NCBI RefSeq assembly: GCF_000215955.2 | Contig: NZ_AFNV02000001.1 | Span: forward strand, 124,001 to 188,000 | Reading direction: 5' to 3' | DNA length: 64,000 nucleotides | DNA from: Salinisphaera shabanensis E1L3A | GTDB taxonomy: Bacteria > Pseudomonadota > Gammaproteobacteria > Nevskiales > Salinisphaeraceae | Shown: positions 1 to 64,000 of the stretch, one piece after another | Layout: each line of letters begins with the position of its first letter | How positions within the stretch are numbered: the first letter of the stretch is position 1 | The notes under the pieces: model-generated | What the model saw: the letters and a program-made list of their open reading frames with translations, nothing else | Databases searched by the model: none | Told to the model about the DNA's origin: nothing | Translations under genes and position numbers: made by a program

Positions 1-1
1 C

Positions 2-562
2 GATATCAAGGATCTGTCGCGCGGCTCGAAGGTCTATTTCCCGGTCTATGTCGACGGCGCCGGCCTGTCGGTGGGCGATCTGCACTTCAGCCAGGGCGAC
101 GGTGAAATCACCTTCTGCGGCGCCATCGAAATGGCCGGCGGCTGGGTGCACATGAAAGTCGAGCTGATCAAGGACGGCATGAAGAAATACGGGATCAAGA
201 ACCCGATCTTCAAACCCAGCCCGATCGTGCCGACCTATAACGACTACCTCATATTCGAAGGCATCTCGGTCGACGAATCCGGCAAGCAGCACTATCTGGA
301 TGCCAACGTCGCCTACCGCCAGGCCTGTCTGAACGCGATCGAATACCTCAAGAAGTTCGGTTATTCCGGCGCCCAGGCCTATTCGATTCTCGGCGTAGCA
401 CCCGTGCAGGGGCATTTGAGCGGCGTGGTGGACATCCCCAACTCCTGCGCGACGCTGTGGATTCCGTCGGAAATCTTCGACTTCGATATCCAGCCCGGCG
501 CCGACGGGCCGACGAAGTTCCTCGACGGCAGCGTCGACATGCCCATCGCCTACGACCAGTAG
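2..562 (+). CDS. fmdA: Formamidase FmdA, C-terminal part (start outside window)
   Basis: This is the last ~186 residues of an acetamidase/formamidase family enzyme, which hydrolyses formamide (or acetamide) to ammonia and the acid in the cytoplasm. The reading frame is already open at base 2, so the 5' end lies upstream of the window. Family-typical stretches are FSQGDGEITFCGAIEM, the PIFKPSPIVPTYNDYLIFEG segment, and the tail around GVVDIPNSCATLWIP. The stop is followed after 10 bases by fmdB, which carries its own AGGAG ribosome site, so the two are probably co-transcribed as in known fmdAB loci. Substrate preference between formamide and acetamide cannot be read from this fragment. Family assignment is firm. 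Confidence 0.93.
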   Translation, partial: DIKDLSRGSKVYFPVYVDGAGLSVGDLHFSQGDGEITFCGAIEMAGGWVHMKVELIKDGMKKYGIKNPIFKPSPIVPTYNDYLIFEGISVDESGKQHYLDANVAYRQACLNAIEYLKKFGYSGAQAYSILGVAPVQGHLSGVVDIPNSCATLWIPSEIFDFDIQPGADGPTKFLDGSVDMPIAYDQ

Positions 563-572
563 GAGATTCGTC

Positions 573-911
573 ATGCCGATGTACGAATACGCCTGTCACG
601 ACTGCGGCACCTTCCGCGCCATGCGTCGCATGGCCGAATGCAGCCAGCCCGCCGACTGCCCCGACTGCGGGGCAGCGTCGGCACGCATCATCTCGGCGCC
701 ACGCCTGTCGCTGATCTCAAGCCACGCCCGCGTGGCGCACGAGACCAACGAACGCAGCGCCGATCGGCCGCATACGTCCAAGACCTATGACAAGCGCCAT
801 CCCGCGGGTTGTGGCTGTTGTTCGAGCAGCAGCCGCAAGGCCAGCAACACGGGCGCCCCACCGGCGATCAAGACCAAGACCGGGCCCCGACCCTGGATGA
901 TCAGCCACTAG
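573..911 (+). CDS. fmdB: FmdB family zinc-ribbon protein
   Basis: A 112-residue protein that starts with the FmdB-type zinc ribbon: MPMYEYAC, with cysteine pairs C8/C11 and C29/C32. The rest is basic, Ser/Cys-rich and probably disordered. FmdB proteins accompany formamidase and were proposed to regulate it, but their biochemical role is not settled. The start is supported by AGGAG eight bases upstream. It lies directly after fmdA and 109 bases before amiE, with a sigma-54-type promoter in the gap, so it probably closes the fmdA transcript. Confidence 0.88.
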   Translation: MPMYEYACHDCGTFRAMRRMAECSQPADCPDCGAASARIISAPRLSLISSHARVAHETNERSADRPHTSKTYDKRHPAGCGCCSSSSRKASNTGAPPAIKTKTGPRPWMISH

Positions 912-915
912 GGCC

Positions 916-931
916 TGGCACAACGATTGCT
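916..931 (+). promoter_or_regulatory. Sigma-54 (RpoN) -24/-12 promoter for amiE
   Basis: TGGCACAACGATTGCT matches the sigma-54 consensus TGGCACRNNNNTTGCW at every defined position. The -24 GG is at 917-918 and the -12 GC at 929-930, which is the required spacing. The predicted start of transcription is near 942, leaving a leader of about 80 bases before amiE. It lies in the only sizeable gap of the amide cluster. Sigma-54 control is typical of nitrogen-scavenging genes. No activator (NtrC-like) binding site was identified. Confidence 0.75.
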
Positions 932-1020
932 CCCGGCGGCGTCGACCGTTTCCGAACGGCGGCGTCGCCACCTTTTCAGATCCGCGTCGCTAGAACCGGC
1001 GCGGTCAACCGGAGAACCGA

Positions 1021-2067
1021 ATGCGACACGGAGATATTTCCAGCAGCGCCGATACCGTCGGCGTCGCCGTGGTCAACTACAAGATGCCGCGCCTGCATAC
1101 CCGCGCCGACGTGCTCGACAACGCAAACAAGATCGCGGACATGATCCAGGGCATGAAGATTGGCCTGCCCGGCATGGACCTGGTGGTCTTCCCCGAATAC
1201 AGCACAATGGGGATCATGTACGACCCGGACGAAATGATGGACACCGCTGCCACCATTCCGGGCGACGAAACCGCCGTATTTTCCGAAGCCTGCCGCCAGG
1301 CCAATACCTGGGGCGTGTTCTCGATCACCGGCGAGCGCCATGAGGATCACCCCAACAAGGCGCCCTACAACACGCTGATTCTGATCGATAACAAAGGCGA
1401 AGTCGTTCAGAAATACCGTAAGTGCATTCCCTGGTGTCCGATCGAAGGCTGGTACCCGGGCGACAAGACCTATGTGGTCGAAGGCCCCAAGGGGCTCAAG
1501 ATCAGCCTGATCATCTGCGATGACGGCAACTACCCGGAAATCTGGCGCGACTGTGCCATGAAAGGCGCCGAGCTGATCGTGCGCTGCCAGGGGTATATGT
1601 ACCCGGCCAAGGAACAGCAGGTGATGATGTCCAAGTGCATGGCCTGGGCCAACAACTGCTACGTGGCCGTGGCCAATGCGGCCGGCTTCGACGGCGTTTA
1701 TTCCTATTTCGGCCATTCGTCGGTGATCGGGTTCGACGGCCGTACGCTCGGCGAATGCGGCACCGAGGAAAACGGCATTCAGTACGCCCAGCTCTCGGTA
1801 TCGGCCATTCGCGATGCACGCGCCAACGACCAATCACAAAACCATCTGTTCAAGCTGCTCCATCGCGGCTACAGCGGCACGAACGATTCCGGCGAAGGCG
1901 ACAAGGGCATCGCGGACTGCCCGTTCGAGTTCTATCGCACCTGGGTCATGGATGCGAAAAAAGCCCAGGAAGACGTGGAGGCTATGACGCGCAGCACCGC
2001 CACCACCGCCGACTGCCCGGTGGGCACGCTATCGCACCCGCAGGCCGAAAAAGAAGCCGGCGCCTGA
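1021..2067 (+). CDS. amiE: Aliphatic amidase AmiE
   Basis: A 348-residue nitrilase-superfamily amidase that hydrolyses short aliphatic amides (acetamide, propionamide) to ammonia and carboxylate. It is collinear with Pseudomonas aeruginosa AmiE, including the start MRHGDISSS. The catalytic triad falls at the same numbering: Glu59 (VVFPEY), Lys134 (KYRK) and Cys166 ([13 protein letters not shown]). The start has GGAG seven bases upstream. The sister enzyme formamidase AmiF is close in sequence, but overall similarity favours AmiE. It follows fmdAB and a sigma-54 promoter and precedes amiB, so this is probably a nitrogen-starvation operon. The usual amiC/amiR regulators and amiS channel are absent from the window. 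Confidence 0.95.
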
Positions 2068-2135
2068 TCGATCGAGAATACGTCGGCGTACCACCGTGAC
2101 CTGCGATGGTGCGCCGGCCCGGACCGAGGGGCGTC

Positions 2136-3224
2136 ATGCCGTTCATTAATGACATGCTCGCCGAGCGCAACCATCGGTGCGCACCAGAACCAGCTAACGC
2201 TCAAACCCCGCCACCGCCCAACCGTACATCGCGGTTTCATTTCGAGCCGTCGGCGGTCATGGGCTTGCTACGCGAGCGTATCGTCGGCCAGCCGCAGGCA
2301 CTGGATACCGTCGAGGCTACACTCAAGATCATCAAGGCCGATATCGGCGATCCCCAGCGACCACTGCATGTCGGCCTGCTGCTCGGCCCCACCGGCGTGG
2401 GCAAGACCGAGTTGGTGCGCGTTCTAGCCGAAGCCATACACGGCCAGCGCGATGCCGTATGCCGTATCGATATGAACACGCTCGCCCAGGAACACTATGC
2501 CGCCGCGCTGACCGGCGCACCGCCGGGTTATGTCGGCAGCAAGGAAGGCACCACGCTGCTCGATGCCGACCGCATTGCCGGCAGTTTCGGCGCGCCGGGC
2601 ATCGTCTTGTTCGACGAGATCGAAAAAGCCAGCACCGAAGTCTCGCGCGCCCTGCTCAACGTCTTCGATAACGGCCAGCTCACACTCACCTCGGGCGCCA
2701 AGACCATCGATTTTCGAAATACGATGATCTTCATGACCAGCAACCTCGGCGCGCGCGAGATCGAGCGCTACCTGGCGCGTCTGAACAGAGGCTGGCAGCG
2801 ATTGTGGCCGACGTCCGAACAGCGCCAGCGCCGCGGTCTGCACCAAATCGTCGACCATGCCCTGCACGAGCAATTCGATCCCGAATTCGTCAATCGCATC
2901 GATACCGTCAGTCTGTTCAACTGGATCGAGCACGACATGCTCGACGCGCTTATCGATATCGAACTGCAGAAATTGAACAGCCGGTTGGCCCGAATCGGGC
3001 GTCGAGCCACGCTGGATACCTCGGCGCGCGCGCTATTGCACAAAGAAGGCTTCGATCGCCGCTACGGCGCCCGCGCCATGGGCCGTGCATTCCGTCGCCA
3101 TGTCGAACTGCCATTGGCCGAAGCATTGGCCGACGCAGACCTGCGTAAACGCGACCCTGACGATGTGCAGGTCATGCACGCCCATGTCGACGCACATAAG
3201 CGACTGTATTTTTCGAAAGACTAA
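2136..3224 (+). CDS. amiB: ClpB-like AAA+ ATPase of the amidase operon (AmiB)
   Basis: A single-ring AAA+ protein of 362 residues corresponding to the second ATPase module of ClpA/ClpB. It shows Walker A GPTGVGKT (84-91), a pore loop GYVGSKEG (131-138), Walker B IVLFDE (156-161), sensor-1 TSN and the sensor-2 RRYGARAMGR region near the end. There is no N-terminal substrate domain and no first ATPase ring. P. aeruginosa carries an equivalent gene, amiB, directly after amiE, where it is described as a chaperone-like ATPase. Its exact client is unknown, amidase assembly being the obvious guess. I chose the ATG at 2136 because GAGGGG sits just upstream; an ATG at 2106 has no ribosome site. Confidence 0.85.
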   Translation: MPFINDMLAERNHRCAPEPANAQTPPPPNRTSRFHFEPSAVMGLLRERIVGQPQALDTVEATLKIIKADIGDPQRPLHVGLLLGPTGVGKTELVRVLAEAIHGQRDAVCRIDMNTLAQEHYAAALTGAPPGYVGSKEGTTLLDADRIAGSFGAPGIVLFDEIEKASTEVSRALLNVFDNGQLTLTSGAKTIDFRNTMIFMTSNLGAREIERYLARLNRGWQRLWPTSEQRQRRGLHQIVDHALHEQFDPEFVNRIDTVSLFNWIEHDMLDALIDIELQKLNSRLARIGRRATLDTSARALLHKEGFDRRYGARAMGRAFRRHVELPLAEALADADLRKRDPDDVQVMHAHVDAHKRLYFSKD

Positions 3225-3485
3225 GTTCAGACACGGTTGTCGGCCGGCCACAAAACCGGCAAGCCAGCCCAAAACATCGGGCGCCTGGTCAATTGCGCTA
3301 TCGCGATTGCCTGACTTCTTTCTACGCCTTGGATTGCCTCTCGGTAACGTTTCGCTGCGTCATTTGACTTATATCAGCGCCTTCGCGCGTTGCGATATTA
3401 AAAATTTATGGCGCATTTCGTGCTTTTTAATCCACGGGGAAACCCGTTTTCGGATACTCAATCCATAAACCCTGTAGGGAGAGAT

Positions 3486-4394
3486 ATGAAAAATAAAGTC
3501 ATGACCACGATGCCCTGCCTTGTGGCATCGTTACTCTGCGGAGCAAGCCCGCTCGCATTTGCACAAATGGCCGATGAATCGACCCGCAGTGCGCCCAACA
3601 GCGATTCACCCTCGCAAGTCCAGTACGAGTCGAGTGAGCCGTCTGGTCCGGCAGACAAGATCTATGGCTCGGTCGGCCTGGACTTTGCCTCGCACTTCGT
3701 TTCCTACGGCGGAGACGTCTGGGGCGGCGGGCATGACTTTTACGGGTCGCAGTCCACCAAATTCGCCTATATCGACCTCGGCGCCGATCTGCCGAACGGT
3801 TTTGCACTGACCTTCGGCGCGTGGAGCGATATCAACAACAACGCCGACGAAGACACCATCGGCGGCAACATTCAGGAAATCGACGTCTATGGTGGTCTGA
3901 CCTATACCGCAGGTGCTGTAACCCTGGGCGCGATCTACCAGCAGTGGTACTACGGCGGCGACACCGAGCGTGTGCTGGATCTGAGCGTCGGTTATGACGA
4001 CAGCGCCTTGTGGGGCGGCGACTTTGCGCTCAACCCGAGCTTTCTGACCCATATCCGTGTGAACGGGCAGGAAGGCCAGGACGATGGCGCTGTCTTCGTC
4101 GGCGCTATCGAACCGGCGTTCGATCTTGTAGACAGCCCGACCACCCCGGTGAGTCTGTCGATTCCAATGAGTGTCGGCTTCATGACCGACGAGTTTCAGG
4201 GTGGCGACAGCGGCTTCGGCTATGCCTCGATCGGCGCCACGGCCAGTATGGGTTTGGGCTTCATCCCGGCCGGCTACGGCGACTGGTCGCTCGCAGTCAA
4301 TACGACCTATTACCACACTGACGAAGATGTGATTCCGGGCAACCCGGAAGACGATTTCCTGACCGGCACGGTCAGCATCGGCATGGCGTTCTAG
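3486..4394 (+). CDS. Predicted outer-membrane beta-barrel protein (porin-like)
   Basis: 302 residues with a clear signal peptide (MKNKVMTTMPCLVASLLCGASPLAFA, cut near residue 26). The mature part is rich in alternating aromatic/Gly/Asp strands such as IYGSVGLDFASHFVSYGG, and ends in a C-terminal Phe (VSIGMAF), the usual outer-membrane barrel signature. GGGAGAG precedes the ATG at 3486. It follows amiB by 261 bases and could serve amide uptake, as a porin accompanies some formamidase clusters, but that link is inference from position only. I do not recognise a specific family; TorF-like or other small putative porins are alternatives. Confidence 0.7.
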   Translation: MKNKVMTTMPCLVASLLCGASPLAFAQMADESTRSAPNSDSPSQVQYESSEPSGPADKIYGSVGLDFASHFVSYGGDVWGGGHDFYGSQSTKFAYIDLGADLPNGFALTFGAWSDINNNADEDTIGGNIQEIDVYGGLTYTAGAVTLGAIYQQWYYGGDTERVLDLSVGYDDSALWGGDFALNPSFLTHIRVNGQEGQDDGAVFVGAIEPAFDLVDSPTTPVSLSIPMSVGFMTDEFQGGDSGFGYASIGATASMGLGFIPAGYGDWSLAVNTTYYHTDEDVIPGNPEDDFLTGTVSIGMAF

Positions 4395-4753
4395 CCGTCG
4401 ATATCCAACCGCAGCCGGCCGCAATGGCCGGCTGTTCGACTCTGCGATCACGTGCCGACACAGGCGCTTGCTGGTCGCAAAAGCCACGCCGGCACGTAGC
4501 CCCTGCACGGCAGCTGCTTTAGAAGCGGGTATTTCCGGCCGATAACCACGGCATAGCCCCATGTGGCGATCACATAGGGCGAGAGCTGCGCTGTGTTAAC
4601 GTCCACCCTTTAATTTGAACGGGCATACGACCGATTCACACTATTGACCGTCGCAAAAGTGTGTCCATGGCACGCAAACGACGGGACCACGAGCACAATT
4701 CGTTGCCCGATTGCGATGGCCGCTACGGCTATCAAGTTCACTGGAGGGCATTC
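4395..4753. other. Intergenic region with a GC-rich hairpin
   Basis: A 359-base gap between the barrel protein and the papain-like gene. It holds a perfect 8-base inverted repeat, AGCCGGCC/GGCCGGCT (4413-4420 and 4426-4433, loop GCAAT), 18 bases after the barrel-protein stop. There is no following T-run, so as a terminator it would be weak or factor-dependent. The stretch from about 4600 is more AT-rich and may hold the promoter of the next gene, but no clear -35/-10 pair was found. The frame of the next gene is open upstream to a GTG at 4661. Confidence 0.4.
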
Positions 4754-6739
4754 ATGGCCCAACTCAAAGTGGGCGGCCTGGCCGACCCAAACCGTCTCGC
4801 AAAAGATTTCGAACAGGTTCTCGAGCGCCTCGAAGCCGCGCGCTCCTTCGGCAAGGCCATGCAACAGCAACAGCTGCTGGCTCGCGCCCAGAAGTTGCTG
4901 AGAAGCCCGGAAGGTATCGCCCATCTTTACGCCTATGCACCGCGTTTCGATGCGGCCGGCGTATTCGCCAATGGCGACTGGGAAGCGCCGGAGGCACTGC
5001 AGCCGGCTCTGGTCAGCACGACACTGCGGGCTGGCGGTATCAACGCAACGCTGGAGTGCCTGAGCGAGCTGCGTATGCTCGCTATCGCCGAGCGTCTGAC
5101 CGAAGCCAGCGGCATGACGGCCGAGGAAGCCCGTCGTTTTCTTCAACAGATTCTGGCCAGCAACCTCGATCTGCTTTTCCCGGTCGCGACCGAAGAAACA
5201 CGTGAAGCGGATCCTGCCGCCGCCGAACGGGTCAAGAACCTGTTCGAATTCATACTGGAGCGACTCGGCGCGGCCGCGATTCTGGATGCCCTCGTCTACG
5301 AAGCCGAGCGTGTCCTACTGCAGCGCCCGATCATGGTGCAGCGTGTCGAGGCTCTGCTACGCGCCGCCGATCGTGCAACCGCCGAGCTACCGGACGATGA
5401 CCCGTCTGTTGCCCGCGCGCGGGAATGGATGCATGCGCTCAATGGCCCGACACCGCTGTCCCGTATCGGTAAGCGCGAGGACTATGCCGCCGCGCTATGC
5501 GAGCTGGATATCAACGCGCTCGCCGAGGAAGCCAACAATTTCGGCCAGGCCATGTCGCGTACCGGCCTGGTGTCGGCCCAGCATGCGGATCTGCTGCGTC
5601 ATCTGGTCGATAATGCCCCCGAACTGGTCGGCCCGGCGCTGGCGCTCAACGCCGTCGGCAAGGTGAGCCTGGGTGCGCATCAAACGCTGATATCCGACAT
5701 CATCCGGTTCGCCATCTGGCGCGAGACGGCGCGCTCGATCTATGGCCTGTCGAAACTGCTCGAACAGGGCATGACGTTCATACGCCCTGTGTTGCCAGGT
5801 CTGCGCCGCCTGATGGTGCTGGCCATTCACCCATCCGTGGCTGAAAATTTGCGCGCCTCCAGCGAGTGGCAGGACCCGCCCGATGCGAACGTACTACTGC
5901 TCGCCGGCACGTTGTCCGTGCTCGGTCAGCCGCGCGGCGTCGACCAGGGCCATAACCCGACCTGCCAGGCAGCCCGGGCGATCAGCCTATGGGCACAGAA
6001 CGATGTCGGCTATCTACTGGAGCTGATCGCCTTTGCGGCCCGCGAAAACGAATTGCTGATGCATTTCGAGGGGCAGTCGATCCGTTCAAGCGAGCTATCG
6101 TTTGGACTGGCGACCACCTTGCACACCGAGTTGGATCCGGTATCGCTGCTACTCACGCCGCATCTAGACCGTATTTACATGGAGATGAGCCGACATACGA
6201 TCGGCCGTGTGGGCGACGGTCACCGCTGGGTGAATCCCGAATTGCACGGCTGGTGGGTCCATCGCGGCTTTGGCGAGCTGCTGGACACGGCCACCGGCGG
6301 TGTCCACGGCTTCGATTCGTTCATCCGCGATTTCTATGCGTCCTACCACCCGCTGTACAACGGCGGTCGTGATCTGGTCTATGCCCAGCCCTGTGGTATC
6401 GCCACCACCAACTTCAACGCCGAACTGGTGGGGTGGCACGCTCTGTCGATCCAGCGTGTCGCCTACGACCCGGCTGGCGAATGGCGGGTCTATTTCTTCA
6501 ATCCGAACCGCGACAAGGGCCAGAACTGGGGCCAGGAGATCGTCACATCCACCCATAGCCACGGCGAACTGGAAGGCGAGTCTTCGCTGCCGTTCGAGCA
6601 GTTCGCCTCGCGGCTTTATGTCTATCACTATAAAAGCCGGGAAATCGGCGATGCCAGCGCCGTGCCCGATGAGGCGGTCGCACGTATTCGCACGCTGGTA
6701 GCCGAGGGCTGGGCAGCCGATCGGGCCTGGGAGGACTGA
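4754..6739 (+). CDS. Large protein with C-terminal papain-like cysteine peptidase site
   Basis: I do not recognise this 661-residue protein as a named family. The first ~390 residues are helical and Leu/Ala/Glu-rich without signal peptide or membrane segment. The last ~260 residues carry an apparent papain-type site. Gln398 lies exactly six residues before Cys404 (DQGHNPTCQAARAISLWA), the spacing of papain's oxyanion Gln and nucleophile. His562 sits in GWHALSIQRV. Asn583 sits in FFNPN, followed by GQNWG, which mirrors papain's NSWGxxWG. The start is set at 4754 by GGAGGG upstream; earlier GTG/ATG codons at 4661/4667 have no ribosome site. It stands alone, ahead of a minus-strand gene. Peptidase, transglutaminase or amidase activity are all possible; substrate unknown. 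Confidence 0.6.
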   Translation: MAQLKVGGLADPNRLAKDFEQVLERLEAARSFGKAMQQQQLLARAQKLLRSPEGIAHLYAYAPRFDAAGVFANGDWEAPEALQPALVSTTLRAGGINATLECLSELRMLAIAERLTEASGMTAEEARRFLQQILASNLDLLFPVATEETREADPAAAERVKNLFEFILERLGAAAILDALVYEAERVLLQRPIMVQRVEALLRAADRATAELPDDDPSVARAREWMHALNGPTPLSRIGKREDYAAALCELDINALAEEANNFGQAMSRTGLVSAQHADLLRHLVDNAPELVGPALALNAVGKVSLGAHQTLISDIIRFAIWRETARSIYGLSKLLEQGMTFIRPVLPGLRRLMVLAIHPSVAENLRASSEWQDPPDANVLLLAGTLSVLGQPRGVDQGHNPTCQAARAISLWAQNDVGYLLELIAFAARENELLMHFEGQSIRSSELSFGLATTLHTELDPVSLLLTPHLDRIYMEMSRHTIGRVGDGHRWVNPELHGWWVHRGFGELLDTATGGVHGFDSFIRDFYASYHPLYNGGRDLVYAQPCGIATTNFNAELVGWHALSIQRVAYDPAGEWRVYFFNPNRDKGQNWGQEIVTSTHSHGELEGESSLPFEQFASRLYVYHYKSREIGDASAVPDEAVARIRTLVAEGWAADRAWED

Positions 6740-6782
6740 GCGCGACCTCGAAAAAGCACGCTTACCATAATCTAGACGCACT

Positions 6783-6814
6783 AAAAAAGGCCGCATCGGA
6801 TCACCGATGCGGCC
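6783..6814 (-). terminator. Rho-independent terminator of the ATP-grasp gene
   Basis: A perfect 11-base stem GGCCGCATCGG/CCGATGCGGCC (6789-6799 and 6804-6814, loop ATCA) is followed on the minus strand by six T (A-run 6783-6788). It lies about 40 bases past the stop of the minus-strand ATP-grasp gene. On the plus strand only TTCTCGTTT follows, so it may also slow transcription from the peptidase gene. Confidence 0.85.
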
Positions 6815-6854
6815 TTCTCGTTTGCGACGCGAAGTCGTAACGATTTACCAGCGA

Positions 6855-8081
6855 CTAGACGTAGAAGTCGAGTTCTTCCTGGTGCTTGAGCAGATCACGC
6901 AGCTGATGCGGATTGTCGCCAAAGAAGAACACCAGCCCCCAATGGGTACCAAAAGCGGTCCGCTTGGTGACCGTATCCTGCAATGGTGCGGCCAGCTCGT
7001 GGAAATCGAAGTACGGATGTTCTTCGGTTTCTTTCGGGATTTCGAGCTTGCTGACCACACGTTTACGCGGGTATACGCCGAAGCAGCCAGCATAGCCTTG
7101 CGCATCCTTGACCGGTTCCGGGAAGAACGCATCGATCTCTTCCTGCTTGGTCTTCGGGTCCATGACCAGAATCGTGGCCTGATAGGCATTAAAGCCATAG
7201 GCACGTTCGATCAGCTCAAAGGCCTTGAAGCCCGGCGGGCGATAGGCCACTTCGCCGAAGTACATGGTGCCATCGGAGGTCACGAAGTATTCCGGGTGAA
7301 TCTGGCCGAACTTGATATCGAAGGTCTTGATGAGCTTCTCGATCTGTTCGGTGATGGCCGTACGCCAGCTCTCGAGTTCCGGCGTGGCCGGCACGAACAC
7401 GGAGTAGCCGAGCGTGACGTATTCCGAAATATTCAGGAACTGGATCTTGCCGTCCCAGATCCATGCTTCGACCGCGAATTCCCAGCCATCGAGATGGCTT
7501 TCCATGAGCAGCGGGTATTCGCTGTCCGGGATCGAGTCGATTTCCTCGGCCGACTTGATCATGCGATGACCGAGGCAACCGGCCTTGTCGAAGGCCTTGA
7601 GATGGATCGGATCTTCCGGATCGCCGTCGAGCTTGAGCAGCGTCTGGTTCACGCGCTTGAAGAAACGATAGACATCGTCCTTCTCGTGCGCTTCTTCAAA
7701 AATACCGACACGGATACCACCAAGCTGCGCACGACGCTTCATCAGCGCCTTATCGCGGAACAGAACCGCCTGACCATGCAGGCGCGGGTTGTCCATGAGC
7801 ACGGCGTTGATCGCGCCCGCCCATTCGACCGTTTCCTCGAACAACGGAATGGCGACGTCGACACCCTCGTCCTTCAGCTTCTCGGCGATTTCCATCGAAC
7901 GATCATTCAACCGCTCGAAATTCCAAGGAATATACGGAATATCGTGCTGTTTACAGTAGTCTTCTGCCCAATCCGGGGCAACGACCACATAGCGCCGATC
8001 GAAACGATCTGCCGCTTCGACCGCGCCCAGCGACCAACCCAACAGGGCGACGTAACCCTTTTCGGGATTCTTTTCGGCCAT
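6855..8081 (-). CDS. ATP-grasp domain protein, substrate unknown
   Basis: A 408-residue soluble protein with the layout of carboxylate-amine/thiol ATP-grasp ligases. It has an N-terminal pre-ATP-grasp region (ALLGWSLGAVEAADRF, VAIPLFEE), a central phosphate-binding part, and the catalytic half with MESHLDGWEFAVEAWIWDGKIQ and QIHPEYFVTSDGTMYFGEVAYRPPG, where acidic residues would bind Mg-ATP. Such enzymes couple an acid to an amine through an acyl phosphate. The substrate cannot be deduced and no biosynthetic neighbours help. The ATG at 8081 is preferred because GAGGAG lies just upstream; that motif overlaps an in-frame GTG at 8087. It is a single-gene unit ending at a strong terminator. Confidence 0.75.
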   Translation of the reverse strand: MAEKNPEKGYVALLGWSLGAVEAADRFDRRYVVVAPDWAEDYCKQHDIPYIPWNFERLNDRSMEIAEKLKDEGVDVAIPLFEETVEWAGAINAVLMDNPRLHGQAVLFRDKALMKRRAQLGGIRVGIFEEAHEKDDVYRFFKRVNQTLLKLDGDPEDPIHLKAFDKAGCLGHRMIKSAEEIDSIPDSEYPLLMESHLDGWEFAVEAWIWDGKIQFLNISEYVTLGYSVFVPATPELESWRTAITEQIEKLIKTFDIKFGQIHPEYFVTSDGTMYFGEVAYRPPGFKAFELIERAYGFNAYQATILVMDPKTKQEEIDAFFPEPVKDAQGYAGCFGVYPRKRVVSKLEIPKETEEHPYFDFHELAAPLQDTVTKRTAFGTHWGLVFFFGDNPHQLRDLLKHQEELDFYV

Positions 8082-8461
8082 AACCACTCCTCATAAGGAA
8101 AATACGCCGTTGACTCTAGCATACCGGCTGATCGAGTCCGCGCTGCATGGCCTGCACAGCCGTTGTTTTCGCGATTCTCGCGGGCCTTGACAGATATCGG
8201 GACAGCGCCGGCCTAACGCACCTTGTACTCCACATTTTGAAATTTGTATCGCGTACCGCTATCGCGATCGGGCCATCCGGCCCTGAGTCGTCGCTAAGCG
8301 ATTGTTGGCACACGCCTAGGCGGCTTTGACAGCGTGTTGGAACGTCCGACTCCGCCGGGCAACAGAACGGTTTACGAGTGAAAGCGCGCTTATTGTCCGG
8401 CTTCGAACCGAACACGACTTGGCTGTTAGCCTTCCACCAAAGATGACGATTCAGCTCATCG
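8082..8461. other. Intergenic region, no gene seen
   Basis: A 380-base gap between the start of the ATP-grasp gene and the end of the ROK kinase. Only short unsupported reading frames cross it, with no ribosome sites. It should contain the promoter of the minus-strand ATP-grasp gene, but I cannot point to a convincing -35/-10 pair. No terminator hairpin with a T-run follows the ROK kinase. Confidence 0.4.
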
Positions 8462-9406
8462 CTATGTCGGTTCGGTCTCAAGCGGCCAGAGACGGGCCGC
8501 GCCGCGTACGCCCGAGGCGTCGCCATGCGCAGCCGCAATCAACGGCGTATCGATATGATCGGCAAAGGCATGCTGCGCCCATATCTTGGGCACTTCGCTA
8601 TACAGCCAGCGAATCTGCGACAGCCCCCCACCGACCACGATCACGTCGGGGTCGAGAATATTGACGATCATCGCCATCGCACGAGCCACGCGTTGCAACC
8701 AGACCTTGAGCGTTGCCCCGGCCAGACGCTCACCGGCTTCGGCACGTTCGACGATATCCCGGGCCGGGATATCGTAGCCACCGCGGCGTACATGATCGGC
8801 CGTCATGCCCGGCCCGGAAATCCAGGCCTCGAGGCAGCTATCGAGACCACACCAGCATCGTGGCGGCTGACGCATCTCGGCAGAACTCGGCCACGGCAGA
8901 CAGGTATGACCCCACTCCCCAGCCAGGCCGTTACGACCGGTGATCAACTGCTTGTCGATCACCAAGCCACCGCCTACACCGGTACCGAGGATCACACCGA
9001 AAACGTTGCGATGTTCTGCCGCTGCGCCGTCACGGGCTTCTGAGAGCGCGAGACAGTCCGCATCGTTGGCCAGACGCACCTCGCGAGACAGTGCTCGTTC
9101 GAGATCGGCCCCCAGCGTCTTGCCGTTCAGGCACTGGGAATTGGCATTGCGCAGGCGCCCCGTGGCAGGCAGCACGCTGCCGGGCGTACCAACGCCCAGT
9201 CGCAGTCCGCTCTCGCCGATATCGCTTTCCAGCGCCATTACCAGATCGATAATCGCTTCCAGCGTCGCGTTGTAGCCGTTTTCGGGTGTATCTACCCGGC
9301 GCTCCGCGCATACCCGGGCTTCGCCGTCGAGCACGATGCCGGCGATCTTGGTGCCCCCCAGGTCGATGCCCAGTCGCAGATCGGCGTTTTCTTTGGCGTC
9401 GCTCAT
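8462..9406 (-). CDS. ROK family sugar kinase (fructokinase/N-acetylglucosamine kinase-like)
   Basis: A 314-residue ROK kinase that phosphorylates a hexose with ATP in the cytoplasm. The phosphate-binding motif DLGGTK is at 15-20, and catalytic Asp117 lies in NDAD. The ROK zinc site is complete: His167 in GEWGH, then C184, C186 and C191 in CWCGLDSC. This arrangement is seen in fructokinase/mannokinase (Mak) and N-acetylglucosamine kinase (NagK), and sequence alone does not separate them here. Unlike ROK repressors it has no N-terminal helix-turn-helix. No sugar transporter or isomerase lies nearby, so the physiological sugar is unknown. Confidence 0.85.
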   Translation of the reverse strand: MSDAKENADLRLGIDLGGTKIAGIVLDGEARVCAERRVDTPENGYNATLEAIIDLVMALESDIGESGLRLGVGTPGSVLPATGRLRNANSQCLNGKTLGADLERALSREVRLANDADCLALSEARDGAAAEHRNVFGVILGTGVGGGLVIDKQLITGRNGLAGEWGHTCLPWPSSAEMRQPPRCWCGLDSCLEAWISGPGMTADHVRRGGYDIPARDIVERAEAGERLAGATLKVWLQRVARAMAMIVNILDPDVIVVGGGLSQIRWLYSEVPKIWAQHAFADHIDTPLIAAAHGDASGVRGAARLWPLETEPT

Positions 9407-9614
9407 GTCACGCTCGCGTCACAACACAGGTTCAGACTCGCGATCACGAGGCCGGGTGAAACGACACGCACATTCGGAGATAGACTCATGGTTCGCCAGC
9501 AACTCAGATTTGTCGGCTATGTTATCGCGACACGGCTGGTCGTGGGCGCCGTACCGTTCGGCCGTGTAGACGCCATGCCGGACTTGCGCCGCTGAACGAC
9601 CGGAGGCAGCGCTC

Positions 9615-10481
9615 TCAGGCGATTGCGTCCGTTAGCAGCGCGGCGCAGTCATCATCGAGCTTGCGTGTGATCAGATCGTCCGCGCGCGTGCGGCCATGAT
9701 TGATCGCCATGATGGGCAATCCGCGCACGGCGGCCTCGCGCACAAAGCGAAAGCCTGACCACACCATTAGCGATGAGCCGACCACGAGCACGGCCTCGGC
9801 CCGCGCAAGCCCGGTCCAGGCACGCGCCACCGTCTTTTTCGGCACCGCCCCGCCGAAAAAGACCACGTCCGGCTTGAGAATGCCGCCACAAACGGGGCAA
9901 TCGGGGACCACGAAGCGTTCGTAGTCCACATCACCGAGCTCGATATCACCGTCGGGGCGTATGGCGTCGCTATCGTGCAGCCAACCCGCATTATGGTCGA
10001 TGAGCATTTCCTGTACCCGATGGCGCGACAGCCGCGTGTCGCAATCCAGGCAAACCACGCGATCAAGCCGGCCATGCAGATCGATCACACCACGATTGCC
10101 TGCGGCTTGATGCAACCCGTCCACGTTCTGGGTCACCAGGGTGCCGATATGCCCGGCTCTGCCGAGTCGGTGCAACGCATGATGTGCGGCATTCGGCCGG
10201 GCACGCGCAACGGCCGGCCAGCCGGCCATGCTGCGCGCCCAGTAGCGCCTACGCTTAGACAGCTGCCCAACGAATGCCTGGTGCTGGATGGGCGTGGCAC
10301 CTTTCCAGCCGCCGTCGCGATCGCGATAGTCGGGAATGCCCGAACGCGTGCTAATGCCGGCGCCAGTGAGTACAAACAGGCGCCGGTTCGCACCAAGAAA
10401 CTTGCGTAGCGCGGCGACATGATCGGCTCTTGGCGCCGCGCCCTCGTCAGATTGGGCAAGCAGCTCGTCTGGAACTTTCAT
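9615..10481 (-). CDS. Sir2 family NAD-dependent protein deacylase (sirtuin)
   Basis: 288 residues. The NAD-binding GAGIS (40-44) with SGIPDYR, TQNVDGLH (117-124), the catalytic His136 in DLHGR, and the two zinc CxxC pairs (C144/C147 in CLDC, and CPVC later) are all present, followed by the VVGSSLMVWSGF Rossmann segment. Sirtuins remove acyl groups from lysines, consuming NAD. I start it at 10481, where its ATG overlaps the stop of the upstream HAD gene (ATGA), implying translational coupling; the frame is open further upstream only inside that gene. The Ala-Tyr/Arg desuccinylase signature of the CobB class is not evident, so simple deacetylation is the default. Confidence 0.9.
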   Translation of the reverse strand: MKVPDELLAQSDEGAAPRADHVAALRKFLGANRRLFVLTGAGISTRSGIPDYRDRDGGWKGATPIQHQAFVGQLSKRRRYWARSMAGWPAVARARPNAAHHALHRLGRAGHIGTLVTQNVDGLHQAAGNRGVIDLHGRLDRVVCLDCDTRLSRHRVQEMLIDHNAGWLHDSDAIRPDGDIELGDVDYERFVVPDCPVCGGILKPDVVFFGGAVPKKTVARAWTGLARAEAVLVVGSSLMVWSGFRFVREAAVRGLPIMAINHGRTRADDLITRKLDDDCAALLTDAIA

Positions 10482-11119
10482 GCTGTCGCCACCACGCCGT
10501 GTGCGGCCAAATCGGCTGTGAGACGATCGATATTTTCGAAGCGCAGCGCCTGCCAGCCTGCCGCAATAGCGCCATCGACGTTGATCTGACGATCGTCGAT
10601 CAGCATGCACGCGCCGGGGCGGGCACCAAGCGCATGGGCCACGTGCGCAAACCCGCGTGCGTCCGGCTTCGCGAAACCGATCTCCTGCGAGGCAAACGCG
10701 CGTTCCAGCACCTCGAAAAAACGGAAATTTTGTTGCATATAACGCCAGTGGACAGCGTTGGTATTACTGAAACAGGCGATATGGTGATACTTGGCCAGGT
10801 CTTTCATGAGCGCAACCATGGCGGGACGTTCACCCAGAAGCATCGCTTCCAACTCACCCGTGAGTATCTCGGACTCCAGTGGATCGACCAGCGTCTGATT
10901 CAGCGCGTCGTGAAAAACGGCCTCATCGAGCGCCCCGATCTGAAACCGTTCTGCGATCGAGAACGGTTCGGTCGTGAAACGCTCGCGCAGCGCCTCGCCG
11001 AGCAGCGCCGGCGACGTACGAGTACGGCGAGCAAGTTCGCCGATAGTGACGTCAGCTGCCTGGACATCCACGACCACGCCGCCGAGGTCGAACACCAACC
11101 AGTCGATGGGATCATTCAT
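10478..11119 (-). CDS. HAD superfamily hydrolase (YihX-like)
   Basis: A 213-residue haloacid-dehalogenase phosphatase with a helical cap inserted after the first motif (subfamily IA). Nucleophile Asp11 lies in FDLGGVVVD. As in sugar-phosphatase YihX the usual second Asp (DxD) is replaced by Gly. Motif II is CFSNTN, motif III the Lys in FAKPDA, and motif IV LIDDR. The likely role is dephosphorylation of a small sugar or nucleotide phosphate. The start at 11119 begins the conserved domain; the frame is open upstream but the extra residues look non-coding. It is translationally coupled to the sirtuin downstream. Confidence 0.8.
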   Translation of the reverse strand: MNDPIDWLVFDLGGVVVDVQAADVTIGELARRTRTSPALLGEALRERFTTEPFSIAERFQIGALDEAVFHDALNQTLVDPLESEILTGELEAMLLGERPAMVALMKDLAKYHHIACFSNTNAVHWRYMQQNFRFFEVLERAFASQEIGFAKPDARGFAHVAHALGARPGACMLIDDRQINVDGAIAAGWQALRFENIDRLTADLAAHGVVATA

Positions 11120-11250
11120 GGGCAGCAGTTTACGCAAACCAGTGTGACATCGATGCGTCGCACTGCCGAAACCCAATTTCTACGCTGCGTATCATCCGCC
11201 GCAATCCGATCCGGCGGCCGGTTGAGCTGGCCCTGCCGGCCTGCATTTAT

Positions 11251-11332
11251 ACAAAGCGCCGAGCTCGAATAATACGGCTCGGCCGCTTTGTTTCTACGCG
11301 CCTGCCTAGGCCATCGGAGCCTCGGCAGGCGC
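11251..11332 (-). terminator. Two adjacent hairpins after the acyl-CoA-binding gene
   Basis: Just past the minus-strand acyl-CoA-binding gene are two inverted repeats: GCGCCTGCC/GGCAGGCGC (11298-11306 and 11324-11332), and a longer near-perfect one pairing ACAAAGCGCCGAGC with GCTCGGCCGCTTTGT (about 11251-11291, one bulge). T-runs are short, so termination strength is uncertain. Confidence 0.4.
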
Positions 11333-11345
11333 CGCGGAACTCGCC

Positions 11346-11615
11346 TTAACTATCGGCGTCGAGCAGCGAATTGACCTTGTCGATATACGCCTGCATCGCA
11401 GTATCGGCATCCATGCCTTCGAGCTTGGTCCAGGCATCGTACTTGGCGCGGCCCTTGAAATCGGTCATGCCCGGGCGCTTGCCTTCGACATCGCCCGCAG
11501 TGGCCTGCTTATAGTGCGCGTAGAGCGCAAGCAGATCGTCGTTTTTGGGTCGCGACGAGAGCGTCTCGACATCTTTCTGGGCCTGCTCGAAACGCGACTT
11601 GAGGTCTTCTGCCAT
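11346..11615 (-). CDS. Acyl-CoA-binding protein
   Basis: An 89-residue four-helix acyl-CoA-binding protein that carries medium and long acyl-CoA esters in the cytoplasm. The family motif is intact: LLALYAHYKQATAGDV, RPGMTDFKGRAKYDAW with the ligand-binding Tyr and Lys, then a final helix. Length is normal for the family (about 86-90). The start is firm because AAGGAGAT sits seven bases upstream. Such proteins occur in a minority of bacteria, mostly proteobacteria. It appears to be monocistronic. Confidence 0.93.
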   Translation of the reverse strand: MAEDLKSRFEQAQKDVETLSSRPKNDDLLALYAHYKQATAGDVEGKRPGMTDFKGRAKYDAWTKLEGMDADTAMQAYIDKVNSLLDADS

Positions 11616-11910
11616 GGTTATCTCCTTAAGGCCTGCGGCTATTAGCGGTGAAACCGCGCCAACGCCTGCGCGATGACCGTGCAAAGCGCCGCGAACGCGG
11701 TCATCCAATGCTACACGAGCCGCCGCTCCGGCCGTACACATGCGTCGAGCCCATTGAAACGACTCACCCGGCCCTACCCGACGAGCACACACTAACCGCC
11801 GCGGTATCGCCATCGCACACGACCTGATCGCCGCATGCCCTGCGTTTACGGCGTTGCGAACACGGCCTTATGAAAACTCGGCCGTATATGCTGGGTCGAA
11901 CTCGAGCCGG

Positions 11911-12441
11911 CTAGGCGCGACTACGCCGCTGCCAGGTCATGAAGCGATGGGCCGGCACATCACCTGTGGCCGGCACGCATTGCTCATAAACCAGCTGCCA
12001 GGCCTCCCACTCGATTGCCGGGAACCAGGTATCGCCGGTATAGGCGGCGTCAATACGCGTGAGCTGCAGCGTGTGGGCGCGCTCAAGTGTCAGCCCGTAA
12101 ATCTGTGCGCCGCCAATCACCATCAGCTCGGCAGCGCCATCGGCCGCGGCGATATCGATCGCCTGCTGGACATCGGCCACTCGTTCGACGCCGTCGGCCA
12201 TGAAGTTCGAATCACGCGTCAGCACCAGGTTCCGACGCTTGGGCAAAGCTCGTCCAATGGATTCAAACGTACGCCGCCCCATGAGAATCGGCTTGTTCAG
12301 CGTCTGTTGCTTGAACCAGCGTAGATCATCGGGGATATGCCAGGGCATGCCTCCCTCTGCGCCGATCACGCCATTCTGATCCATGGCGGCGATTAAACTC
12401 AGCCTGACATCCGCCGGCGATAGAACATTTGCTGTGGACAT
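11911..12441 (-). CDS. folA: Dihydrofolate reductase
   Basis: 176 residues. It reduces dihydrofolate to tetrahydrofolate with NADPH, recycling the folate oxidised by thymidylate synthase. Visible signatures are LSLIAAMDQNGVIGAEGGMPWHIPDDL with the catalytic acidic residue, the NADPH-binding MGRRTFESIG, and VIGGAQIYG. The start at 12441 is chosen by homology, about 13 residues before the first strand. It is separated from thyA by a two-gene signalling cassette, whereas the two are often adjacent in related genomes. Confidence 0.95.
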   Translation of the reverse strand: MSTANVLSPADVRLSLIAAMDQNGVIGAEGGMPWHIPDDLRWFKQQTLNKPILMGRRTFESIGRALPKRRNLVLTRDSNFMADGVERVADVQQAIDIAAADGAAELMVIGGAQIYGLTLERAHTLQLTRIDAAYTGDTWFPAIEWEAWQLVYEQCVPATGDVPAHRFMTWQRRSRA

Positions 12442-12494
12442 CTCGTACTCGATCGAATTTCGAAATGGATAGCGTTGTGCAACGCGACCCGCGC

Positions 12495-14036
12495 TCAATC
12501 GCTCTCGGCGCCGGACTCGTCGGGCAGGTCGTTGAGCTCCAGAATAAAACGGGTGCCGGTTTCGTCGGTCCGCTCGATACGCAAATCGCCACCATGGCGA
12601 CGACAGATGCGCCGACATAGCGACAAACCGATGCCGGTCCCCTGTGTGTCGCTGGCGCCTGCGTCTCGCCGAAATGGCTGAAACGCCAGCTCCGGGGAAT
12701 CGATTCCGCGCGCGTTGTCGTCGTAGTAAACGATTTTCGACCCTGTGCCTGCGTGGTCAGAATCGGCCGTAATACGAATCGCGGGTGCGGCGTCGACGCG
12801 GCGGTAGCGAATGGTATTGTCGATAAGATTCTGGAACAGTGCCCGCAGCTGAGCCCCATCGCCGCGTATCACCCCCAGTTTCTGTACTTCGAATTGCGCC
12901 TGGTGTTCCTCGATTAGAAGCGCCAGATCGACGCGCACTTCATCGACCAATGTATTCAGATCAAGACTTTCAACAGCGACCGTGCCGGTATCGATACGCG
13001 CCAGACGCAGCATGCCACCAATCATGTTCTGCATGCGATCCGCCGCCGAACGTAACGCCGCAAGATGATTGCGGCCGTCGTCGCTCATACGCGGCGCTTC
13101 GGTGGTCTGAAGCTGACGTGCGTTGTGCTGCATCTTGCGCAGAGGTTCGCGCAGATCGTGGGCCGCCGCGAGCACACCGGCACGATCGCTGGCCCGGTCG
13201 AGGGGCAGGCGCGGCGTAGCCGTGGCGGTTTCCGGCAAACGCGTTGCGTCGAAGGCCTCGATGAGCAATGTGAATCCGTTCAACCGGCCTTCCGCGCTAC
13301 GCAGCGGCAATAGACGCGCCGTACGTACCGGCGTATCCGCGTCGGCGCCAGCCGGCGAAACACTCAGGCTGATCGGTGCAGCCGAGCGCACGGCACGATG
13401 CAGCACCACCGGCCAGCTCGGCTCCTTGCGCAGTTCGATACAGACTTGAATATTGCGTCCGAGCGTATCTTCGGTATCGCAACCCAGCCAACGGGCCGCG
13501 CTCTCACCCAGACCGGCAATCCGGCCGGCCAGATCGATACCCATCCACGCTGGCTCGTCTGTGGCACGGGTCAGGTTGAGCCGATGTGCGGCAACGAGGT
13601 TTTCGTTTGCGCTGACCGCGTCGGCGGCACGGCGCGGCCCGGTCGCGCGTAACAGCACAAGAAAACCGATGACGTCGTCGTGCCCATCCGTACGCGGCGT
13701 GAGATCGAGCGTACAAAGCCGGCGTTGGCCGGCACGCGTTATTAATGCAGCTTCGAAACGCGCACGACCGCGTGCGCTGGCTTCGAACAACGCACGCGGC
13801 AACTCGGCTTCGAAACGCCGTTCTTCCGGCAGGAGTGTCTCCAGCCGCTGTCCTTCCACCTGGGCGGCGATATGGCCGAGTAACATTTCCGCACTGGGAT
13901 GCCACTGTTCGATCGTACCCGCGCTATCGAGCAGGCACAGTGCAGCGTCCGGCATCTGTTCGAGCAGTAATGCCAGAGCGGCCGCGCCCAGCGACTGCGC
14001 ATGCGAATCCGTTTCGCCAGCTCCTGCCAGACTCAC
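12495..14036 (-). CDS. PAS-domain sensor histidine kinase
   Basis: A 513-residue cytoplasmic histidine kinase with no membrane segment. Two PAS-like sensory domains occupy roughly 20-130 and 155-265, then a HisKA helix pair with His293 in AAHDLREPLRK, and an HATPase domain with FQNLIDNTIRYRR and GTGIGLSLC. One nucleotide-binding motif reads DDNARGID where DNGxGI is normal, so the first Gly is Ala; some phytochrome-like kinases tolerate change here. It lies 30 bases downstream of a receiver-GGDEF-EAL gene on the same strand, so the two probably form a phosphorelay pair controlling cyclic-di-GMP. The input signal is unknown. Confidence 0.82.
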   Translation of the reverse strand: MSLAGAGETDSHAQSLGAAALALLLEQMPDAALCLLDSAGTIEQWHPSAEMLLGHIAAQVEGQRLETLLPEERRFEAELPRALFEASARGRARFEAALITRAGQRRLCTLDLTPRTDGHDDVIGFLVLLRATGPRRAADAVSANENLVAAHRLNLTRATDEPAWMGIDLAGRIAGLGESAARWLGCDTEDTLGRNIQVCIELRKEPSWPVVLHRAVRSAAPISLSVSPAGADADTPVRTARLLPLRSAEGRLNGFTLLIEAFDATRLPETATATPRLPLDRASDRAGVLAAAHDLREPLRKMQHNARQLQTTEAPRMSDDGRNHLAALRSAADRMQNMIGGMLRLARIDTGTVAVESLDLNTLVDEVRVDLALLIEEHQAQFEVQKLGVIRGDGAQLRALFQNLIDNTIRYRRVDAAPAIRITADSDHAGTGSKIVYYDDNARGIDSPELAFQPFRRDAGASDTQGTGIGLSLCRRICRRHGGDLRIERTDETGTRFILELNDLPDESGAESD

Positions 14037-14066
14037 GCGGCACCCACCTTGTACGCGGGGATCTCG

Positions 14067-15788
14067 CTAGTGATAAAGCGCGCTGGCTGGCATTGCGTGC
14101 TGGAGCAGACGCGTGCAATCGGCGACCGCCAATCCGGGCGCGTAGAAAAAGCCCTGACCGAATACGCACTTGTTATCCATGAGGAACTGACGTTGATCGC
14201 TGGTTTCCACGCCCTCGGCGACCACCCGTAGGCCCAGACTGGCGCCCAAGGCGATAATCGCCCGCGCCATTGCACGATCGCGGCTGTTGTCGGATACGCC
14301 ATGTAAAAAGCTCAAGTCGATCTTGAGTGAGTCCACCGGCAACCGGGTGAGATAACTCAAGGAAGAGTAACCTTTCCCGAAGTCGTCTATAACGACCTGA
14401 ACCCCCAATCGCTTGAGCTGTTCGACCAGCGGGTTGGTATCGTCGGGCCCGAGAATCAACGCGTTCTCGGTGAATTCGAGTTCCAGCAGCTCGGCCGGCA
14501 TGGCGAGCGTCTCGATGAGTTGACGCACCATGGGCAGGAAATCTTCATCGCGCGCGTGCTGTGATGAGACGTTGACCGCGAGCACGACATCGCTATCCAG
14601 CACGCCGGCATCCCGCCAGTTCAAATACTGGCGACAGGCGGTCGTAAGCGCCCAGCGAGTAAATGCCCGAATACAGCCGCGGGATTCGGCCATCGGCACG
14701 AACTCCTCAGGTGAAATAGGGCCGAGCCTTGGGTGGTTCCAGCGGGCGAGCGCTTCCAGACCCACGACCCGGCCCGATCCGAGATCGAACTGTGGCTGGT
14801 AGACCAGATGTAGTTCGTTGGCCTCGATCGCGGCATGCAGCTCGTTGTCTAGCCCGCGGCGAGCACGCGAACGCCCATCATTCTCGCCGTCGAACCAGTG
14901 CACGGTATCGCGCCCGCCCTGCTTGGCCAGATACATTGCCGCGTCGGCGTTGTTGATTAACGTACCGGCGTCATCGCCATTGCGCGGATACATCGCGACG
15001 CCGATCGAAATAGTGACGAAAATACGATGTGTGTCGATCACGATCGGCTGGCGGAAGATCCGTAGCACTTCGGCGACAAGCGCTTCGATTTCGGACTTGT
15101 CGTCACTGTCGATGACCGCAACGAATTCGTCGCCGCCGAGACGCGCGAGTAGCGGATGCGCTTCACAAACGCTTTTCAAGCGGCTTGCCGAGGTATAGAG
15201 CGCCCGATCACCGATGCCATGGCCAAGACTGTCGTTAATCGACTTGAACCCGTCCAGATCGAAATAGATCACGGCAAAGGGATGGCGTTCCCGCACCGGG
15301 CGTTCGAGCATGTACTGCAAGCGTTCAAGCAGCACGGCACGATTGAACAGCCCGGTTACCTGATCATGGCGTGCGAGATAAGTGAACTTGCGCTGACTTT
15401 CGTAGTGCTGGAGCGAATAGCGGATCGTGCGTTCGAGCAGCGTGGCGTTGATTTCGCCCTTGGGCAGGAACTCGGCAGCACCTGCCTCCATCACGGCGAC
15501 ATCGATCTCGTAATCGTCATGTCCGGTAAGCACGACGATCGGTGCATGCAAGCCGGCGGCAGCCGGGCTACGCAAAAGGTCCAGTCCGGTTCGCCCGCCC
15601 AGTTCATAGTCGAGCAGACAGATATCGAAACCGCCCTTGCTGAGCGCTGCCAAACCTTCATCGTAGCTACCCGCCATGGTCAAGGCATAGCGATGCCGTG
15701 GACCAGAATGCAGCAGATTGGCGAGTAATGCGCGATCCTCGGGATCGTTATCGATGAGGAGCACACGTACGGTTCGAGATCGAGGCAT
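14067..15788 (-). CDS. Response regulator with GGDEF and EAL domains
   Basis: 573 residues: a CheY-like receiver (1-120, phospho-acceptor Asp60 in CLLDYE), a GGDEF domain with an intact GGDEF motif (218-222), and an EAL domain with EAL at 345-347 and DDFGKGYSS. Both cyclic-di-GMP synthesis and breakdown motifs are complete; the RxxD product-inhibition site before GGDEF is not present. It probably sets cyclic-di-GMP in response to the kinase encoded downstream. ATG at 15788 is used; a GTG four codons upstream is the alternative. An AT-rich leader precedes it. Confidence 0.9.
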   Translation of the reverse strand: MPRSRTVRVLLIDNDPEDRALLANLLHSGPRHRYALTMAGSYDEGLAALSKGGFDICLLDYELGGRTGLDLLRSPAAAGLHAPIVVLTGHDDYEIDVAVMEAGAAEFLPKGEINATLLERTIRYSLQHYESQRKFTYLARHDQVTGLFNRAVLLERLQYMLERPVRERHPFAVIYFDLDGFKSINDSLGHGIGDRALYTSASRLKSVCEAHPLLARLGGDEFVAVIDSDDKSEIEALVAEVLRIFRQPIVIDTHRIFVTISIGVAMYPRNGDDAGTLINNADAAMYLAKQGGRDTVHWFDGENDGRSRARRGLDNELHAAIEANELHLVYQPQFDLGSGRVVGLEALARWNHPRLGPISPEEFVPMAESRGCIRAFTRWALTTACRQYLNWRDAGVLDSDVVLAVNVSSQHARDEDFLPMVRQLIETLAMPAELLELEFTENALILGPDDTNPLVEQLKRLGVQVVIDDFGKGYSSLSYLTRLPVDSLKIDLSFLHGVSDNSRDRAMARAIIALGASLGLRVVAEGVETSDQRQFLMDNKCVFGQGFFYAPGLAVADCTRLLQHAMPASALYH

Positions 15789-16094
15789 TGATGCACGCAC
15801 CAGTCAACCAAGGTGGGCGCAGTCTAGCGCACAAACCTAGGGATTTACCGGCGTTTCGGGCACGATTAAATGACGCTATAGGCATCCATCGGCGGCGCGT
15901 TTCCCAGCCGCAGCCTAGTCGTCGTCGAAGGCTTTGACAAACTATACTCTTGATTTATTTTAATTTTATACCAGAAGAAACGTATCGCCCCTAGCTATCA
16001 ACAACAGATCGAAGGCAAACGTCGGACGGCAGACAGCCCATTCTTAGACACATCCGATTATCTCGCGGGCATACCCGGTTGGGCTGCCAGGCGC
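15789..16094. other. Intergenic region with AT-rich island
   Basis: A 306-base gap between thyA and the receiver-GGDEF-EAL gene. Around 15932-15985 the DNA is strikingly AT-rich against its surroundings, containing TTGACA (15934) and TATACT (15943) on the plus strand and TATAGT on the minus strand. It is the natural place for the minus-strand promoter of the signalling pair, but no well-spaced hexamer pair was found on that strand. No gene is visible. Confidence 0.4.
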
Positions 16095-16916
16095 CTATAC
16101 CGCCACCGGCGCGCTGATCCGCGCGTGGCTTTCATAGCCCTCGAGCCGAATATCGTCGAACGTGAATTCAAACAGATCGTTTATGTCGGGATTGAGCCAC
16201 AACCGCGGCGGCGCATATGGGACGCGTGCAAGCTGCTCGTCGGTCTGTTCGAGATGGTTCAGATACAGATGCGCATCGCCCAGCGTATGTACGAAATCCC
16301 CCACCTGTAATCCGCAGACCTGCGCGACCATGTGGGTAAGCAACGCATAAGAGGCGATATTGAAAGGCACGCCCAGGAAGATATCGGCGCTGCGCTGGTA
16401 GAGCTGGCAGGATAACCGCCCCTCGGCCACATAGAACTGGAACAACAGATGGCACGGAGGCAGCGCCATGTCATCCACCTGGGCTGGATTCCAGGCGGTT
16501 ACGATATGCCGGCGTGAATCCGGATTGTGCTTGATCGAGTCGATCACTCTCGCCAGCTGATCGACCGACTCGCCGCCAGGCGTAGGCCAACTACGCCATT
16601 GGTAGCCGTAGACCGGCCCGAGATCGCCGTTTTCGTCGGCCCACTCATCCCAGATACGAACACGATTATCCTTGAGATAACCGATATTGGTATCGCCGGC
16701 GATGAACCACAGCAGCTCATGGATGATCGCGCGCAGGTAGAGTTTCTTGGTAGTGAGCACCGGAAACCCGCGCGACAGATCGAAGCGCATCTGGCGTCCG
16801 AAGACCGACAGCGTGCCGGTGCCGGTGCGATCGGCCTTGCGCGTACCGTGCTCACGCACCTCGCGCATGAGATCGAGATAAGGCTGCTCGAGCGGCGCGG
16901 TATCCGGCGCGCTCAT
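16095..16916 (-). CDS. thyA: Thymidylate synthase ThyA
   Basis: 273 residues. It converts dUMP to dTMP using methylene-tetrahydrofolate. The nucleophilic Cys155 is in [13 protein letters not shown], with [10 protein letters not shown] phosphate-binding arginines and the C-terminal [15 protein letters not shown]. Its ATG overlaps the stop of lgt (ATGA), the conserved lgt-thyA arrangement of gammaproteobacteria. Confidence 0.97.
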
Positions 16917-17704
16917 GGCGTCACCGTATTGCGCTTATAGGCCAATGCCAGCAGCAGAATGCCGCCAAGAATCATCGGGGTGCACAGCACCTGCCCCATG
17001 GTCATCCAGTCGAAAGCGACGAAGCCGAGAAACGAGTCCGGCTGACGGAAGAATTCGGCAAAGAAACGCAGGCAGCCATAGCCGATCAGAAACAGACCGG
17101 ACACCGCCATACGCGGACGCGGCTTGCGGGCAAACCACCAAAGAATGGCGAACAACAGCAGACCTTCCAGTCCGGCTTCATAAAGCTCGGAGGGATGGCG
17201 CGGTGCCATATCGACACGCGGATAGATCATCGCCCAGGGCACGTCCGTAACCCGCCCGATCAGCTCGCCGTTGATAAAATTCGCAATACGGCCAAAGAAC
17301 AGGCCGATCGGCACGATGGGCGCGACGAAATCGGTGATATCGAAAAATGCCCGCTGCGTGCTGCGCGCAAACCAGCCGGCTGCTGCAAACACACCGAGCA
17401 TGCCGCCATGAAAGGACATGCCGCCCTGCCAGATATAGAACAGCTGAAGCGGATTTTCCAGCAGCAGGCCCGGCTGATAGAACAGCATGTAGCCCACACG
17501 CCCGCCTACGACTACGCCGAGCACCACATAGAACAGCAGGTCGCCGACTTCCTCACGCTGCCACTGGATATGCGCCTGCTTCGTGCGCACGATCCCGAGC
17601 CCCCAGCCGATGAGAAAGCTCAGCAGATACATCAGCCCGTACCAGTGCACGGCAAGCGGGCCGATGGCTACGGCGACGGGATCGATATCGGGATGCACGA
17701 ACAT
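16913..17704 (-). CDS. lgt: Prolipoprotein diacylglyceryl transferase Lgt
   Basis: A 263-residue inner-membrane enzyme that transfers diacylglycerol from phosphatidylglycerol to the lipobox Cys of lipoproteins. About seven membrane helices are apparent. Signatures are SFHGGMLGV, the Lgt motif [20 protein letters not shown], and [12 protein letters not shown]. It is translationally coupled to thyA. Confidence 0.97.
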
Positions 17705-17758
17705 GGCGACGGATTCTAGCAGGAAGAACGAGGCGCATCGCGCCGGGGTCGATGCGTA

Positions 17759-18298
17759 TCAGCGCGTCCAGGCATACATGAATACATCACGTGGCGCACT
17801 GTCGCTGTCGAGTTGATTTGGCCGCGGCGACCAGCGATGTAGCCGCCCTTCGTAGGCCATACCCAATGCTTCGAGGATGCGTATTGAGGCCACGTTCTCG
17901 GTATCGCAAGTCGCCCAGATTCGATAGAGGTCGTCTATTTGCTGGGCCGCATCGAAGACCGCAGCAGAAGCCTCGCGGGCGAAACCCTCGCCCCAGGCTG
18001 AACGCGCCAGTACATAACCGATTTCTGCACCGTGTTCGCTAAACGAACAGGCCACCGTTCCGATGGCCCCTTGCTCGGCGTGCTCGATAAGCCAGCAATA
18101 ATCCTCACCGGACGACCAGCCAGCGGCCACATCTTCAAGAAAGTCGCGGCTGTCGTCGAGATCGACATGCTGCGCCCACGTCATGAATCGCGTGACCGCC
18201 GGGTCGCTGGCAAAGGCAAAGATCGCCTCGGCGTCACCGCTATTCGGTTCACGCAGAGTCAAGCTCGGTGTGGTTAACCGCTGCGGCATGCTGATCAT
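17759..18298 (-). CDS. GNAT family N-acetyltransferase (RimJ/RimL-like)
   Basis: 179 residues of the RimJ/RimL-type GNAT fold, transferring acetyl from acetyl-CoA. It has LTLREPNSGDAEAIFAFASDP at the N-terminus, the Y-V-L-A-R-S-A-W-G-E-G-F-A acetyl-CoA loop, and the ENVASIRILEALGMAYEGRL C-terminal part typical of protein-alpha-N or ribosomal-protein acetyltransferases. Substrate unknown. The start is uncertain between 18298 and an ATG three codons in. It lies just downstream of the PfkB kinase on the same strand. Confidence 0.82.
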   Translation of the reverse strand: MISMPQRLTTPSLTLREPNSGDAEAIFAFASDPAVTRFMTWAQHVDLDDSRDFLEDVAAGWSSGEDYCWLIEHAEQGAIGTVACSFSEHGAEIGYVLARSAWGEGFAREASAAVFDAAQQIDDLYRIWATCDTENVASIRILEALGMAYEGRLHRWSPRPNQLDSDSAPRDVFMYAWTR

Positions 18299-18319
18299 AG
18301 TGGTATCGGTCAGCCGTAT

Positions 18320-19255
18320 TCAGGCAAGTTCACGCTCGAACTCTTCCTTGTAGCGCGCCTTGAACTGATCCATCGTGAAACGGTGATTCTGGGTGCCGGG
18401 GCGTTCGATCTTGATTGTGCCCATGAGCGAGGCCACACGGCCAATGGTCGGCCAGTCCAGCCCCTGCTGAAGACCCCAGATCAAGCCCGCCCGAAATGCG
18501 TCGCCGCAACCGGTCGGATCGGCCAGCGCGGTCGGCGAACCAGCCGGGATTTTGATCTGTTCGCCATCGGCGTGGATGACCGATCCTTCCCCGCCTTTGG
18601 TCACGATCATGGCCTTAAGCTGTTTGGCCATATCAGACACCGACAAGCCGGTACGATCGCTCATCAGCTCGGCTTCGTAATCGTTGACCGCCACATAGGC
18701 CGCCTGACCGAGGAAGCGCTTGAGCTCTTCACCGTTGAACATGGGCAGGCCCTGGCCCGGATCGAAGATGAAATCGATACCGGCTTCGGCGAACTGGGCC
18801 GCGTGCTGGACCATGCCGTCCTTGCCGTCGGGCGAGACAATGCCCAGCGTAATGCCCGCATCGACGGGCACCTGCTGTTCATGGGCATAGTTCATCGCAC
18901 CCGGATGAAACGCCGTGATCTGGTTGTCGTCCAGATCGGTGGTGATATAGGCCTGTGCCGTGTAAGCCTCGTCGACGCCCTTGATATAGTCGCGGCTGAT
19001 GCCGTGCTCATCCATCCAGGCGGCATAGTCGTCGAAATCGGTGCCCACGGTGCCCATCGGTACGCCGTCACCGCCCAGCAGCTTCAGCGAATAGGCGATA
19101 TTGCCGGCACAGCCGCCGAACTCGCGCCGCATTTCCGGCACCAGAAACGACACGTTCAGCATATGCACGCGATCCGGCAGGATCTCGTTTTTGAAGTGGC
19201 CGGTATAGACCATGATCGTGTCGTAGGCGAAGGATCCGCAGATCAGAGCTGACAT
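18320..19255 (-). CDS. PfkB family carbohydrate kinase (adenosine kinase-like)
   Basis: A 311-residue PfkB/ribokinase-fold kinase. The first PfkB signature region GGCAGNIAYSLKLLG and the second, DPTGCGDAFRAGL with the catalytic Asp, are intact. Overall it resembles the bacterial group annotated as adenosine kinase, but sugar specificity cannot be excluded. AAGGAC lies a few bases before the ATG. No nucleoside transport or salvage genes flank it. Confidence 0.8.
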   Translation of the reverse strand: MSALICGSFAYDTIMVYTGHFKNEILPDRVHMLNVSFLVPEMRREFGGCAGNIAYSLKLLGGDGVPMGTVGTDFDDYAAWMDEHGISRDYIKGVDEAYTAQAYITTDLDDNQITAFHPGAMNYAHEQQVPVDAGITLGIVSPDGKDGMVQHAAQFAEAGIDFIFDPGQGLPMFNGEELKRFLGQAAYVAVNDYEAELMSDRTGLSVSDMAKQLKAMIVTKGGEGSVIHADGEQIKIPAGSPTALADPTGCGDAFRAGLIWGLQQGLDWPTIGRVASLMGTIKIERPGTQNHRFTMDQFKARYKEEFERELA

Positions 19256-19376
19256 AGCTTGTCCTTTGTTCGATGAGACTCAGCGCGCGCCGTGGGCGCG
19301 GCACTTCGAGATCAGCCGCGCATCATGCCATAGTGCGGTTATGCGACCGGAACGCGCACGGCTGGCAGCGTTTGGC

Positions 19377-20861
19377 TCAGGCGCCGATCGCCGTGGCCGA
19401 ATCGTGTTTGAGATCGAGATTCTTGGCCGCCGCAACCTCGTCAAGACGCCGTACCGGAAGATTAACCGGCGCGTTTTTCAACGTTGTGGCATCGGCTTTG
19501 GCCTCGTCCCAGATGGCAATCATGGCATCGACGAAGGCATCCAGCGTTTCCTTGGATTCGCTTTCGGTCGGCTCGATGAGAAAACATTCCGGCACGAGTA
19601 GCGGAAAATAGATCGTTGGCGCATGAAAGCCGTAATCGAGCAACCGCTTGGCCACATCGGTCGCACTGACATCGAGCTGCTGCTTCTGGCGCTTGAGCGT
19701 AACGATGAACTCGTGGCTGGCGCGGCGATCGGGGAACGCGAGATCGAAACCCGCTTCCCGTAAACGTGTCATCAGATAATTGGAATTGAGCGTGGCGAAC
19801 TCGGCGACCCGGGTCATGCCCTCGGCGCCCAGCAGGCGCGCGTAAACATAAGCACGCAGCAGCACGCCCGAATTGCCCATGAACGCCGACAGCCGGCCGA
19901 TGGTGTGCGGAATGTCCTTTTCCGTAAGCCAGCGATAAGTCGCACCATCGCCCTCGCCGTCACGGCCGACGACCGGAATCGGCATGAAGTCGCGCAAACG
20001 CTTGCCTACGCCGACCGCGCCGGAACCCGGCCCGCCGCCGCCGTGGGGCGTCGAAAACGTCTTGTGCAGATTCATGTGAATGACGTCGAAGCCCATGTCA
20101 CCCGGGCGAACCTTGCCAAGAATCGCATTGAGATTCGCGCCGTCGTAATACAGCAGCCCGCCCGCGCCGTGCACGATCTCGGCGATTTCGAGAATGTCCT
20201 GTTCGAACACGCCCAAGGTCGACGGATTGGTGAGCATGATGCCGGCAGTACGCTCGGACACGGCATCGCGCAGCGCGGCAGTATCTACATCACCATCGGC
20301 GTCGGTGGGGATTTCCACGACCTTGCAGCCGCACATTACCGCAGTCGCCGGGTTGGTACCGTGGGCCGCATCGGGCACGAGAATTTCATCACGCGCGCTA
20401 TCGCCGCGCGACTCGTGATAGGCCTTGATCATGGCCACACCCGTGAACTCACCCTGCGCGCCGGCCATTGGTGTGAGCGATACGGCTTCCATGCCGGTCA
20501 CGGCCGTGAGCATTTCCTGAAGCTCGTACAGGCAGGCCAATAAGCCCTGGCCATGGCTGGTCGGCGCAAGCGGATGCCGATTCAGAAACCCAGGCAGCGA
20601 AGCCAACGTGTTACAGGCGCGCGGGTTGTGCTTCATGGTGCACGAGCCGAGCGGATAGAAATGCGTATCGATCGAAAAATTCAGCTGCGACAGGCGAGTG
20701 TAATGACGCACCACATCCATTTCAGACGCTTGCGGCAGGCCCACCGGCGATTCGCGCCGCAAGGCGGCCGGGATATCGTCGATGGCGGGTGCCTCGGCTG
20801 GCGCCTGCGCCAACGCACGGCGGCCAGGACGGCTGTATTCAAAGATGAGTTTTTCGGTCAT
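19377..20861 (-). CDS. gcvPB: Glycine dehydrogenase (decarboxylating) subunit 2
   Basis: 494 residues, the PLP-carrying subunit of split P-protein. It decarboxylates glycine and hands the aminomethyl group to the H-protein lipoyl arm. The PLP lysine is Lys267 in [17 protein letters not shown]; the [14 protein letters not shown] segment is also diagnostic. Its partner gcvPA lies upstream in the same operon but is separated by the thiol peroxidase gene. No good ribosome site is seen before the ATG. Confidence 0.95.
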
Positions 20862-21013
20862 GAGGTTACAGCTTCAGTTCTTACTGATGACTTGGGGCGT
20901 TCAACAGTCGATTCTTATGCAGACGGCCCGGCAACGACCGCGCCCCAGAACGCTGGCGCGGTCACGTGTTCATGTGCTTGATCTGCGCTTGTCTACAAAC
21001 AGTTCGTCACGGA

Positions 21014-21520
21014 TCAGACCTTGAGAGCCGCCAGCGCGTCGTCGTAATTCGGTTCGTCGGCGATCTCGGACACGAGTTCGCTATGCAGCACCGTGCCCTG
21101 TTCGTCAGCCACGATCACTGCCCGCGCGCACAGCCCGGCCATGGGGCCATTGGCGATGAGCACGCCGTAGTCCTTGGCGAAACGCTTGTCGCGCATCATC
21201 GACAGAGTGGTGCCGTTTTCCAGCCCTTCCGCGGCACAGAAACGCGCATGGGCGAACGGCAGATCAGCCGAAATCTGCAGCAGGGCGATATTGTCGAGCG
21301 CATCGGCTTCGGCATTGAAGCGCTTGACCGACAACGCACAGGTCGGCGTATCCATGCTCGGAAAAATATTGAAGATCTTGCGCTTGCCGGCGAATGCCTC
21401 GAGCGCGACATCGCGCAGGTTGGCGCCGGTGAGGCTGAAATCGGGCAGCGTATCGCCGGGTGCCGGCAACGTGCCTTCGACATCGACCGGATTGCCTTTG
21501 AGCGTGATCTGCTGGGTCAT
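21014..21520 (-). CDS. tpx: Thiol peroxidase Tpx
   Basis: 168 residues, an atypical 2-Cys peroxiredoxin that reduces peroxides using thioredoxin. The peroxidatic Cys61 (SMDTPTCALSV) and resolving Cys95 (HARFCAAEGLENG) fall at exactly the E. coli Tpx positions. The start is supported by AAGGAC seven bases before the ATG. It is placed inside the gcv operon, between gcvPA and gcvPB, with gaps of 49 and 152 bases, so it is likely co-expressed in response to glycine, perhaps with extra control. Confidence 0.96.
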   Translation of the reverse strand: MTQQITLKGNPVDVEGTLPAPGDTLPDFSLTGANLRDVALEAFAGKRKIFNIFPSMDTPTCALSVKRFNAEADALDNIALLQISADLPFAHARFCAAEGLENGTTLSMMRDKRFAKDYGVLIANGPMAGLCARAVIVADEQGTVLHSELVSEIADEPNYDDALAALKV

Positions 21521-21569
21521 CGTCTGTCCTTGGATACAAATGGTAGAAATCGGCCGGCAAAGCCGTCGA

Positions 21570-22949
21570 TCACGCCGCTTCGGCCTGTTCGGCGAGCACG
21601 GCGCGTAGCGCCTGGGCATAGATATCGAGGTCGGCTTCGGTCTTGGTTTCGGTGGCGCACACCAGCACGGTGTTGTCGAGTCCGTCATAGAAATCGGCCA
21701 GCGCCAGACCGCCGAACACGCCCCGCTCAGCGAGGATATTGAGTACCGCACCGGCGTCTGCCGGCAAGCGCAGCACGGTTTCATGAAAGGCCGTGCCGTC
21801 GAATACCGACTCGACCCCGTCGATCTCGGTGAGCTTGGCCACCAGTGACCGGGTATTGGCGATACAGGTCGCCGCCGTATTTTCCAGGCCCTGTGCGCCC
21901 AGCAGGCTCATATGAATAGTCGCGGCGGTCACCAGCAGGCCCTGGTTGGTGCAGATATTGGAAGTCGCCTTGGAGCGACGAATATGCTGCTCGCGCGGTT
22001 GCAGCGTGAGCACATAGCCGTTACGCCCATCCATATCCTGGGTACGGCCGACCACACGGCCGGGCATCTGGCGCACATGCTTCTTGCGACAGCACAAAAT
22101 GCCGAAATACGGCCCACCGGAAGCCAACGGCGCGCCTAGCGGCTGGCCTTCGCCGACCACGATATCCGCGCCTTCGCCGGTGCCCCAACGGCCCGGTTCC
22201 TTGAGCACCGCCAACGACAACGGGTTGACCACGCCGATCGCCAGCGCGCCGTTGCTCTGAGCCCAGTCGGTGAGCGTATCCACCTCTTCGAGCACACCGA
22301 AGAAATTCGGCTGCGGAATGACCAGCGCGGTCACGTCCTCGCCGGCCCAGCGTTCGAGAGCGTGCGTATCGATACGGCCCGTGGTGCGATCGTAGTCAAT
22401 CGCTTCGAACGTAATGCCCTGATTCGCACAGATATTATGGGCAACCTGGCGATAGAACGGATGTACGCTTGCCGGCATGAGGATGCGTGATGCCTTGGAT
22501 TTGCGGTTGGCGCGCACCGCCATGAGCACGGCTTCGGCCAACGCCGAAGCCCCGTCATAGAGCGAGGCATTGGCGACGTCCATACCCGTCAGCCCCGTCA
22601 TCATGGTCTGATATTCGTAGACCACCTGAAGCGTGCCCTGACTGGCTTCCGGCTGGTATGGCGTATAGGCGCTATAGAACTCGCCTCGCGTAGTCAGCTC
22701 CCACACCGCTGCCGGGATATGGTGCTCGTAGGCACCGGCCCCGATGAAACACAGCCCGCCGGCATCGCGGGCCGCACGCTCGCCCATCAGACGCGTCACC
22801 GCCTGCTCGCTGGCGCGCGCCGGTATCGTGTCCAGACTGACATCGCGCAGACTGGGATCGATTTCGTCGAACAGATCGTCGATCGTATCGACGCCGATGG
22901 TGGCCAGCATCGACTGGATATCGTCTTCGGTATGGGGAATGAAGGGCAT
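21570..22949 (-). CDS. gcvPA: Glycine dehydrogenase (decarboxylating) subunit 1
   Basis: 459 residues, the non-PLP subunit of split P-protein. Diagnostic parts are the [15 protein letters not shown] start, [34 protein letters not shown], and the tail [11 protein letters not shown]. It forms the alpha2beta2 enzyme with GcvPB. The start at 22949 has GCGAGGA upstream; upstream in-frame sequence is poor. It follows gcvH by 73 bases. Confidence 0.95.
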
Positions 22950-23022
22950 GAATCCTCGCAGAACTTGAACGCAGTCACCGCGCCACCGGCGCCGAGCGTA
23001 CCCGGCGGCGGGGCATGGATCG

Positions 23023-23418
23023 CTAGTCTTCTTCTTCGTCGACGATGCCTTCATAGGCATCGGCATCGAGCAGTTTGTCGACTTGTTCCGGATCGGAGAC
23101 GGTCATCTTGAACAACCAGCCTTCACCGAACGGATCTTCGTTGACCAGCTCGGGCGAGTCCTCAAGCTGTTCGTTGATCTCGGCGATCTCGCCGTCGAGC
23201 GGCGCATAGATATCGGAGGCTGCCTTGACCGATTCGACCACGGCCACGGCATCGCCTGCGCCGACCTTGGTGCCGGCTTCCGGCAGTTCGACGAACACCA
23301 GATCGCCGAGCGAAGACTGTGCGTAATCGGTGATACCGACCGTGCACGTGCCATCGCCGTCGTAGTCGATCCATTCGTGGGTCTTGGTATAGGACAGATC
23401 CTTGGGTACTTCGCTCAT
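23023..23418 (-). CDS. gcvH: Glycine cleavage system H protein
   Basis: 131 residues. It is the lipoyl carrier that shuttles the aminomethyl group between P and T proteins. The lipoylated Lys65 is in [18 protein letters not shown], and THEWI near the start is diagnostic. AAGGGGAG precedes the ATG. The C-terminus is unusually acidic ([14 protein letters not shown]). Confidence 0.97.
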
Positions 23419-23490
23419 GGGGCTCCCCTTGCAGCAGGTTGGCGCAGTGCGCGTTATGGTTCGGTGGATAAAGGCTACTGAGAAAAACGC

Positions 23491-24600
23491 TCAGTCGTCG
23501 ATACGGCTCTTGCCATGACGCACGAAGGGATAGCGCACGATGCGCGCGCGCTGCCACTTGCCGCGCAAACACACCTCGACGCTTTCTTCCCAATCGACCG
23601 GCACCCGCGCAAGCGCGATCGAGCACGATAAGGTGGGCGAGTAGCTGCCGCTGGTGATTTCGCCTTCGGCTTCTTTTTCTTCAACATCGCTATCGGCGGC
23701 GCGTACCGCCGTCTCGCTGCGCATCACGCCGCGGCCTTCCAGCACCAGACCGACGAGCTTTTCCGCGACGCCCTCGGCGCGCATGTGTTCTAGCGCGGAA
23801 CGGCCGACGAAATCGCGTTCTTCGGGCTCGAATGCCACCGTCCAGGCCAGCCCCGATTCCAGCGGCGTACGGTCTTCGTCCATATCCTGGCCATACAGAT
23901 TCAGACCGGCTTCCAGGCGCAACGTATCGCGCGCGCCGAGGCCGATCGGCGCCACACCCTTGTCACGCAGCGTTTTCCACGCGCTTACGGCCTCGTCGGC
24001 AGGCAATACGAGTTCGAAACCGTCTTCGCCGGTATAGCCGGTACGGCCGATGGATCGATCATCCTGTACCGCCACGCGAAACGGCTTGAGCTTGAGCGCC
24101 GCCTGCTTGAACTCGTCGTCGAACAGTTCGGCGGCGATGTCGCGTCCACGCGGGCCCTGGACAGCAATGATGGCCAGATCCTGACGATGGTTGATCGCCA
24201 CGTCGTAGTCACGGGACTGGCTATCGATCCAGGCCAGATCCTTCTCGGTGGTCGCCGCATTGACGACGATGCGATACAGGTTGCCCGACAGATGATAGAC
24301 GATAAGATCGTCGATCACGCCGCCGCGGGTATTGAGCATGCAGGTATAAAGCGCGCGCCCGGCTTCGTCGATCTTGGCAACGTCATTGGCCAGCAGCCAG
24401 CGCAGGAACTCGCGCACTTCACCACCGCTGATATCGGCGACGGCCATATGCGAGACATCGAACATGCCCACGCTTTCACGCACGGCGTTGTGTTCAGAAA
24501 TCTGGGAGCCGTAGTCGATCGGCATGTCCCAGCCGGCAAAATCCACCAGCTTGGCACCGTCGGCGACATGCGCCTCGTAGAGCGGGGTTTGTTTGGCCAT
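23491..24600 (-). CDS. gcvT: Glycine cleavage system T protein (aminomethyltransferase)
   Basis: 369 residues. It releases ammonia from the aminomethylated H protein and makes methylene-tetrahydrofolate. It shows LVDFAGWDMPIDYGSQISEHNAVRE, MFDVSHMA, the folate-binding GRTGYTGEDGFEL and LGARDTLRLEAGLNLYGQDM. The ATG at 24600 has GGAGAG upstream, about 50 bases after the end of the riboswitch. It is the first gene of gcvT-gcvH-gcvPA-tpx-gcvPB. Confidence 0.97.
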   Translation of the reverse strand: MAKQTPLYEAHVADGAKLVDFAGWDMPIDYGSQISEHNAVRESVGMFDVSHMAVADISGGEVREFLRWLLANDVAKIDEAGRALYTCMLNTRGGVIDDLIVYHLSGNLYRIVVNAATTEKDLAWIDSQSRDYDVAINHRQDLAIIAVQGPRGRDIAAELFDDEFKQAALKLKPFRVAVQDDRSIGRTGYTGEDGFELVLPADEAVSAWKTLRDKGVAPIGLGARDTLRLEAGLNLYGQDMDEDRTPLESGLAWTVAFEPEERDFVGRSALEHMRAEGVAEKLVGLVLEGRGVMRSETAVRAADSDVEEKEAEGEITSGSYSPTLSCSIALARVPVDWEESVEVCLRGKWQRARIVRYPFVRHGKSRIDD

Positions 24601-24652
24601 CGCAATCTCTCCGGAAAAATCTACAGAACACGGGCCGGCCCGGGCTTTCGCC

Positions 24653-24838
24653 TGCCGCCCCTCTGTCCTGGCACCTGAGAGATTCGCCCCTTCGGTGAGC
24701 CGCGGTATCCACGGCTGCTCTCCAGAGTCGATCACGTCGGCGAATCATGCTGCCGACGAGCACGTGGTTCGGGTACCTGAGCGTTTCCGGGCGGAAATTT
24801 GCGCCTTCGGTGACGAGCGATTGCCCGTTCTCTCCCAC
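24653..24838 (-). ncRNA. Tandem glycine riboswitch upstream of gcvT
   Basis: Two glycine aptamers in series on the minus strand. Aptamer 1 runs about 24838-24745, with the GGGAGAG start (24831-24837), ACCGAAGGCGCAAA (about 24812-24799) and GCTCAGGTACC. Aptamer 2 runs about 24724-24653, with GGAGAG (24718-24723), ACCGAAGGGGCGAA, CTCTCAGGTGCC and GGACAGAGG. These are the conserved cores of the glycine riboswitch. Glycine binding would switch on the gcv operon. No clear terminator stem follows, so control may be at translation. Confidence 0.93.
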
Positions 24839-24860
24839 GCGGTTATTGACCGTGAAACCG

Positions 24861-24889
24861 ACTATACCGGCGCGACCGACACAGGCCAA
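24861..24889 (-). promoter_or_regulatory. Sigma-70 promoter for the gcv riboswitch transcript
   Basis: On the minus strand TTGGCC (24884-24889) and TATAGT (24861-24866) are separated by exactly 17 bases, with transcription predicted to start near 24854, about 15 bases before the first aptamer. The -10 matches 5/6 and the -35 4/6 of consensus. Confidence 0.65.
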
Positions 24890-24938
24890 GCGCCCGCATG
24901 AGCGTTACCATTTAGCTGCAGAATACAGCAGATCGTCT

Positions 24939-26144
24939 TTATTGCAGCAGTCGCGGGCCGCTGGACGACAAACCGACGGCATGATGGATCATGATCTGGC
25001 GTATCGGCGCGAGGTTCGCCGCCACACCGATCGCGCTCTGGCGCAGCGTACGCAGCAATGGATTGGTACTGCCATAGACACGTTTGAAGGCATCGGTTGC
25101 GCCCAGCATCATCAGGTTTTCGGCCATGCGCGCGCGCTGGTAACGGCGCAGATACGTCATGTCGCCCGCGTCGCGGCCCGCGTCACGGCCCGCCTCAAGC
25201 GCGTCCGTCATGCCGGCCACGTCCAACAGGCCAAGATTCACGCCCTGCCCGGCCATGGGATGGACCACGTGCGCGGCATCGCCCACGAGCGCGACGCGAG
25301 GACGGCAATATTCACGCGCGTGTTGCAGCTTGAGCGGAAACGATGCGCGCTGATTCATATGTTCAATCTCACCCAGCACCCCGCCACTGGCCGCGGTCAA
25401 TCGTTCACAGAACGTGTCGTGATCGAGTTCGGCCAGCTCCGCCGCAAGCGCATCATCAGCGTGCCACGCCAGCGAACAGCGGCCATCGGATAACGGTAGA
25501 AACGCCACCGGCCCGGTCTCGGTGAACCGCTGCCAGGCAATATGCCGATGGTGACGTGCCGGTGTGACCGTGCCGACCGTGCACCGCTGGCCATAGGCCC
25601 AACCGGTGGTTTCAATACCCGCAGCGGCCCGAACCGGCGAATTCGCCCCCTCGGCGCCGACTACGAGCGCCGCACTCACCACCGAACCGTCATCCAGGCA
25701 CAGGCGTGCGGCATCGGTATCGAACGCCAGGCTTTCCATCTTTGCCGGGCAATATATATCGACGTCGGTGAGCGCCTGCCAAGCGCTATCGACGATCAGA
25801 TGGTTCTCCACGATATGACCCAACTCAGGCAGGCCGACCGCGGTATGTTCGAGAAACAGCTCGCTCGCGCCACCGGCCTCCCAGACCTTCATGCCGGTAA
25901 ACGCACAGCAGCGACGGCGCTCGACCGATGCCCACAAGCCGAGGTTCTCGAGCACGCGGCGCGTACCGGGCGCAATTGCAGATACTCGCAGCCCGTAGTC
26001 TTCGTTGCTATCGAAGCGCGTGGGGCGCTTCGCTTCGACGAGCGCTACCGAGAAATCGGCGCGCGACAGCGCGACCGCAAGCACGGCGCCGACCATGCCG
26101 CCACCCACGATGGCCACGTCATAACGAGGGGTGCGACTACTCAT
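24939..26144 (-). CDS. ubiI: UbiI-type FAD-dependent ubiquinone hydroxylase
   Basis: 401 residues of the UbiH/UbiF/VisC flavoprotein monooxygenase family, which hydroxylates the ubiquinone ring. The dinucleotide-binding VAIVGGGMVGAVLAVAL is at the N-terminus. The second FAD motif, RVALVGDAAHVVHPMAGQGVNLGLLD, is diagnostic of the ubiquinone hydroxylases. Its position next to ubiH and before gcvT matches E. coli visC/ubiI, which acts at C5. The ATG overlaps the ubiH stop by 4 bases. Confidence 0.88.
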   Translation of the reverse strand: MSSRTPRYDVAIVGGGMVGAVLAVALSRADFSVALVEAKRPTRFDSNEDYGLRVSAIAPGTRRVLENLGLWASVERRRCCAFTGMKVWEAGGASELFLEHTAVGLPELGHIVENHLIVDSAWQALTDVDIYCPAKMESLAFDTDAARLCLDDGSVVSAALVVGAEGANSPVRAAAGIETTGWAYGQRCTVGTVTPARHHRHIAWQRFTETGPVAFLPLSDGRCSLAWHADDALAAELAELDHDTFCERLTAASGGVLGEIEHMNQRASFPLKLQHAREYCRPRVALVGDAAHVVHPMAGQGVNLGLLDVAGMTDALEAGRDAGRDAGDMTYLRRYQRARMAENLMMLGATDAFKRVYGSTNPLLRTLRQSAIGVAANLAPIRQIMIHHAVGLSSSGPRLLQ

Positions 26145-27373
26145 GACGATGCCTCGCGAATACGCGCCGGTGCCAGGGCCAGCCCCATGCTGCGTCGGGC
26201 CATGTCGTCACGAATCGACGGCAGCAGCGACAGACCGAACAAACCCGCGCCGCGGGCGTGATCGAGCATGGGAATACGATTGGAAAATAGACGCACGATA
26301 GTGTCGGTGAAATTGGCCACGCGATGCTGATCGGGCCGACGGGCTTCGGCCCAGCCGGACAACAGGTCGGCATCCCCCGGGTCGAAGGCACTATCGGCCG
26401 CCAGACGCTCGCGCAGCATCGCGGCCAGCAGCAGCGCGTCGCGAATGGCGAGATTGAACCCTTGCGCGGCGGCCGGATGTAGCGCATGGCCGGCATTGCC
26501 GATCAACACCGCGCGATCGACCGCCGCGCGGTCGCAAAGCACGCGCGCCAGCGGATAGCTGCCCCGCGGCCCGGCCAGCTTGAGTGCGCCCAGACGCTGG
26601 CCGAACGCCGCCTGCAGTTCATCCATGAATTCGTCTTCGTCGACCGCGCACATCCGTTCGGCACGTTCGCTGGGCAGCGTCCACACCGCGGCACAGCTGG
26701 CCCGTGTGCACGGCAGCAGAGCGACCGGGCCGTCCGGCGTAAAACGTTCATAGGCGCAGCCGCCGTGCGCACGTTCGGGCTCGACGAACGTCACGATGGC
26801 GCGCTGATGGTAATCGTCGATATGGGCGCCGATACCCAGCGCACTCCGCACCGACGAGTTGGCGCCATCGGCGCCCACCAGCAAACGCGTACGCAGAATT
26901 TCGCTCGCGCCATCCTTGCTGGCGCAGGTCAGTTCGATGCGTTCGCCGGCGGCGTCGCGCGTAAGCGACTCGAAGCGTGCCGGCGCAATCACGTCGACCT
27001 GAGGCATCTGCGCCAGCCGCGCGCGTAACACCTCGATCATGGTGACGTTGTGTAGAACATAGCCGAGTGCGCTGAGATCGTAGTCTGCGGCATTCACCCG
27101 CACACTGCCGAACCGTCCCTGCTGGGATACGTGCAGCCGCTTGATCGGCGCGGCGTCGTGCGCCATGTCGGCCCAGAGGTCGAGTTCTTCGAACATGGCA
27201 CGTGTACCAGCCGCGATCGCGGTCGTGCGTGCTTTCATGTTTTCGTCGGCCGGCGCATCGAAGGCCACGGCCTCGACGAGCGCGATCGACAGGCCCGTGT
27301 CGGCCAGCGCGCAGGCAAACGTTGCGCCAGCCAGTCCACCACCCACCACGGCAATATCGTAGTCGCGACTCAT
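26141..27373 (-). CDS. ubiH: UbiH-type FAD-dependent 2-octaprenyl-6-methoxyphenol hydroxylase
   Basis: 410 residues, paralogous to the downstream ubiI. It has IAVVGGGLAGATFACAL for the ADP part of FAD, and VLIGNAGHALHPAAAQGFNLAIRDALLLA, where GDAAH is GNAGH. This and gene order after pepP identify the UbiH branch, which hydroxylates C6. Start and stop overlap neighbours by 4 bases on both sides (pepP-ubiH-ubiI), so the three are tightly coupled. Confidence 0.88.
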   Translation of the reverse strand: MSRDYDIAVVGGGLAGATFACALADTGLSIALVEAVAFDAPADENMKARTTAIAAGTRAMFEELDLWADMAHDAAPIKRLHVSQQGRFGSVRVNAADYDLSALGYVLHNVTMIEVLRARLAQMPQVDVIAPARFESLTRDAAGERIELTCASKDGASEILRTRLLVGADGANSSVRSALGIGAHIDDYHQRAIVTFVEPERAHGGCAYERFTPDGPVALLPCTRASCAAVWTLPSERAERMCAVDEDEFMDELQAAFGQRLGALKLAGPRGSYPLARVLCDRAAVDRAVLIGNAGHALHPAAAQGFNLAIRDALLLAAMLRERLAADSAFDPGDADLLSGWAEARRPDQHRVANFTDTIVRLFSNRIPMLDHARGAGLFGLSLLPSIRDDMARRSMGLALAPARIREASS

Positions 27374-28719
27374 GCGATTTCGCTCCGGTAGGGTTTGGCC
27401 ATCAGTGCCTCGATCTCATCGGCGTCCTTGGGCACATCGGCCGTCAGCACCTCGCAGCCGGTTTCCGTGATCACGATATCGTCCTCGACCCGAATACCGA
27501 TATTGGCAAAGCGCGATGACGGATTGTCCTCGGCACGGACATACAGCCCGGGCTCGACGGTGAGCGCCATGCCCGGCTCGAGCAGACGCCATTCACCCTC
27601 GATTTTATAGTCGCCGACATCATGCACGTCCATGCCCAGCCAGTGACTGGTGCCGTGCATGAAATAAGCGCGGTAGCTTTCTTCGGCGATCGCCTCGTCG
27701 ACCGTGCCTTCGAGCAGGCCGACATCGATCAGGCCGGCAACGAGCACTTCGAGCGCGGCCTGATGAACGGCGTTCATCGGCTGGCCCGGCTTCGCGGCTT
27801 CGATCGCCGCGCGGTTGGCCGCGAGCACGATATCGTAGAGCTCGCGCTGGGCAGCAGAGAAGCGCCCATTGACCGGAAAAGTGCGCGTGATATCACCGGC
27901 ATAGCCACGATATTCGGCGCCGGCATCGATCAGCACCAGGTCGCCGTCGGCCATGGGCGCACTGTTTTCAATATAGTGCAGCACGCAGGCGTTCTCGCCG
28001 GCACCGACGATGCTCGGATAGGCCCGGTGCATACCATCGCTTTCGAAGGTGTAATGCAGGATCGCGGCGAGCTGGTATTCATACATGCCAGGACGCACCG
28101 ACTGCATCGCCGCCGCGTGCGCGCGCGCGGAAGTCGCCGCCGCCTGGCGCATGAGAGCGATCTCGGACTCGGATTTGCGAAGCCGCATTTCATGCAGCAG
28201 CACGTCGAGCGCCAGGACTTCGCGCGGTGGAACACTGCCTCGTCCCTGACTGCGCAACGCGCCCAGGTGATCGAGTACGCTCTGTTCAAATTCGGGATGC
28301 CCACCGAACGTAAGATAGAGCGTGCGACGGCCATCGAGCAGACGGCCGATCCAGTCTTCGAATTCGTCGATGGCATACGCCCGATCCGCACCGTAATCGG
28401 CCATCGCGCCCTCCGGTCCGGCACGCCGGCCGATCCAGATTTCCTGATCGGCGTTGCGTGCCCGGCAGAACAGCAGGTAATCGCCTTCATCGAAACCAGG
28501 CGCAATCACGGCAATCGCTTCAGGTTCGCAGAACCCGGTCAGATAGCGAAAATCGCTGTTCGGCCGGTACGGATAGTCGACATCGTTATTGCGATTGCGC
28601 TCGGGCGTGGCGGCGATGATCGCAACGCCCTCGGCGCCAACGATATTGGCCACACGGGCGCGGCGTTCGGCATGATCCGCCGGATCGTCGGTATGACGTA
28701 GATGCCGTTGATCTCTCAT
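27370..28719 (-). CDS. pepP: Xaa-Pro aminopeptidase (PepP)
   Basis: 449 residues, an M24 metallopeptidase removing N-terminal residues before proline. It has the aminopeptidase P N-terminal domain (YPYRPNSDFRYLTGF) and the pita-bread catalytic domain. Metal ligands are visible in DAGAEYRGYAGDITRTFP (two Asp), MHGTSHWLGMDVHD (His), EPGLYVR and GIRVEDDIVIT (Glu). The ATG at 28719 has GAGGGA upstream; another ATG four codons earlier lacks one. It is the second gene of ygfB-pepP-ubiH-ubiI. Confidence 0.93.
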   Translation of the reverse strand: MRDQRHLRHTDDPADHAERRARVANIVGAEGVAIIAATPERNRNNDVDYPYRPNSDFRYLTGFCEPEAIAVIAPGFDEGDYLLFCRARNADQEIWIGRRAGPEGAMADYGADRAYAIDEFEDWIGRLLDGRRTLYLTFGGHPEFEQSVLDHLGALRSQGRGSVPPREVLALDVLLHEMRLRKSESEIALMRQAAATSARAHAAAMQSVRPGMYEYQLAAILHYTFESDGMHRAYPSIVGAGENACVLHYIENSAPMADGDLVLIDAGAEYRGYAGDITRTFPVNGRFSAAQRELYDIVLAANRAAIEAAKPGQPMNAVHQAALEVLVAGLIDVGLLEGTVDEAIAEESYRAYFMHGTSHWLGMDVHDVGDYKIEGEWRLLEPGMALTVEPGLYVRAEDNPSSRFANIGIRVEDDIVITETGCEVLTADVPKDADEIEALMAKPYRSEIA

Positions 28720-28768
28720 CCGATCCCTCATCCAGAAAAAGTCTGCCTTTGGCCTGTCAGCTATGCGT

Positions 28769-29326
28769 CTAGTGCAGCGATTCGCGCCGGGTCGGACCTT
28801 CGCGCTTGGGTTGCAGCTCGAGGAAAACCATCTGTACGCCGACACGTACATACTCGACCAGCTCGGCATAATCGGCCTCGGCCGATTCATTGTCCGCATC
28901 TTCGGCGGTCAGCCCCGCACGCGAGAGCTCGGTGAGATCGTTGACTACCTCGCCGACTTCGCCCGAGAGGTTGTTGATATCGAACGTGCCGTCGGCGCTC
29001 AGGCCATACAGAAAACCGGCGCACCAACGCGCCAGCGCCTGCACGCGCCGCTCCAGCTCGACATCGTCGGCTGGCAGTAGCGGCTGAAAACTCAGGTCGG
29101 GATCGAACAGGCCTTCGAGCGTCATCTCGCGCAGCGCGTCGAGCGCGCCGTCGATCTTGTTGTTCTTGACGTCCTCGACTGCACGCGCGCCGCTGATTTC
29201 GTTATCCACACACAGCATGCCCGTCAGGGTGCCGTGCACTTCACCCGGCGTCTGTACCGATTCGGCCTGGGTCAGCCCCACCTGCAGGGCTTCGAAAATA
29301 TTGTTCTGGCTGTTGCCTTGGCTCAT
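28769..29326 (-). CDS. ygfB: UPF0149 family protein YgfB
   Basis: 185 residues, all-helical UPF0149 protein with the family signatures EVHGTLTGMLC and LERRVQALARWCAGFLYGL. In E. coli and Pseudomonas it lies upstream of pepP; a Pseudomonas homologue has been reported to modulate expression of other genes, but no enzymatic activity is known. It heads the conserved four-gene ubiquinone/pepP cluster. Confidence 0.87.
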   Translation of the reverse strand: MSQGNSQNNIFEALQVGLTQAESVQTPGEVHGTLTGMLCVDNEISGARAVEDVKNNKIDGALDALREMTLEGLFDPDLSFQPLLPADDVELERRVQALARWCAGFLYGLSADGTFDINNLSGEVGEVVNDLTELSRAGLTAEDADNESAEADYAELVEYVRVGVQMVFLELQPKREGPTRRESLH

Positions 29327-29504
29327 GTCGCGCTGCTCGTTTGCAATACGCCATGGTAGCAAAGCCCATTGTCGAGCCGGGACAAAAAAAGACGCCGGCA
29401 AGACGGTTTTTCAGTGCCTTCAAACAACTTTGATCGAGGCTATCGGGTGTTCGTTTCCACGGATCACGCCCCCCCGGGGCACAACACGCCTCCTGTTCGC
29501 TTAA

Positions 29505-30071
29505 TCAACCCGACGCACCCGCAGTAAAGCTCAAACAGCACAGATAGGCCGCGTTATAGAAAGCATGCACGCTCACCGGTATCCAAAGCCGCTCATGGCG
29601 TTCCCAGAGCGCACCAAACACCAGTGCCGGCAAAAACGTCGCCAGCGCCCACATCGGCGGGTGCGCAAGCAGATGGGCGAACGCAAACAGGGCCGCTGTC
29701 AGCCCATTGGCCGCGCTCACTGGCCCAACACGTCCCGACATGCGCTCGCGCAGAAAGTCATGCACGCCGAGCCGGAAGACGATCTCTTCGAGCCATGGCA
29801 GCAGAACAACCGCCATGCCGAAAGTCATCGCGCCGGGCCAGCGCAGAGTCAGATGCGCTGGCGTGATCGCTACGATCACGCCGAGCGCCGGCACCGCGGC
29901 TACAAACGCCGCCGCATATGCCGGGTCGTGCCAGGGCGCACGCCGGGCGCGTCTAGATGACGCGGCGACGGCGACAGACCCCGGCCGCGGCTGCAGCCAG
30001 CAACAACACCCATAGCGGCTCGAAACGGCCCTCGCCGGTGAGCGTACAGCCGCCGCCGCTGCTGCCGCCAT
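29505..30071 (-). CDS. CPBP-family glutamic intramembrane protease, partner of the CTERM protein
   Basis: A multi-spanning membrane protein of the CPBP (Abi/CAAX-like) family. The active-site motifs are complete: EEIVFR with paired Glu and Arg, FAFAHLLAH, and HAFYNAAY. It directly follows a secreted protein bearing a Cys-TM-Arg C-terminal tail, the arrangement of dedicated sorting proteases such as MrtJ for JDVT-CTERM proteins, so it probably cleaves that tail. The start is uncertain: the family-like part begins near PWHDPAYAAAF (about 29920). The nearest in-frame ATG is at 30071, giving 188 residues and a 119-base overlap with the upstream gene. A GTG at 29894 would give a 129-residue form lacking part of the first helix. 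Confidence 0.72.
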   Translation of the reverse strand: MAAAAAAAVRSPARAVSSRYGCCCWLQPRPGSVAVAASSRRARRAPWHDPAYAAAFVAAVPALGVIVAITPAHLTLRWPGAMTFGMAVVLLPWLEEIVFRLGVHDFLRERMSGRVGPVSAANGLTAALFAFAHLLAHPPMWALATFLPALVFGALWERHERLWIPVSVHAFYNAAYLCCLSFTAGASG

Positions 30072-31227
30072 CGTCACTGCTGCCACCCGAGGTCGCCGCA
30101 CCGCCATCATCCGTAGCGGGTTGCGCCGCCGGATCTTCCGGCGTCTCGTTTTCGTCTCGGCCAGCGACCGCCTGATCCACTTCATCAGGGCAGCGCGTAC
30201 CGTTGGCCAGCGTCCAGCCGATGTCTTCGAGCAGACAGGCAGACAAGCCAATGCCGTCATCGACGTTGTCGTTGCCGGTGGCAAACGGTTCCATGATCTG
30301 ATCCGGATCGAGCGATATGTCCCAGTGCGAGATCGAGCTGCCAGGCCGGATGCTCGACGGCGCATAAAGCATTACCCGCCCTTCTTTCAGGCCGCGGCTG
30401 TCGGTAAGGATACTGGCCGCCCGGCTGCCGGTATTGATATCACTCCACACCACGTCCGGGCCGTTGGTCAACGACTCGGCACGCTGCTCGTCGGTGAGTT
30501 CGGTCCAGAGCGGGTCGCCGGGGAAGGACAAATCCTGGATGAAGGTGCTGTAGATATCAGGAAAGCGTGCGCCCCCGTTGCTCGTCTGCGGAAACTGTCC
30601 GGCGCGCGAGGTGGCGTTGTCCGTGAGCGCGACCAGCGACACGAAGCCCACGCCATGGGTCAGCTCGTGCTCGACCGTACTTACAAAGCTCGGCCGGCCG
30701 GCCGGCGTTGCCCCATCGACGCCGTAATACCAACTCGCCCCGCCGAGACAGTCGGTGCCCTCGTCGAGATTCGGGTTGAATGTCGCACGAATATCGTTAT
30801 CGGTATCGGCTACCCGTGAGGCAAGTAATGCGTTGGCCAGCGCCAACGGGTAGAACACGTTTTGTTCGACCCGGTCGTCGTCGGAAAAGTTGGCGACATA
30901 GCTCAGCGGTCCGGCCGCGCCCAGCGTCGCGCTGTCGCGTTCGCAGGCCAGGCCTGGGTTAAAGCCAGCCAGAATCCGAATGGGCACGCTGCTGTCGATA
31001 CGGCTACCCAGAATATCGGCCGCATATTGAAAAGCGATCCGCCGTTGCGCGCCCAGCGTGACCCCGGTGTTGCCGCCTTCCGGCGCGACCGGCGTGGCGT
31101 CGTTGAAGCCACTGTCTGCACCGTCGTTGACCACCAGCACCATGTCGGCCGCCTGCACAGCCGAGCCGCCGGCCAAGAACATGGCGATACCGAGAGCACC
31201 CGCGCCTATCGATCGTGTGCAGCGCAT
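29953..31227 (-). CDS. Secreted HExxH metalloprotease-like protein with C-terminal sorting tail
   Basis: 424 residues with a signal peptide (cut after AVQAA, about residue 27). A zincin motif HELTH (187-191) sits in TVEHELTHGVGFVS; the third metzincin His position is Ser, so other ligands must be used or activity is lost. Residues ~350-393 are a Gly/Ser/Asp-rich linker. The tail is the sorting-signal pattern: Cys394 in GGGCTLTG, a hydrophobic helix (PLWVLLLAAAAAGV) and RRRR. This resembles JDVT-/MYXO-CTERM tails that are cleaved and anchored by a partner protease, here encoded just downstream. ACGGAGG precedes the ATG at 31227. Expected location is the outer surface. Confidence 0.75.
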   Translation of the reverse strand: MRCTRSIGAGALGIAMFLAGGSAVQAADMVLVVNDGADSGFNDATPVAPEGGNTGVTLGAQRRIAFQYAADILGSRIDSSVPIRILAGFNPGLACERDSATLGAAGPLSYVANFSDDDRVEQNVFYPLALANALLASRVADTDNDIRATFNPNLDEGTDCLGGASWYYGVDGATPAGRPSFVSTVEHELTHGVGFVSLVALTDNATSRAGQFPQTSNGGARFPDIYSTFIQDLSFPGDPLWTELTDEQRAESLTNGPDVVWSDINTGSRAASILTDSRGLKEGRVMLYAPSSIRPGSSISHWDISLDPDQIMEPFATGNDNVDDGIGLSACLLEDIGWTLANGTRCPDEVDQAVAGRDENETPEDPAAQPATDDGGAATSGGSSDDGGSSGGGCTLTGEGRFEPLWVLLLAAAAAGVCRRRRVI

Positions 31228-31583
31228 AACGCCTCCGTATCGTCGCGGGCCGCATCGTGAGCGGCATGGCCCATACGCAGACTGCCGTCGGGACAACGCA
31301 CCGCGCGCGTGCTTGGCGCAGACTCGAAACTGGGCGTGAGCATTTGCGCGCCTTCGCTGTTCTTCCAGGCTTTCGGCTCGGCGCCGCCGGCCTGCTGTCC
31401 AGCCTCGCCGGGCGGCGTATCTTGAGCTTGTTCGGCCGGCGGCTGAATGATGTCGCCGGTTTCCGGGTCAATGAACACTTTCTGTTCGGCGGCGAACACG
31501 GCCGTGGAACCCGCGATGCCGAGGCTTGCAGCAATCAGCCATGCCACAACCGGTGTTTTCAAAAATCGCATTGGCTTCATCAT
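31206..31583 (-). CDS. Small secreted protein of unknown function
   Basis: 125 residues with a signal peptide (MMKPMRFLKTPVVAWLIAASLGIAGSTAVFAAEQ). The mature part starts KVFIDPETGDIIQPP, followed by a Gln/Gly/Ala/Pro-rich stretch and a C-terminal part with two Cys and several His (VRCPDGSLRMGHAAHD, LCAAHDR). I do not recognise the family. Its end overlaps the start of the HExxH protein by 22 bases, so the three genes (this, the HExxH protein, the CPBP protease) are one translationally linked unit. The ATG pair at 31583/31580 has GAGGG upstream. Confidence 0.65.
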   Translation of the reverse strand: MMKPMRFLKTPVVAWLIAASLGIAGSTAVFAAEQKVFIDPETGDIIQPPAEQAQDTPPGEAGQQAGGAEPKAWKNSEGAQMLTPSFESAPSTRAVRCPDGSLRMGHAAHDAARDDTEALCAAHDR

Positions 31584-31716
31584 GGTTGCATGACCCTCAT
31601 ACCTGAATGTTCGACCTGGCTTACGCCACTCACTGTCATCAAGTTTCGGCGGCCGGTATACCATGACGTATTCCGACGACACCCAAGTCGGCGCAGGCCG
31701 ACGCTACAAACCGCAT

Positions 31717-32892
31717 ATGGCAATACTGGACTGGCAAGACACCCTCACGACATTAATCCGTCATCGCACGATCAGCAGCGACAATCCGACGCTGGATTGC
31801 GGCAATCGCGACGCGGTCGAGGATCTGGCCGATCAACTCGAACAGGCCGGTTTCGCCTGCACGATTACGCCCATGCCAAGCCGCGACGACAAGGTGAACC
31901 TGATCGCACGCCTGGGTACGGCCGAACATGCAAGCGAAAAAGGGCTCGTTTTCGCCGGTCATATCGATACCGTCCCTTACGACGATAACGGCTGGGAAAA
32001 TGATCCCTTTAGCCTTATCGAGCGTGACGGCAAGCTGTACGGCCTGGGCACCTGCGATATGAAAGGCTTTATAGCGATCGCCGCTGCCGTCGCCAGCGAA
32101 TATGCGGCGCACGACCTGACCGCACCCGTCAGCCTGCTCGTGTCCGCCGACGAGGAATGCGGCATGGACGGCGCCCGCGCCCTGCTCGATGCCCATCGCG
32201 AACACGGCCAGCGCCCCGGCCGCTTCTGCGTGATTGGCGAACCGACCAATCTGGTCCCGATCCGCCAGCACAAGGGCATCTTCATGGAGACCGTCGAAGT
32301 GCACGGCGCGTCCGGCCATTCCAGCAACCCTGCGCTCGGCGCAAACGCCATCGAGGGAATGTATCGGGCGCTGACAGCGATTCGCGAGCTTCGCGACGAA
32401 CTGGCCGAACGCCAGCGTATTGCCGGCTTTCCCGTGCCCCATGCCACGCTCAATCTCGGCGCGATCTCGGGCGGCGACAATGCCAATCGTATTCCGGCGC
32501 GCTGTCGGCTCGACATGGACCTGCGTTTTCTGCCCGGCATGACCATCGACAGCCTGCGCGCGGAACTGCACGAACGCGTCGATGCCGCGCTCGCCGACAG
32601 CGATTGCACGGTGCATTTTCGGGAACTGTTCACCGGCACGCCGGCGTTCGAAACCGCAGGCGATTCGCCGATCGTTACCGCCTGCGAGGCGCTGTCCGGC
32701 CATCAAGCCGCGGCCGTCGATTTCGGCACCGAAGGTTCGTTCTACAACGCCATGGGCATGGACAGCGTAGTGCTCGGCCCGGGCGATATCGCCCAGGCGC
32801 ATCAGCCGAACGAATATCTGGCGCTAGAGCGTGTGGCGCCGATGCAGCGCATTCTGCACGGGCTCATCGAGCGTTTCTGCCTCGCCCGCTAG
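31717..32892 (+). CDS. argE: Acetylornithine deacetylase
   Basis: 391 residues of the M20 peptidase family. It removes acetate from N-acetylornithine in the linear arginine pathway. Metal and catalytic motifs are FAGHIDTVP, GTCDMKG, and SADEECG with the general-base Glu; GHSSNPALGANAIE is the dimerisation-domain His. The start is placed at 31717 by homology (AILDWQDTLTTLI); the frame is open to 31663. Together with argA downstream this indicates the non-cyclic acetyl route, in which acetyl groups are not recycled by ArgJ. Confidence 0.92.
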   Translation: MAILDWQDTLTTLIRHRTISSDNPTLDCGNRDAVEDLADQLEQAGFACTITPMPSRDDKVNLIARLGTAEHASEKGLVFAGHIDTVPYDDNGWENDPFSLIERDGKLYGLGTCDMKGFIAIAAAVASEYAAHDLTAPVSLLVSADEECGMDGARALLDAHREHGQRPGRFCVIGEPTNLVPIRQHKGIFMETVEVHGASGHSSNPALGANAIEGMYRALTAIRELRDELAERQRIAGFPVPHATLNLGAISGGDNANRIPARCRLDMDLRFLPGMTIDSLRAELHERVDAALADSDCTVHFRELFTGTPAFETAGDSPIVTACEALSGHQAAAVDFGTEGSFYNAMGMDSVVLGPGDIAQAHQPNEYLALERVAPMQRILHGLIERFCLAR

Positions 32893-32916
32893 GCATCACA
32901 TCCGCATAATAAGCGG

Positions 32917-34287
32917 ATGAACACGCCGAATACTGCCCAGCAATCCGGGGCGCCCGCGCGCGACGCCGATTCGAACCATCCGGACATGGTCGCCTCGCTT
33001 CGCGCGAGCGCGCCCTATGTGCATGCCCACCGCGGGCGTACGTTCGTGATCCATGTGCCGGGCGAGGCCGCCGCATCGAGCGCGTTTACCGATCTCATCT
33101 ACGACATCGCCCTACTCGCCAGCCTGGGCGTACGGTTGGTGATCGTATTCGGCGCACGCCCGCAGATCGATACAGCACTCGCCGATGCCGGCCTGGCAAC
33201 CCGTTTCGTCGACGGCGTCCGGGTGACCGACAGCGCGGCCCTTGCCTGCGTGAAACGCGCGGTCGGCAGCCTGCAGATGGATATCGAAGCGCTGCTGTCA
33301 ACAAGCCTCGCGAGCACACCCATGGGTGGTGCCCGTATCGTCACCGCCAGCGGCAACCTGGTGACCGCTCGGCCAGTGGGTATCGCTGGCGGCGTCGATC
33401 ACGGCCATACCGGCGAAGTCCGGCGTATCGATGTAGCCAGCATCAACGACCATCTGGAACGCGGCGCGATCGTGCTGATGTCCTGTGTGGGTTATTCGCC
33501 GTCGGGCGAAATCTTCAACCTGTATGCCGAAGAGGTGGCGACCGCGGCCGCCACGGCCCTGGCGGCCGACAAGTTCGTGGTGCTCCACCCCGGTGCGTCG
33601 CTGCATGAACGCTTTGCCGATACCCCGGCCGAACTGGATACCCAGACCGCACGGCGCTTACTGGCGGCCGAATCCGCGCCGCTGGAAACAGCCGACCGGG
33701 CCCGCCTGCAGGCGGCCATCAATGCCTGCCAGGCCGGCGTGGCCCGTGCCCATCTGGTGAGTTTCGATACCGATGGCGCGCTGCTGCGCGAGCTGTATTC
33801 GCGCGACGGCGCCGGCACCATGATTGCCGCCGACACCTACGACATCACCCGAGCGGCCACCGCCGACGATCTCGGCGGCGTGCTCGCGCTTATCGAGCCG
33901 TTGGCCGATGCCGGCATTCTGGTGGCCCGTTCACGAGAACAGATCGAGCTCGATATCGGCCACTATCTGGTACTCGAACGCGACGGCCTGATCACAGCCT
34001 GCTGTTCGCTCATGCCCTACGCCGAGGAGGGCGTGGGCGAGCTGGCTTGTGTCGCCGTGCATCCGGATTATCGTGGCCAGGACCGGGCCGAACGCCTGCT
34101 CGTGGAAGCCGAGCGGCGCGCGCGTGTGGCCGGGCTGCAACGCATTTTCGTGCTCACCACCAAGACCCCGCACTGGTTTGTGGAGCACGGCTTTGCCCCG
34201 GCCGATCTGGATGCCCTGCCCCTTGCCAAGCGCGCGCTCTACAACTACCAGCGCAACTCGGCGGTACTGATCAAGAAACTGGCATGA
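32917..34287 (+). CDS. argA: N-acetylglutamate synthase ArgA
   Basis: 456 residues: an amino-acid-kinase-like domain (about 30-300, arginine-binding and regulatory, with LVIVFGARPQID and GGVDHGHTGEVRRID) fused to a GNAT acetyltransferase (about 305-456, with ELACVAVHPDYRGQDRAERLL). It makes N-acetylglutamate, the first arginine intermediate, and is normally feedback-inhibited by arginine. It lies 24 bases after argE and overlaps rsmE by 4 bases. Confidence 0.95.
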   Translation: MNTPNTAQQSGAPARDADSNHPDMVASLRASAPYVHAHRGRTFVIHVPGEAAASSAFTDLIYDIALLASLGVRLVIVFGARPQIDTALADAGLATRFVDGVRVTDSAALACVKRAVGSLQMDIEALLSTSLASTPMGGARIVTASGNLVTARPVGIAGGVDHGHTGEVRRIDVASINDHLERGAIVLMSCVGYSPSGEIFNLYAEEVATAAATALAADKFVVLHPGASLHERFADTPAELDTQTARRLLAAESAPLETADRARLQAAINACQAGVARAHLVSFDTDGALLRELYSRDGAGTMIAADTYDITRAATADDLGGVLALIEPLADAGILVARSREQIELDIGHYLVLERDGLITACCSLMPYAEEGVGELACVAVHPDYRGQDRAERLLVEAERRARVAGLQRIFVLTTKTPHWFVEHGFAPADLDALPLAKRALYNYQRNSAVLIKKLA

Positions 34288-35027
34288 GCCGGCGTGGCCA
34301 CATACCGCGCGTGTTCGTCGATAGCGCGCTTTACGTCGATCAGACCCTCGAACTGGCCGAGGCCAAGCGTCATCATCTGGCCACCGTACTGCGCCTGGGC
34401 GTCGACGCACCGGTCACGCTGTTCAACGGCGACGGCCACGAATACGGCGCGCGTATCGTTCAGGCCGATCGCAAGCGCATGACGCTCGCCGTGGAAACCC
34501 GGCATTCGCCAGAGCGCGAATCGTCGCTGTCGATCACGCTCTATCAAGCCATTGCACGCGGCGATCGCATGGATTTCGCGCTGGCCAAGGCGGTAGAGCT
34601 CGGCGTGAGCGCTATTCGGCCTGTATTCACCGAGCGCGGCAAGGTCAAACTCGAGGGCGAGCGGCTTACGAAAAAACAGGCGCACTGGCAGGCGGTGGTC
34701 GAATCTGCCGCGGAACAGAGCGGGCGCCTGGTCTGCCCGGCACTTCATACGGCCGCACGCCTGTCGACCTGCCTCGATAGCGATCGCGACCATCTGCGCC
34801 TGATGCTGGCCCCGACGGCGCCCGCCGGTCTGGCCTCAACGACACCGCACAAGCATGTCGCGTTGCTCATCGGTCCCGAATCCGGCCTATCGGAGCCGGA
34901 AATCGATACCGCCGCCACGGCCGGCTGGCAGCCCATTACGCTGGGCCCGCGCATTCTGCGTACCGAAACCGCCGGCATGGCGGCCCTGGCTGCCCTGCAA
35001 TCGCTCTGGGGTGACCTCGGCGGCTAA
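34284..35027 (+). CDS. rsmE: 16S rRNA m3U1498 methyltransferase RsmE
   Basis: 247 residues. It is a SPOUT-fold methyltransferase that methylates U1498 of 16S rRNA using SAM. It has an N-terminal PUA-like domain (PRVFVDSALYVDQTLELAEAKRHHLATVLRL) and the knotted SAM site (LLIGPESGLSEPEID, LGPRILRTETAGMAAL). The ATG overlaps the argA stop (ATGA), which fixes the start. Confidence 0.94.
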   Translation: MSRRGHIPRVFVDSALYVDQTLELAEAKRHHLATVLRLGVDAPVTLFNGDGHEYGARIVQADRKRMTLAVETRHSPERESSLSITLYQAIARGDRMDFALAKAVELGVSAIRPVFTERGKVKLEGERLTKKQAHWQAVVESAAEQSGRLVCPALHTAARLSTCLDSDRDHLRLMLAPTAPAGLASTTPHKHVALLIGPESGLSEPEIDTAATAGWQPITLGPRILRTETAGMAALAALQSLWGDLGG

Positions 35028-35117
35028 CGCGGTACCGGCGCAACGCGCCTGTTGGACGTATCGATTGCAACCGATTGCGTAGCGTCTGGATAGGATTCAG
35101 CGGCCAGGAGATTCCGC

Positions 35118-35261
35118 ATGGGCTTTGCTAATCGCAACGCCCGGCCGAGTGCCGCCCATTCAAACACCGCACCATCCTGGCGCCCCGTGCGTGCCAACTC
35201 GCGCCACGGGCGATCTTCGGCTGCGCAGGAATCCTTCGTCTACGCGCAACAAGCGGCATAG
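35118..35261 (+). CDS. Possible small ORF, 47 residues
   Basis: In the 307-base gap between rsmE and the TetR gene, an ATG is preceded by AGGAG at a good distance and opens a 47-codon frame ending in TAG. The product is Ser/Ala/Arg-rich without a membrane segment or recognisable motif. Only the ribosome site supports it; it could equally be chance. The rest of the gap holds the TetR operator. Confidence 0.3.
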   Translation: MGFANRNARPSAAHSNTAPSWRPVRANSRHGRSSAAQESFVYAQQAA

Positions 35262-35307
35262 CAGCGGCGAGCCACGCCGGTTGAACAACCACTAGGATTT
35301 GACCGAT

Positions 35308-35325
35308 GTAAAACGATCATTTTAC
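35308..35325 (+). promoter_or_regulatory. Palindromic operator for the TetR regulator
   Basis: GTAAAACGATCATTTTAC is an 18-base palindrome symmetric at 16 positions (arms GTAAAA/TTTTAC around GATC). It sits 9 bases before the TetR gene start and overlaps a possible promoter with TTGACC at 35299. This is the expected autorepression site, controlling both the regulator and the coupled exporter. Confidence 0.6.
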
Positions 35326-35334
35326 CCTTCGTTA

Positions 35335-35862
35335 ATGGATATTGATACACAGCTGCTTAGCGCCGCCGAGCGCCTTTTCGATCACGACGGTTTCAATGCA
35401 ACCGGGATGGGCCGTGTCGTTAACGAAACGCGTCTGTCGAGCCGTACCGTCTACAAGCACGTGGGCAGCAAGAACGCGCTGATGGCCCGCGTGCTGGCCG
35501 AACGCCGGAAACGTTTTTTCGAACACACCGATTTCACGACCACGACCGCGCTTTTTGCGTCGTTGCAACGCTGGGCCGATGCCGAGGGCGTACGCGGCTG
35601 CCTGTTCTTTCGCGTTCAGGCGGAGACCGGCGGCAGCATCCCGGAAATCGCCGCCCAGGTGGCGGCCTATCAGGCGCAGCTGCGCACCCGCATCGCCGAT
35701 CTCGTTGCAAGCGAAGCCGGCGTGGTCGACGAGCAATTGACCGATCAGATTCTTGCCCTGTTCGAGGGTGCAACAACGGCCGCGACTTACCGTGGCACAG
35801 CGGTGATCGGGGCCGCGCACGCCTGCGCCCTTGAACTGGTGCGCAAGCGGGCACAGCAATGA
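35335..35862 (+). CDS. TetR family transcriptional regulator
   Basis: 175 residues. The N-terminal helix-turn-helix is clear (LLSAAERLFDHDGFNATGMGRVVNETRLSSRTVYKHVGSKNALM), and the ligand-binding part is helical with CLFFRVQAE and a C-terminal region typical of the YcdC/TetR_C group. The ATG at 35335 fits the DNA-binding domain; an upstream TTG at 35299 would run through the operator. The stop overlaps the MFS gene by 4 bases, so it probably represses its own exporter operon. Ligand unknown. Confidence 0.88.
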   Translation: MDIDTQLLSAAERLFDHDGFNATGMGRVVNETRLSSRTVYKHVGSKNALMARVLAERRKRFFEHTDFTTTTALFASLQRWADAEGVRGCLFFRVQAETGGSIPEIAAQVAAYQAQLRTRIADLVASEAGVVDEQLTDQILALFEGATTAATYRGTAVIGAAHACALELVRKRAQQ

Positions 35863-37022
35863 CGCCCGCGATACGGGTCGGCGCAACCGGATTCGGACTC
35901 ATCGCGGTCTGCTACGGCTTTGCACGGTTCGCTTTCGGCCTGTTTTTGCCGCAGATGCGCGCGGATCTCGAATTCTCATCCACTCTGGCCGGTGGCATAT
36001 CGGGCGGGGCGTTTGCAGCTTATTGTGTTGCGATCATCATTTCGGCCCGCCTTTCAGAGCGTTTCGGCCCGCGTGCCGTCGCTGTGTGTGCCGCCGTAAT
36101 CGCGGCTGCCGGATTATTTGGCATCGCGCTTTGCAGCTCGTCGGCATGGCTTGCGTTCTTCGTCATCCTGGCAGGCACGAGCACTGGCCTGGCCTCACCG
36201 CCGATGGCCGATGCGGTCTCGCATGCGGTCGCACCCGCGCGTCGGGACCTTACCAATACGATCATCAACGCAGGCACGAGTGCGGGGGTAGGTTTATCCG
36301 GCCCGTTCGCATTGGCACTCGGTGACGACTGGCGGCTCGTTTTCATGATTTTTGCGGGGACCGCGTCTGCGCTGGGTATGGCCGCGTTTGTGGCCTTGCC
36401 CGCAGCCAAGACGGGCGGCGCACGAACCCGCGGTCAGGGCCTGCCACGGCTGAATCCCAACCTGGCGCGGTTGATTGCCGCGGCGTTTCTCATGGGCACG
36501 GCAAGCACGGCGCTGTGGTCGTTTGGCGGCGAGATCGCCCAGGCCCGGCTCGACTGGTCGACCGGTCGTATCGGCATGCTGTGGATCGCGATCGGTACGG
36601 CAGGCATTGTCGGCGCGAGCGCGGGCTGGCTGACCACACGCCTTGGCATCAACACGGTCCATCGCATTTTCCTGGTCGCCCTGAGCGCGAGCATCGCGAT
36701 CACCGGGCTGTCGTTCACGACGCCGCGCCTTACCTTGATCGGTGGTGCCCTGTTTGGCGCGGCCTACGTCATGCTCACCGGTGTCTATCTCGTATGGGGG
36801 ACGAAAACCCTGCCCAACCGCCCCGGCACCGGCTTGATGGTGGGTTTTTTAACTATTGCCGTGGGCCAGACCGCCGGCGCGCCGCTGTTCGGGCTACTCA
36901 TGAGCCAGATATCCTTACAGACCGCTGTGGTCGTATTTGCCGGCCTGGGTCTGGCACCCCGACTTTTCCTATTTCGTCCAGCCGCGGACTCAAAAATCGC
37001 CTGCCGCAAGCGCTTCGGATAG
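35859..37022 (+). CDS. MFS transporter (YbfB/YjiJ-like)
   Basis: 387 residues with about 12 predicted membrane helices in the inner membrane. It has the N-terminal GFGLIAVCYGFARFAFGLFLPQMRADL segment typical of YbfB/YjiJ-like major-facilitator proteins, and the loop 2-3 motif SARLSERFGPR. The substrate is unknown; coupling to a TetR repressor suggests efflux of a small toxic or signal compound. The last residues after about 370 (ADSKIACRKRFG) are basic and cytoplasmic. Confidence 0.85.
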   Translation: MTPAIRVGATGFGLIAVCYGFARFAFGLFLPQMRADLEFSSTLAGGISGGAFAAYCVAIIISARLSERFGPRAVAVCAAVIAAAGLFGIALCSSSAWLAFFVILAGTSTGLASPPMADAVSHAVAPARRDLTNTIINAGTSAGVGLSGPFALALGDDWRLVFMIFAGTASALGMAAFVALPAAKTGGARTRGQGLPRLNPNLARLIAAAFLMGTASTALWSFGGEIAQARLDWSTGRIGMLWIAIGTAGIVGASAGWLTTRLGINTVHRIFLVALSASIAITGLSFTTPRLTLIGGALFGAAYVMLTGVYLVWGTKTLPNRPGTGLMVGFLTIAVGQTAGAPLFGLLMSQISLQTAVVVFAGLGLAPRLFLFRPAADSKIACRKRFG

Positions 37023-37173
37023 CCCTTGCGAAGGCCATTGCGCCGGCCTATTGAACTGCCACAGAAATTTAATTTCTCAACTCCTTCAGAAGTGCTTGCA
37101 AGCGCCGTAATATAACGCTTCAAAGCCCACTCGGCGGTCGTCGAGTGCTATCCATCAGCCTTAAGTAGTCGCC

Positions 37174-37722
37174 GTGAAAGCGCTGATTTCCCTCGGATTT
37201 GCCCTTCGTCGCGAGTATGCGTCGGGATATGTACGTCTGGCACGCCTGCGCGCAGCGCTCGCATGGTGGTGGATGTTGCGTTCCAGACGCTACATCGTGC
37301 TGCGTAATCTCATCGTTCAGACGCCGAGCGCGATCATCCACCTCGGGCTGGTGGTCGTGAGCACACGCGGGCTGTTCATCGTCGAACCGCTTGATGCCGG
37401 GATCGCCCACGACCTGGGCACCACGGACTGGACACAGCGCGCCACGGAGCTTTCCGCCGCCAACGACGACCCGGTAAGCCGCTGTGAACACCAGGCCCAG
37501 GAGCTGGCTGAGCTGCTTGAAGAAAACCGCAGTTTCGTCAGCCCCGTGCTTGTGACCGTCGGCAGCCTTCCGGCCGAGCGGCCGGCCAATGTCGTGCATG
37601 GCGCGGCACTGGTGGATTACATCCGCAGCTATCGGGTTGAAGTGTTCTCCCATCGCCGGCTCGAGCAGATCGTCACGCAGATTTCGGCGCACGCGCCGGC
37701 GCAGCTACAGGCGGCCGCCTGA
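37174..37722 (+). CDS. NERD-like domain protein, degenerate active site
   Basis: 182 residues. The middle part (RYIVLRNLIVQTPSAIIHLGLVVVSTRGLFIVEPLDA) follows the nuclease-related NERD pattern of strand, D-H, strand, then E-x-K. Here the Asp before His is changed (IIHLG) and the E-x-K reads EPL, so nuclease activity is doubtful. The C-terminal third fits the remaining NERD strand-helix part (VLVTVGSLPAERPANVVHGAALVDYI). It begins with GTG. It stands alone between the MFS gene and gshB. Confidence 0.55.
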   Translation: MKALISLGFALRREYASGYVRLARLRAALAWWWMLRSRRYIVLRNLIVQTPSAIIHLGLVVVSTRGLFIVEPLDAGIAHDLGTTDWTQRATELSAANDDPVSRCEHQAQELAELLEENRSFVSPVLVTVGSLPAERPANVVHGAALVDYIRSYRVEVFSHRRLEQIVTQISAHAPAQLQAAA

Positions 37723-37867
37723 TCACCACGGGCGGCCTCAGGCCACGTTTTCTCACGGCTGACTCACGCGCCTAGCGCGAGCCGCGACCTGCCTGCGCTA
37801 CCATGCGCGCTTATCGACAATTGTTGTGGCGCGGCACTGACGCGCGCCCTATTTCAGGAGCTGCGGC

Positions 37868-38818
37868 ATGACGACCCGTCTCGGCGTCGTGATGGACCCC
37901 ATCGCGGATATCACCCCTTACAAGGACACCACCCTGGCATTGCTGCTCGAAGCCATGCGCCGCGAGTACGAAATCATCTATTTCGAGATGTCCGATCTGT
38001 TCGTGCGCGATGGCGTGGGCTACGGCACGGGCCGCCGCCTCGAAGTGTTCGATGACAACGTTGACTGGTATCGCTTCACCGGCGAATCCGAAATCCTGCC
38101 GCTGGCCGAGCTGGATACGATCCTCATGCGCAAGGATCCGCCGTTCGATACCGAATACATCTATGCGACCTATATCCTCGAGCTGGCCGAAAACGAGGGC
38201 ACGCTCGTAGTCAATCGCTGCGACGCGCTGCGCGACGTCAACGAAAAGATGTCGATCAACCGCTTCGCCCACCTCACCGCGCCCACGCTGGTGGCCCGAC
38301 GCAGCGCCGACTTCAAGCGCTTCATTGGCGAGCACGGCGATGCCGTGATCAAACCGCTCGATGGCATGGGCGGTTCGCGAATCTTCCGCGTGAAGACTGG
38401 TGACGACAATATTTCGGTGGTGCTGGAAGTGCTCACCGAGCACGGCACGCGCTATGCGATGGCCCAAGCGTATCTGCCGGCGATCAAGGACGGCGACAAG
38501 CGCATCCTCGTGGTCGACGGCAAGCCGGTGGATTACGCCCTGGCCCGCGTTCCGGCCGAAGGCGAGCTGCGCGGCAACCTGGCCGCCGGCGGGCGCGGTG
38601 TCGGCCGACCGCTGACCGACACCGATCGCGCCATTGCCGAGGAGATCGGCCCGTACGTGCGGGAGAAAGGCCTGCTGTTCGTCGGCCTGGACGTGATCGG
38701 CGACAAGCTCACCGAAATCAACGTCACCAGCCCCACCTGCGTACGCGAGCTCGACAAGCAGTTCGATATCAATATCGCGGCGCTGCTGTTCGACGCAATC
38801 GAGCGCCGGTTGGCCTGA
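37868..38818 (+). CDS. gshB: Glutathione synthetase
   Basis: 316 residues. It joins gamma-glutamylcysteine and glycine with ATP. The prokaryotic GshB domains are evident: N-terminal LGVVMDPIADITPYKDTTLALLLEA, then ATP-grasp with DAVIKPLDGMGGSRIFR, AQAYLPAIKDGDKRILVVDG and EINVTSPTCVRELD. CAGGAG lies before the ATG. It begins the gshB-tonB-yqgE-ruvX-pyrR-pyrB run, conserved in Pseudomonas. Confidence 0.97.
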   Translation: MTTRLGVVMDPIADITPYKDTTLALLLEAMRREYEIIYFEMSDLFVRDGVGYGTGRRLEVFDDNVDWYRFTGESEILPLAELDTILMRKDPPFDTEYIYATYILELAENEGTLVVNRCDALRDVNEKMSINRFAHLTAPTLVARRSADFKRFIGEHGDAVIKPLDGMGGSRIFRVKTGDDNISVVLEVLTEHGTRYAMAQAYLPAIKDGDKRILVVDGKPVDYALARVPAEGELRGNLAAGGRGVGRPLTDTDRAIAEEIGPYVREKGLLFVGLDVIGDKLTEINVTSPTCVRELDKQFDINIAALLFDAIERRLA

Positions 38819-38825
38819 TCAGCCG

Positions 38826-39563
38826 ATGTCGAGCGTTCGCGCGCGTTTTTGCTTCTGCCTCGCGATCGCGCTGATCTTGCATGCAGCGCTACTGGGCTGG
38901 TCGAACGAGTCGTCGCAGTCTGAGGATGGCCGCTTGCTCGCGGCTACGCGCACTGTGGCCGACGCGGCCGAGGCCGCACCGGAGACCGCGATACGCGCGA
39001 CACGGAATCAGCAAGGCGACGACCGAAGCTCGCAGCATGCATTGGCGGCCAGCCCGCCTGTTGAGCCACGTCCGGATGCACGTTTGCAGCCGGATGGGGC
39101 ACGTACGATCACGCGCTTCGTCATGGTCGCCGAACCCGTCATCGAACAGCGCGACGAAGCGCCCGATACGCCCAGCCCGCCAGTCGAGGTCATACGCGAA
39201 CCGCAGCCCGCGCAGATTTCGGCGGCAGCACAGGATGCACGCGCCGAATATCTGGCGGCCTGGCAAGAGCGTATTGAAACGCGCGGCAGCCGCCGGTACC
39301 CGCGCGCACTGCTGGATGCCGAGCATCCCCGCCGGCTGACCATGGCCGTGCGCGTGCGCGCCGGCGGCACACTGCTTGCCGTGCGCGTGTTGCGATCGTC
39401 GGGCAACGACGCGCTCGACAATGCCGCGCTGGCAATCGTGCGCGGTGCCGCACCCTACCCGCCTTTCGACGAACCGTTGATCGCCCTCACCGATGAATTG
39501 AGCTTCGCATACGACTGGCTGTTCGAACCCGGCGGTTCGGGCCAGATCAGCCGCAACGACTGA
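38826..39563 (+). CDS. TonB family energy transducer protein
   Basis: 245 residues: an N-terminal membrane anchor (FCFCLAIALILHAALLGW, with the His of TonB anchors), a long Pro/Glu/Ala-rich periplasmic stretch (about 40-135), and a C-terminal TonB domain (RRYPRALLDAEHPRRLTMAVRVRAGGTLLAVRVLRSSGNDALDNAALAIVR). It would transmit proton-motive energy to outer-membrane receptors. The same position in Pseudomonas holds tonB3, which has been linked to twitching motility. No exbB/exbD genes are nearby. Confidence 0.85.
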   Translation: MSSVRARFCFCLAIALILHAALLGWSNESSQSEDGRLLAATRTVADAAEAAPETAIRATRNQQGDDRSSQHALAASPPVEPRPDARLQPDGARTITRFVMVAEPVIEQRDEAPDTPSPPVEVIREPQPAQISAAAQDARAEYLAAWQERIETRGSRRYPRALLDAEHPRRLTMAVRVRAGGTLLAVRVLRSSGNDALDNAALAIVRGAAPYPPFDEPLIALTDELSFAYDWLFEPGGSGQISRND

Positions 39564-39616
39564 ACGGGCAATACGCTCATTTGCCCGCATGCAAGCCGTC
39601 AGCGGATAATGACGTC

Positions 39617-40171
39617 ATGACACATGGAATATTCCGCAACCAGTTCCTGCTTGCCATGCCGGGCCGTGTCGGGGGCGATTTCGCCGACAGCGTGACCTTC
39701 ATCGCCGAGCACAACGACGACGGTGCCATGGGGCTGGTCATCAACAAGCCCAGCGATCTCACCGTGCGCGACATGCTCGCGCATATGGATATCGAAGCCC
39801 ATGTACCGGCCGAGCAGCCGGTCTACTGGGGCGGCCCGGTTCAGACCGAGCGCGGTTTCGTGCTGCATCGCGATGAAGGCCGCTGGGAGTCCACGCTCAA
39901 GGTGGGCGGCGGTCTCGCGCTGACGACGTCGCGCGACGTGCTCGAAGCCATCGGTAACGGCTTCGGTCCCAGCGAGTATCTGATCACGCTCGGCTATGCC
40001 GGCTGGGGCGAAGGCCAGCTCGAAGACGAAATGCTGGCCAACAGCTGGCTCAACACGCCCGCCAGCGACCAGATCATCTTTTCCACGCCGGTAGAAACAC
40101 GCTGGGCTGCGGCAGCGCGCCTGCTTGGGCTCGAAGTTCATCAGCTGTCCGGACTGGTCGGGCATGCCTAG
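39617..40171 (+). CDS. yqgE: YqgE/AlgH family protein
   Basis: 184 residues of the UPF0301 family. Signatures are NQFLLAMPGRVGGDFADSVTFIAEHNDDGAMGLVINKP and YWGGPVQTERGFVLH. AlgH is linked to alginate regulation in Pseudomonas, but the molecular role is unproven. The ATG at 39617 begins the conserved block; twelve extra upstream codons are unlikely to be used. It sits between tonB and ruvX as in most gammaproteobacteria. Confidence 0.93.
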   Translation: MTHGIFRNQFLLAMPGRVGGDFADSVTFIAEHNDDGAMGLVINKPSDLTVRDMLAHMDIEAHVPAEQPVYWGGPVQTERGFVLHRDEGRWESTLKVGGGLALTTSRDVLEAIGNGFGPSEYLITLGYAGWGEGQLEDEMLANSWLNTPASDQIIFSTPVETRWAAAARLLGLEVHQLSGLVGHA

Positions 40172-40194
40172 TACTGAACTGAAGGAGCAAGGCC

Positions 40195-40641
40195 ATGGCC
40201 GGTGATGCCAACGTCATGCTGGGCTTCGATTTCGGCACCAAGCGCATCGGTATCGCCGTGGGCAATGCCATCACCGGCAATGCCCAGGCGCTGACCACCT
40301 TGCATCACAGCAACTCCGGCGGCGGGCCCGACTGGCAAGGTCTGACGCGCATCGTGGCTGAATGGCGCCCCGGCGCGCTGATCGTCGGTCTGCCCCTGGC
40401 CAGGGATGGGTCCAGCCAACCCATGACCGAAAACGCACAAAAGTTCATGCGTCAGCTCGGCGAGCATTTCGATATTCCCGTGCATGCCATGGACGAACGC
40501 TTTTCCACCATCGAAGCCGTGGAGCGCCTGCGTACCGCACGCGCAAGCGGCAGCCGCGGCAAGCGCCTGTCCAAGGGCGACTCCGACTCCATGGCCGCCC
40601 AGGTCATACTAGAAGGCTGGCTCGCGAACAGCGGCCCCTAG
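40195..40641 (+). CDS. ruvX: RuvX/YqgF putative Holliday junction resolvase
   Basis: 148 residues with an RNase H-like fold: LGFDFGTKRIGIAVGN, PGALIVGLPLARDGS, and MDERFSTIEAVERLR, carrying the acidic catalytic residues. In E. coli the protein (YqgF) is needed for 16S rRNA 5'-end maturation. AAGGAGC precedes the ATG. Confidence 0.93.
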   Translation: MAGDANVMLGFDFGTKRIGIAVGNAITGNAQALTTLHHSNSGGGPDWQGLTRIVAEWRPGALIVGLPLARDGSSQPMTENAQKFMRQLGEHFDIPVHAMDERFSTIEAVERLRTARASGSRGKRLSKGDSDSMAAQVILEGWLANSGP

Positions 40642-40690
40642 CGACACGACACTTGCCGATCGCCCGTTACCCGATGCCGAGAGCCATGCC

Positions 40691-41203
40691 ATGAATACCC
40701 GTGATACCACTCCAAGCCAGACCCTGGATGTCGATGCTGCACTCGCGACACTCGAATCGGCACTGGCGCCGCTGGTCGCCGCCGACCCGGACGCGGTGAT
40801 GATCGGCATCGAAACCGGTGGCGCGTGGATCGCCGAGCGCTTGCATGCCCATTTCGCCCTGGCCGCGCCGCTGGGCTCGCTCAATATCAGCTTCTACCGC
40901 GACGATTTCTCGACTATCGGTCTGCACCCCAGCGTCGGCCCGTCGCGTATCGACGCCGATATCGATGGCAAAACGGTGATTCTGGTCGACGACGTGCTTT
41001 ATACCGGCCGTACCGTACGCGCCGCGCTCAACGAGCTGTTCGACTACGGCCGCCCTGCTGCGGTCAAACTCGCGGTGCTAGTGGATCGCGGCGCGCGCGA
41101 ACTGCCCTTTGCGCCCGATGCGGTAGGCATGCAGCTGGATATTGCCGACGGCGAACGCATCAAACTCACCGGCCCCGAGCCGCTGTGTCTTGTCATGCAG
41201 TGA
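40691..41203 (+). CDS. pyrR: PyrR bifunctional pyrimidine regulator/uracil phosphoribosyltransferase
   Basis: 170 residues with a type I phosphoribosyltransferase fold. The PRPP loop VILVDDVLYTGRTVRAAL is intact, and ISFYRDDFSTIG is PyrR-specific. It can make UMP from uracil, and in many bacteria binds pyr mRNA to attenuate the operon. No PyrR-binding leader or attenuator was noticed upstream of it or of pyrB. Its TGA overlaps a GTG start of the next gene. Confidence 0.93.
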   Translation: MNTRDTTPSQTLDVDAALATLESALAPLVAADPDAVMIGIETGGAWIAERLHAHFALAAPLGSLNISFYRDDFSTIGLHPSVGPSRIDADIDGKTVILVDDVLYTGRTVRAALNELFDYGRPAAVKLAVLVDRGARELPFAPDAVGMQLDIADGERIKLTGPEPLCLVMQ

Positions 41204-41652
41204 GCCCGGCAGCGGCCGACGCAAACGAAGGCGAACACGATCTCGCCACGCTGCTGGGCACGCTTCGCCCCGAGCGCCGGGACGGAGTCTATCGATTCGC
41301 CACGCTGGCGAGCACCGACAAGATCGACTTCGAGCGCGTGCTGTGCGCCATGCACGAACCCGAGGGTGTCTCGATAGTCGCGCGCGAATCCGAGCTACCG
41401 GCCAATGCAGCGCCCAGCGCGCTGCGCTGCTGCTGGATCACGCTACGGGTACGGTCGTCGCTGGCCGCGGTCGGTCTCACTGCGACCGTAGCCGGTACGC
41501 TCGCCCAGGCCGGAATCGCCTGCAACGTGGTTGCCGGCACGCGCCACGACCATCTGTTCGTGCCCCTGGCCGACGCTGACCGGGCGATGGCCTTGCTTGC
41601 AGCACTGCAACGCTCATCCGACACCGTCCCTGACCACGGAACCAGCCCATGA
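41200..41652 (+). CDS. ACT domain-containing protein
   Basis: 150 residues with two ACT-like halves: DLATLLGTLRPERRDGVYRFATLAS, then WITLRVRSSLAAVGLTATVAGTLAQAGIACNVVAGTRHDHLFVP. It resembles the DUF2241-type ACT proteins, predicted amino-acid or ligand binders of unknown role. It starts with GTG overlapping the pyrR stop and ends overlapping the pyrB start, so it is translationally locked between the two pyrimidine genes, suggesting a regulatory or metabolite-sensing link. Confidence 0.78.
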   Translation: MSPAAADANEGEHDLATLLGTLRPERRDGVYRFATLASTDKIDFERVLCAMHEPEGVSIVARESELPANAAPSALRCCWITLRVRSSLAAVGLTATVAGTLAQAGIACNVVAGTRHDHLFVPLADADRAMALLAALQRSSDTVPDHGTSP

Positions 41653-42611
41653 CCGACAATATTCAGCTCGCCCCGGACGGCGGTTTGCGTCATCTGATTA
41701 CCACCGAGGGCCTGCCGCGCACGCTGGTCGAACAGATTCTGGATACGGCCGAAACATTTGTGCCCGCGCCCGGCACCTCGCCGAAGAAAGTCCCGCTGCT
41801 GCGCGGCAAGACCGTGTTCAACCTGTTCTTCGAGAACTCCACGCGCACGCGCACCACCTTCGAGCTCGCGGCCAAGCGGCTTTCGGCCGACGTCATCAAC
41901 ATGGACGTCGCCCATTCGTCGCGCTCCAAGGGCGAGGACGATCTGGACACGCTCTACACCCTGCAAGCCATGGGTGCCGACATATTCGCCATCCGCCATC
42001 CGGAAAACGGCGCCGCCGCACGCTTCGCCGCTCATGCAGCCGACAACGTGGCCATCATCAACGCAGGCGATGGCAGTCATGCCCATCCCACCCAGGCGCT
42101 GCTCGACGTGTTCACCATTCGTCGCCATCGGCCGGATTTTGCCAACCTGCGCGTGGCCATCGTGGGCGACGTACGCCACTCGCGCGTGGCCCATTCCACC
42201 ATCCGTGCGCTGCGCACGCTCGGCACGACCGATATCCGCGTGATCGGGCCCGATCGCTTCCTGCCCGAGAACCCGCAAGCCCTTGGCGTGCAGAGCAGCG
42301 ACGATATCGCCGCCGGCCTCGCCGGGGCCGACGTGGTCATGGGCCTGCGTATTCAGCGCGAGCGCATCAATGGCGACGCGCTCGAAGGCGTGGCCGACTA
42401 CCACCAACAATTCGGCCTGACCACGGCCAATCTTGCGCACGCAAAAAGCGATGCCCTGATCATGCACCCCGGCCCCATTAACCGCGGCGTCGAAATCAAT
42501 GCCGATATTGCCTATGGCAACCAATCGGTGATTCTCGAACAGGTCACCAACGGCATTGCGATTCGCATGGCCGTGATGGCGATTATCGCGGGCAACCGTA
42601 ACGCGCGCTAA
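41649..42611 (+). CDS. pyrB: Aspartate carbamoyltransferase catalytic subunit
   Basis: 320 residues. It makes carbamoyl-aspartate in pyrimidine synthesis. The carbamoyl-phosphate motif FENSTRTRTTFELA, SKGEDDLDTL, and HPTQALLDVFTIR are intact. The C-terminal HPGPINRGVEI is characteristic. In pseudomonads it pairs with an inactive dihydroorotase-like subunit (pyrC') encoded next; here no such gene follows, and a regulatory pyrI is also absent from the window. Confidence 0.96.
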   Translation: MTDNIQLAPDGGLRHLITTEGLPRTLVEQILDTAETFVPAPGTSPKKVPLLRGKTVFNLFFENSTRTRTTFELAAKRLSADVINMDVAHSSRSKGEDDLDTLYTLQAMGADIFAIRHPENGAAARFAAHAADNVAIINAGDGSHAHPTQALLDVFTIRRHRPDFANLRVAIVGDVRHSRVAHSTIRALRTLGTTDIRVIGPDRFLPENPQALGVQSSDDIAAGLAGADVVMGLRIQRERINGDALEGVADYHQQFGLTTANLAHAKSDALIMHPGPINRGVEINADIAYGNQSVILEQVTNGIAIRMAVMAIIAGNRNAR

Positions 42612-42671
42612 GTCGCACGCTCACCGTGCAACGCGTCTTATCGACGCCACGATAGCGCTCGGCAACCATGC

Positions 42672-44054
42672 TCAAAGCGTGCGCCACATCGCGATGCCCG
42701 GCGAGTCTAGGTTTTCACGAATGACACCCAAGGCCCGTTCGAGTGCCGCGCGATCCGCGGCCGCGCTGATACAGATTCTAACCGCCTGCGGCGCCGGCTC
42801 GCTGCCCACGCAGAACGGCTCGGCGGGGGTTACAAGCACACCGCGCTCGGCAAGCGCTTCCACAAACGTATTCGCACGCCGACCGGCGGGCAGCCGAAGC
42901 CAGATATAAAAGCCCTCGGCACCGCCACTATAGTCGTAGCCGCCCAAATACGCCTGTACCAGCGCGTGGCGGGCCGCCATTTCCTCGCTTTGCCATGCCA
43001 GCAAGCGATCCGCATGACCGCTTTCGATCCAGCGACATACCAGACTGGCGATCAGCGGCGGCGGCATCCAGCTTTGATTACGCAACGCAGCGGCAATTCG
43101 AGGTCGTACCGATGCCGGTGCGCGAATCACGCCCGAACGCATGCCGCCGCCCAGGATCTTGGCAACCGAAAACAGGTAGACCGTACGTTCCGGTGCGAGC
43201 TGATACAACGGAGTGGCGCGCTCGCCCATGTACTGCACACCGTCTTCGATCAACCAGAAATCGCGTTCGCGCGCGAGGGCAACGAGCGCATGGCGGCGCG
43301 ACTCGGGCAACGATACCGTGGTCGGGTTGTGATGCTCGGGCATGACGTAAAGTGCGGCAAAGGGCTGGCGTTCGTGACGCATGGCCAGGGCATCGATATC
43401 GATGCCCTGCGCGTCATGCTCGATCGCGACGGTGCGGATACCCAGCTGCTGGGCCACGCTGATCAAACCGGGATAGGTCAGCATCTCCGCGGCCAGCCGT
43501 TCACCCGGCGCCAGCAACGTCGACAGACTGAGGAAAATGCCGTTCATGCCGCCCTGGTCGATGAGCAGTTCCTCGGCCGCCATGGGCAGACCCAGACGAT
43601 CCAACCACTGGGCATAGAGGCGCCGATGTCTATCGAGCCCGCCTTCGGGCTGATAATCCATGGCGTGTGCAAGCGCCGGCCGATCGTTCTGTAGCGCGGC
43701 CATGGCATGCGCCAGACCGTCGGCGCGCTGCTCGCTTGGTGGCGGCAAGGACAACGACAGGTCGACTTGCTGGGCGTCGCCCGGCGCGCTGACATGGGTA
43801 AACGGGTTCGTGGTCGAAGCACACACGTAGGTGCCGCTCCCTACCCGGGCTTCGACCCAGCCCTTGCGTTCCACCTCGGCGTACGCGCGCGTGACCGTGC
43901 CGGTGGTCACACCCAGCGCATACGCAAGCCGACGCTGCGGGGGCAGCTTATCGCCCTCGCCCAGCTCACCCGACTCGATCGCAGCCACGATCGCCTCGGC
44001 AAGCTGACGGTAGCGCGGGCCCGAGCCTGAAAGCTCTGGAAGCCAGATTGTCAT
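42672..44054 (-). CDS. MocR/GntR-type regulator with aminotransferase-like domain
   Basis: 460 residues: an N-terminal GntR winged helix (RYRQLAEAIVAAIESGELGEGDKLPPQRRLAYALGVTTGTVTRAYAEVERKGWVEAR) joined to a fold-type I aminotransferase domain with LFSVAKILGGGMRSG holding the PLP lysine. MocR proteins use PLP or a PLP-amino-acid adduct as effector. It is divergent from the lysE-type exporter, which it probably controls. The start is fixed by homology at 44054. Its upstream region holds GTACAAA repeats. Confidence 0.88.
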   Translation of the reverse strand: MTIWLPELSGSGPRYRQLAEAIVAAIESGELGEGDKLPPQRRLAYALGVTTGTVTRAYAEVERKGWVEARVGSGTYVCASTTNPFTHVSAPGDAQQVDLSLSLPPPSEQRADGLAHAMAALQNDRPALAHAMDYQPEGGLDRHRRLYAQWLDRLGLPMAAEELLIDQGGMNGIFLSLSTLLAPGERLAAEMLTYPGLISVAQQLGIRTVAIEHDAQGIDIDALAMRHERQPFAALYVMPEHHNPTTVSLPESRRHALVALARERDFWLIEDGVQYMGERATPLYQLAPERTVYLFSVAKILGGGMRSGVIRAPASVRPRIAAALRNQSWMPPPLIASLVCRWIESGHADRLLAWQSEEMAARHALVQAYLGGYDYSGGAEGFYIWLRLPAGRRANTFVEALAERGVLVTPAEPFCVGSEPAPQAVRICISAAADRAALERALGVIRENLDSPGIAMWRTL

Positions 44055-44096
44055 GGTGACAATAAAAACATTGACGGTAGATCGAGAGTTCTTAGA

Positions 44097-44140
44097 GTAC
44101 AAAAACCGGTACAAACGAATCGTTCTTATTTTTTTTGTAC
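44097..44140. promoter_or_regulatory. GTACAAA repeats in the mocR-lysE intergenic region
   Basis: Three copies of GTACAAA lie between the divergent genes. Two are direct repeats 12 bases apart (44097-44103, 44109-44115) and one is inverted (44134-44140 on the minus strand). The surrounding DNA is AT-rich. MocR regulators typically bind direct repeats near divergent promoters, so these are candidate binding sites. Confidence 0.5.
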
Positions 44141-44220
44141 CCATACAATTAATCAGAAGTCATGCTCGAACGCAATATCCGTCGAAAAAACACATCTATC
44201 CCGCGTGGCGAGGTCAGGTC

Positions 44221-44826
44221 ATGATGTCGGCAAGCTGGTTACTCTCGATCACGATGTTCAGCGTGGCGATGTCCGGCACGCCGGGGCCGAACAACATGAT
44301 GTTGACGGCGTCGGGCGCACGCTATGGCTATCGGCGTACGTTGCCGCATATTGCCGGCATTCTCGGCGGCTGCGTGGTGCTGTTCGTTGCCATCGCGCTG
44401 GGGCTCGGCGCCGTGTTCGAGCGCTACGAGAGCGTGCAGTGGGCCTTGCGCCTGGCGGGGAGCGCGTATTTGCTCTATCTGGCCTGGCGCATTGCCACCG
44501 CACCGCCACCGAACCTGGATGACGCCCAGGCTGCACGCCCGCTCAATATCTGGGAAGCCGCGGCATTTCAGTTTGCCAACCCCAAGGCCTGGATCATGGG
44601 ACTGACGCTGACGGCTTCGTTCTTGCCCGCGAACGGCTCGCTGATGCTCAACGCCCTGCTGCTGGCGCTGCTGATGGAAGCGGCTGCCTTTCCCTGTATT
44701 TCCTTCTGGGCACTGTTCGGTCGCACGTTGGGCAGCCGCCTGCGCTCGGCCCGCTCCTGGCAGGTGTTCAACGTGCTGATGGGGGCGTTGACCGCCGCCT
44801 GCGTGGTGTTGATTTTCAGCGATTAG
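44221..44826 (+). CDS. LysE family amino-acid exporter
   Basis: 201 residues with six predicted helices in the inner membrane. It has the LysE/RhtB opening SVAMSGTPGPNNMMLTASGARYGYRRTLPHIAGILGG and the FANPKAWIMGLT motif. The start at 44221 is supported by AGGTC upstream; MM allows 44224. Divergence from a MocR regulator suggests amino acid- or PLP-responsive export, a common pairing. Specific amino acid unknown. Confidence 0.9.
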   Translation: MMSASWLLSITMFSVAMSGTPGPNNMMLTASGARYGYRRTLPHIAGILGGCVVLFVAIALGLGAVFERYESVQWALRLAGSAYLLYLAWRIATAPPPNLDDAQAARPLNIWEAAAFQFANPKAWIMGLTLTASFLPANGSLMLNALLLALLMEAAAFPCISFWALFGRTLGSRLRSARSWQVFNVLMGALTAACVVLIFSD

Positions 44827-44900
44827 CAAACTGCCGTTGCGGTGCCAAGGCCGGCGTACAAGACGGCCGCACGCCCGTGAACGGCTGGATCGAAGCTCTT

Positions 44901-45998
44901 CTAGACGATGGGCGGTTCGCCCGATTCACCGCGGTCGTCGAAATCGTCTGGCTCGTTGTCGGACTGATAGGCCTCGACGCGGCTGGCCAGCTTCTGGGCC
45001 CCCTTGACGCGTGCCACGTGGTACAGCGCATCGCCGGCATGGGCCAGCGGCAGATAAGAGCGCCCGATCACGATGCCGGCATGCTCCGAGGTCACCGCGA
45101 CTTCGGTTTCGCCGAACGGGTCGGCGATATAGGCAAGCGTCTGATCCTTGCTGACATATTCACCCAGCTCGACCAGCGAGCGCAGAATGCCGGACTCGGG
45201 CGCGCGCTCCCAGTTCGAGTCGAGCGCGACCACCGACTTGTGCGGGGTTCGCTTGCCGCGTTTGGGCAGCATCCCCAGCTCTCGCATCACGCCGGACACC
45301 CCGCGCACGCCGGCACGAATGGAGAACTCGTCAAAACGCAGGGCTTCGCCGGCTTCATAAAGCAGCAGCGGCACGCCTTTTTCGTTGGCGTGTTCGCGCA
45401 GCGAACCTTCGCGAAGACCGGCATCGATGAGCAGCGGGCAGCCGAAGGCCTCTGCCAACCGACGTGTTTCGTCGTTGGATAGATCGGCACGAATCTGAGG
45501 CAGATTGGCGCGATGAATAGCGCCGGTGTGCAGATCGATGCCGTAATCGGCCTTGGCCAGGATTTCGTCGACGAATACCTTGGCCAAGCGCGAGGCCACC
45601 GAGCCTTTGGATGTGCCCGGGAACGAGCGGTTGAGATCACGCCGGTCGGGCAGATAGCGCGAGTGACGCAAAAACCCGTGCACGTTGACGATCGGCACAG
45701 CGATCAACGTACCGCGTAGTTGCTTGAGACCGCGCAGCTTGAGCAGACGACGAATGATTTCCACGCCGTTGAGTTCGTCGCCGTGTACGGCCGCAGAAAC
45801 GAACAGCGTCGGCCCGGGGCGCTTCCCGCGGATGACGTTGACCGGCATGGTGAGTTTGGCATGCGTATACAGATCGGCCACCGGCAGGTCGACGCTTGTA
45901 CGTGTACCGGGCTCGATGGTCTGGCCGCCGATTTCAAGCGGTTTGAAAGAGCGATGCGCATCGGCGTAAGCAGGTTTTTCGTTGTAATCGTCGCTCAT
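44901..45998 (-). CDS. Succinylglutamate desuccinylase/aspartoacylase family protein
   Basis: 365 residues, a zinc carboxypeptidase-like M14 deacylase. Zinc ligands appear in SAAVHGDELNGVEI (His, Glu) and DLHTGAIHR (His); catalytic Glu lies in LLLYEAGEAL. The C-terminal ~100 residues form an added beta domain (VEAYQ end). These proteins often sit next to rimK, as here: rimB and rimK lie just upstream on the same strand, beyond a terminator. The substrate is probably an N-acyl amino acid or glutamyl-modified product; it is not one of the ast arginine genes. Confidence 0.8.
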   Translation of the reverse strand: MSDDYNEKPAYADAHRSFKPLEIGGQTIEPGTRTSVDLPVADLYTHAKLTMPVNVIRGKRPGPTLFVSAAVHGDELNGVEIIRRLLKLRGLKQLRGTLIAVPIVNVHGFLRHSRYLPDRRDLNRSFPGTSKGSVASRLAKVFVDEILAKADYGIDLHTGAIHRANLPQIRADLSNDETRRLAEAFGCPLLIDAGLREGSLREHANEKGVPLLLYEAGEALRFDEFSIRAGVRGVSGVMRELGMLPKRGKRTPHKSVVALDSNWERAPESGILRSLVELGEYVSKDQTLAYIADPFGETEVAVTSEHAGIVIGRSYLPLAHAGDALYHVARVKGAQKLASRVEAYQSDNEPDDFDDRGESGEPPIV

Positions 45999-46036
45999 AT
46001 GCAGTGTCGGTCTCGAATACCAGGAGAAGTGCAAAG

Positions 46037-46068
46037 AAAAACGGCAGCGCCAAAGACGCTGCCGTTTT
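46037..46068 (-). terminator. Rho-independent terminator after rimK
   Basis: A 12-base inverted repeat AAAACGGCAGCG/CGCTGCCGTTTT (46038-46049 and 46057-46068) lies 30 bases after the rimK stop. T-runs occur on both strands, so it may work in both directions. It separates rimB-rimK from the deacylase gene. Confidence 0.8.
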
Positions 46069-46097
46069 CAGTATAGCCGTTTGCTACGCGCCAAAAA

Positions 46098-47003
46098 TCA
46101 GCCCCCGCCGCGTGTCCGGGTCTTGCCGCGCTTCGAGTAGGTTTCGATGAAGCCGATGATCTGGCCGGCCACGTCCTTGCCGGTCGCGGTTTCGATACCT
46201 TCCAGGCCCGGCGAGGAATTGACTTCCATGACCACCGGCCCGTGATTGGAACGCAGCAGATCCACACCGGCGACATTCAGACCCATGATCTTGGCCGCGC
46301 GCACTGCGGTCGAGCGCTCTTCAGGGGTGATCTTGATCACCGAGGCGCTACCGCCGCGATGCAGATTGGAACGGAACTCACCTTCCTTGCCCTGGCGTTT
46401 CATGGAGGCCACAACCTTGTCACCAATCACGAAACAACGGATATCCGCGCCCTTGGCTTCCTTGACGAATTCCTGAACCAGAAAATGGGCATCCAGGCCG
46501 CGAAAGGCATCGATCACCGATTCCGCCGCGCCACGGGTTTCGGTGAGCACCACGCCCTTGCCCTGCGTGCCTTCGGTGAGCTTGATCACGTACTGATTGC
46601 CGCCCACCAGTTCGAGCAGATCGTCGGTGTCGTCAGGCGAGTGGGCAAAGCCGGTCACCGGCAGGCCGATGCCCTTGCGCGAAAGCAGCTGCATGGATCT
46701 CAGCTTGTCGCGCGAGCGCGAAATCGCGACCGACTCATTGAGCGGATAGACACCGATCATCTCGAACTGGCGCAGTACGGCCGTCGCGTAGAACGTGATC
46801 GATGCGCCGATACGGGGAATGATCGCATCGAAACCTTCCAGCCGCTTGCCCTTGTAATGAATCTCGGGCGCGTGCGGCACGATGTTCATATAGCAGCGCA
46901 ACGGATCAATGACCGTTACTTCGTGGCCACGTGCCTTGGCGGCCTCCACCATGCGACGCGTGGAATAGAGATTGCGATTACGCGACAGAATTGCGATTTG
47001 CAT
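46098..47003 (-). CDS. rimK: RimK family alpha-L-glutamate ligase
   Basis: 301 residues of the ATP-grasp fold. It adds glutamates to the C-terminus of ribosomal protein S6 and can make poly-alpha-glutamate. Signatures: [57 protein letters not shown], and [17 protein letters not shown] with Mg-binding acidic and Asn residues. It lies 5 bases after rimB. Confidence 0.94.
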
Positions 47004-47008
47004 AGCGA

Positions 47009-47497
47009 TCAGGCCTCCGGCGGACGGCCGGTGAGAAAGGAAGCGAGCGGGTCGACTCGAAGAGAACGCATGGCCGTACGACCGAGCAGCATGCGAAACA
47101 GCATTGTATCGCGCGCGGTCAACGTAATCTCGATTGGCCATTCACGCTGCGCCAAACGTACCGGCGTTTCTATCACGAATCGCCATTCCTGATGCCCGCC
47201 GGAATCGCGCACGCTGCGCTCATCGACCACGGGTGCGTGGCACCAGCTAATGGTGTCGTTGTCGCGCTGAAACGGATGCACGCCGAAGCGCGCGACCTTG
47301 GCCCCGTGTTCATGCGCTACATCGAGTTGGAATGTATGCAGCGCCGAGGTTCGGGCGCCGGTATCGATCTTGGCCTTGACCCAGTCGATACCCAATGCCG
47401 GCAGGCTCACCCATTCGCGCCAACCGATCACGGCCGGGCTGGCCATGGCGCCTGGGGTTTCAGGCGATGCGCCGCTGTCGGGCGATTGCGAACTCAT
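47009..47497 (-). CDS. rimB: RimB retropepsin-like aspartic protease
   Basis: 162 residues of the retropepsin-like family formerly called ATP-dependent zinc protease. The catalytic DTGA (45-48) is in [15 protein letters not shown]. In the Pseudomonas RimABK system, RimB processes the glutamylated S6 tail added by RimK, which matches the adjacent rimK here. RimA (an EAL protein) is not in this cluster. Start at 47497 is the first ATG before the conserved region. Confidence 0.82.
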
Positions 47498-47577
47498 CCA
47501 CCGTCCAATTGAAAAAGGAACCGCAATCCTCGCCGCAATGGGGCCGTTCTGGCAAGGCAGAGTCGGCAATCCGGTTG

Positions 47578-48684
47578 CTACAGATGTTCGAATACCATAC
47601 GGCTTTGCAGATTCTCGCGCGAATCGGCATAGGCCAGAGCCTGCTCCTGGGTAATCTGCCTCTCGCGCACCAGGGTCAGAAGCGAATCGTCGAAAGTCGC
47701 CATGCCTTCGCCGCCATCCCCTTCCGACATCGCTTCGCGCACGGAATCGATACGCCCCTGGCGGATGAGATCGGCGATATAGGGCGTATTGAGCAGGATC
47801 TCGAAGGCGGCTACGCGTTTGCCACCCACGCCACGTACCAGCCGCTGCGAGATGATCGCGCGCAGGTTCAGCGACAAGTCCATGAATAGCGCTTCACGCG
47901 CGAATTCCGGGAACAGCGCAATCAGGCGTTGCAGCGCCTGATAGGCGTTGTTGCCGTGCAGGGTGGTCAGCGCCAGATGACCGGTGCCGGCAAGCTGAAT
48001 CGCGGCCTCGGCGGTTGCCAGATCGCGGGTTTCACCAATCTGTACGACATCGGGCGCCTCGCGCATGGCGCTACGCACTGCGCGTGCGAAATCCAGCGTA
48101 TCGGTGCCCAGCTCGCGCTGGTTCACGATCGAACGCTTGTGGCGATACATGAACTCGATCGGATCCTCGATGGTGAGGATATGGCCGTTCGCGTTCTCGC
48201 TGCGATGGTTGATCATCGCAGCCAGCGTGGTCGACTTACCCGAACCGGTCGCGCCCACGACCATGATCAGGCCGCGCTTTTGCATGGACAAGCGCTTGAG
48301 AACGGGCGGCATATCGAACGTGTCGAAGTTGGGCACGTTGCCGATATTGCGCAGCACCATCGCCGCAGAGCCACGCTGGCGAAACGCGTTCACACGAAAG
48401 CGGCCCTGTAGCCCGAAGCGATAGGCAAAGTCGACTTCATGATCGCGCTCGAAACTGGCCTTCTGCTCTTCGGTCATGATGCTCAGCGCCAATGCCTCGA
48501 CCCGATCCGGCGTCAATGGCTCGCGCGTTTTACTCTTGACCGGATAAATCTCGCCCTCGACACGGAGCATCACCGGCGCGTGCGTGGTGAAGTACAAATC
48601 GGAGGCGTTCTTGTCGATCGCCAGTTGGAGATAAGGCTCGACTGCCTCCGTGGCATTCGCACTATCGTTCGCGCTATCGCTCAT
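47578..48684 (-). CDS. PilT/PilU family retraction ATPase (second PilU-like copy)
   Basis: 368 residues of the type IV pilus secretion-ATPase family: Walker A GATGSGKSTTLAAM, LTIEDPIEFMYRHKRSIVNQRELG and TLHGNNAYQALQRLI. The C-terminal retraction motif of PilT (AIRNLIRE) is replaced by YIADLIRQGRIDSVREAM, as in PilU proteins. It overlaps the preceding pilU by 11 bases and is the third ATPase in the row. Likely a hexameric cytoplasmic motor subunit assisting PilT. Confidence 0.85.
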   Translation of the reverse strand: MSDSANDSANATEAVEPYLQLAIDKNASDLYFTTHAPVMLRVEGEIYPVKSKTREPLTPDRVEALALSIMTEEQKASFERDHEVDFAYRFGLQGRFRVNAFRQRGSAAMVLRNIGNVPNFDTFDMPPVLKRLSMQKRGLIMVVGATGSGKSTTLAAMINHRSENANGHILTIEDPIEFMYRHKRSIVNQRELGTDTLDFARAVRSAMREAPDVVQIGETRDLATAEAAIQLAGTGHLALTTLHGNNAYQALQRLIALFPEFAREALFMDLSLNLRAIISQRLVRGVGGKRVAAFEILLNTPYIADLIRQGRIDSVREAMSEGDGGEGMATFDDSLLTLVRERQITQEQALAYADSRENLQSRMVFEHL

Positions 48685-49861
48685 GGGGGAACAACCCTTC
48701 GTCGTTGGCCTCTTCGTCTTCTTCATCGTCGTGCACGGACAGCGAATTCACGTCGGCGTCGTCGGCAAGATTCTGGCGCGCGCGCTTGCTGTTGAGCTTG
48801 ATGTTCAGACGCAGTTCGTTCTGCGAATCCGCGTGACGCAATGCCTCGGCGTAATCGATTTCGCCGGATTCGAAGAGTTTGAACAGGCTCTGATCGAAGG
48901 TGATCATGCCTTGCTCGTTGCCGCGGCTCATGACTTCCTTGAGCTCGCCGACCTTGCCCTTGAAGATCATGTCGGCGACATGCGGGGTGTTGAGCAGAAT
49001 CTCCATCGCCGCACAACGCCCGCCGCCTTCCTTGCGCACCAGACGCTGTGAAAGCAGCGCGCGCAGATTCAGCGACAGATCCATGAGCAGCTGTTCGCGC
49101 TTGGCTTCGTCGAAGAAGTTGATGATGCGATCGAGCGCCTGGTTCGACGAGTTCGCATGCAGCGTACACAACACCAGGTGACCGGTTTCCGCGAAGTTAA
49201 TCGCGTACTCCATGGTTTCGCGGGTTCGCACTTCGCCCACCAGAATCACGTTCGGCGCCTGACGCAACGTGTTCTTGAGCGCGTTGTCCCAGGACTGGGT
49301 ATCCACGCCCACCTCACGCTGGGTCACGATCGATTTCTTGTGCGGGTGCACGAACTCGATCGGGTCCTCGATGGTGATGATATGGCCAGCCGCGTTGTTG
49401 TTGCGATGGCCGAGCATGGCTGCCAGCGAGGTCGATTTACCCGAACCGGTCGCGCCGGCCATGATCACCAGGCCGCGCTCGCTCATGACTACGTCCTTGA
49501 GCACGGGCGGCAGACCGAGTTCGTCGAAATCCGGGATTTCGGTATTGATCACTCGCATGACCGCGCCAACCCGACCCTGCTGCACGAACGCAGATACACG
49601 AAAACGCCCGGAAGGCGGCGCGATCGCGAACTGACATTCCTTGTATTCGTCGAACTCGCGCGCCTGGCGATCGTTCATGATCGAGCGCACGATCAGCGAA
49701 GATTGTTCATGTGTAAGCGGGCGATCCATCAACGGCGAAATCTGGCCGTCGTGCTTGATCGCTGGCGGAAAGCCGGCCGTAATGAACAGATCCGAACCGC
49801 CTTCGGCAACGAGCCGTTCAAGCAGTACGGTGAGAAGTTTGGTCGCCTGTGCGCGGTCCAT
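48674..49861 (-). CDS. pilU: PilU type IV pilus retraction ATPase
   Basis: 395 residues. Walker A is GATGSGKSTSLAAM, with TIEDPIEFVHPHKKSIVTQREVGVDT and LHANSSNQALDRIINFF. The PilT signature is replaced by HVADMIFKGKVGELKEVM, and the acidic C-terminal tail (DDEEDEEANDEG) is typical of PilU. The position right after pilT fits the Pseudomonas order. PilU needs PilT to work in retraction and twitching motility. GAGGG lies before the start. Confidence 0.92.
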   Translation of the reverse strand: MDRAQATKLLTVLLERLVAEGGSDLFITAGFPPAIKHDGQISPLMDRPLTHEQSSLIVRSIMNDRQAREFDEYKECQFAIAPPSGRFRVSAFVQQGRVGAVMRVINTEIPDFDELGLPPVLKDVVMSERGLVIMAGATGSGKSTSLAAMLGHRNNNAAGHIITIEDPIEFVHPHKKSIVTQREVGVDTQSWDNALKNTLRQAPNVILVGEVRTRETMEYAINFAETGHLVLCTLHANSSNQALDRIINFFDEAKREQLLMDLSLNLRALLSQRLVRKEGGGRCAAMEILLNTPHVADMIFKGKVGELKEVMSRGNEQGMITFDQSLFKLFESGEIDYAEALRHADSQNELRLNIKLNSKRARQNLADDADVNSLSVHDDEEDEEANDEGLFPHER

Positions 49862-49871
49862 GGATATACCC

Positions 49872-50915
49872 TCAGCTACTGCCCAGCGACTCGCGACTGA
49901 CGGCCTTGCGGCCGGCTTCATCGCGTGTGACGACACCACGGCGCAACAGATCCTGCAGACACTGATCGAGCGTCTGCATGCCGGCCGACTGCCCGGTCTG
50001 GATCGCCGAATACATCTGCGCGATCTTGCCTTCGCGAATGAGATTACGAATGGCCGGCGTGCCCATCATGATTTCGTGGGCGGCCACACGACCACCGGCC
50101 TTTTTCTTAAGCAGGGTCTGCGAAATCACGGCCCGTAGCGATTCGGACAGCATCGCGCGCACCATGTCCTTCTCGGCGCCCGGAAAGACGTCGATGATAC
50201 GGTCGATGGTCTTGGCCGCCGAGGACGTATGCAGGGTGCCAAAGACCAGATGGCCGGTTTCCGCCGCGGTCAGTGCCAGGCGAATGGTTTCCAGGTCGCG
50301 CAGCTCGCCGACCAAAATGGTGTCCGGATCTTCACGCAGCGCACTGCGCAGTGCGGCCGCGAAGGAATGGGTATCCCGCTCGACTTCACGCTGGTTGACC
50401 AGGCATTTCTGCGAGGCGTGCACGAACTCGATCGGGTCCTCGATGGTCAGGATATGGCCGAGTTCGGTTTCGTTCTTGTGGTTGACCATCGCCGCGAGCG
50501 TGGTCGATTTACCCGAGCCAGTCGGCCCGGTGACCAGCACGAGTCCGCGCGGCAGCCCCGATATGTCGCGAAAAACCTTCGGCGCATCCAACTCCTCGAG
50601 CGTAAGCACCTCGGATGGAATGGTACGAAATACGGCCGCCGCGCCACGGTTCTGGTTGAACACGTTGACACGAAACCGCGCCAGATTCGGGATCTCGAAC
50701 GAGAAGTCCGTCTCCAGATGCTCGTCGTAGGCCTTGCGCTGCCGATCATTCATGATGTCGTAGATGAGATCGAACACTTCCTTGTGTTCCAGCGGCGGCA
50801 GATTGATGCGCCGCATATCCCCATCGACACGGATCATCGGCGGCAAACCACCCGACAAATGCAGATCCGAGGCATTCTGCTTGACCGAAAAGGCCAGTAA
50901 CTGGGAAATATCCAT
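49872..50915 (-). CDS. pilT: PilT type IV pilus retraction ATPase
   Basis: 347 residues. The hexameric motor depolymerises pilin to retract type IV pili. N-terminal MDISQLLAFSVKQNASDLHLSGG, Walker A GPTGSGKS (130-137), LVGELRDLETIRLALTAAETGHLVFGTLH, and the diagnostic AIRNLIREGKI motif are all intact. It is divergent from yggS, the usual arrangement in gammaproteobacteria. No other pil genes are in the window. Confidence 0.97.
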   Translation of the reverse strand: MDISQLLAFSVKQNASDLHLSGGLPPMIRVDGDMRRINLPPLEHKEVFDLIYDIMNDRQRKAYDEHLETDFSFEIPNLARFRVNVFNQNRGAAAVFRTIPSEVLTLEELDAPKVFRDISGLPRGLVLVTGPTGSGKSTTLAAMVNHKNETELGHILTIEDPIEFVHASQKCLVNQREVERDTHSFAAALRSALREDPDTILVGELRDLETIRLALTAAETGHLVFGTLHTSSAAKTIDRIIDVFPGAEKDMVRAMLSESLRAVISQTLLKKKAGGRVAAHEIMMGTPAIRNLIREGKIAQMYSAIQTGQSAGMQTLDQCLQDLLRRGVVTRDEAGRKAVSRESLGSS

Positions 50916-50994
50916 ATGTCCCCGACGTGCTCCCTGCTAGGCCGGCCGCGTTATCCTAATCCTAACCCAACGCAGCCGAACGAAAACTGTTTCC

Positions 50995-51696
50995 ATGCCG
51001 AACGATACAACCCCTTCCATCGCCGACGCGCTCGATAAGGTCCGCAATCGCATTGCCCTGGCCGCCCACGCTGCAAACCGCGATCCGGCGGATATCACGC
51101 TTGTCGCGGTATCCAAGACCAAACCCGTCGCACTTGTGCGCGATGCGCTCGATCACGGCCAGCGCGATTTCGGCGAAAACTACCTGCAAGACGCCCTCGC
51201 CAAGATCGATGCGCTGACCGAACGCGAACCTCTCTGGCACTTTATCGGCGACATTCAGTCGAACAAGACCCGTGATATCGCATCCAATTTCTCCTGGGCA
51301 CATGCCATCGACCGTTTCAAGATCGCGCGGCGGCTATCCGACCAGCGCCCAGAAGGCTACGCGCCACTGAATCTGTGTATTCAGGTCAATATCGACGGCG
51401 AAGCCAGCAAGTCCGGTATCGCGCCCAGTGACGTGGCCGAACTGGCGGATCAGATCGTCGAACTCGAACACGTCAAACTGCGCGGGCTCATGACCATCCC
51501 CGCCCCCAGCACCGACGAAGCCAGCCAGCGCAAACCCTTCGCCGCACTGCGCGAACTCATGCAACGCCTCAACGACCGCGGCCACGACCTCGATACCCTG
51601 TCGATGGGCATGAGCGCCGATCTCGAGGCCGCCATCGCTGAAGGCGCGACCCATGTTCGCGTCGGTACCGATATATTCGGCGCGCGCGACGCTTAA
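50995..51696 (+). CDS. yggS: YggS family pyridoxal phosphate homeostasis protein
   Basis: 233 residues with an alanine-racemase-like barrel holding PLP on Lys41 (LVAVSKTKPV). Other signatures are FGENYLQDALAKI, WHFIGDIQSNKTRDI, LMTIPAPSTDE and LSMGMSADLEAAI. It balances free PLP and has no known catalytic activity. It is divergent from pilT and followed by rpiA. Confidence 0.95.
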   Translation: MPNDTTPSIADALDKVRNRIALAAHAANRDPADITLVAVSKTKPVALVRDALDHGQRDFGENYLQDALAKIDALTEREPLWHFIGDIQSNKTRDIASNFSWAHAIDRFKIARRLSDQRPEGYAPLNLCIQVNIDGEASKSGIAPSDVAELADQIVELEHVKLRGLMTIPAPSTDEASQRKPFAALRELMQRLNDRGHDLDTLSMGMSADLEAAIAEGATHVRVGTDIFGARDA

Positions 51697-51729
51697 AATT
51701 CATTTCGACATTCCAGCAGGAAAGCTTTA

Positions 51730-52392
51730 ATGGGCAAACAGGACGATCTCAAGCGAGCCGCGGCCGAAGCCGCCTACGAATACGTCAACGACGGCGAATA
51801 TCTTGGTGTGGGCACAGGGTCGACGGTCAATCATTTCATTGACGTGCTCGCCGAGCGCAAGCCGTACATCCCTGGCTGCGTTTCCAGCTCCAAAGCCAGC
51901 ACCGAGCGCCTGCGCACGGCCGGTTTCGATGTGATCGATCTCAACAGCGCCGGCGAACTGGGCGTTTATATCGATGGCGCGGACGAGACCAACGAACATC
52001 TGGAACTGATCAAGGGCGGCGGCGGTGCGCTAACCCGCGAAAAGATCATCGCCAGCGCGTCGCGCACGTTCATCTGCATGGTGGATGGTTCCAAGCAGGT
52101 GGATCTGCTCGGGCGTTTCCCGTTGCCGGTCGAGGTGATCGAAATGGGCCGCTCAAGCGTGGCCCGTGCGCTGGTCAAACTCGGCGGCGAGCCTGAGCTG
52201 CGCAACGGTTTCGTATCCGACAATGGGAATCCGATTCTCGATGTTTACAACCTCGAAATCATGAACCCGATCGAACTCGAGGATACGATCAACGCCATCC
52301 CCGGGGTGGTGACCGTGGGTCTGTTCGCGCGTCGCCCGGCCGATGTTCTGATTGTCGCCGCCGAGGGCGGCGTGCAGACGCACAAACGCTAA
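51730..52392 (+). CDS. rpiA: Ribose-5-phosphate isomerase A
   Basis: 220 residues. It interconverts ribose-5-phosphate and ribulose-5-phosphate. Signatures: [15 protein letters not shown], the catalytic acidic residues in IDGADETN, and [12 protein letters not shown], with the C-terminal [15 protein letters not shown] precedes the ATG. The end overlaps the end of the convergent histidine kinase gene by 4 bases. Confidence 0.96.
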
Positions 52393-53741
52393 GACGTCAG
52401 CGCGCCTGACGATTTCGGTAACGTCAGGCGCGCCGAAAGACCGCCGAGTTCGGCACGGTCGAGTACCAGTTCTCCTGCGTAGGCCTCGGCCAGGTCGCTG
52501 ACGATCGCGAGGCCCAACCCGGAACCGGGCACGGCTTCATCGAAACGCTGGCCGGGCCGGATCGCCTGCGCACGCTGTTCCGGTGTCAAGCCCGGGCCGT
52601 CGTCGTTAACCCACAACGCGAGCGATTCCGCCTGCGCATCAACGTGCACCTCGACGACCCCGCGTGCCCACTTGCAGGCGTTTTCCATCAGATTGCCAAG
52701 CATCTGTTCCAGATCGCGCTGCTCGCCCGCAAAGTAAATATCGTCGGGCGAGTCGATATCGATCACCAGTCCGCTATCACCATAGAGCCGTTGCAAGGTG
52801 CGCTGCAGCCGCGCGACGACGTCGGCGACCGCCGTCGCCTGACGGCTGCCTGCCCGTCCGGCAATACGCGTACGCGCAAGATGCCAATCGATATGACGCT
52901 GCATCGCGGCCACTTCATGTTGCAGGCGCGCGGCGCGGCGCGTCTCGCCGGCTGTGGCCATACGCGTTGCCTCATTGCCAATGACCGAGAGCGGCGTTTT
53001 CAATGCGTGCGCAAGATTGCCGGCCTGGCGGCGCGCGCGCTCGATCAACGTTTCGTTATGTGCGAGCACGCTGTTGAGATCGGACACCAGGGGTGCGACC
53101 TCGGCCGGGTAATCGCCCGACAGGCGTGTCGCCCGCGAATTACGAATGGTCGCCAGCTCGCGGCGCAGTTTACCCAACGGCCGTAGGCCCAGACGCACCT
53201 GCAGCGCCGCGGCCAGAATCAGGCCTGTCGCCAGCACGCCGAGTGCGATCAGCGTGGTGCGCCGGAACTCGGCTACGGCATCGTTAACCGGCGCGAGACT
53301 TGCGGCCACGGTCAATCGTAACGGTTCGGCCACATTCGGTACCGTGATATCGCGCACTACGGCCAATAGCGGCACGCCGCGCGGGCCGGTCAATCGCACC
53401 AGCTCGCCGGAAACCTGCGGACCGATCGCAATGGTCGCATCCCAGAGCGAGCGCGAATGCAGGCTCACGACACCGCCGCGCTCGATCTGCCAATAGCGGC
53501 CGGAAAGTACGCGCTGATATAGCGGGTCGCTCATGGCAACCGAATGCAGTAGACGTCCCTGCGCATCCACATCGAACTGGGACACAAGTTGGAGAAAATC
53601 CGCGTCCAGACGCCGTGCGAGATCGTTTTCCAGGTGGTTTCGAAACAGTACCGATAGCAGCAGCGCGGTCGTCACAAGCGCCAGTACGATCCAGATCGCC
53701 GCGCCCACGAACAGGCGCCGTTGTAGCGACGTGCGCGCCAC
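52389..53741 (-). CDS. Sensor histidine kinase (PhoQ-like), inner membrane
   Basis: 450 residues: TM1 ([24 protein letters not shown]), a periplasmic sensor of ~140 residues, TM2 ([17 protein letters not shown]), a HAMP-like linker, HisKA with [11 protein letters not shown], and HATPase with [16 protein letters not shown] and GSGLGLAIV. It lies 2 bases after its response regulator. The layout and AHALKTPL H-box resemble PhoQ-type kinases; the periplasmic ligand is unknown. Confidence 0.88.
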
Positions 53742-53743
53742 GG

Positions 53744-54421
53744 TCAGCCGCTTGCGCGGCGCGTGTGCGCATCGAAACGATAGCCAAAGCCACGCACGGT
53801 AACGATCGCGTCGTTGTCGAGTTTCTGGCGCAGACGCCGGATAAAAACCTCGATCGTATTCGAATCGCGATCGAAATCCTGTGCATAGATATGCTCGATG
53901 AGCTCGCTGCGCGACACCACTTCGTCGGCGTGGTGCATTAGATACGCCAACACCCGGTACTCGTGGCCCGTCAGCTTGACCGGCCGCCCGGCTACCGACA
54001 CGCGCGCACTGCGCGTGTCCAGACTGACATCCCCCACTTCGAGCACCGGTGAGGCCATGCCGCTCGCGCGACGAATCAGCGCGCGCAACCGGGCCAGCAA
54101 CTCTTCCATGCGAAAGGGTTTGGCCAGATAGTCGTCGGCACCGGCGTCCATGCCGTCGACCTTTTCATGCCATTCGCCCCGCGCGGTGAGTATCAGCACG
54201 GGCACGCTCACGCCCTCGGCGCGCCAGCCGCGCAGTACGCTCAAGCCGTCGAGACGCGGCAACCCCAGGTCAAGCACGATCGCGTCATACGGTTCGGTGG
54301 CACCGCGGTAGGCACCGTCCTCGCCGTCGCCAGCGATATCGACAGCGTAACCGGCCTCGGTCAACGCTTCGACAAGCTGTTCGCACAGCGTGGGTTCGTC
54401 TTCGACAACCAGCAATCTCAT
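53744..54421 (-). CDS. Response regulator, OmpR/PhoP family
   Basis: 225 residues: a receiver domain with Asp51 region (AIVLDLGLPRLDG) and KPF, then a winged-helix DNA-binding domain (LTGHEYRVLAYLMHHADEVVSRSELIEHIYAQDFDRDSNTIEVFIRRLRQKL). It pairs with the kinase downstream, 2 bases away. Two small PepSY proteins lie just beyond it, likely members or targets of the system. Confidence 0.92.
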   Translation of the reverse strand: MRLLVVEDEPTLCEQLVEALTEAGYAVDIAGDGEDGAYRGATEPYDAIVLDLGLPRLDGLSVLRGWRAEGVSVPVLILTARGEWHEKVDGMDAGADDYLAKPFRMEELLARLRALIRRASGMASPVLEVGDVSLDTRSARVSVAGRPVKLTGHEYRVLAYLMHHADEVVSRSELIEHIYAQDFDRDSNTIEVFIRRLRQKLDNDAIVTVRGFGYRFDAHTRRASG

Positions 54422-54438
54422 AGGCGATCTATTTCGAA

Positions 54439-54798
54439 TCAGTCAGGCGTACCGGGCGGTACGCATTCGAGCGCGTCCAGGTGCTGCCCCTCGGCTTCAA
54501 GCAAACGCAGGTCGGCGGCATCGTATTCCAGTTCGGCGACATCGCCGCGCGGACCGATGAGCTTGATCTCATAGGTCCATTGGCCGTCGTCTTCATCCAG
54601 CTCCATTTCCACGAAGCGGCCGCGACACTCGCGCTCGACCTTGTCGAACAGGTGCTGCAGCGGGACGATCTTACCGGCATCGCGCGCACGCCGGGCGCCG
54701 TCGGCGTCGACATCATCCGCGCGCAGCGTCGCGCTCGAGCCGATCAGAAAAACGGCAACGCATAAGCAAGACGAAAAAGTAATCAACCAGCGCGACAT
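54439..54798 (-). CDS. Secreted PepSY-like protein
   Basis: 119 residues with a signal peptide (MSRWLITFSSCLCVAVFLIGSSATLRAD). The remainder (IVPLQHLFDKVERECRGRFVEMELDEDDGQWTYEIKLIGPRGDVAELEYDAADLRLLEAEG) fits the PepSY fold, a periplasmic inhibitory or sensory domain. It lies 17 bases upstream of the response regulator on the same strand, so it is probably in the operon and may sense or modulate the periplasmic signal of the kinase. Confidence 0.75.
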   Translation of the reverse strand: MSRWLITFSSCLCVAVFLIGSSATLRADDVDADGARRARDAGKIVPLQHLFDKVERECRGRFVEMELDEDDGQWTYEIKLIGPRGDVAELEYDAADLRLLEAEGQHLDALECVPPGTPD

Positions 54799-54907
54799 AG
54801 CGCCATTGTCCGTGCCGCGGCGATGAATTGGCGATGAACACACTATTCACAACGTATTCGTCCGGCCACGACCACAATCGGCACCGAACTCAACCCAAGG
54901 AGGACAC

Positions 54908-55201
54908 ATGTCCCACTTCAACAGCCGTATCGCTACCCTCGCCCTGGCCACCGCACTGACCGTCGGCCCGGCCGTCGCCTTCGCACAGAACGACGTCAGC
55001 ACGGGCGCCGACGCCAACATGAAGTCCATCGCGGATGTCGTGCAGATGCTCGAAAGCCAGGACTACACCCAGATCGACGAAATCGATCGCGATATGGACC
55101 GCTATGATGTCGAGGCCACCGACCCGGCCGGCCAGCGCGTCGAGCTCACGATCGACGCCAACAGCGGCGAGATTCTGCGCAGCGAACGCGACGACGACTG
55201 A
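54908..55201 (+). CDS. Secreted PepSY-like protein
   Basis: 97 residues with a signal peptide (cut after VAFA, about 26). The mature part is small and acidic (IADVVQMLESQDYTQIDEIDRDMDRYDVEATDPAGQRVELTIDANSGEILRSERDDD), matching the single PepSY repeat proteins. AAGGAGG precedes the ATG. It is divergent from the other PepSY gene and the two-component system, with 109 bases between them, and ends at a strong terminator. Confidence 0.82.
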   Translation: MSHFNSRIATLALATALTVGPAVAFAQNDVSTGADANMKSIADVVQMLESQDYTQIDEIDRDMDRYDVEATDPAGQRVELTIDANSGEILRSERDDD

Positions 55202-55250
55202 TCGTCCCACGATCGGTTTATAAACCGGTCCGCCGCATAGCGGCATCGAA

Positions 55251-55279
55251 GCCCGTCTGTTTCCAGGCGGGCTTTTTTT
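55251..55279 (+). terminator. Rho-independent terminator after the PepSY gene
   Basis: A 9-base stem GCCCGTCTG/CAGGCGGGC (55251-55259 and 55264-55272, one G-T pair, loop TTTC) is followed by seven T. Confidence 0.9.
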
Positions 55280-55821
55280 GCATCATCCGGGCCGGTAGAA
55301 ACAGCGCGGCTGGCTGTTTAATGGTCGCACGGCGACATCGACACGCGGATATCGGTAAGCGTACCCGTGCAGTAAAAACATCCTGCCCAGCCGTGGATTT
55401 AAGCTCCAGAGTTCTGGATCAACCGGGCGTAAGTGCTGTGAGACTCGCGACTCGAACCTACGCAGTTCGGCATTAACTGCGCGGGCGAATTTAGGTTCGG
55501 GGTTTCGCACTGTTGAGCGACGCGAGTTCCGGTCGCATCTCCTCGTCGCGAGCATCGAAGTGCACCGGCGCAAGCCGGCGCTGTGGCGGGTGTCTTTTCC
55601 TTTGCCCCCTTCGTTTGCACAAGCAAACGAAAGGGGGGTCGCGCTGCAGCGCGAAACCAAAGGTCAGCCGAACTCGCGAGCGCGCAAAGACTCGCAGCTC
55701 AATTTACGAGCATCCCAACCCGCCGATATTAAGAGTTCAAGCTCAAGACAAGCCGCCCGAAAACACACCACTGCACAATACAACGTTAGAATCCGCCTCC
55801 TTTCCCAACGCCGCTATCCTA
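55280..55821. other. Intergenic region holding a structured palindrome
   Basis: Between the PepSY terminator and the MFS gene lie ~540 bases. The MFS frame stays open through most of it but reads as low-complexity, Arg/Ser-rich, non-membrane sequence without ribosome sites. The central part holds the palindromic element described separately (55599-55663). The last ~80 bases are more AT-rich and may hold the MFS promoter. Confidence 0.45.
55599..55663 (+). repeat. Palindromic, three-way-junction-forming element (REP-like)
   Basis: An outer pair CCTTTG (55599-55604)/CAAAGG (55658-55663) encloses two hairpins. The first pairs CCCCCTTCGTTTGC with GCAAACGAAAGGGGG (55605-55637, loop ACAA, one bulge). 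The second is the perfect 16-base palindrome TCGCGCTGCAGCGCGA (55639-55654). Structures of this design are known as dispersed intergenic repeats in several gammaproteobacteria. Only one copy is in the window. Confidence 0.6.
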
Positions 55822-57024
55822 GTGACGAACGAAAACACCGAACTCATCCCATCGGCGCCACTGGCGTGGTTGATGGCCGTGGCCTGCGGGCTGTCAGTCG
55901 CCAATATCTACTACGCCCAGCCACTGCTCGACCTGCTCACCCGCAGTTTCGATATCTCCTCGGCGGGCGCAACCACAATCATCACCGTGACCCAACTCGG
56001 CTACGCTGCGGGGCTGGTGTTCATCGTTCCGGTCGGCGATTTCTTCAACCGCCGTCGCCTGATAGGCGTTGTGTGCCTGATTACCGCACTGGCGCTCGCC
56101 GCCGCAGCGCTGTCGCCGGCATTCGGCTATTTCGTGCTCGCCAGTTTCGTGGTCGGCCTGTCGGCCACAACGGCGCAGATCATGGTGCCGATGGCGGCGA
56201 CACTGGCCGCACCGGCACAGCGTGGCGCGGTTGTTGGGCGCGTAATGAGTGGTCTATTGATCGGGATTCTGCTGGCGCGCGCCTTTTCCGGGATCGTGGC
56301 TGATATCGCCGGCTGGCGCGCCGTATTCGGTTGTGCTGCTGTTGCGATGCTCGCCCAGACCGTTCTTCTTTGGCGGGTGTTGCCTAACAACGGCCCACCG
56401 GCAAATGCCATGCGCTATGGTCAGGTACTGCGTTCGGTGGGCGCGCTACTCGTCGACGAGCCGTTGCTGCGCCGGCGCATCGTCTACGGCGCCTTTGGCT
56501 TTGCCGGGTTCACGATCACCTGGACCGTGCTGCCTTTCCTGCTCGCAGGCGCCCCCTATAACTACAGCGAAACCACCATCGGCCTGTTCAGCCTGTTCGG
56601 CGCGGCCGGCGCGCTGGGCGCTTCGCTGGCCGGTCGTTTTCACGATGCGGGCCACGGGCGTTGGGCAACCGGCGGTTTTCTGTTGCTTGCCTGTGCGTCC
56701 TTCGTATTCATGGACTTCAACGCGCACAGCCTGACCGCGATTATCATCGGCCTGCTGCTCATGGATCTGGGCGTTCAAGGCGTACAGATTCTCAACCAGA
56801 GCACGATCTATACATTGCGTCCCGATGCACGCAGCCGTATTACCACGGCTTATATGGGCTGTTTCTTTCTATTCGGCGCGCTGGGCTCTCTAGTGGCCGG
56901 CATAGCATACGAGGCCGGCGGCTGGCCGGGCGCGCTTGCCGTGGCGGCCGTACTTGAAGGTTGTGCCCTGGCGTTCTGGTGCACCGAAGCGCGCAGCCCG
57001 CGCAGCGCAGCCACCGAGCGTTGA
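55822..57024 (+). CDS. MFS transporter
   Basis: 400 residues with about 12 predicted helices. The first begins PLAWLMAVACGLSVANIYYAQPLLDLLTRSF, the opening of the drug/arabinose-efflux MFS group; loop 2-3 is VGDFFNRRRLIGV and helix 5 region includes SATTAQIMVPMAATLA. I start it at a GTG at 55822, ~13 codons before the first helix; there is no convincing ribosome site, and the open frame upstream runs into the palindromic element. Substrate unknown, export likely. Confidence 0.82.
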   Translation: MTNENTELIPSAPLAWLMAVACGLSVANIYYAQPLLDLLTRSFDISSAGATTIITVTQLGYAAGLVFIVPVGDFFNRRRLIGVVCLITALALAAAALSPAFGYFVLASFVVGLSATTAQIMVPMAATLAAPAQRGAVVGRVMSGLLIGILLARAFSGIVADIAGWRAVFGCAAVAMLAQTVLLWRVLPNNGPPANAMRYGQVLRSVGALLVDEPLLRRRIVYGAFGFAGFTITWTVLPFLLAGAPYNYSETTIGLFSLFGAAGALGASLAGRFHDAGHGRWATGGFLLLACASFVFMDFNAHSLTAIIIGLLLMDLGVQGVQILNQSTIYTLRPDARSRITTAYMGCFFLFGALGSLVAGIAYEAGGWPGALAVAAVLEGCALAFWCTEARSPRSAATER

Positions 57025-57122
57025 GCACGTCACAACAGCATGGGTGCTGAGGTTCCGGCGCATTGCTCGTACAGCTGTCAGACTCTAGCCTTGCCTATTC
57101 CGTTACAGGCCGTGACCCGATT

Positions 57123-57863
57123 ATGAGCGATTCGATTACCGTCCACGCCGAATGCTTTGGCGAGCTTGCGTCCTTGATGGGGGCCGATACAGTCGCCATT
57201 CAATTCGATGCGCCGTTTACGCCTGCACGGCTAATCACTAGCGCCCAAGAGCAGCATCCAGGCGCCGCCGATCTGCTCTCGCGCACCGCCTGCGCGCGCG
57301 GCGATACGCTGCTGGCCGCCGATACGCCGCTGGGCGACGGCGATACGATCGCACTGATCCCACCGGTATCCGGCGGCCAGCCGAATACGCGCCCTCATCT
57401 CACCGCCGAGCGCTTGGATCTCGACGCCCTCCTGGCCGAAACAGAAGACGATAGCTGCGGCGCGCTGGTCGTCTTTGGCGGCACTGTGCGTCTGACCAAT
57501 GCGGGGAGACAAGTCGAATCCATGGACTATTCGGCCTATGGGCCGCTCGCGTCCAAGACGCTGGCCGATATCCAGGCCGAGGCGGTCGAGAAATTCGATG
57601 CCCATGCCTGTCGGATTCAGCACCGCACCGGTCGTCTCGGCCTGGGCGAAGTCAGCGTCTATGTGGTGGTTCGCGCGGTGCATCGCGACGCCGCCTTCGA
57701 GGCCGCCCGCTATGCGCTCGAAGAACTCAAGGCGCGCGTGGCGGTATGGAAGAACGAATACTATGCCGATGGCAGCAGTGCCTATCTCGAAGGCACGGAA
57801 GTGCCCCGCCCCGAACGCCCCCGCGGCGCAGACGACGCACGCGAACCAGGACCGCAATCATGA
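57123..57863 (+). CDS. MoaD-MoaE fusion: molybdopterin synthase in one chain
   Basis: 246 residues. Residues 1-85 are a MoaD/ThiS ubiquitin-like domain ending ALIPPVSGG, with the sulfur-carrying Gly84-Gly85 followed directly by more protein. Residues ~92-246 are MoaE, with the catalytic Lys region ELKARVAVWKNEYY and the HRTGRLGLGEVSV motif. MoaD normally needs a free GG C-terminus to be adenylated and thiocarboxylated, so cleavage after Gly85 is expected, as for the mycobacterial MoaX fusion. The stop overlaps the next gene (MoaC-MoaB) by ATGA. Confidence 0.88.
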   Translation: MSDSITVHAECFGELASLMGADTVAIQFDAPFTPARLITSAQEQHPGAADLLSRTACARGDTLLAADTPLGDGDTIALIPPVSGGQPNTRPHLTAERLDLDALLAETEDDSCGALVVFGGTVRLTNAGRQVESMDYSAYGPLASKTLADIQAEAVEKFDAHACRIQHRTGRLGLGEVSVYVVVRAVHRDAAFEAARYALEELKARVAVWKNEYYADGSSAYLEGTEVPRPERPRGADDAREPGPQS

Positions 57864-58780
57864 AAGATGTCGGCATGAAGCCCGAGACACTGCGCTCGGC
57901 CACCGCCACCACGAGTTTTTATGCCCCTGGTCATTGCCTGGCACGGATCGCGGAGCGCGATACCGAAAAAGGCGACCCGCAGGCCAGCGCGCGTATCGCC
58001 GGCATTCTTGCCGCCAAGCGCACCGATGAGCTGCTGCCGCTGTGTCACCCCTTGCCTATCCATGCCGCCGAGGTGCATTTCACGGTCGAAGCCGAACGCG
58101 TCCTCATCGAAGCCGAAGTGCATACGATCGGCCCGACTGGGGTGGAAATGGAAGCGCTTACGGCAGCAAGCATGGCCGCACTCACGCTCTACGATATGCT
58201 CAAGCCTTATGCCGAGCCAGAAGAGCTGGCCATCGGCGACACCCGTCTGCTCGACAAGACAGGCGGCAAGAGCCATTTCAAGCGCACGCTCAAAAAGCCG
58301 TTGTCGGCCTGTGTGCTGATGGTGTCCGACCCGGTGGCCGACGGCCACAAACCGGATACCGCCGGCCGTAAGGTGGCCGAGGGTCTGGAGAAAGCCGGCT
58401 TCGAGCCGCTGAACTACCAGGCTCTACCCGACGATGAAGCCCGTGTAGGCGAAGCGCTCGACACGGCGATCGCCAGCGGTACGCACTTGATCATCACCGT
58501 CGGTGGCACCGGCATCGGGCCGAAAGATCGGGTGGTGGAAACGGTCGAACCGCTTTTGACTACGCCCATGCCGGGTCTGATGGAAGCCGCGCGCGCTTTC
58601 GGCCAGCGGCGCACGCCCTATGCCGTGTTATCGCGCGGCGTTTCCGGGTTTGCGAACAATTCGTTGGCGCTGACGTTTCCGGGCAGCCGTACGGGGGCAC
58701 AAGAGACACTCGCAGCACTCTTGCCGAGCATTGTGCACGTGCTGGAAATCCACCAGCGTTTTGCCAGTCACGCCGGCTGA
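57860..58780 (+). CDS. MoaC-MoaB fusion, bifunctional molybdenum cofactor biosynthesis protein
   Basis: 306 residues. Residues ~5-155 are cyclic pyranopterin monophosphate synthase MoaC (KRTDELLPLCHPLPI, GPTGVEMEALTAAS, DMLK). Residues ~160-306 are a MoaB/MogA-type molybdopterin adenylyltransferase (MVSDPVADGHKPDTAG, VGGTGIGPKDRVVE, MPGLMEAAR). This joins an early step (cPMP formation) and adenylation of molybdopterin. It is translationally coupled to the MoaD-MoaE fusion. MoaA and MoeA are not in the window. Confidence 0.92.
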   Translation: MKDVGMKPETLRSATATTSFYAPGHCLARIAERDTEKGDPQASARIAGILAAKRTDELLPLCHPLPIHAAEVHFTVEAERVLIEAEVHTIGPTGVEMEALTAASMAALTLYDMLKPYAEPEELAIGDTRLLDKTGGKSHFKRTLKKPLSACVLMVSDPVADGHKPDTAGRKVAEGLEKAGFEPLNYQALPDDEARVGEALDTAIASGTHLIITVGGTGIGPKDRVVETVEPLLTTPMPGLMEAARAFGQRRTPYAVLSRGVSGFANNSLALTFPGSRTGAQETLAALLPSIVHVLEIHQRFASHAG

Positions 58781-58791
58781 ACCCGACGAAC

Positions 58792-58816
58792 CGCCGGGCA
58801 CGCGCGGTGCCCGGCG
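58792..58816. terminator. GC-rich hairpin between convergent genes
   Basis: A perfect 10-base stem CGCCGGGCAC/GTGCCCGGCG (loop GCGCG) lies between the convergent MoaC-MoaB gene and a small secreted-protein gene. Neither strand has a T-run after it, so intrinsic termination would be weak. Confidence 0.35.
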
Positions 58817-58854
58817 ATTGATAGCTCACGTGTTATCCAATCTGTTTTACCCGA

Positions 58855-59127
58855 TCAGGCTTCGGGCTCCATCGGAACCCAGCTCAATGCCCCGGTGCCG
58901 GCATTCTTGTCCATTTTGCAGACATACGGCTTTTCATTCATTTTGACCACCGCGCCAGCACTGTAGATATCGCTTCGCTGAAGACAGACTTTGTCGAGCG
59001 GCAGATCGGACGCTTTGGCTGCATCCGCCGATTTCGAGCTCATCGTCTCCGACTGCTGCGCAAGCACCGGTGCCGACACCGATGCTGCGAGCAGGACCGC
59101 ACCCGTAAAAAAGAACCCTTTCTTCAT
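58855..59127 (-). CDS. Small secreted protein, DUF1496-like
   Basis: 90 residues with a signal peptide (MKKGFFFTGAVLLAASVSAPVLA). The conserved part, VCLQRSDIYSAGAVVKMNEKPYVCKMDKN followed by LSWVP, has two Cys likely forming a disulfide and matches the pattern of the DUF1496 family of periplasmic proteins. Function unknown. It lies between two molybdenum operons on the minus strand, after modC's end, but has its own unit. Confidence 0.7.
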   Translation of the reverse strand: MKKGFFFTGAVLLAASVSAPVLAQQSETMSSKSADAAKASDLPLDKVCLQRSDIYSAGAVVKMNEKPYVCKMDKNAGTGALSWVPMEPEA

Positions 59128-59177
59128 TATTTTCTCCGTGAGAAGACAGGCGTCTTGAATCTAGCAGAAAGTTCGCA

Positions 59178-60278
59178 CTAGATACTGCCCAGCCGCTCCC
59201 ACGCCTGTTCGGCCAGGGCAAGACTCTTGATCACGGCATGAATCGTCTGCCCCGGGGCCAGTGCAAGCGCCTCGGCCGAACGCTGTGTGATGCGCGCTTC
59301 GAGCGCCTGTTCGCCCACCTGCATATGAACATTCACGGCATAGTCGCCGTCGGCGACCAGACTCTCGATACGTGCTTCGAGCACGTTCAAGGCACTGATA
59401 TCGGTCGGACGCTGGCGTGCGAGCATGACGTCGCGTGCGCGCACATGCAGCGTGATTGCAGCCCCGGCCGGGTGGGCCACATGGGGCACGTACAACGACT
59501 GCGCGCCACAGGTTAGCTCCGAGAGACCGTGCTCGGGCAGATGCGTGACCACCTCGCCGCGTAGCAGCACACCGGCATCCCGTGCCTGTTCGGCGCCCAG
59601 CAGTGAAGGCCGCGCCAGAAACTCTGCGGTCGGTCCGCTGAATGTCACACGCCCATCGCGGACTGCAACCACTCGGCGGTTGGCCAGGCGCAGCAGTTCG
59701 TCGAGCTGATGGCTCACGAATACGATCGGCAGCTCGGACTGTGCGCTCAGCCGTTCGATATACGGCAGCACTTCCTGGCGCCGGGCGACATCCAGCGATG
59801 CCAGCGGTTCGTCGAGCAGCAGTACTGCGGGATTCGACAACAGCGCCCGCCCGATTGCGACACGCTGCTGTTCACCGCCCGATAGTCCGGTAACACGACG
59901 ATCGAGCAACGGGCCGATGTCGAGCATGTCGACCACTTGCTCGAAGCGCGCACGACCCGGTTTTTCGCGGGCGAACCAGGCGCCATAGCCGAGGTTGTGG
60001 CGCACGTTCAGGTGCGCGAACAGGCGCGCGCGCTGAAACACGTAACCGATACGGCGCTTGTGCGCCGGCACCTGCAAACGCCGAGCGCTGTCGAACACAC
60101 AGCGCCCGGCCAGCTCGATCCGGCCTCGGTCCGGTCGCACCAGACCGGCGATGATACGCAGCAGGCTGCTCTTGCCGGCGCCCGACGGCCCGAACAGGCC
60201 GGTTACACGTGCATCGCTATCGAAAGCACATTCGAGCGTGAAGTCACCCTGACGGTGTGTGATATCGATAGAGAGCAC
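59178..60278 (-). CDS. modC: Molybdate ABC transporter ATP-binding protein ModC
   Basis: 366 residues. ATPase domain with Walker A GPSGAGKSS, signature LSGGEQQRVAIGRALL, Walker B VLLLDEPLASLD and switch His in FVSHQLDELL. The C-terminal ~90 residues are a TOBE/Mop molybdate-binding domain. It starts at GTG 60278, where the G is shared with the modB stop (TAGTG), so translation is coupled. It energises molybdate uptake with ModB. Confidence 0.94.
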   Translation of the reverse strand: MLSIDITHRQGDFTLECAFDSDARVTGLFGPSGAGKSSLLRIIAGLVRPDRGRIELAGRCVFDSARRLQVPAHKRRIGYVFQRARLFAHLNVRHNLGYGAWFAREKPGRARFEQVVDMLDIGPLLDRRVTGLSGGEQQRVAIGRALLSNPAVLLLDEPLASLDVARRQEVLPYIERLSAQSELPIVFVSHQLDELLRLANRRVVAVRDGRVTFSGPTAEFLARPSLLGAEQARDAGVLLRGEVVTHLPEHGLSELTCGAQSLYVPHVAHPAGAAITLHVRARDVMLARQRPTDISALNVLEARIESLVADGDYAVNVHMQVGEQALEARITQRSAEALALAPGQTIHAVIKSLALAEQAWERLGSI

Positions 60279-60967
60279 TACGCCGCCGCCTGTAGTCGCT
60301 TGACCCGGCGCGCGATCAGTTCGGAGGCGACCAGCGCGGCCAGCGACACCGCGATCGATACGAGAATGAGCTGTGCGGCCCGGCTCTCGCCGCCGGGCAC
60401 CTGGATGAACGTATAGATCGCGATCGGCAGCGTGCGTGTCTCGCCCGGAATGTTCGAGGCAAAGGTAATCGTTGCGCCGAATTCCCCGAGCGCACGGGCG
60501 AATGCGAGCACCAATCCCGCGATCACGCCCGGCAACGCAAGCGGCAGTGTCACGGTTAGCGCCACCCACATGGGCGAAGCGCCAAGGGTGGCCGCTGCAG
60601 ATTCCACCCGGCTATCGATGGCTTCCAGCGACAGGCGAATCGGTCGCACGAGCAGAGGAAAACCCATGATCGCACCGGCAAGAGCCGCACCGGTCCACTT
60701 GAAGGCGAACACGAGGCCGAAGGTATCCGCCAGCCAGCCGCCCACGACACTGTTACGCCCAAGCCCCACGAGTAGCAGATAACCGGTTACCACCGGCGGC
60801 ATGACCAACGGCAGATGCACGAGCGCATCGACCACCATCTTGCCGCGCCAACGTGAGCGCGCCAGAAACCAGGCGACCGCCAATGCCAACGGCAGGCTGA
60901 TCACGACCGCGGTCGTCGCAACCCACAGGCTTAGCGATAGAACCTCCAGCGTGGTGGTATCGAACAT
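60278..60967 (-). CDS. modB: Molybdate ABC transporter permease ModB
   Basis: 229 residues, about five or six membrane helices. The ABC-permease EAA motif is in the region AAATLGASPMWVALTVTLPLALPGVIAGLVLAFARALGEFGATI. It forms the membrane channel of the molybdate importer. It lies 9 bases after modA. Confidence 0.95.
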   Translation of the reverse strand: MFDTTTLEVLSLSLWVATTAVVISLPLALAVAWFLARSRWRGKMVVDALVHLPLVMPPVVTGYLLLVGLGRNSVVGGWLADTFGLVFAFKWTGAALAGAIMGFPLLVRPIRLSLEAIDSRVESAAATLGASPMWVALTVTLPLALPGVIAGLVLAFARALGEFGATITFASNIPGETRTLPIAIYTFIQVPGGESRAAQLILVSIAVSLAALVASELIARRVKRLQAAA

Positions 60968-60976
60968 TGGCGCGCT

Positions 60977-61774
60977 TCAGTCGGTTGCGACGACTTCAAA
61001 ACCCCAGCGTGCAAAAATTTCGGCGGCCTTGTCTGTACGCATGAACGCCAACAGGTTCTCGGCTGCAGGATTATCGATACCGTCGAGAAGTGCCGCGGGA
61101 TAGACGATCGGGTCGTGGCTGTCGTTGGCGAATTTCGCCACCACGCGCACGTTCTTCTCGGCGACCGCGTCGCTGGCATAGACCACGCCCAGCGGCGCCT
61201 CGCCGCGAGCCACCAGCGCGAGCGCCGCGCGCACGTCCTCCGCCTGGGCGATATGGCCTTGCAGAGATTGCCAGAGACCCAGCGTCTGCAATGCCTGCCG
61301 ACCATAAACTCCGGCCGGCACCGCGTCGGTGTTGGCCATGGCCAGATACCCCTGCTCGCCGAGCACGGATCGTATATCCGTAGCGCGATTCAGCTCCAGC
61401 GCGGTATCGCTATCGCGGGGCGCAACCAGCACGAGTGCGTTGCGCAGCAGATCGAACCGCGAAGCGGGCTGGATATCACCGCCGTCTTCCAGACGATCCA
61501 TCCAGCTCTGATTGGCCGAAACATACAGATCGGCCGGCGCGCCCTGCTCGATCTGGCGAGCGAGCGTGGAGCTGCCCGCATAACTCACACGAACATCCGT
61601 ATCGTGATCCTGCGCGTATACGTCCACTACGCCGTCCATCGCATTCTTCAGACTGGCCGCAGCAAAAACCAGAATATGATCATTCTTGGCAAACGCACTG
61701 GCAGGCAACGCCGCGAGCACGATCGACAACAATAGACCGAGAACGGTTTTATGCAGCCGGCGGTTCGATTTCAT
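60977..61774 (-). CDS. modA: Molybdate-binding periplasmic protein ModA
   Basis: 265 residues with a signal peptide (KTVLGLLLSIVLAALPASAFA). It has the oxyanion-binding VFAAASLKNAMDGVVDVY, SYAGSSTLARQIEQGAPADLYVSAN, and NTDAVPAGVYGRQAL, with the ligand-binding Ser/Val/Tyr pattern of ModA. It delivers molybdate (or tungstate) to ModBC. GAGAGG precedes the ATG at 61774. No ModE box was identified upstream. Confidence 0.95.
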   Translation of the reverse strand: MKSNRRLHKTVLGLLLSIVLAALPASAFAKNDHILVFAAASLKNAMDGVVDVYAQDHDTDVRVSYAGSSTLARQIEQGAPADLYVSANQSWMDRLEDGGDIQPASRFDLLRNALVLVAPRDSDTALELNRATDIRSVLGEQGYLAMANTDAVPAGVYGRQALQTLGLWQSLQGHIAQAEDVRAALALVARGEAPLGVVYASDAVAEKNVRVVAKFANDSHDPIVYPAALLDGIDNPAAENLLAFMRTDKAAEIFARWGFEVVATD

Positions 61775-62077
61775 GAGACCTCTCTTCGGGGCTGAGCTCA
61801 TCGATAGAGCGCTGCTCGGCAATGTGTGTTACCGCCCATCAAATCTCGTATCCTATTTCGGTACAACTATTTCCACACGGCCGAAGATATACAGCCTCGA
61901 TATCTTGTCGCTGCGTGTAATTGCGGATGTCGCGGCGCCAACAGCATCGCTAGTATCCGGGCAGTCGCTGCGTAAAGGCGCTGGCGCTGTTCAGTCGCCG
62001 TTCGAAAAATCGTCTATACGCTGCTTTCCCAGACACTCATTTTCAGTCCGGGAAAGGACATCAAAAGGAGTTGCATT
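61775..62077. other. Intergenic region between divergent modA and secreted-protein genes
   Basis: A 303-base gap with both promoters expected. No clear sigma-70 or sigma-54 pair, ModE palindrome or terminator was seen. Nothing else is recognisable. Confidence 0.4.
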
Positions 62078-62578
62078 ATGCGTTCCATCAAGAATTTTAC
62101 CCCGTCTGTACTCACCGCGCTTGTGGTCGCCGGCGTTGTCACGCTAACGCCTGCCGCGTTCGCTGCGGGAACGAGCGGTAGCACGGGCGCCAGCACATCG
62201 GGTAGCGCGGATAGCAGCATCGCCACTGAAGCGGGCATGAGCAGCGACAGCGACATGGCCGTCGAAAGCGGCGTATCCAGCGATACCAGCACGAGCGGCC
62301 AGAGCGGCGCAGGCGACGATAGCTACGGCAGCACCGAGGGCCAGCAGAGCAGCGAGGACTACAACGCCGATCAGTCTAACGAAGGCACCTTGTCGAACGA
62401 CAACGGCATGCAGGGCCAGGGCTCGATGTCCAATGACAGCTCGATGGGCAGCCAGGATACGATGTCCGGCGGCAACACCATGGGCGACGGCAACAGCGTC
62501 GGCGGCGAAACCGGCATGAGCCAGAGCGGCACGACCAGTGCGGACGAGCTTAACCAGCAGGACGATTCGAACATGTAA
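62078..62578 (+). CDS. Secreted Ser/Gly/Asp/Met-rich low-complexity protein
   Basis: 166 residues: a signal peptide (VLTALVVAGVVTLTPAAFAA) and then an entirely disordered, acidic, Ser/Gly/Asp-rich chain with recurrent Met (GMSSDSDMAV, DNGMQGQGSMSNDSSMGSQDTM). No domain is recognised. Met and Asp repeats suggest weak metal binding or a hydrophilic stress-type protein. AAAAGGAG lies before the ATG and a strong terminator follows. Confidence 0.72.
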   Translation: MRSIKNFTPSVLTALVVAGVVTLTPAAFAAGTSGSTGASTSGSADSSIATEAGMSSDSDMAVESGVSSDTSTSGQSGAGDDSYGSTEGQQSSEDYNADQSNEGTLSNDNGMQGQGSMSNDSSMGSQDTMSGGNTMGDGNSVGGETGMSQSGTTSADELNQQDDSNM

Positions 62579-62614
62579 TCGACCGGCTCGATGATCGATC
62601 GCGATCATTCCTGC

Positions 62615-62642
62615 AAAGGGCAGCCACGGGCTGCCCTTTTTT
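62615..62642 (+). terminator. Rho-independent terminator
   Basis: An 11-base perfect stem AAAGGGCAGCC/GGCTGCCCTTT (62615-62625 and 62629-62639, loop ACG) followed by T. It ends the transcript of the Ser/Gly/Met-rich protein gene. Confidence 0.92.
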
Positions 62643-62829
62643 ATGGCCGTGATAACGAGGCAAACGCCGATGCCGGTCGTGCCAATGCAACCGAATTGCC
62701 GATCATTACGTTGAGTATTAGATAGCGTCCGTATTGAACATCTATCCGGATTGCTACACGCAGCACTCGCTGCGGCGCCGCACGATCATTAAAACCATCG
62801 CGGCGTTATCGTTAACGAGGAGATAGAAG

Positions 62830-63159
62830 ATGACCCAATTCTCGAACCGCGCTATCCGCTGGACCGGCGTACTGCTTTTCGCCTGTTCGCTGGGCTGGAC
62901 CGCCAACGCGCTCGCCGCGGAAGACGACACCATGGCCCACGACAACGGCGCCATGTCACATGACAGTGAAATGAATCACGACCCGGCCATGAGCGACGAC
63001 AACATGGCAGCCAACCCGGGCGCAGACGGCCCCCAGGGCGATTCCACCTACCAGAACCAGCTCGATCCGGCGCATGACAAGTCACACGACGACATGAGCC
63101 ACGATACCGATATGGAAGCCGATGAAACGCATCACCAGGGCGATGACAGCGATATGTAG
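62830..63159 (+). CDS. Secreted Met/His/Asp-rich protein, possible metal binder
   Basis: 109 residues with a signal peptide ending ANALA (about residue 29). The mature chain is full of Met-x-His-Asp and His-Asp-x-x-Met repeats (DTMAHDNGAMSHDSEMNHD, SHDDMSHDTDMEADETHHQ), a composition typical of periplasmic copper- or silver-binding proteins. No folded domain is visible. GAGGAG precedes the start. The cytochrome b gene follows in the same direction 74 bases later. Confidence 0.72.
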   Translation: MTQFSNRAIRWTGVLLFACSLGWTANALAAEDDTMAHDNGAMSHDSEMNHDPAMSDDNMAANPGADGPQGDSTYQNQLDPAHDKSHDDMSHDTDMEADETHHQGDDSDM

Positions 63160-63232
63160 GGTCGCCCGCCTTATCTGTCTCGCATCTACCGACCCCACTC
63201 GGCAGATGCGTTTCGCTATCGAGCGCTCGGGA

Positions 63233-64000
63233 ATGAAGATCTCAACAGGCACTACAAACACGCAGATCGTACGACGCCACAGCCTGTTCACCCGGCTCTG
63301 GCACTGGATTACGGTGGCCTGCCTGATCGTGCTCATGATGAGTGGCCTGCAGATTTTCAACGCGCATCCGGCGCTCTATTGGGGCCAGGACTCGAATTTC
63401 AGCGCCCCGGCATTGGAAATTACAGCGCGCCGCGGCGATGACGGCGCACCGCAAGGCATCGTGCGTATCGGCGATCATGTGTTCGATACCACTGGCGCCC
63501 TGGGTTTGTCACGTCGCGATGGCAGACTCGAACAGCGCGCCTTTCCTGCATGGTCGACCCTGCCCGGCCCACAGTGGCTGGCCATGGGCCGCTATTGGCA
63601 TTTTGCCGCCGCCTGGCTGTTTGCGCCGTTGCTGATCCTTTATTTGATCTACACGCCGGCGCGCCGCGAGCGCCGCCGGCAGATTTGGCCTAGCATCGCG
63701 CAGTGGCAGGCCCTGCCAAGAACCATAGCGGAGCACGCTCGCTTCAGATTCGACCAGAGCCGCGATTACAACGGTCTGCAGAAGCTGACTTATCTGGTCG
63801 TACTGTTCGCCCTGCTGCCGCTGATGGTGCTGACCGGGCTGACCATGTCGCCGACCATGAACGCCGCCTGGCCATGGTTACTGGATATCTTCGGTGGCCG
63901 CCAAAGTGCGCGCACGCTGCATTTCATCGTGGCGTTTTCGCTGCTCGTCTTCTTCTTTGTGCACACGGCACTCGTGCTGGTTTCCGGTGTATTCAACAAT
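63233..64000 (+). CDS. Cytochrome b/b6 domain protein (di-heme cytochrome b561-like), truncated at window end
   Basis: The first 256 residues of a membrane b-type cytochrome; the stop lies beyond the window. Likely heme-ligand His occur in TM1 (RLWHWITVACLIVLMMSG), the next helix (YWHFAAAWLFAPLLILYLIY), and the last one (ARTLHFIVAFSLLVFFFVHTALVLVSG). A ~60-residue periplasmic loop after TM1 is typical of the group that passes electrons to or from a periplasmic molybdopterin oxidoreductase of the sulfite-oxidase fold, often encoded next. That partner cannot be seen here. The start at 63233 lacks a strong ribosome site but precedes the conserved region. Confidence 0.85.
   Translation, partial: MKISTGTTNTQIVRRHSLFTRLWHWITVACLIVLMMSGLQIFNAHPALYWGQDSNFSAPALEITARRGDDGAPQGIVRIGDHVFDTTGALGLSRRDGRLEQRAFPAWSTLPGPQWLAMGRYWHFAAAWLFAPLLILYLIYTPARRERRRQIWPSIAQWQALPRTIAEHARFRFDQSRDYNGLQKLTYLVVLFALLPLMVLTGLTMSPTMNAAWPWLLDIFGGRQSARTLHFIVAFSLLVFFFVHTALVLVSGVFNN

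Follow-up and report, generated by a model that had tools for sequence, protein, structure and literature searches.

In enzymes of the papain fold a cysteine attacks an amide or a thioester, and ATP-grasp ligases make an amide by way of an acyl phosphate. The closest described systems to the protein considered here are the calpain protease core (C2, PF00648), in which, as in this protein, a Gln stands six residues before the Cys (seen in three bacterial calpains) and is followed by the His and then the Asn, and the peptidases of the papain (C1, PF00112) and staphopain (C47) families, which share with it the fold and the Q/C/H/N order. For the gene beside it the closest described systems are the L-amino-acid ligases BL00235, RizA and YwfE/BacD, and for a third gene that recurs near the two they are the HDAC-like amidohydrolases and HDAC6 (PF00850). 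PMC10318531 names BtrH and phytochelatin synthase as papain-fold transferases within it and counts vasohibin, which has a Cys-His-Ser site, among the papain-like proteins.

The locus lies in a window of 64,000 nucleotides, the whole stretch of DNA that was analysed, on contig C41 of a 3.76 Mb genome. An earlier note, made from the letters of the window, had read here a protein with a papain-type Gln/Cys/His/Asn site, and the reading frame at 4754-6739 (+) does encode 661 residues with Q398, C404, H562 and N583 where that note placed them. An alternative upstream start would give 692 residues, and the 661-residue start is reasonable because homologues align from about residue 1-14 onward. No signal peptide is visible when the sequence is judged by eye, as the note had also said. 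The features of the locus are as follows.

4754..6739, + strand: papain-fold protein P0001, 661 aa (reading frame, homologue alignments, AlphaFold2, VIA-align)
4754..5833, + strand: N-terminal region, predicted all-helical, residues ~1-360 (AlphaFold2 secondary structure; Foldseek best E 0.04)
5834..6736, + strand: predicted papain/calpain-like catalytic region, residues ~361-661 (VIA-align Z 8.1 with the calpain-3 core over 364-626)
5945..5947, + strand: codon of Gln398, oxyanion-hole position (71/71; 94/94)
5963..5965, + strand: codon of Cys404, nucleophile (71/71; 94/94)
6437..6439, + strand: codon of His562 (70/71, the other being X; 93/94, the other being X)
6500..6502, + strand: codon of Asn583 (71/71; 94/94)
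6855..8087, - strand: companion ATP-grasp protein, 410 aa, L-amino-acid-ligase-like, convergent with the papain-fold gene (recurrence, profiles, model, co-occurrence)

The order Q, C (six residues on), H, N may by itself be chance, but the conservation of the set is not. Among 94 distinct aligned homologues that span all four positions, 93 read QCHN, and the sole QCXN sequence, L079, has X throughout the stretch around His562, so that no readable homologue varies at these residues. The same holds for a set of 71 sequences, window protein included, that was obtained from 86 rows, 85 of them loci and one the window protein, by removing eight shorter than 600 residues and the exact duplicates; the 94 were drawn from a larger set of loci. 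Further polar residues are invariant across 53 sequences (E439, D461, D472, R485, D488, H490, E605 and E609), which would be more in keeping with a specific small substrate than with a broad protease. In-frame stops were reported in some copies of the gene, and in the three examined (L086, L100, L103) none falls inside the aligned region.

The AlphaFold2 model, built from an alignment of 53 sequences, has a mean pLDDT of 91 and a pTM of 0.89. Residues 12-391 are nearly all helical in it, which agrees with the helical N-terminal half described in the earlier note, and the whole-chain model has no significant match by Foldseek (best E 0.04). In the model C404 opens a helix, H562 lies within the strand 558-571 and N583 just past the strand 577-582, which is the papain order. 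When the Foldseek list was realigned with VIA-align, residues 364-627 found their best partners in calpain cores (Z 8.1, 204 residues, 4.5 A), a Z near 8 being in the range that the tool grades as middling, and for the C-terminal half they are followed by staphopains (Z 7.1), a dipeptidyl peptidase, the mite allergen Der p 1, cathepsin B, ficin and bleomycin hydrolase; the matches listed for this half are papain-fold chains, at Z 5.8-8.1 and across model residues 360-637. The aligned ranges begin at model residue 393 against residue 13 of staphopain, 23 of Der p 1 and 14 of ficin, and if the first 12 residues are ungapped Q398/C404 would fall on 18/24, 28/34 and 19/25, which we take to be the active-site Gln and Cys of these enzymes. 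For human bleomycin hydrolase (7v5t, 392 on 63) C404 does not fall on C73 unless there is a gap, and the ranges for the calpains say nothing on the Gln/Cys register. Of the two refuting conditions of the note, variation of the residues among homologues does not occur, and a lack of clustering in space is countered only indirectly, by the papain-fold chains listed and by these ranges. The comparison with papain-like folds that the note had proposed thus matches the predicted C-terminal half to calpains and papain-like chains, and by this modelled fold together with the conserved Q/C/H/N set the protein belongs to the papain-like (clan CA) superfamily.

Within that superfamily it has no matching family model. 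There is no convincing existing model for it in Pfam, NCBIfam, PHROGs, PADLOC or the PDB sequences: P0001 has no match in Pfam (E up to 10), NCBIfam or PADLOC and one PHROGs family at E 0.2, and scans of 53 members give scattered weak matches in one or two members each, the best at E 0.012. Neither P0001 nor the 53 members match the calpain profile PF00648, PF00112 is absent among the matches of the 53 (E up to 1), and no BtrH_N or phytochelatin synthase match was found in Pfam for P0001 or the members. A search of the PDB sequences with P0001 as a single query found no chain, and with a profile only two designed helical proteins (E 0.72 and 1.9). When profiles were compared with bacterial sequences of the two families, three calpains and two C1 peptidases from searches that found them in 2 of 200 and 2 of 249 genomes, the result was non-significant (E 0.38 and 0.1, for single pairs), probably for want of depth. 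The protein differs from the calpain core, with which it is only 12-18% identical, by its helical N-terminal half and its partner ligase. From the C1 and C47 peptidases, whose alignments begin at model residue 393 just ahead of the active-site stretch, it differs in having no profile match, no visible signal peptide and a length of 661 residues. It is a new family inside a known superfamily, and the suggestion of an undescribed cysteine peptidase or transferase family stands as far as the predicted papain-fold half, the invariant residues and the lack of a family match are concerned, but not in the lack of a companion that went with it. The core of the note's observation is right, and firmer than it was put there.

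That companion is the ATP-grasp gene that adjoins the papain-fold gene in the window, and it recurs beside it across classes and phyla as judged by record titles. Of 56 loci, 50 have a relative near the papain-fold gene: it is directly upstream and co-directional in 40, downstream and convergent as in the window in eight, and downstream and co-directional in two. The two genes are 44-545 bases apart, save in L032 and L037, where a deacetylase gene stands between them (1.2-1.4 kb). In four of the six loci that have no ATP-grasp gene the papain-fold gene is partial at a contig end (L076, L078, L080, L081), and the other two, L044 and L046, have full flanks.

The model of the companion (pLDDT 79, Foldseek E 3e-18) has as its top five VIA-align entries L-amino-acid ligases at Z 25.2-27.4, with BL00235 at 27.4, RizA at 25.8 and YwfE/BacD at 25.2-25.5. 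BL00235 and RizA align over about 345 residues at 16-17% identity, their sequences are matched at E 0.0004 and 0.018 respectively (0.0005 and 0.0009 with a profile), and the HxE and ExxxR stretches of the companion align with theirs. Its match to ATP-grasp_4 is under the Pfam cut-off (24 against 27 bits). As modelled, the companion has the ATP-grasp fold of BL00235 type; unlike BL00235 and RizA it is tied to a papain-fold partner. It is also the better conserved of the two proteins, with a mean column identity of 84% (36 rows) against 56% for the papain-fold protein (53 rows).

The tie between the two genes extends to their presence in genomes. When 398 genomes of the phylum were sampled, 11 matched the papain-fold profile and the same 11 the ligase profile; here the best three to four candidates per genome were scored, thus copy numbers are lower bounds. 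In the 121 genomes of the family of G130, which is likely the Halomonadaceae given the match on a Halomonas plasmid, the papain-fold gene is found in 85 and the ligase in 84, all of the 84 within the 85, and no genome has the ligase without the papain-fold gene. The 85th genome, G458, holds a broken remnant with pieces spanning residues 361-562 only, and apart from such remnants every match is strong and covers the full length. Between the two proteins the distance matrices are correlated (r 0.85 over 32 loci, and r 0.83 over the 21 outside the clade of the window, with 0 of 2000 permutations as high in each case), a correlation that is also expected from a shared species tree. Copy numbers and positions are looser: carriers can have more papain-fold than ligase copies, as in G130 with five full-length papain-fold matches and two ligase genes, and in the stretches examined the papain-fold gene stands without the ligase in seven loci (L044, L046, L124, L125, L130, L131, L137) and the ligase without the papain-fold gene in L121, L129 and, at a contig end, L123. 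As the two genes are inherited together, a shared intermediate is the simplest reading.

The papain-fold protein is present in 17 of 61 relatives of the window genome, 14 of the same genus (its own genome included), two of the family and one of the order. Six short peptide patterns taken from the window protein were run once over 84,980 species genomes, a scan that is not exhaustive, and gave the 56 loci, by record title mostly Gamma- and Alphaproteobacteria, with others in Desulfobulbaceae MAGs, Neopusillimonas, a single Phormidium and a single Dehalococcoidia. The hosts named include Salinisphaera, Halorhodospira, Roseinatronobacter, Rhabdonatronobacter, Microbulbifer, Pararhizobium haloflavum and sediment MAGs, many of them organisms of saline or soda habitats; an exception to this pattern is a Loktanella MAG from cattle rectum. 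The protein of L030, recorded as Endozoicomonas sp. G2_2, is 89% identical to that of the window and has neighbours common to Salinisphaera records; the records of L030 and of L039 (Phormidium willei) look wrongly named or contaminated.

A phage origin was rejected, as no relative of the papain-fold protein was found in 50,697 phage records (E up to 1) or among 161 pattern matches in viral contigs. Of 72,556 plasmid records one has a match, the 1.83 Mb replicon of Halomonas sp. PA16-9, where a reading frame without annotation that reads as a ligase lies directly upstream. Gene remnants were seen at G458:C1:434837-435443, G547:C2:994507-994941 and G130:C10:1017446-1017613. The window genome has a second papain-fold copy, about 45% identical (G000:C38:3560-5512, locus L124), with no adjoining ligase and a TRAP binding protein beside it by Pfam. 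Another copy without an adjoining ligase, in L131, has ABC importer genes (Pfam) that are common to L130 by BLAST grouping. These TRAP and ABC importer genes are judged to be common genes.

A third partner is frequent among the carriers. A PF00850 gene lies near the pair in five of the 56 loci (L032, L037, L041, L042, L045), of which three are related Desulfobulbaceae MAGs, and the majority of the 56 have no HDAC-type gene nearby; it is this gene that stands between the two others in L032 and L037. Another is found near the pair in G253 (L133), and in G198 (L129) one lies 3.2 kb from a ligase copy that has no papain-fold gene. Pfam was run on three of these copies (E <1e-89), and the others were assigned by BLAST grouping. 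In the 121-genome family 67 genomes have the HDAC (E up to 1e-80), all within the 84 ligase carriers, an overlap with a hypergeometric probability of 3e-18 that ignores kinship, most carriers being of one genus; the distance to a ligase gene is 5 kb or less for eight of the HDAC genes, where about 0.4 would be expected. In G547 an HDAC-ligase pair is followed by remnants of a papain-fold gene.

The association was also seen in 80 genomes of the phylum sample, namely ten of the 11 carriers (the window's own excluded) and 70 of the 387 others, chosen by their number. A close HDAC is found in eight of the ten, with a best match of 562-638 bits, and not in G455 and G076; none of the 70 genomes without the pair exceeds 241 bits. 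By this gap in bit score the pair-linked HDAC is a distinct subgroup within the HDAC-like amidohydrolases/HDAC6. Each of the 14 genomes in the window's genus has a relative, and in 12 of them, the window's included, it is only 44-47% identical. The HH, DxDxHHG, Asp287 and GGY positions are invariant in six aligned copies of seven, and from their sequences the zinc and catalytic residues look intact in these six. For the copy at L041:3024-4148 the highest-scoring PDB sequences are those of two-domain HDAC6 (365 bits summed over two stretches), with bacterial HDAH at about 220 and single-domain HDAC6 at about 184 bits.

Besides the HDAC no other widely conserved neighbour of the pair was seen, and neighbour clusters 2 and 4 were dropped as reverse-strand shadow frames of the papain-fold and ligase genes. 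Within the window several other genes lie close by. That at 2106-3224 (+) encodes a stand-alone AAA+ protein of 372 residues that resembles only the second ATPase domain of ClpB/ClpA, and a relative of it adjoins also in the related loci L034 and L080. The stretch 71-2067 has in a row a partial formamidase, an RPWMISH-domain zinc-ribbon protein and an aliphatic amidase, which together probably serve to assimilate nitrogen from amides. The gene at 9615-10610 (-) encodes what we take to be a sirtuin (GAGISTRSGIPDYRD), and relatives of it lie near the pair in L034 and L035.

The reading that is preferred, with a probability of about 0.55, is that the papain-fold enzyme and the ATP-grasp ligase, joined in some carriers by the HDAC-type deacetylase, make up a cytosolic amide-bond unit. 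In the manner of L-amino-acid ligases, the ATP-grasp enzyme would convert a carboxylate to an acyl phosphate and join it to an amine; the papain-fold enzyme may then take the amide made by the ligase as a thioester on Cys404, to be hydrolysed or passed as an acyl group to another amine, and the HDAC-type zinc deacetylase may free an acetylated amine within the same pathway. That substrate would be shared by both enzymes. A small amide is favoured because the partner resembles a ligase of free amino acids, because of the invariant polar residues and because a recurrent deacetylase could supply or trim the amine. The product might be a small peptide-like or amine-conjugate metabolite, and an osmolyte is a first guess, since saline or soda environments are home to many of the hosts. 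Points that weigh against this reading are the middling Z and the non-significant Foldseek and profile comparisons, the unequal conservation and copy numbers of the two proteins, the copies of either gene that stand alone, and the lack of a close HDAC in G455, G076 and around most of the 56 loci. NAGGN synthesis, carbamoylglutamine amide and tubulin tyrosine ligase were also taken into account. No described role for the pair was found in titles and the openings of abstracts, and a mention is possible in the literature on ATP-grasp amidoligases (Iyer et al. 2009).

An unlikely though serious alternative is that the papain-fold protein is a biosynthetic acyltransferase, which would move an acyl or aminoacyl group made by the ligase to an acceptor and so yield a secondary metabolite or peptide. 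Papain-fold transferases do exist, with BtrH and phytochelatin synthase given as such in PMC10318531, and the partner is of ligase type; however, neither of these two families is matched in Pfam and there are no conserved biosynthetic neighbours except the HDAC. Nor did the frames of 18-150 codons that lie up to 1.5 kb from the genes of 59 paired loci include a widely shared one that could be a RiPP precursor; a gene farther away or shorter would escape this search. The two largest sets of small frames, of six loci each, are antisense to the 5' end of one ligase type and to the HDAC gene, and the remaining sets are each in four loci or fewer; such precursors were rejected on their antisense position or their few loci.

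It is more doubtful that the system carries out a reversible protein modification, in which the ATP-grasp enzyme would add an amino acid to a protein, the papain-fold enzyme remove it and the HDAC deacetylate the same protein. Tubulin tyrosine ligase, vasohibin and HDAC6 form the eukaryotic analogue of such a scheme. All three enzyme types are present here, two-domain HDAC6 heads the PDB sequences for the close HDAC, and the large conserved helical half could dock proteins. Against this, the partner resembles ligases of free amino acids, and no further conserved neighbour presents itself as the target, which could be elsewhere. Tubulin tyrosine ligase is absent among the matches listed for the partner, an absence that is compatible with the scheme. 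Vasohibin is itself papain-like, but the site given for it in PMC10318531 is Cys-His-Ser as opposed to Cys-His-Asn here. A full bacterial writer-eraser, with the ATP-grasp enzyme adding and the papain-fold enzyme removing an amino acid on a protein and an HDAC6-type enzyme acting on that very target, is by this analogy a rather improbable form of it.

Very improbable is an ordinary cytosolic protease whose link with the ligase would be a common regulon in salt-adapted bacteria rather than a shared substrate, since whilst it would suit the peptidase fold and catalytic set and the differing gene orientation among lineages, the ligase co-occurs with the gene in the 398- and 121-genome samples and adjoins it in otherwise unrelated surroundings, where the HDAC is the sole further gene to be widely shared.

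The importance of the pair lies in two genes that, where intact, are present or absent together in two samples of genomes, with neither in a named family of its own. The ligase and cysteine enzyme, often with a deacetylase, in mostly salt-loving bacteria suggest an undescribed enzyme system. It may prove to be a new pathway for an osmolyte or amine conjugate in salt-adapted bacteria, an amide-forming enzyme pair of use in biocatalysis, or a reversible protein modification; the last, as a writer-eraser, is the more surprising alternative and if true would parallel, in prokaryotes, the scheme by which tubulin is tyrosinated and deacetylated.
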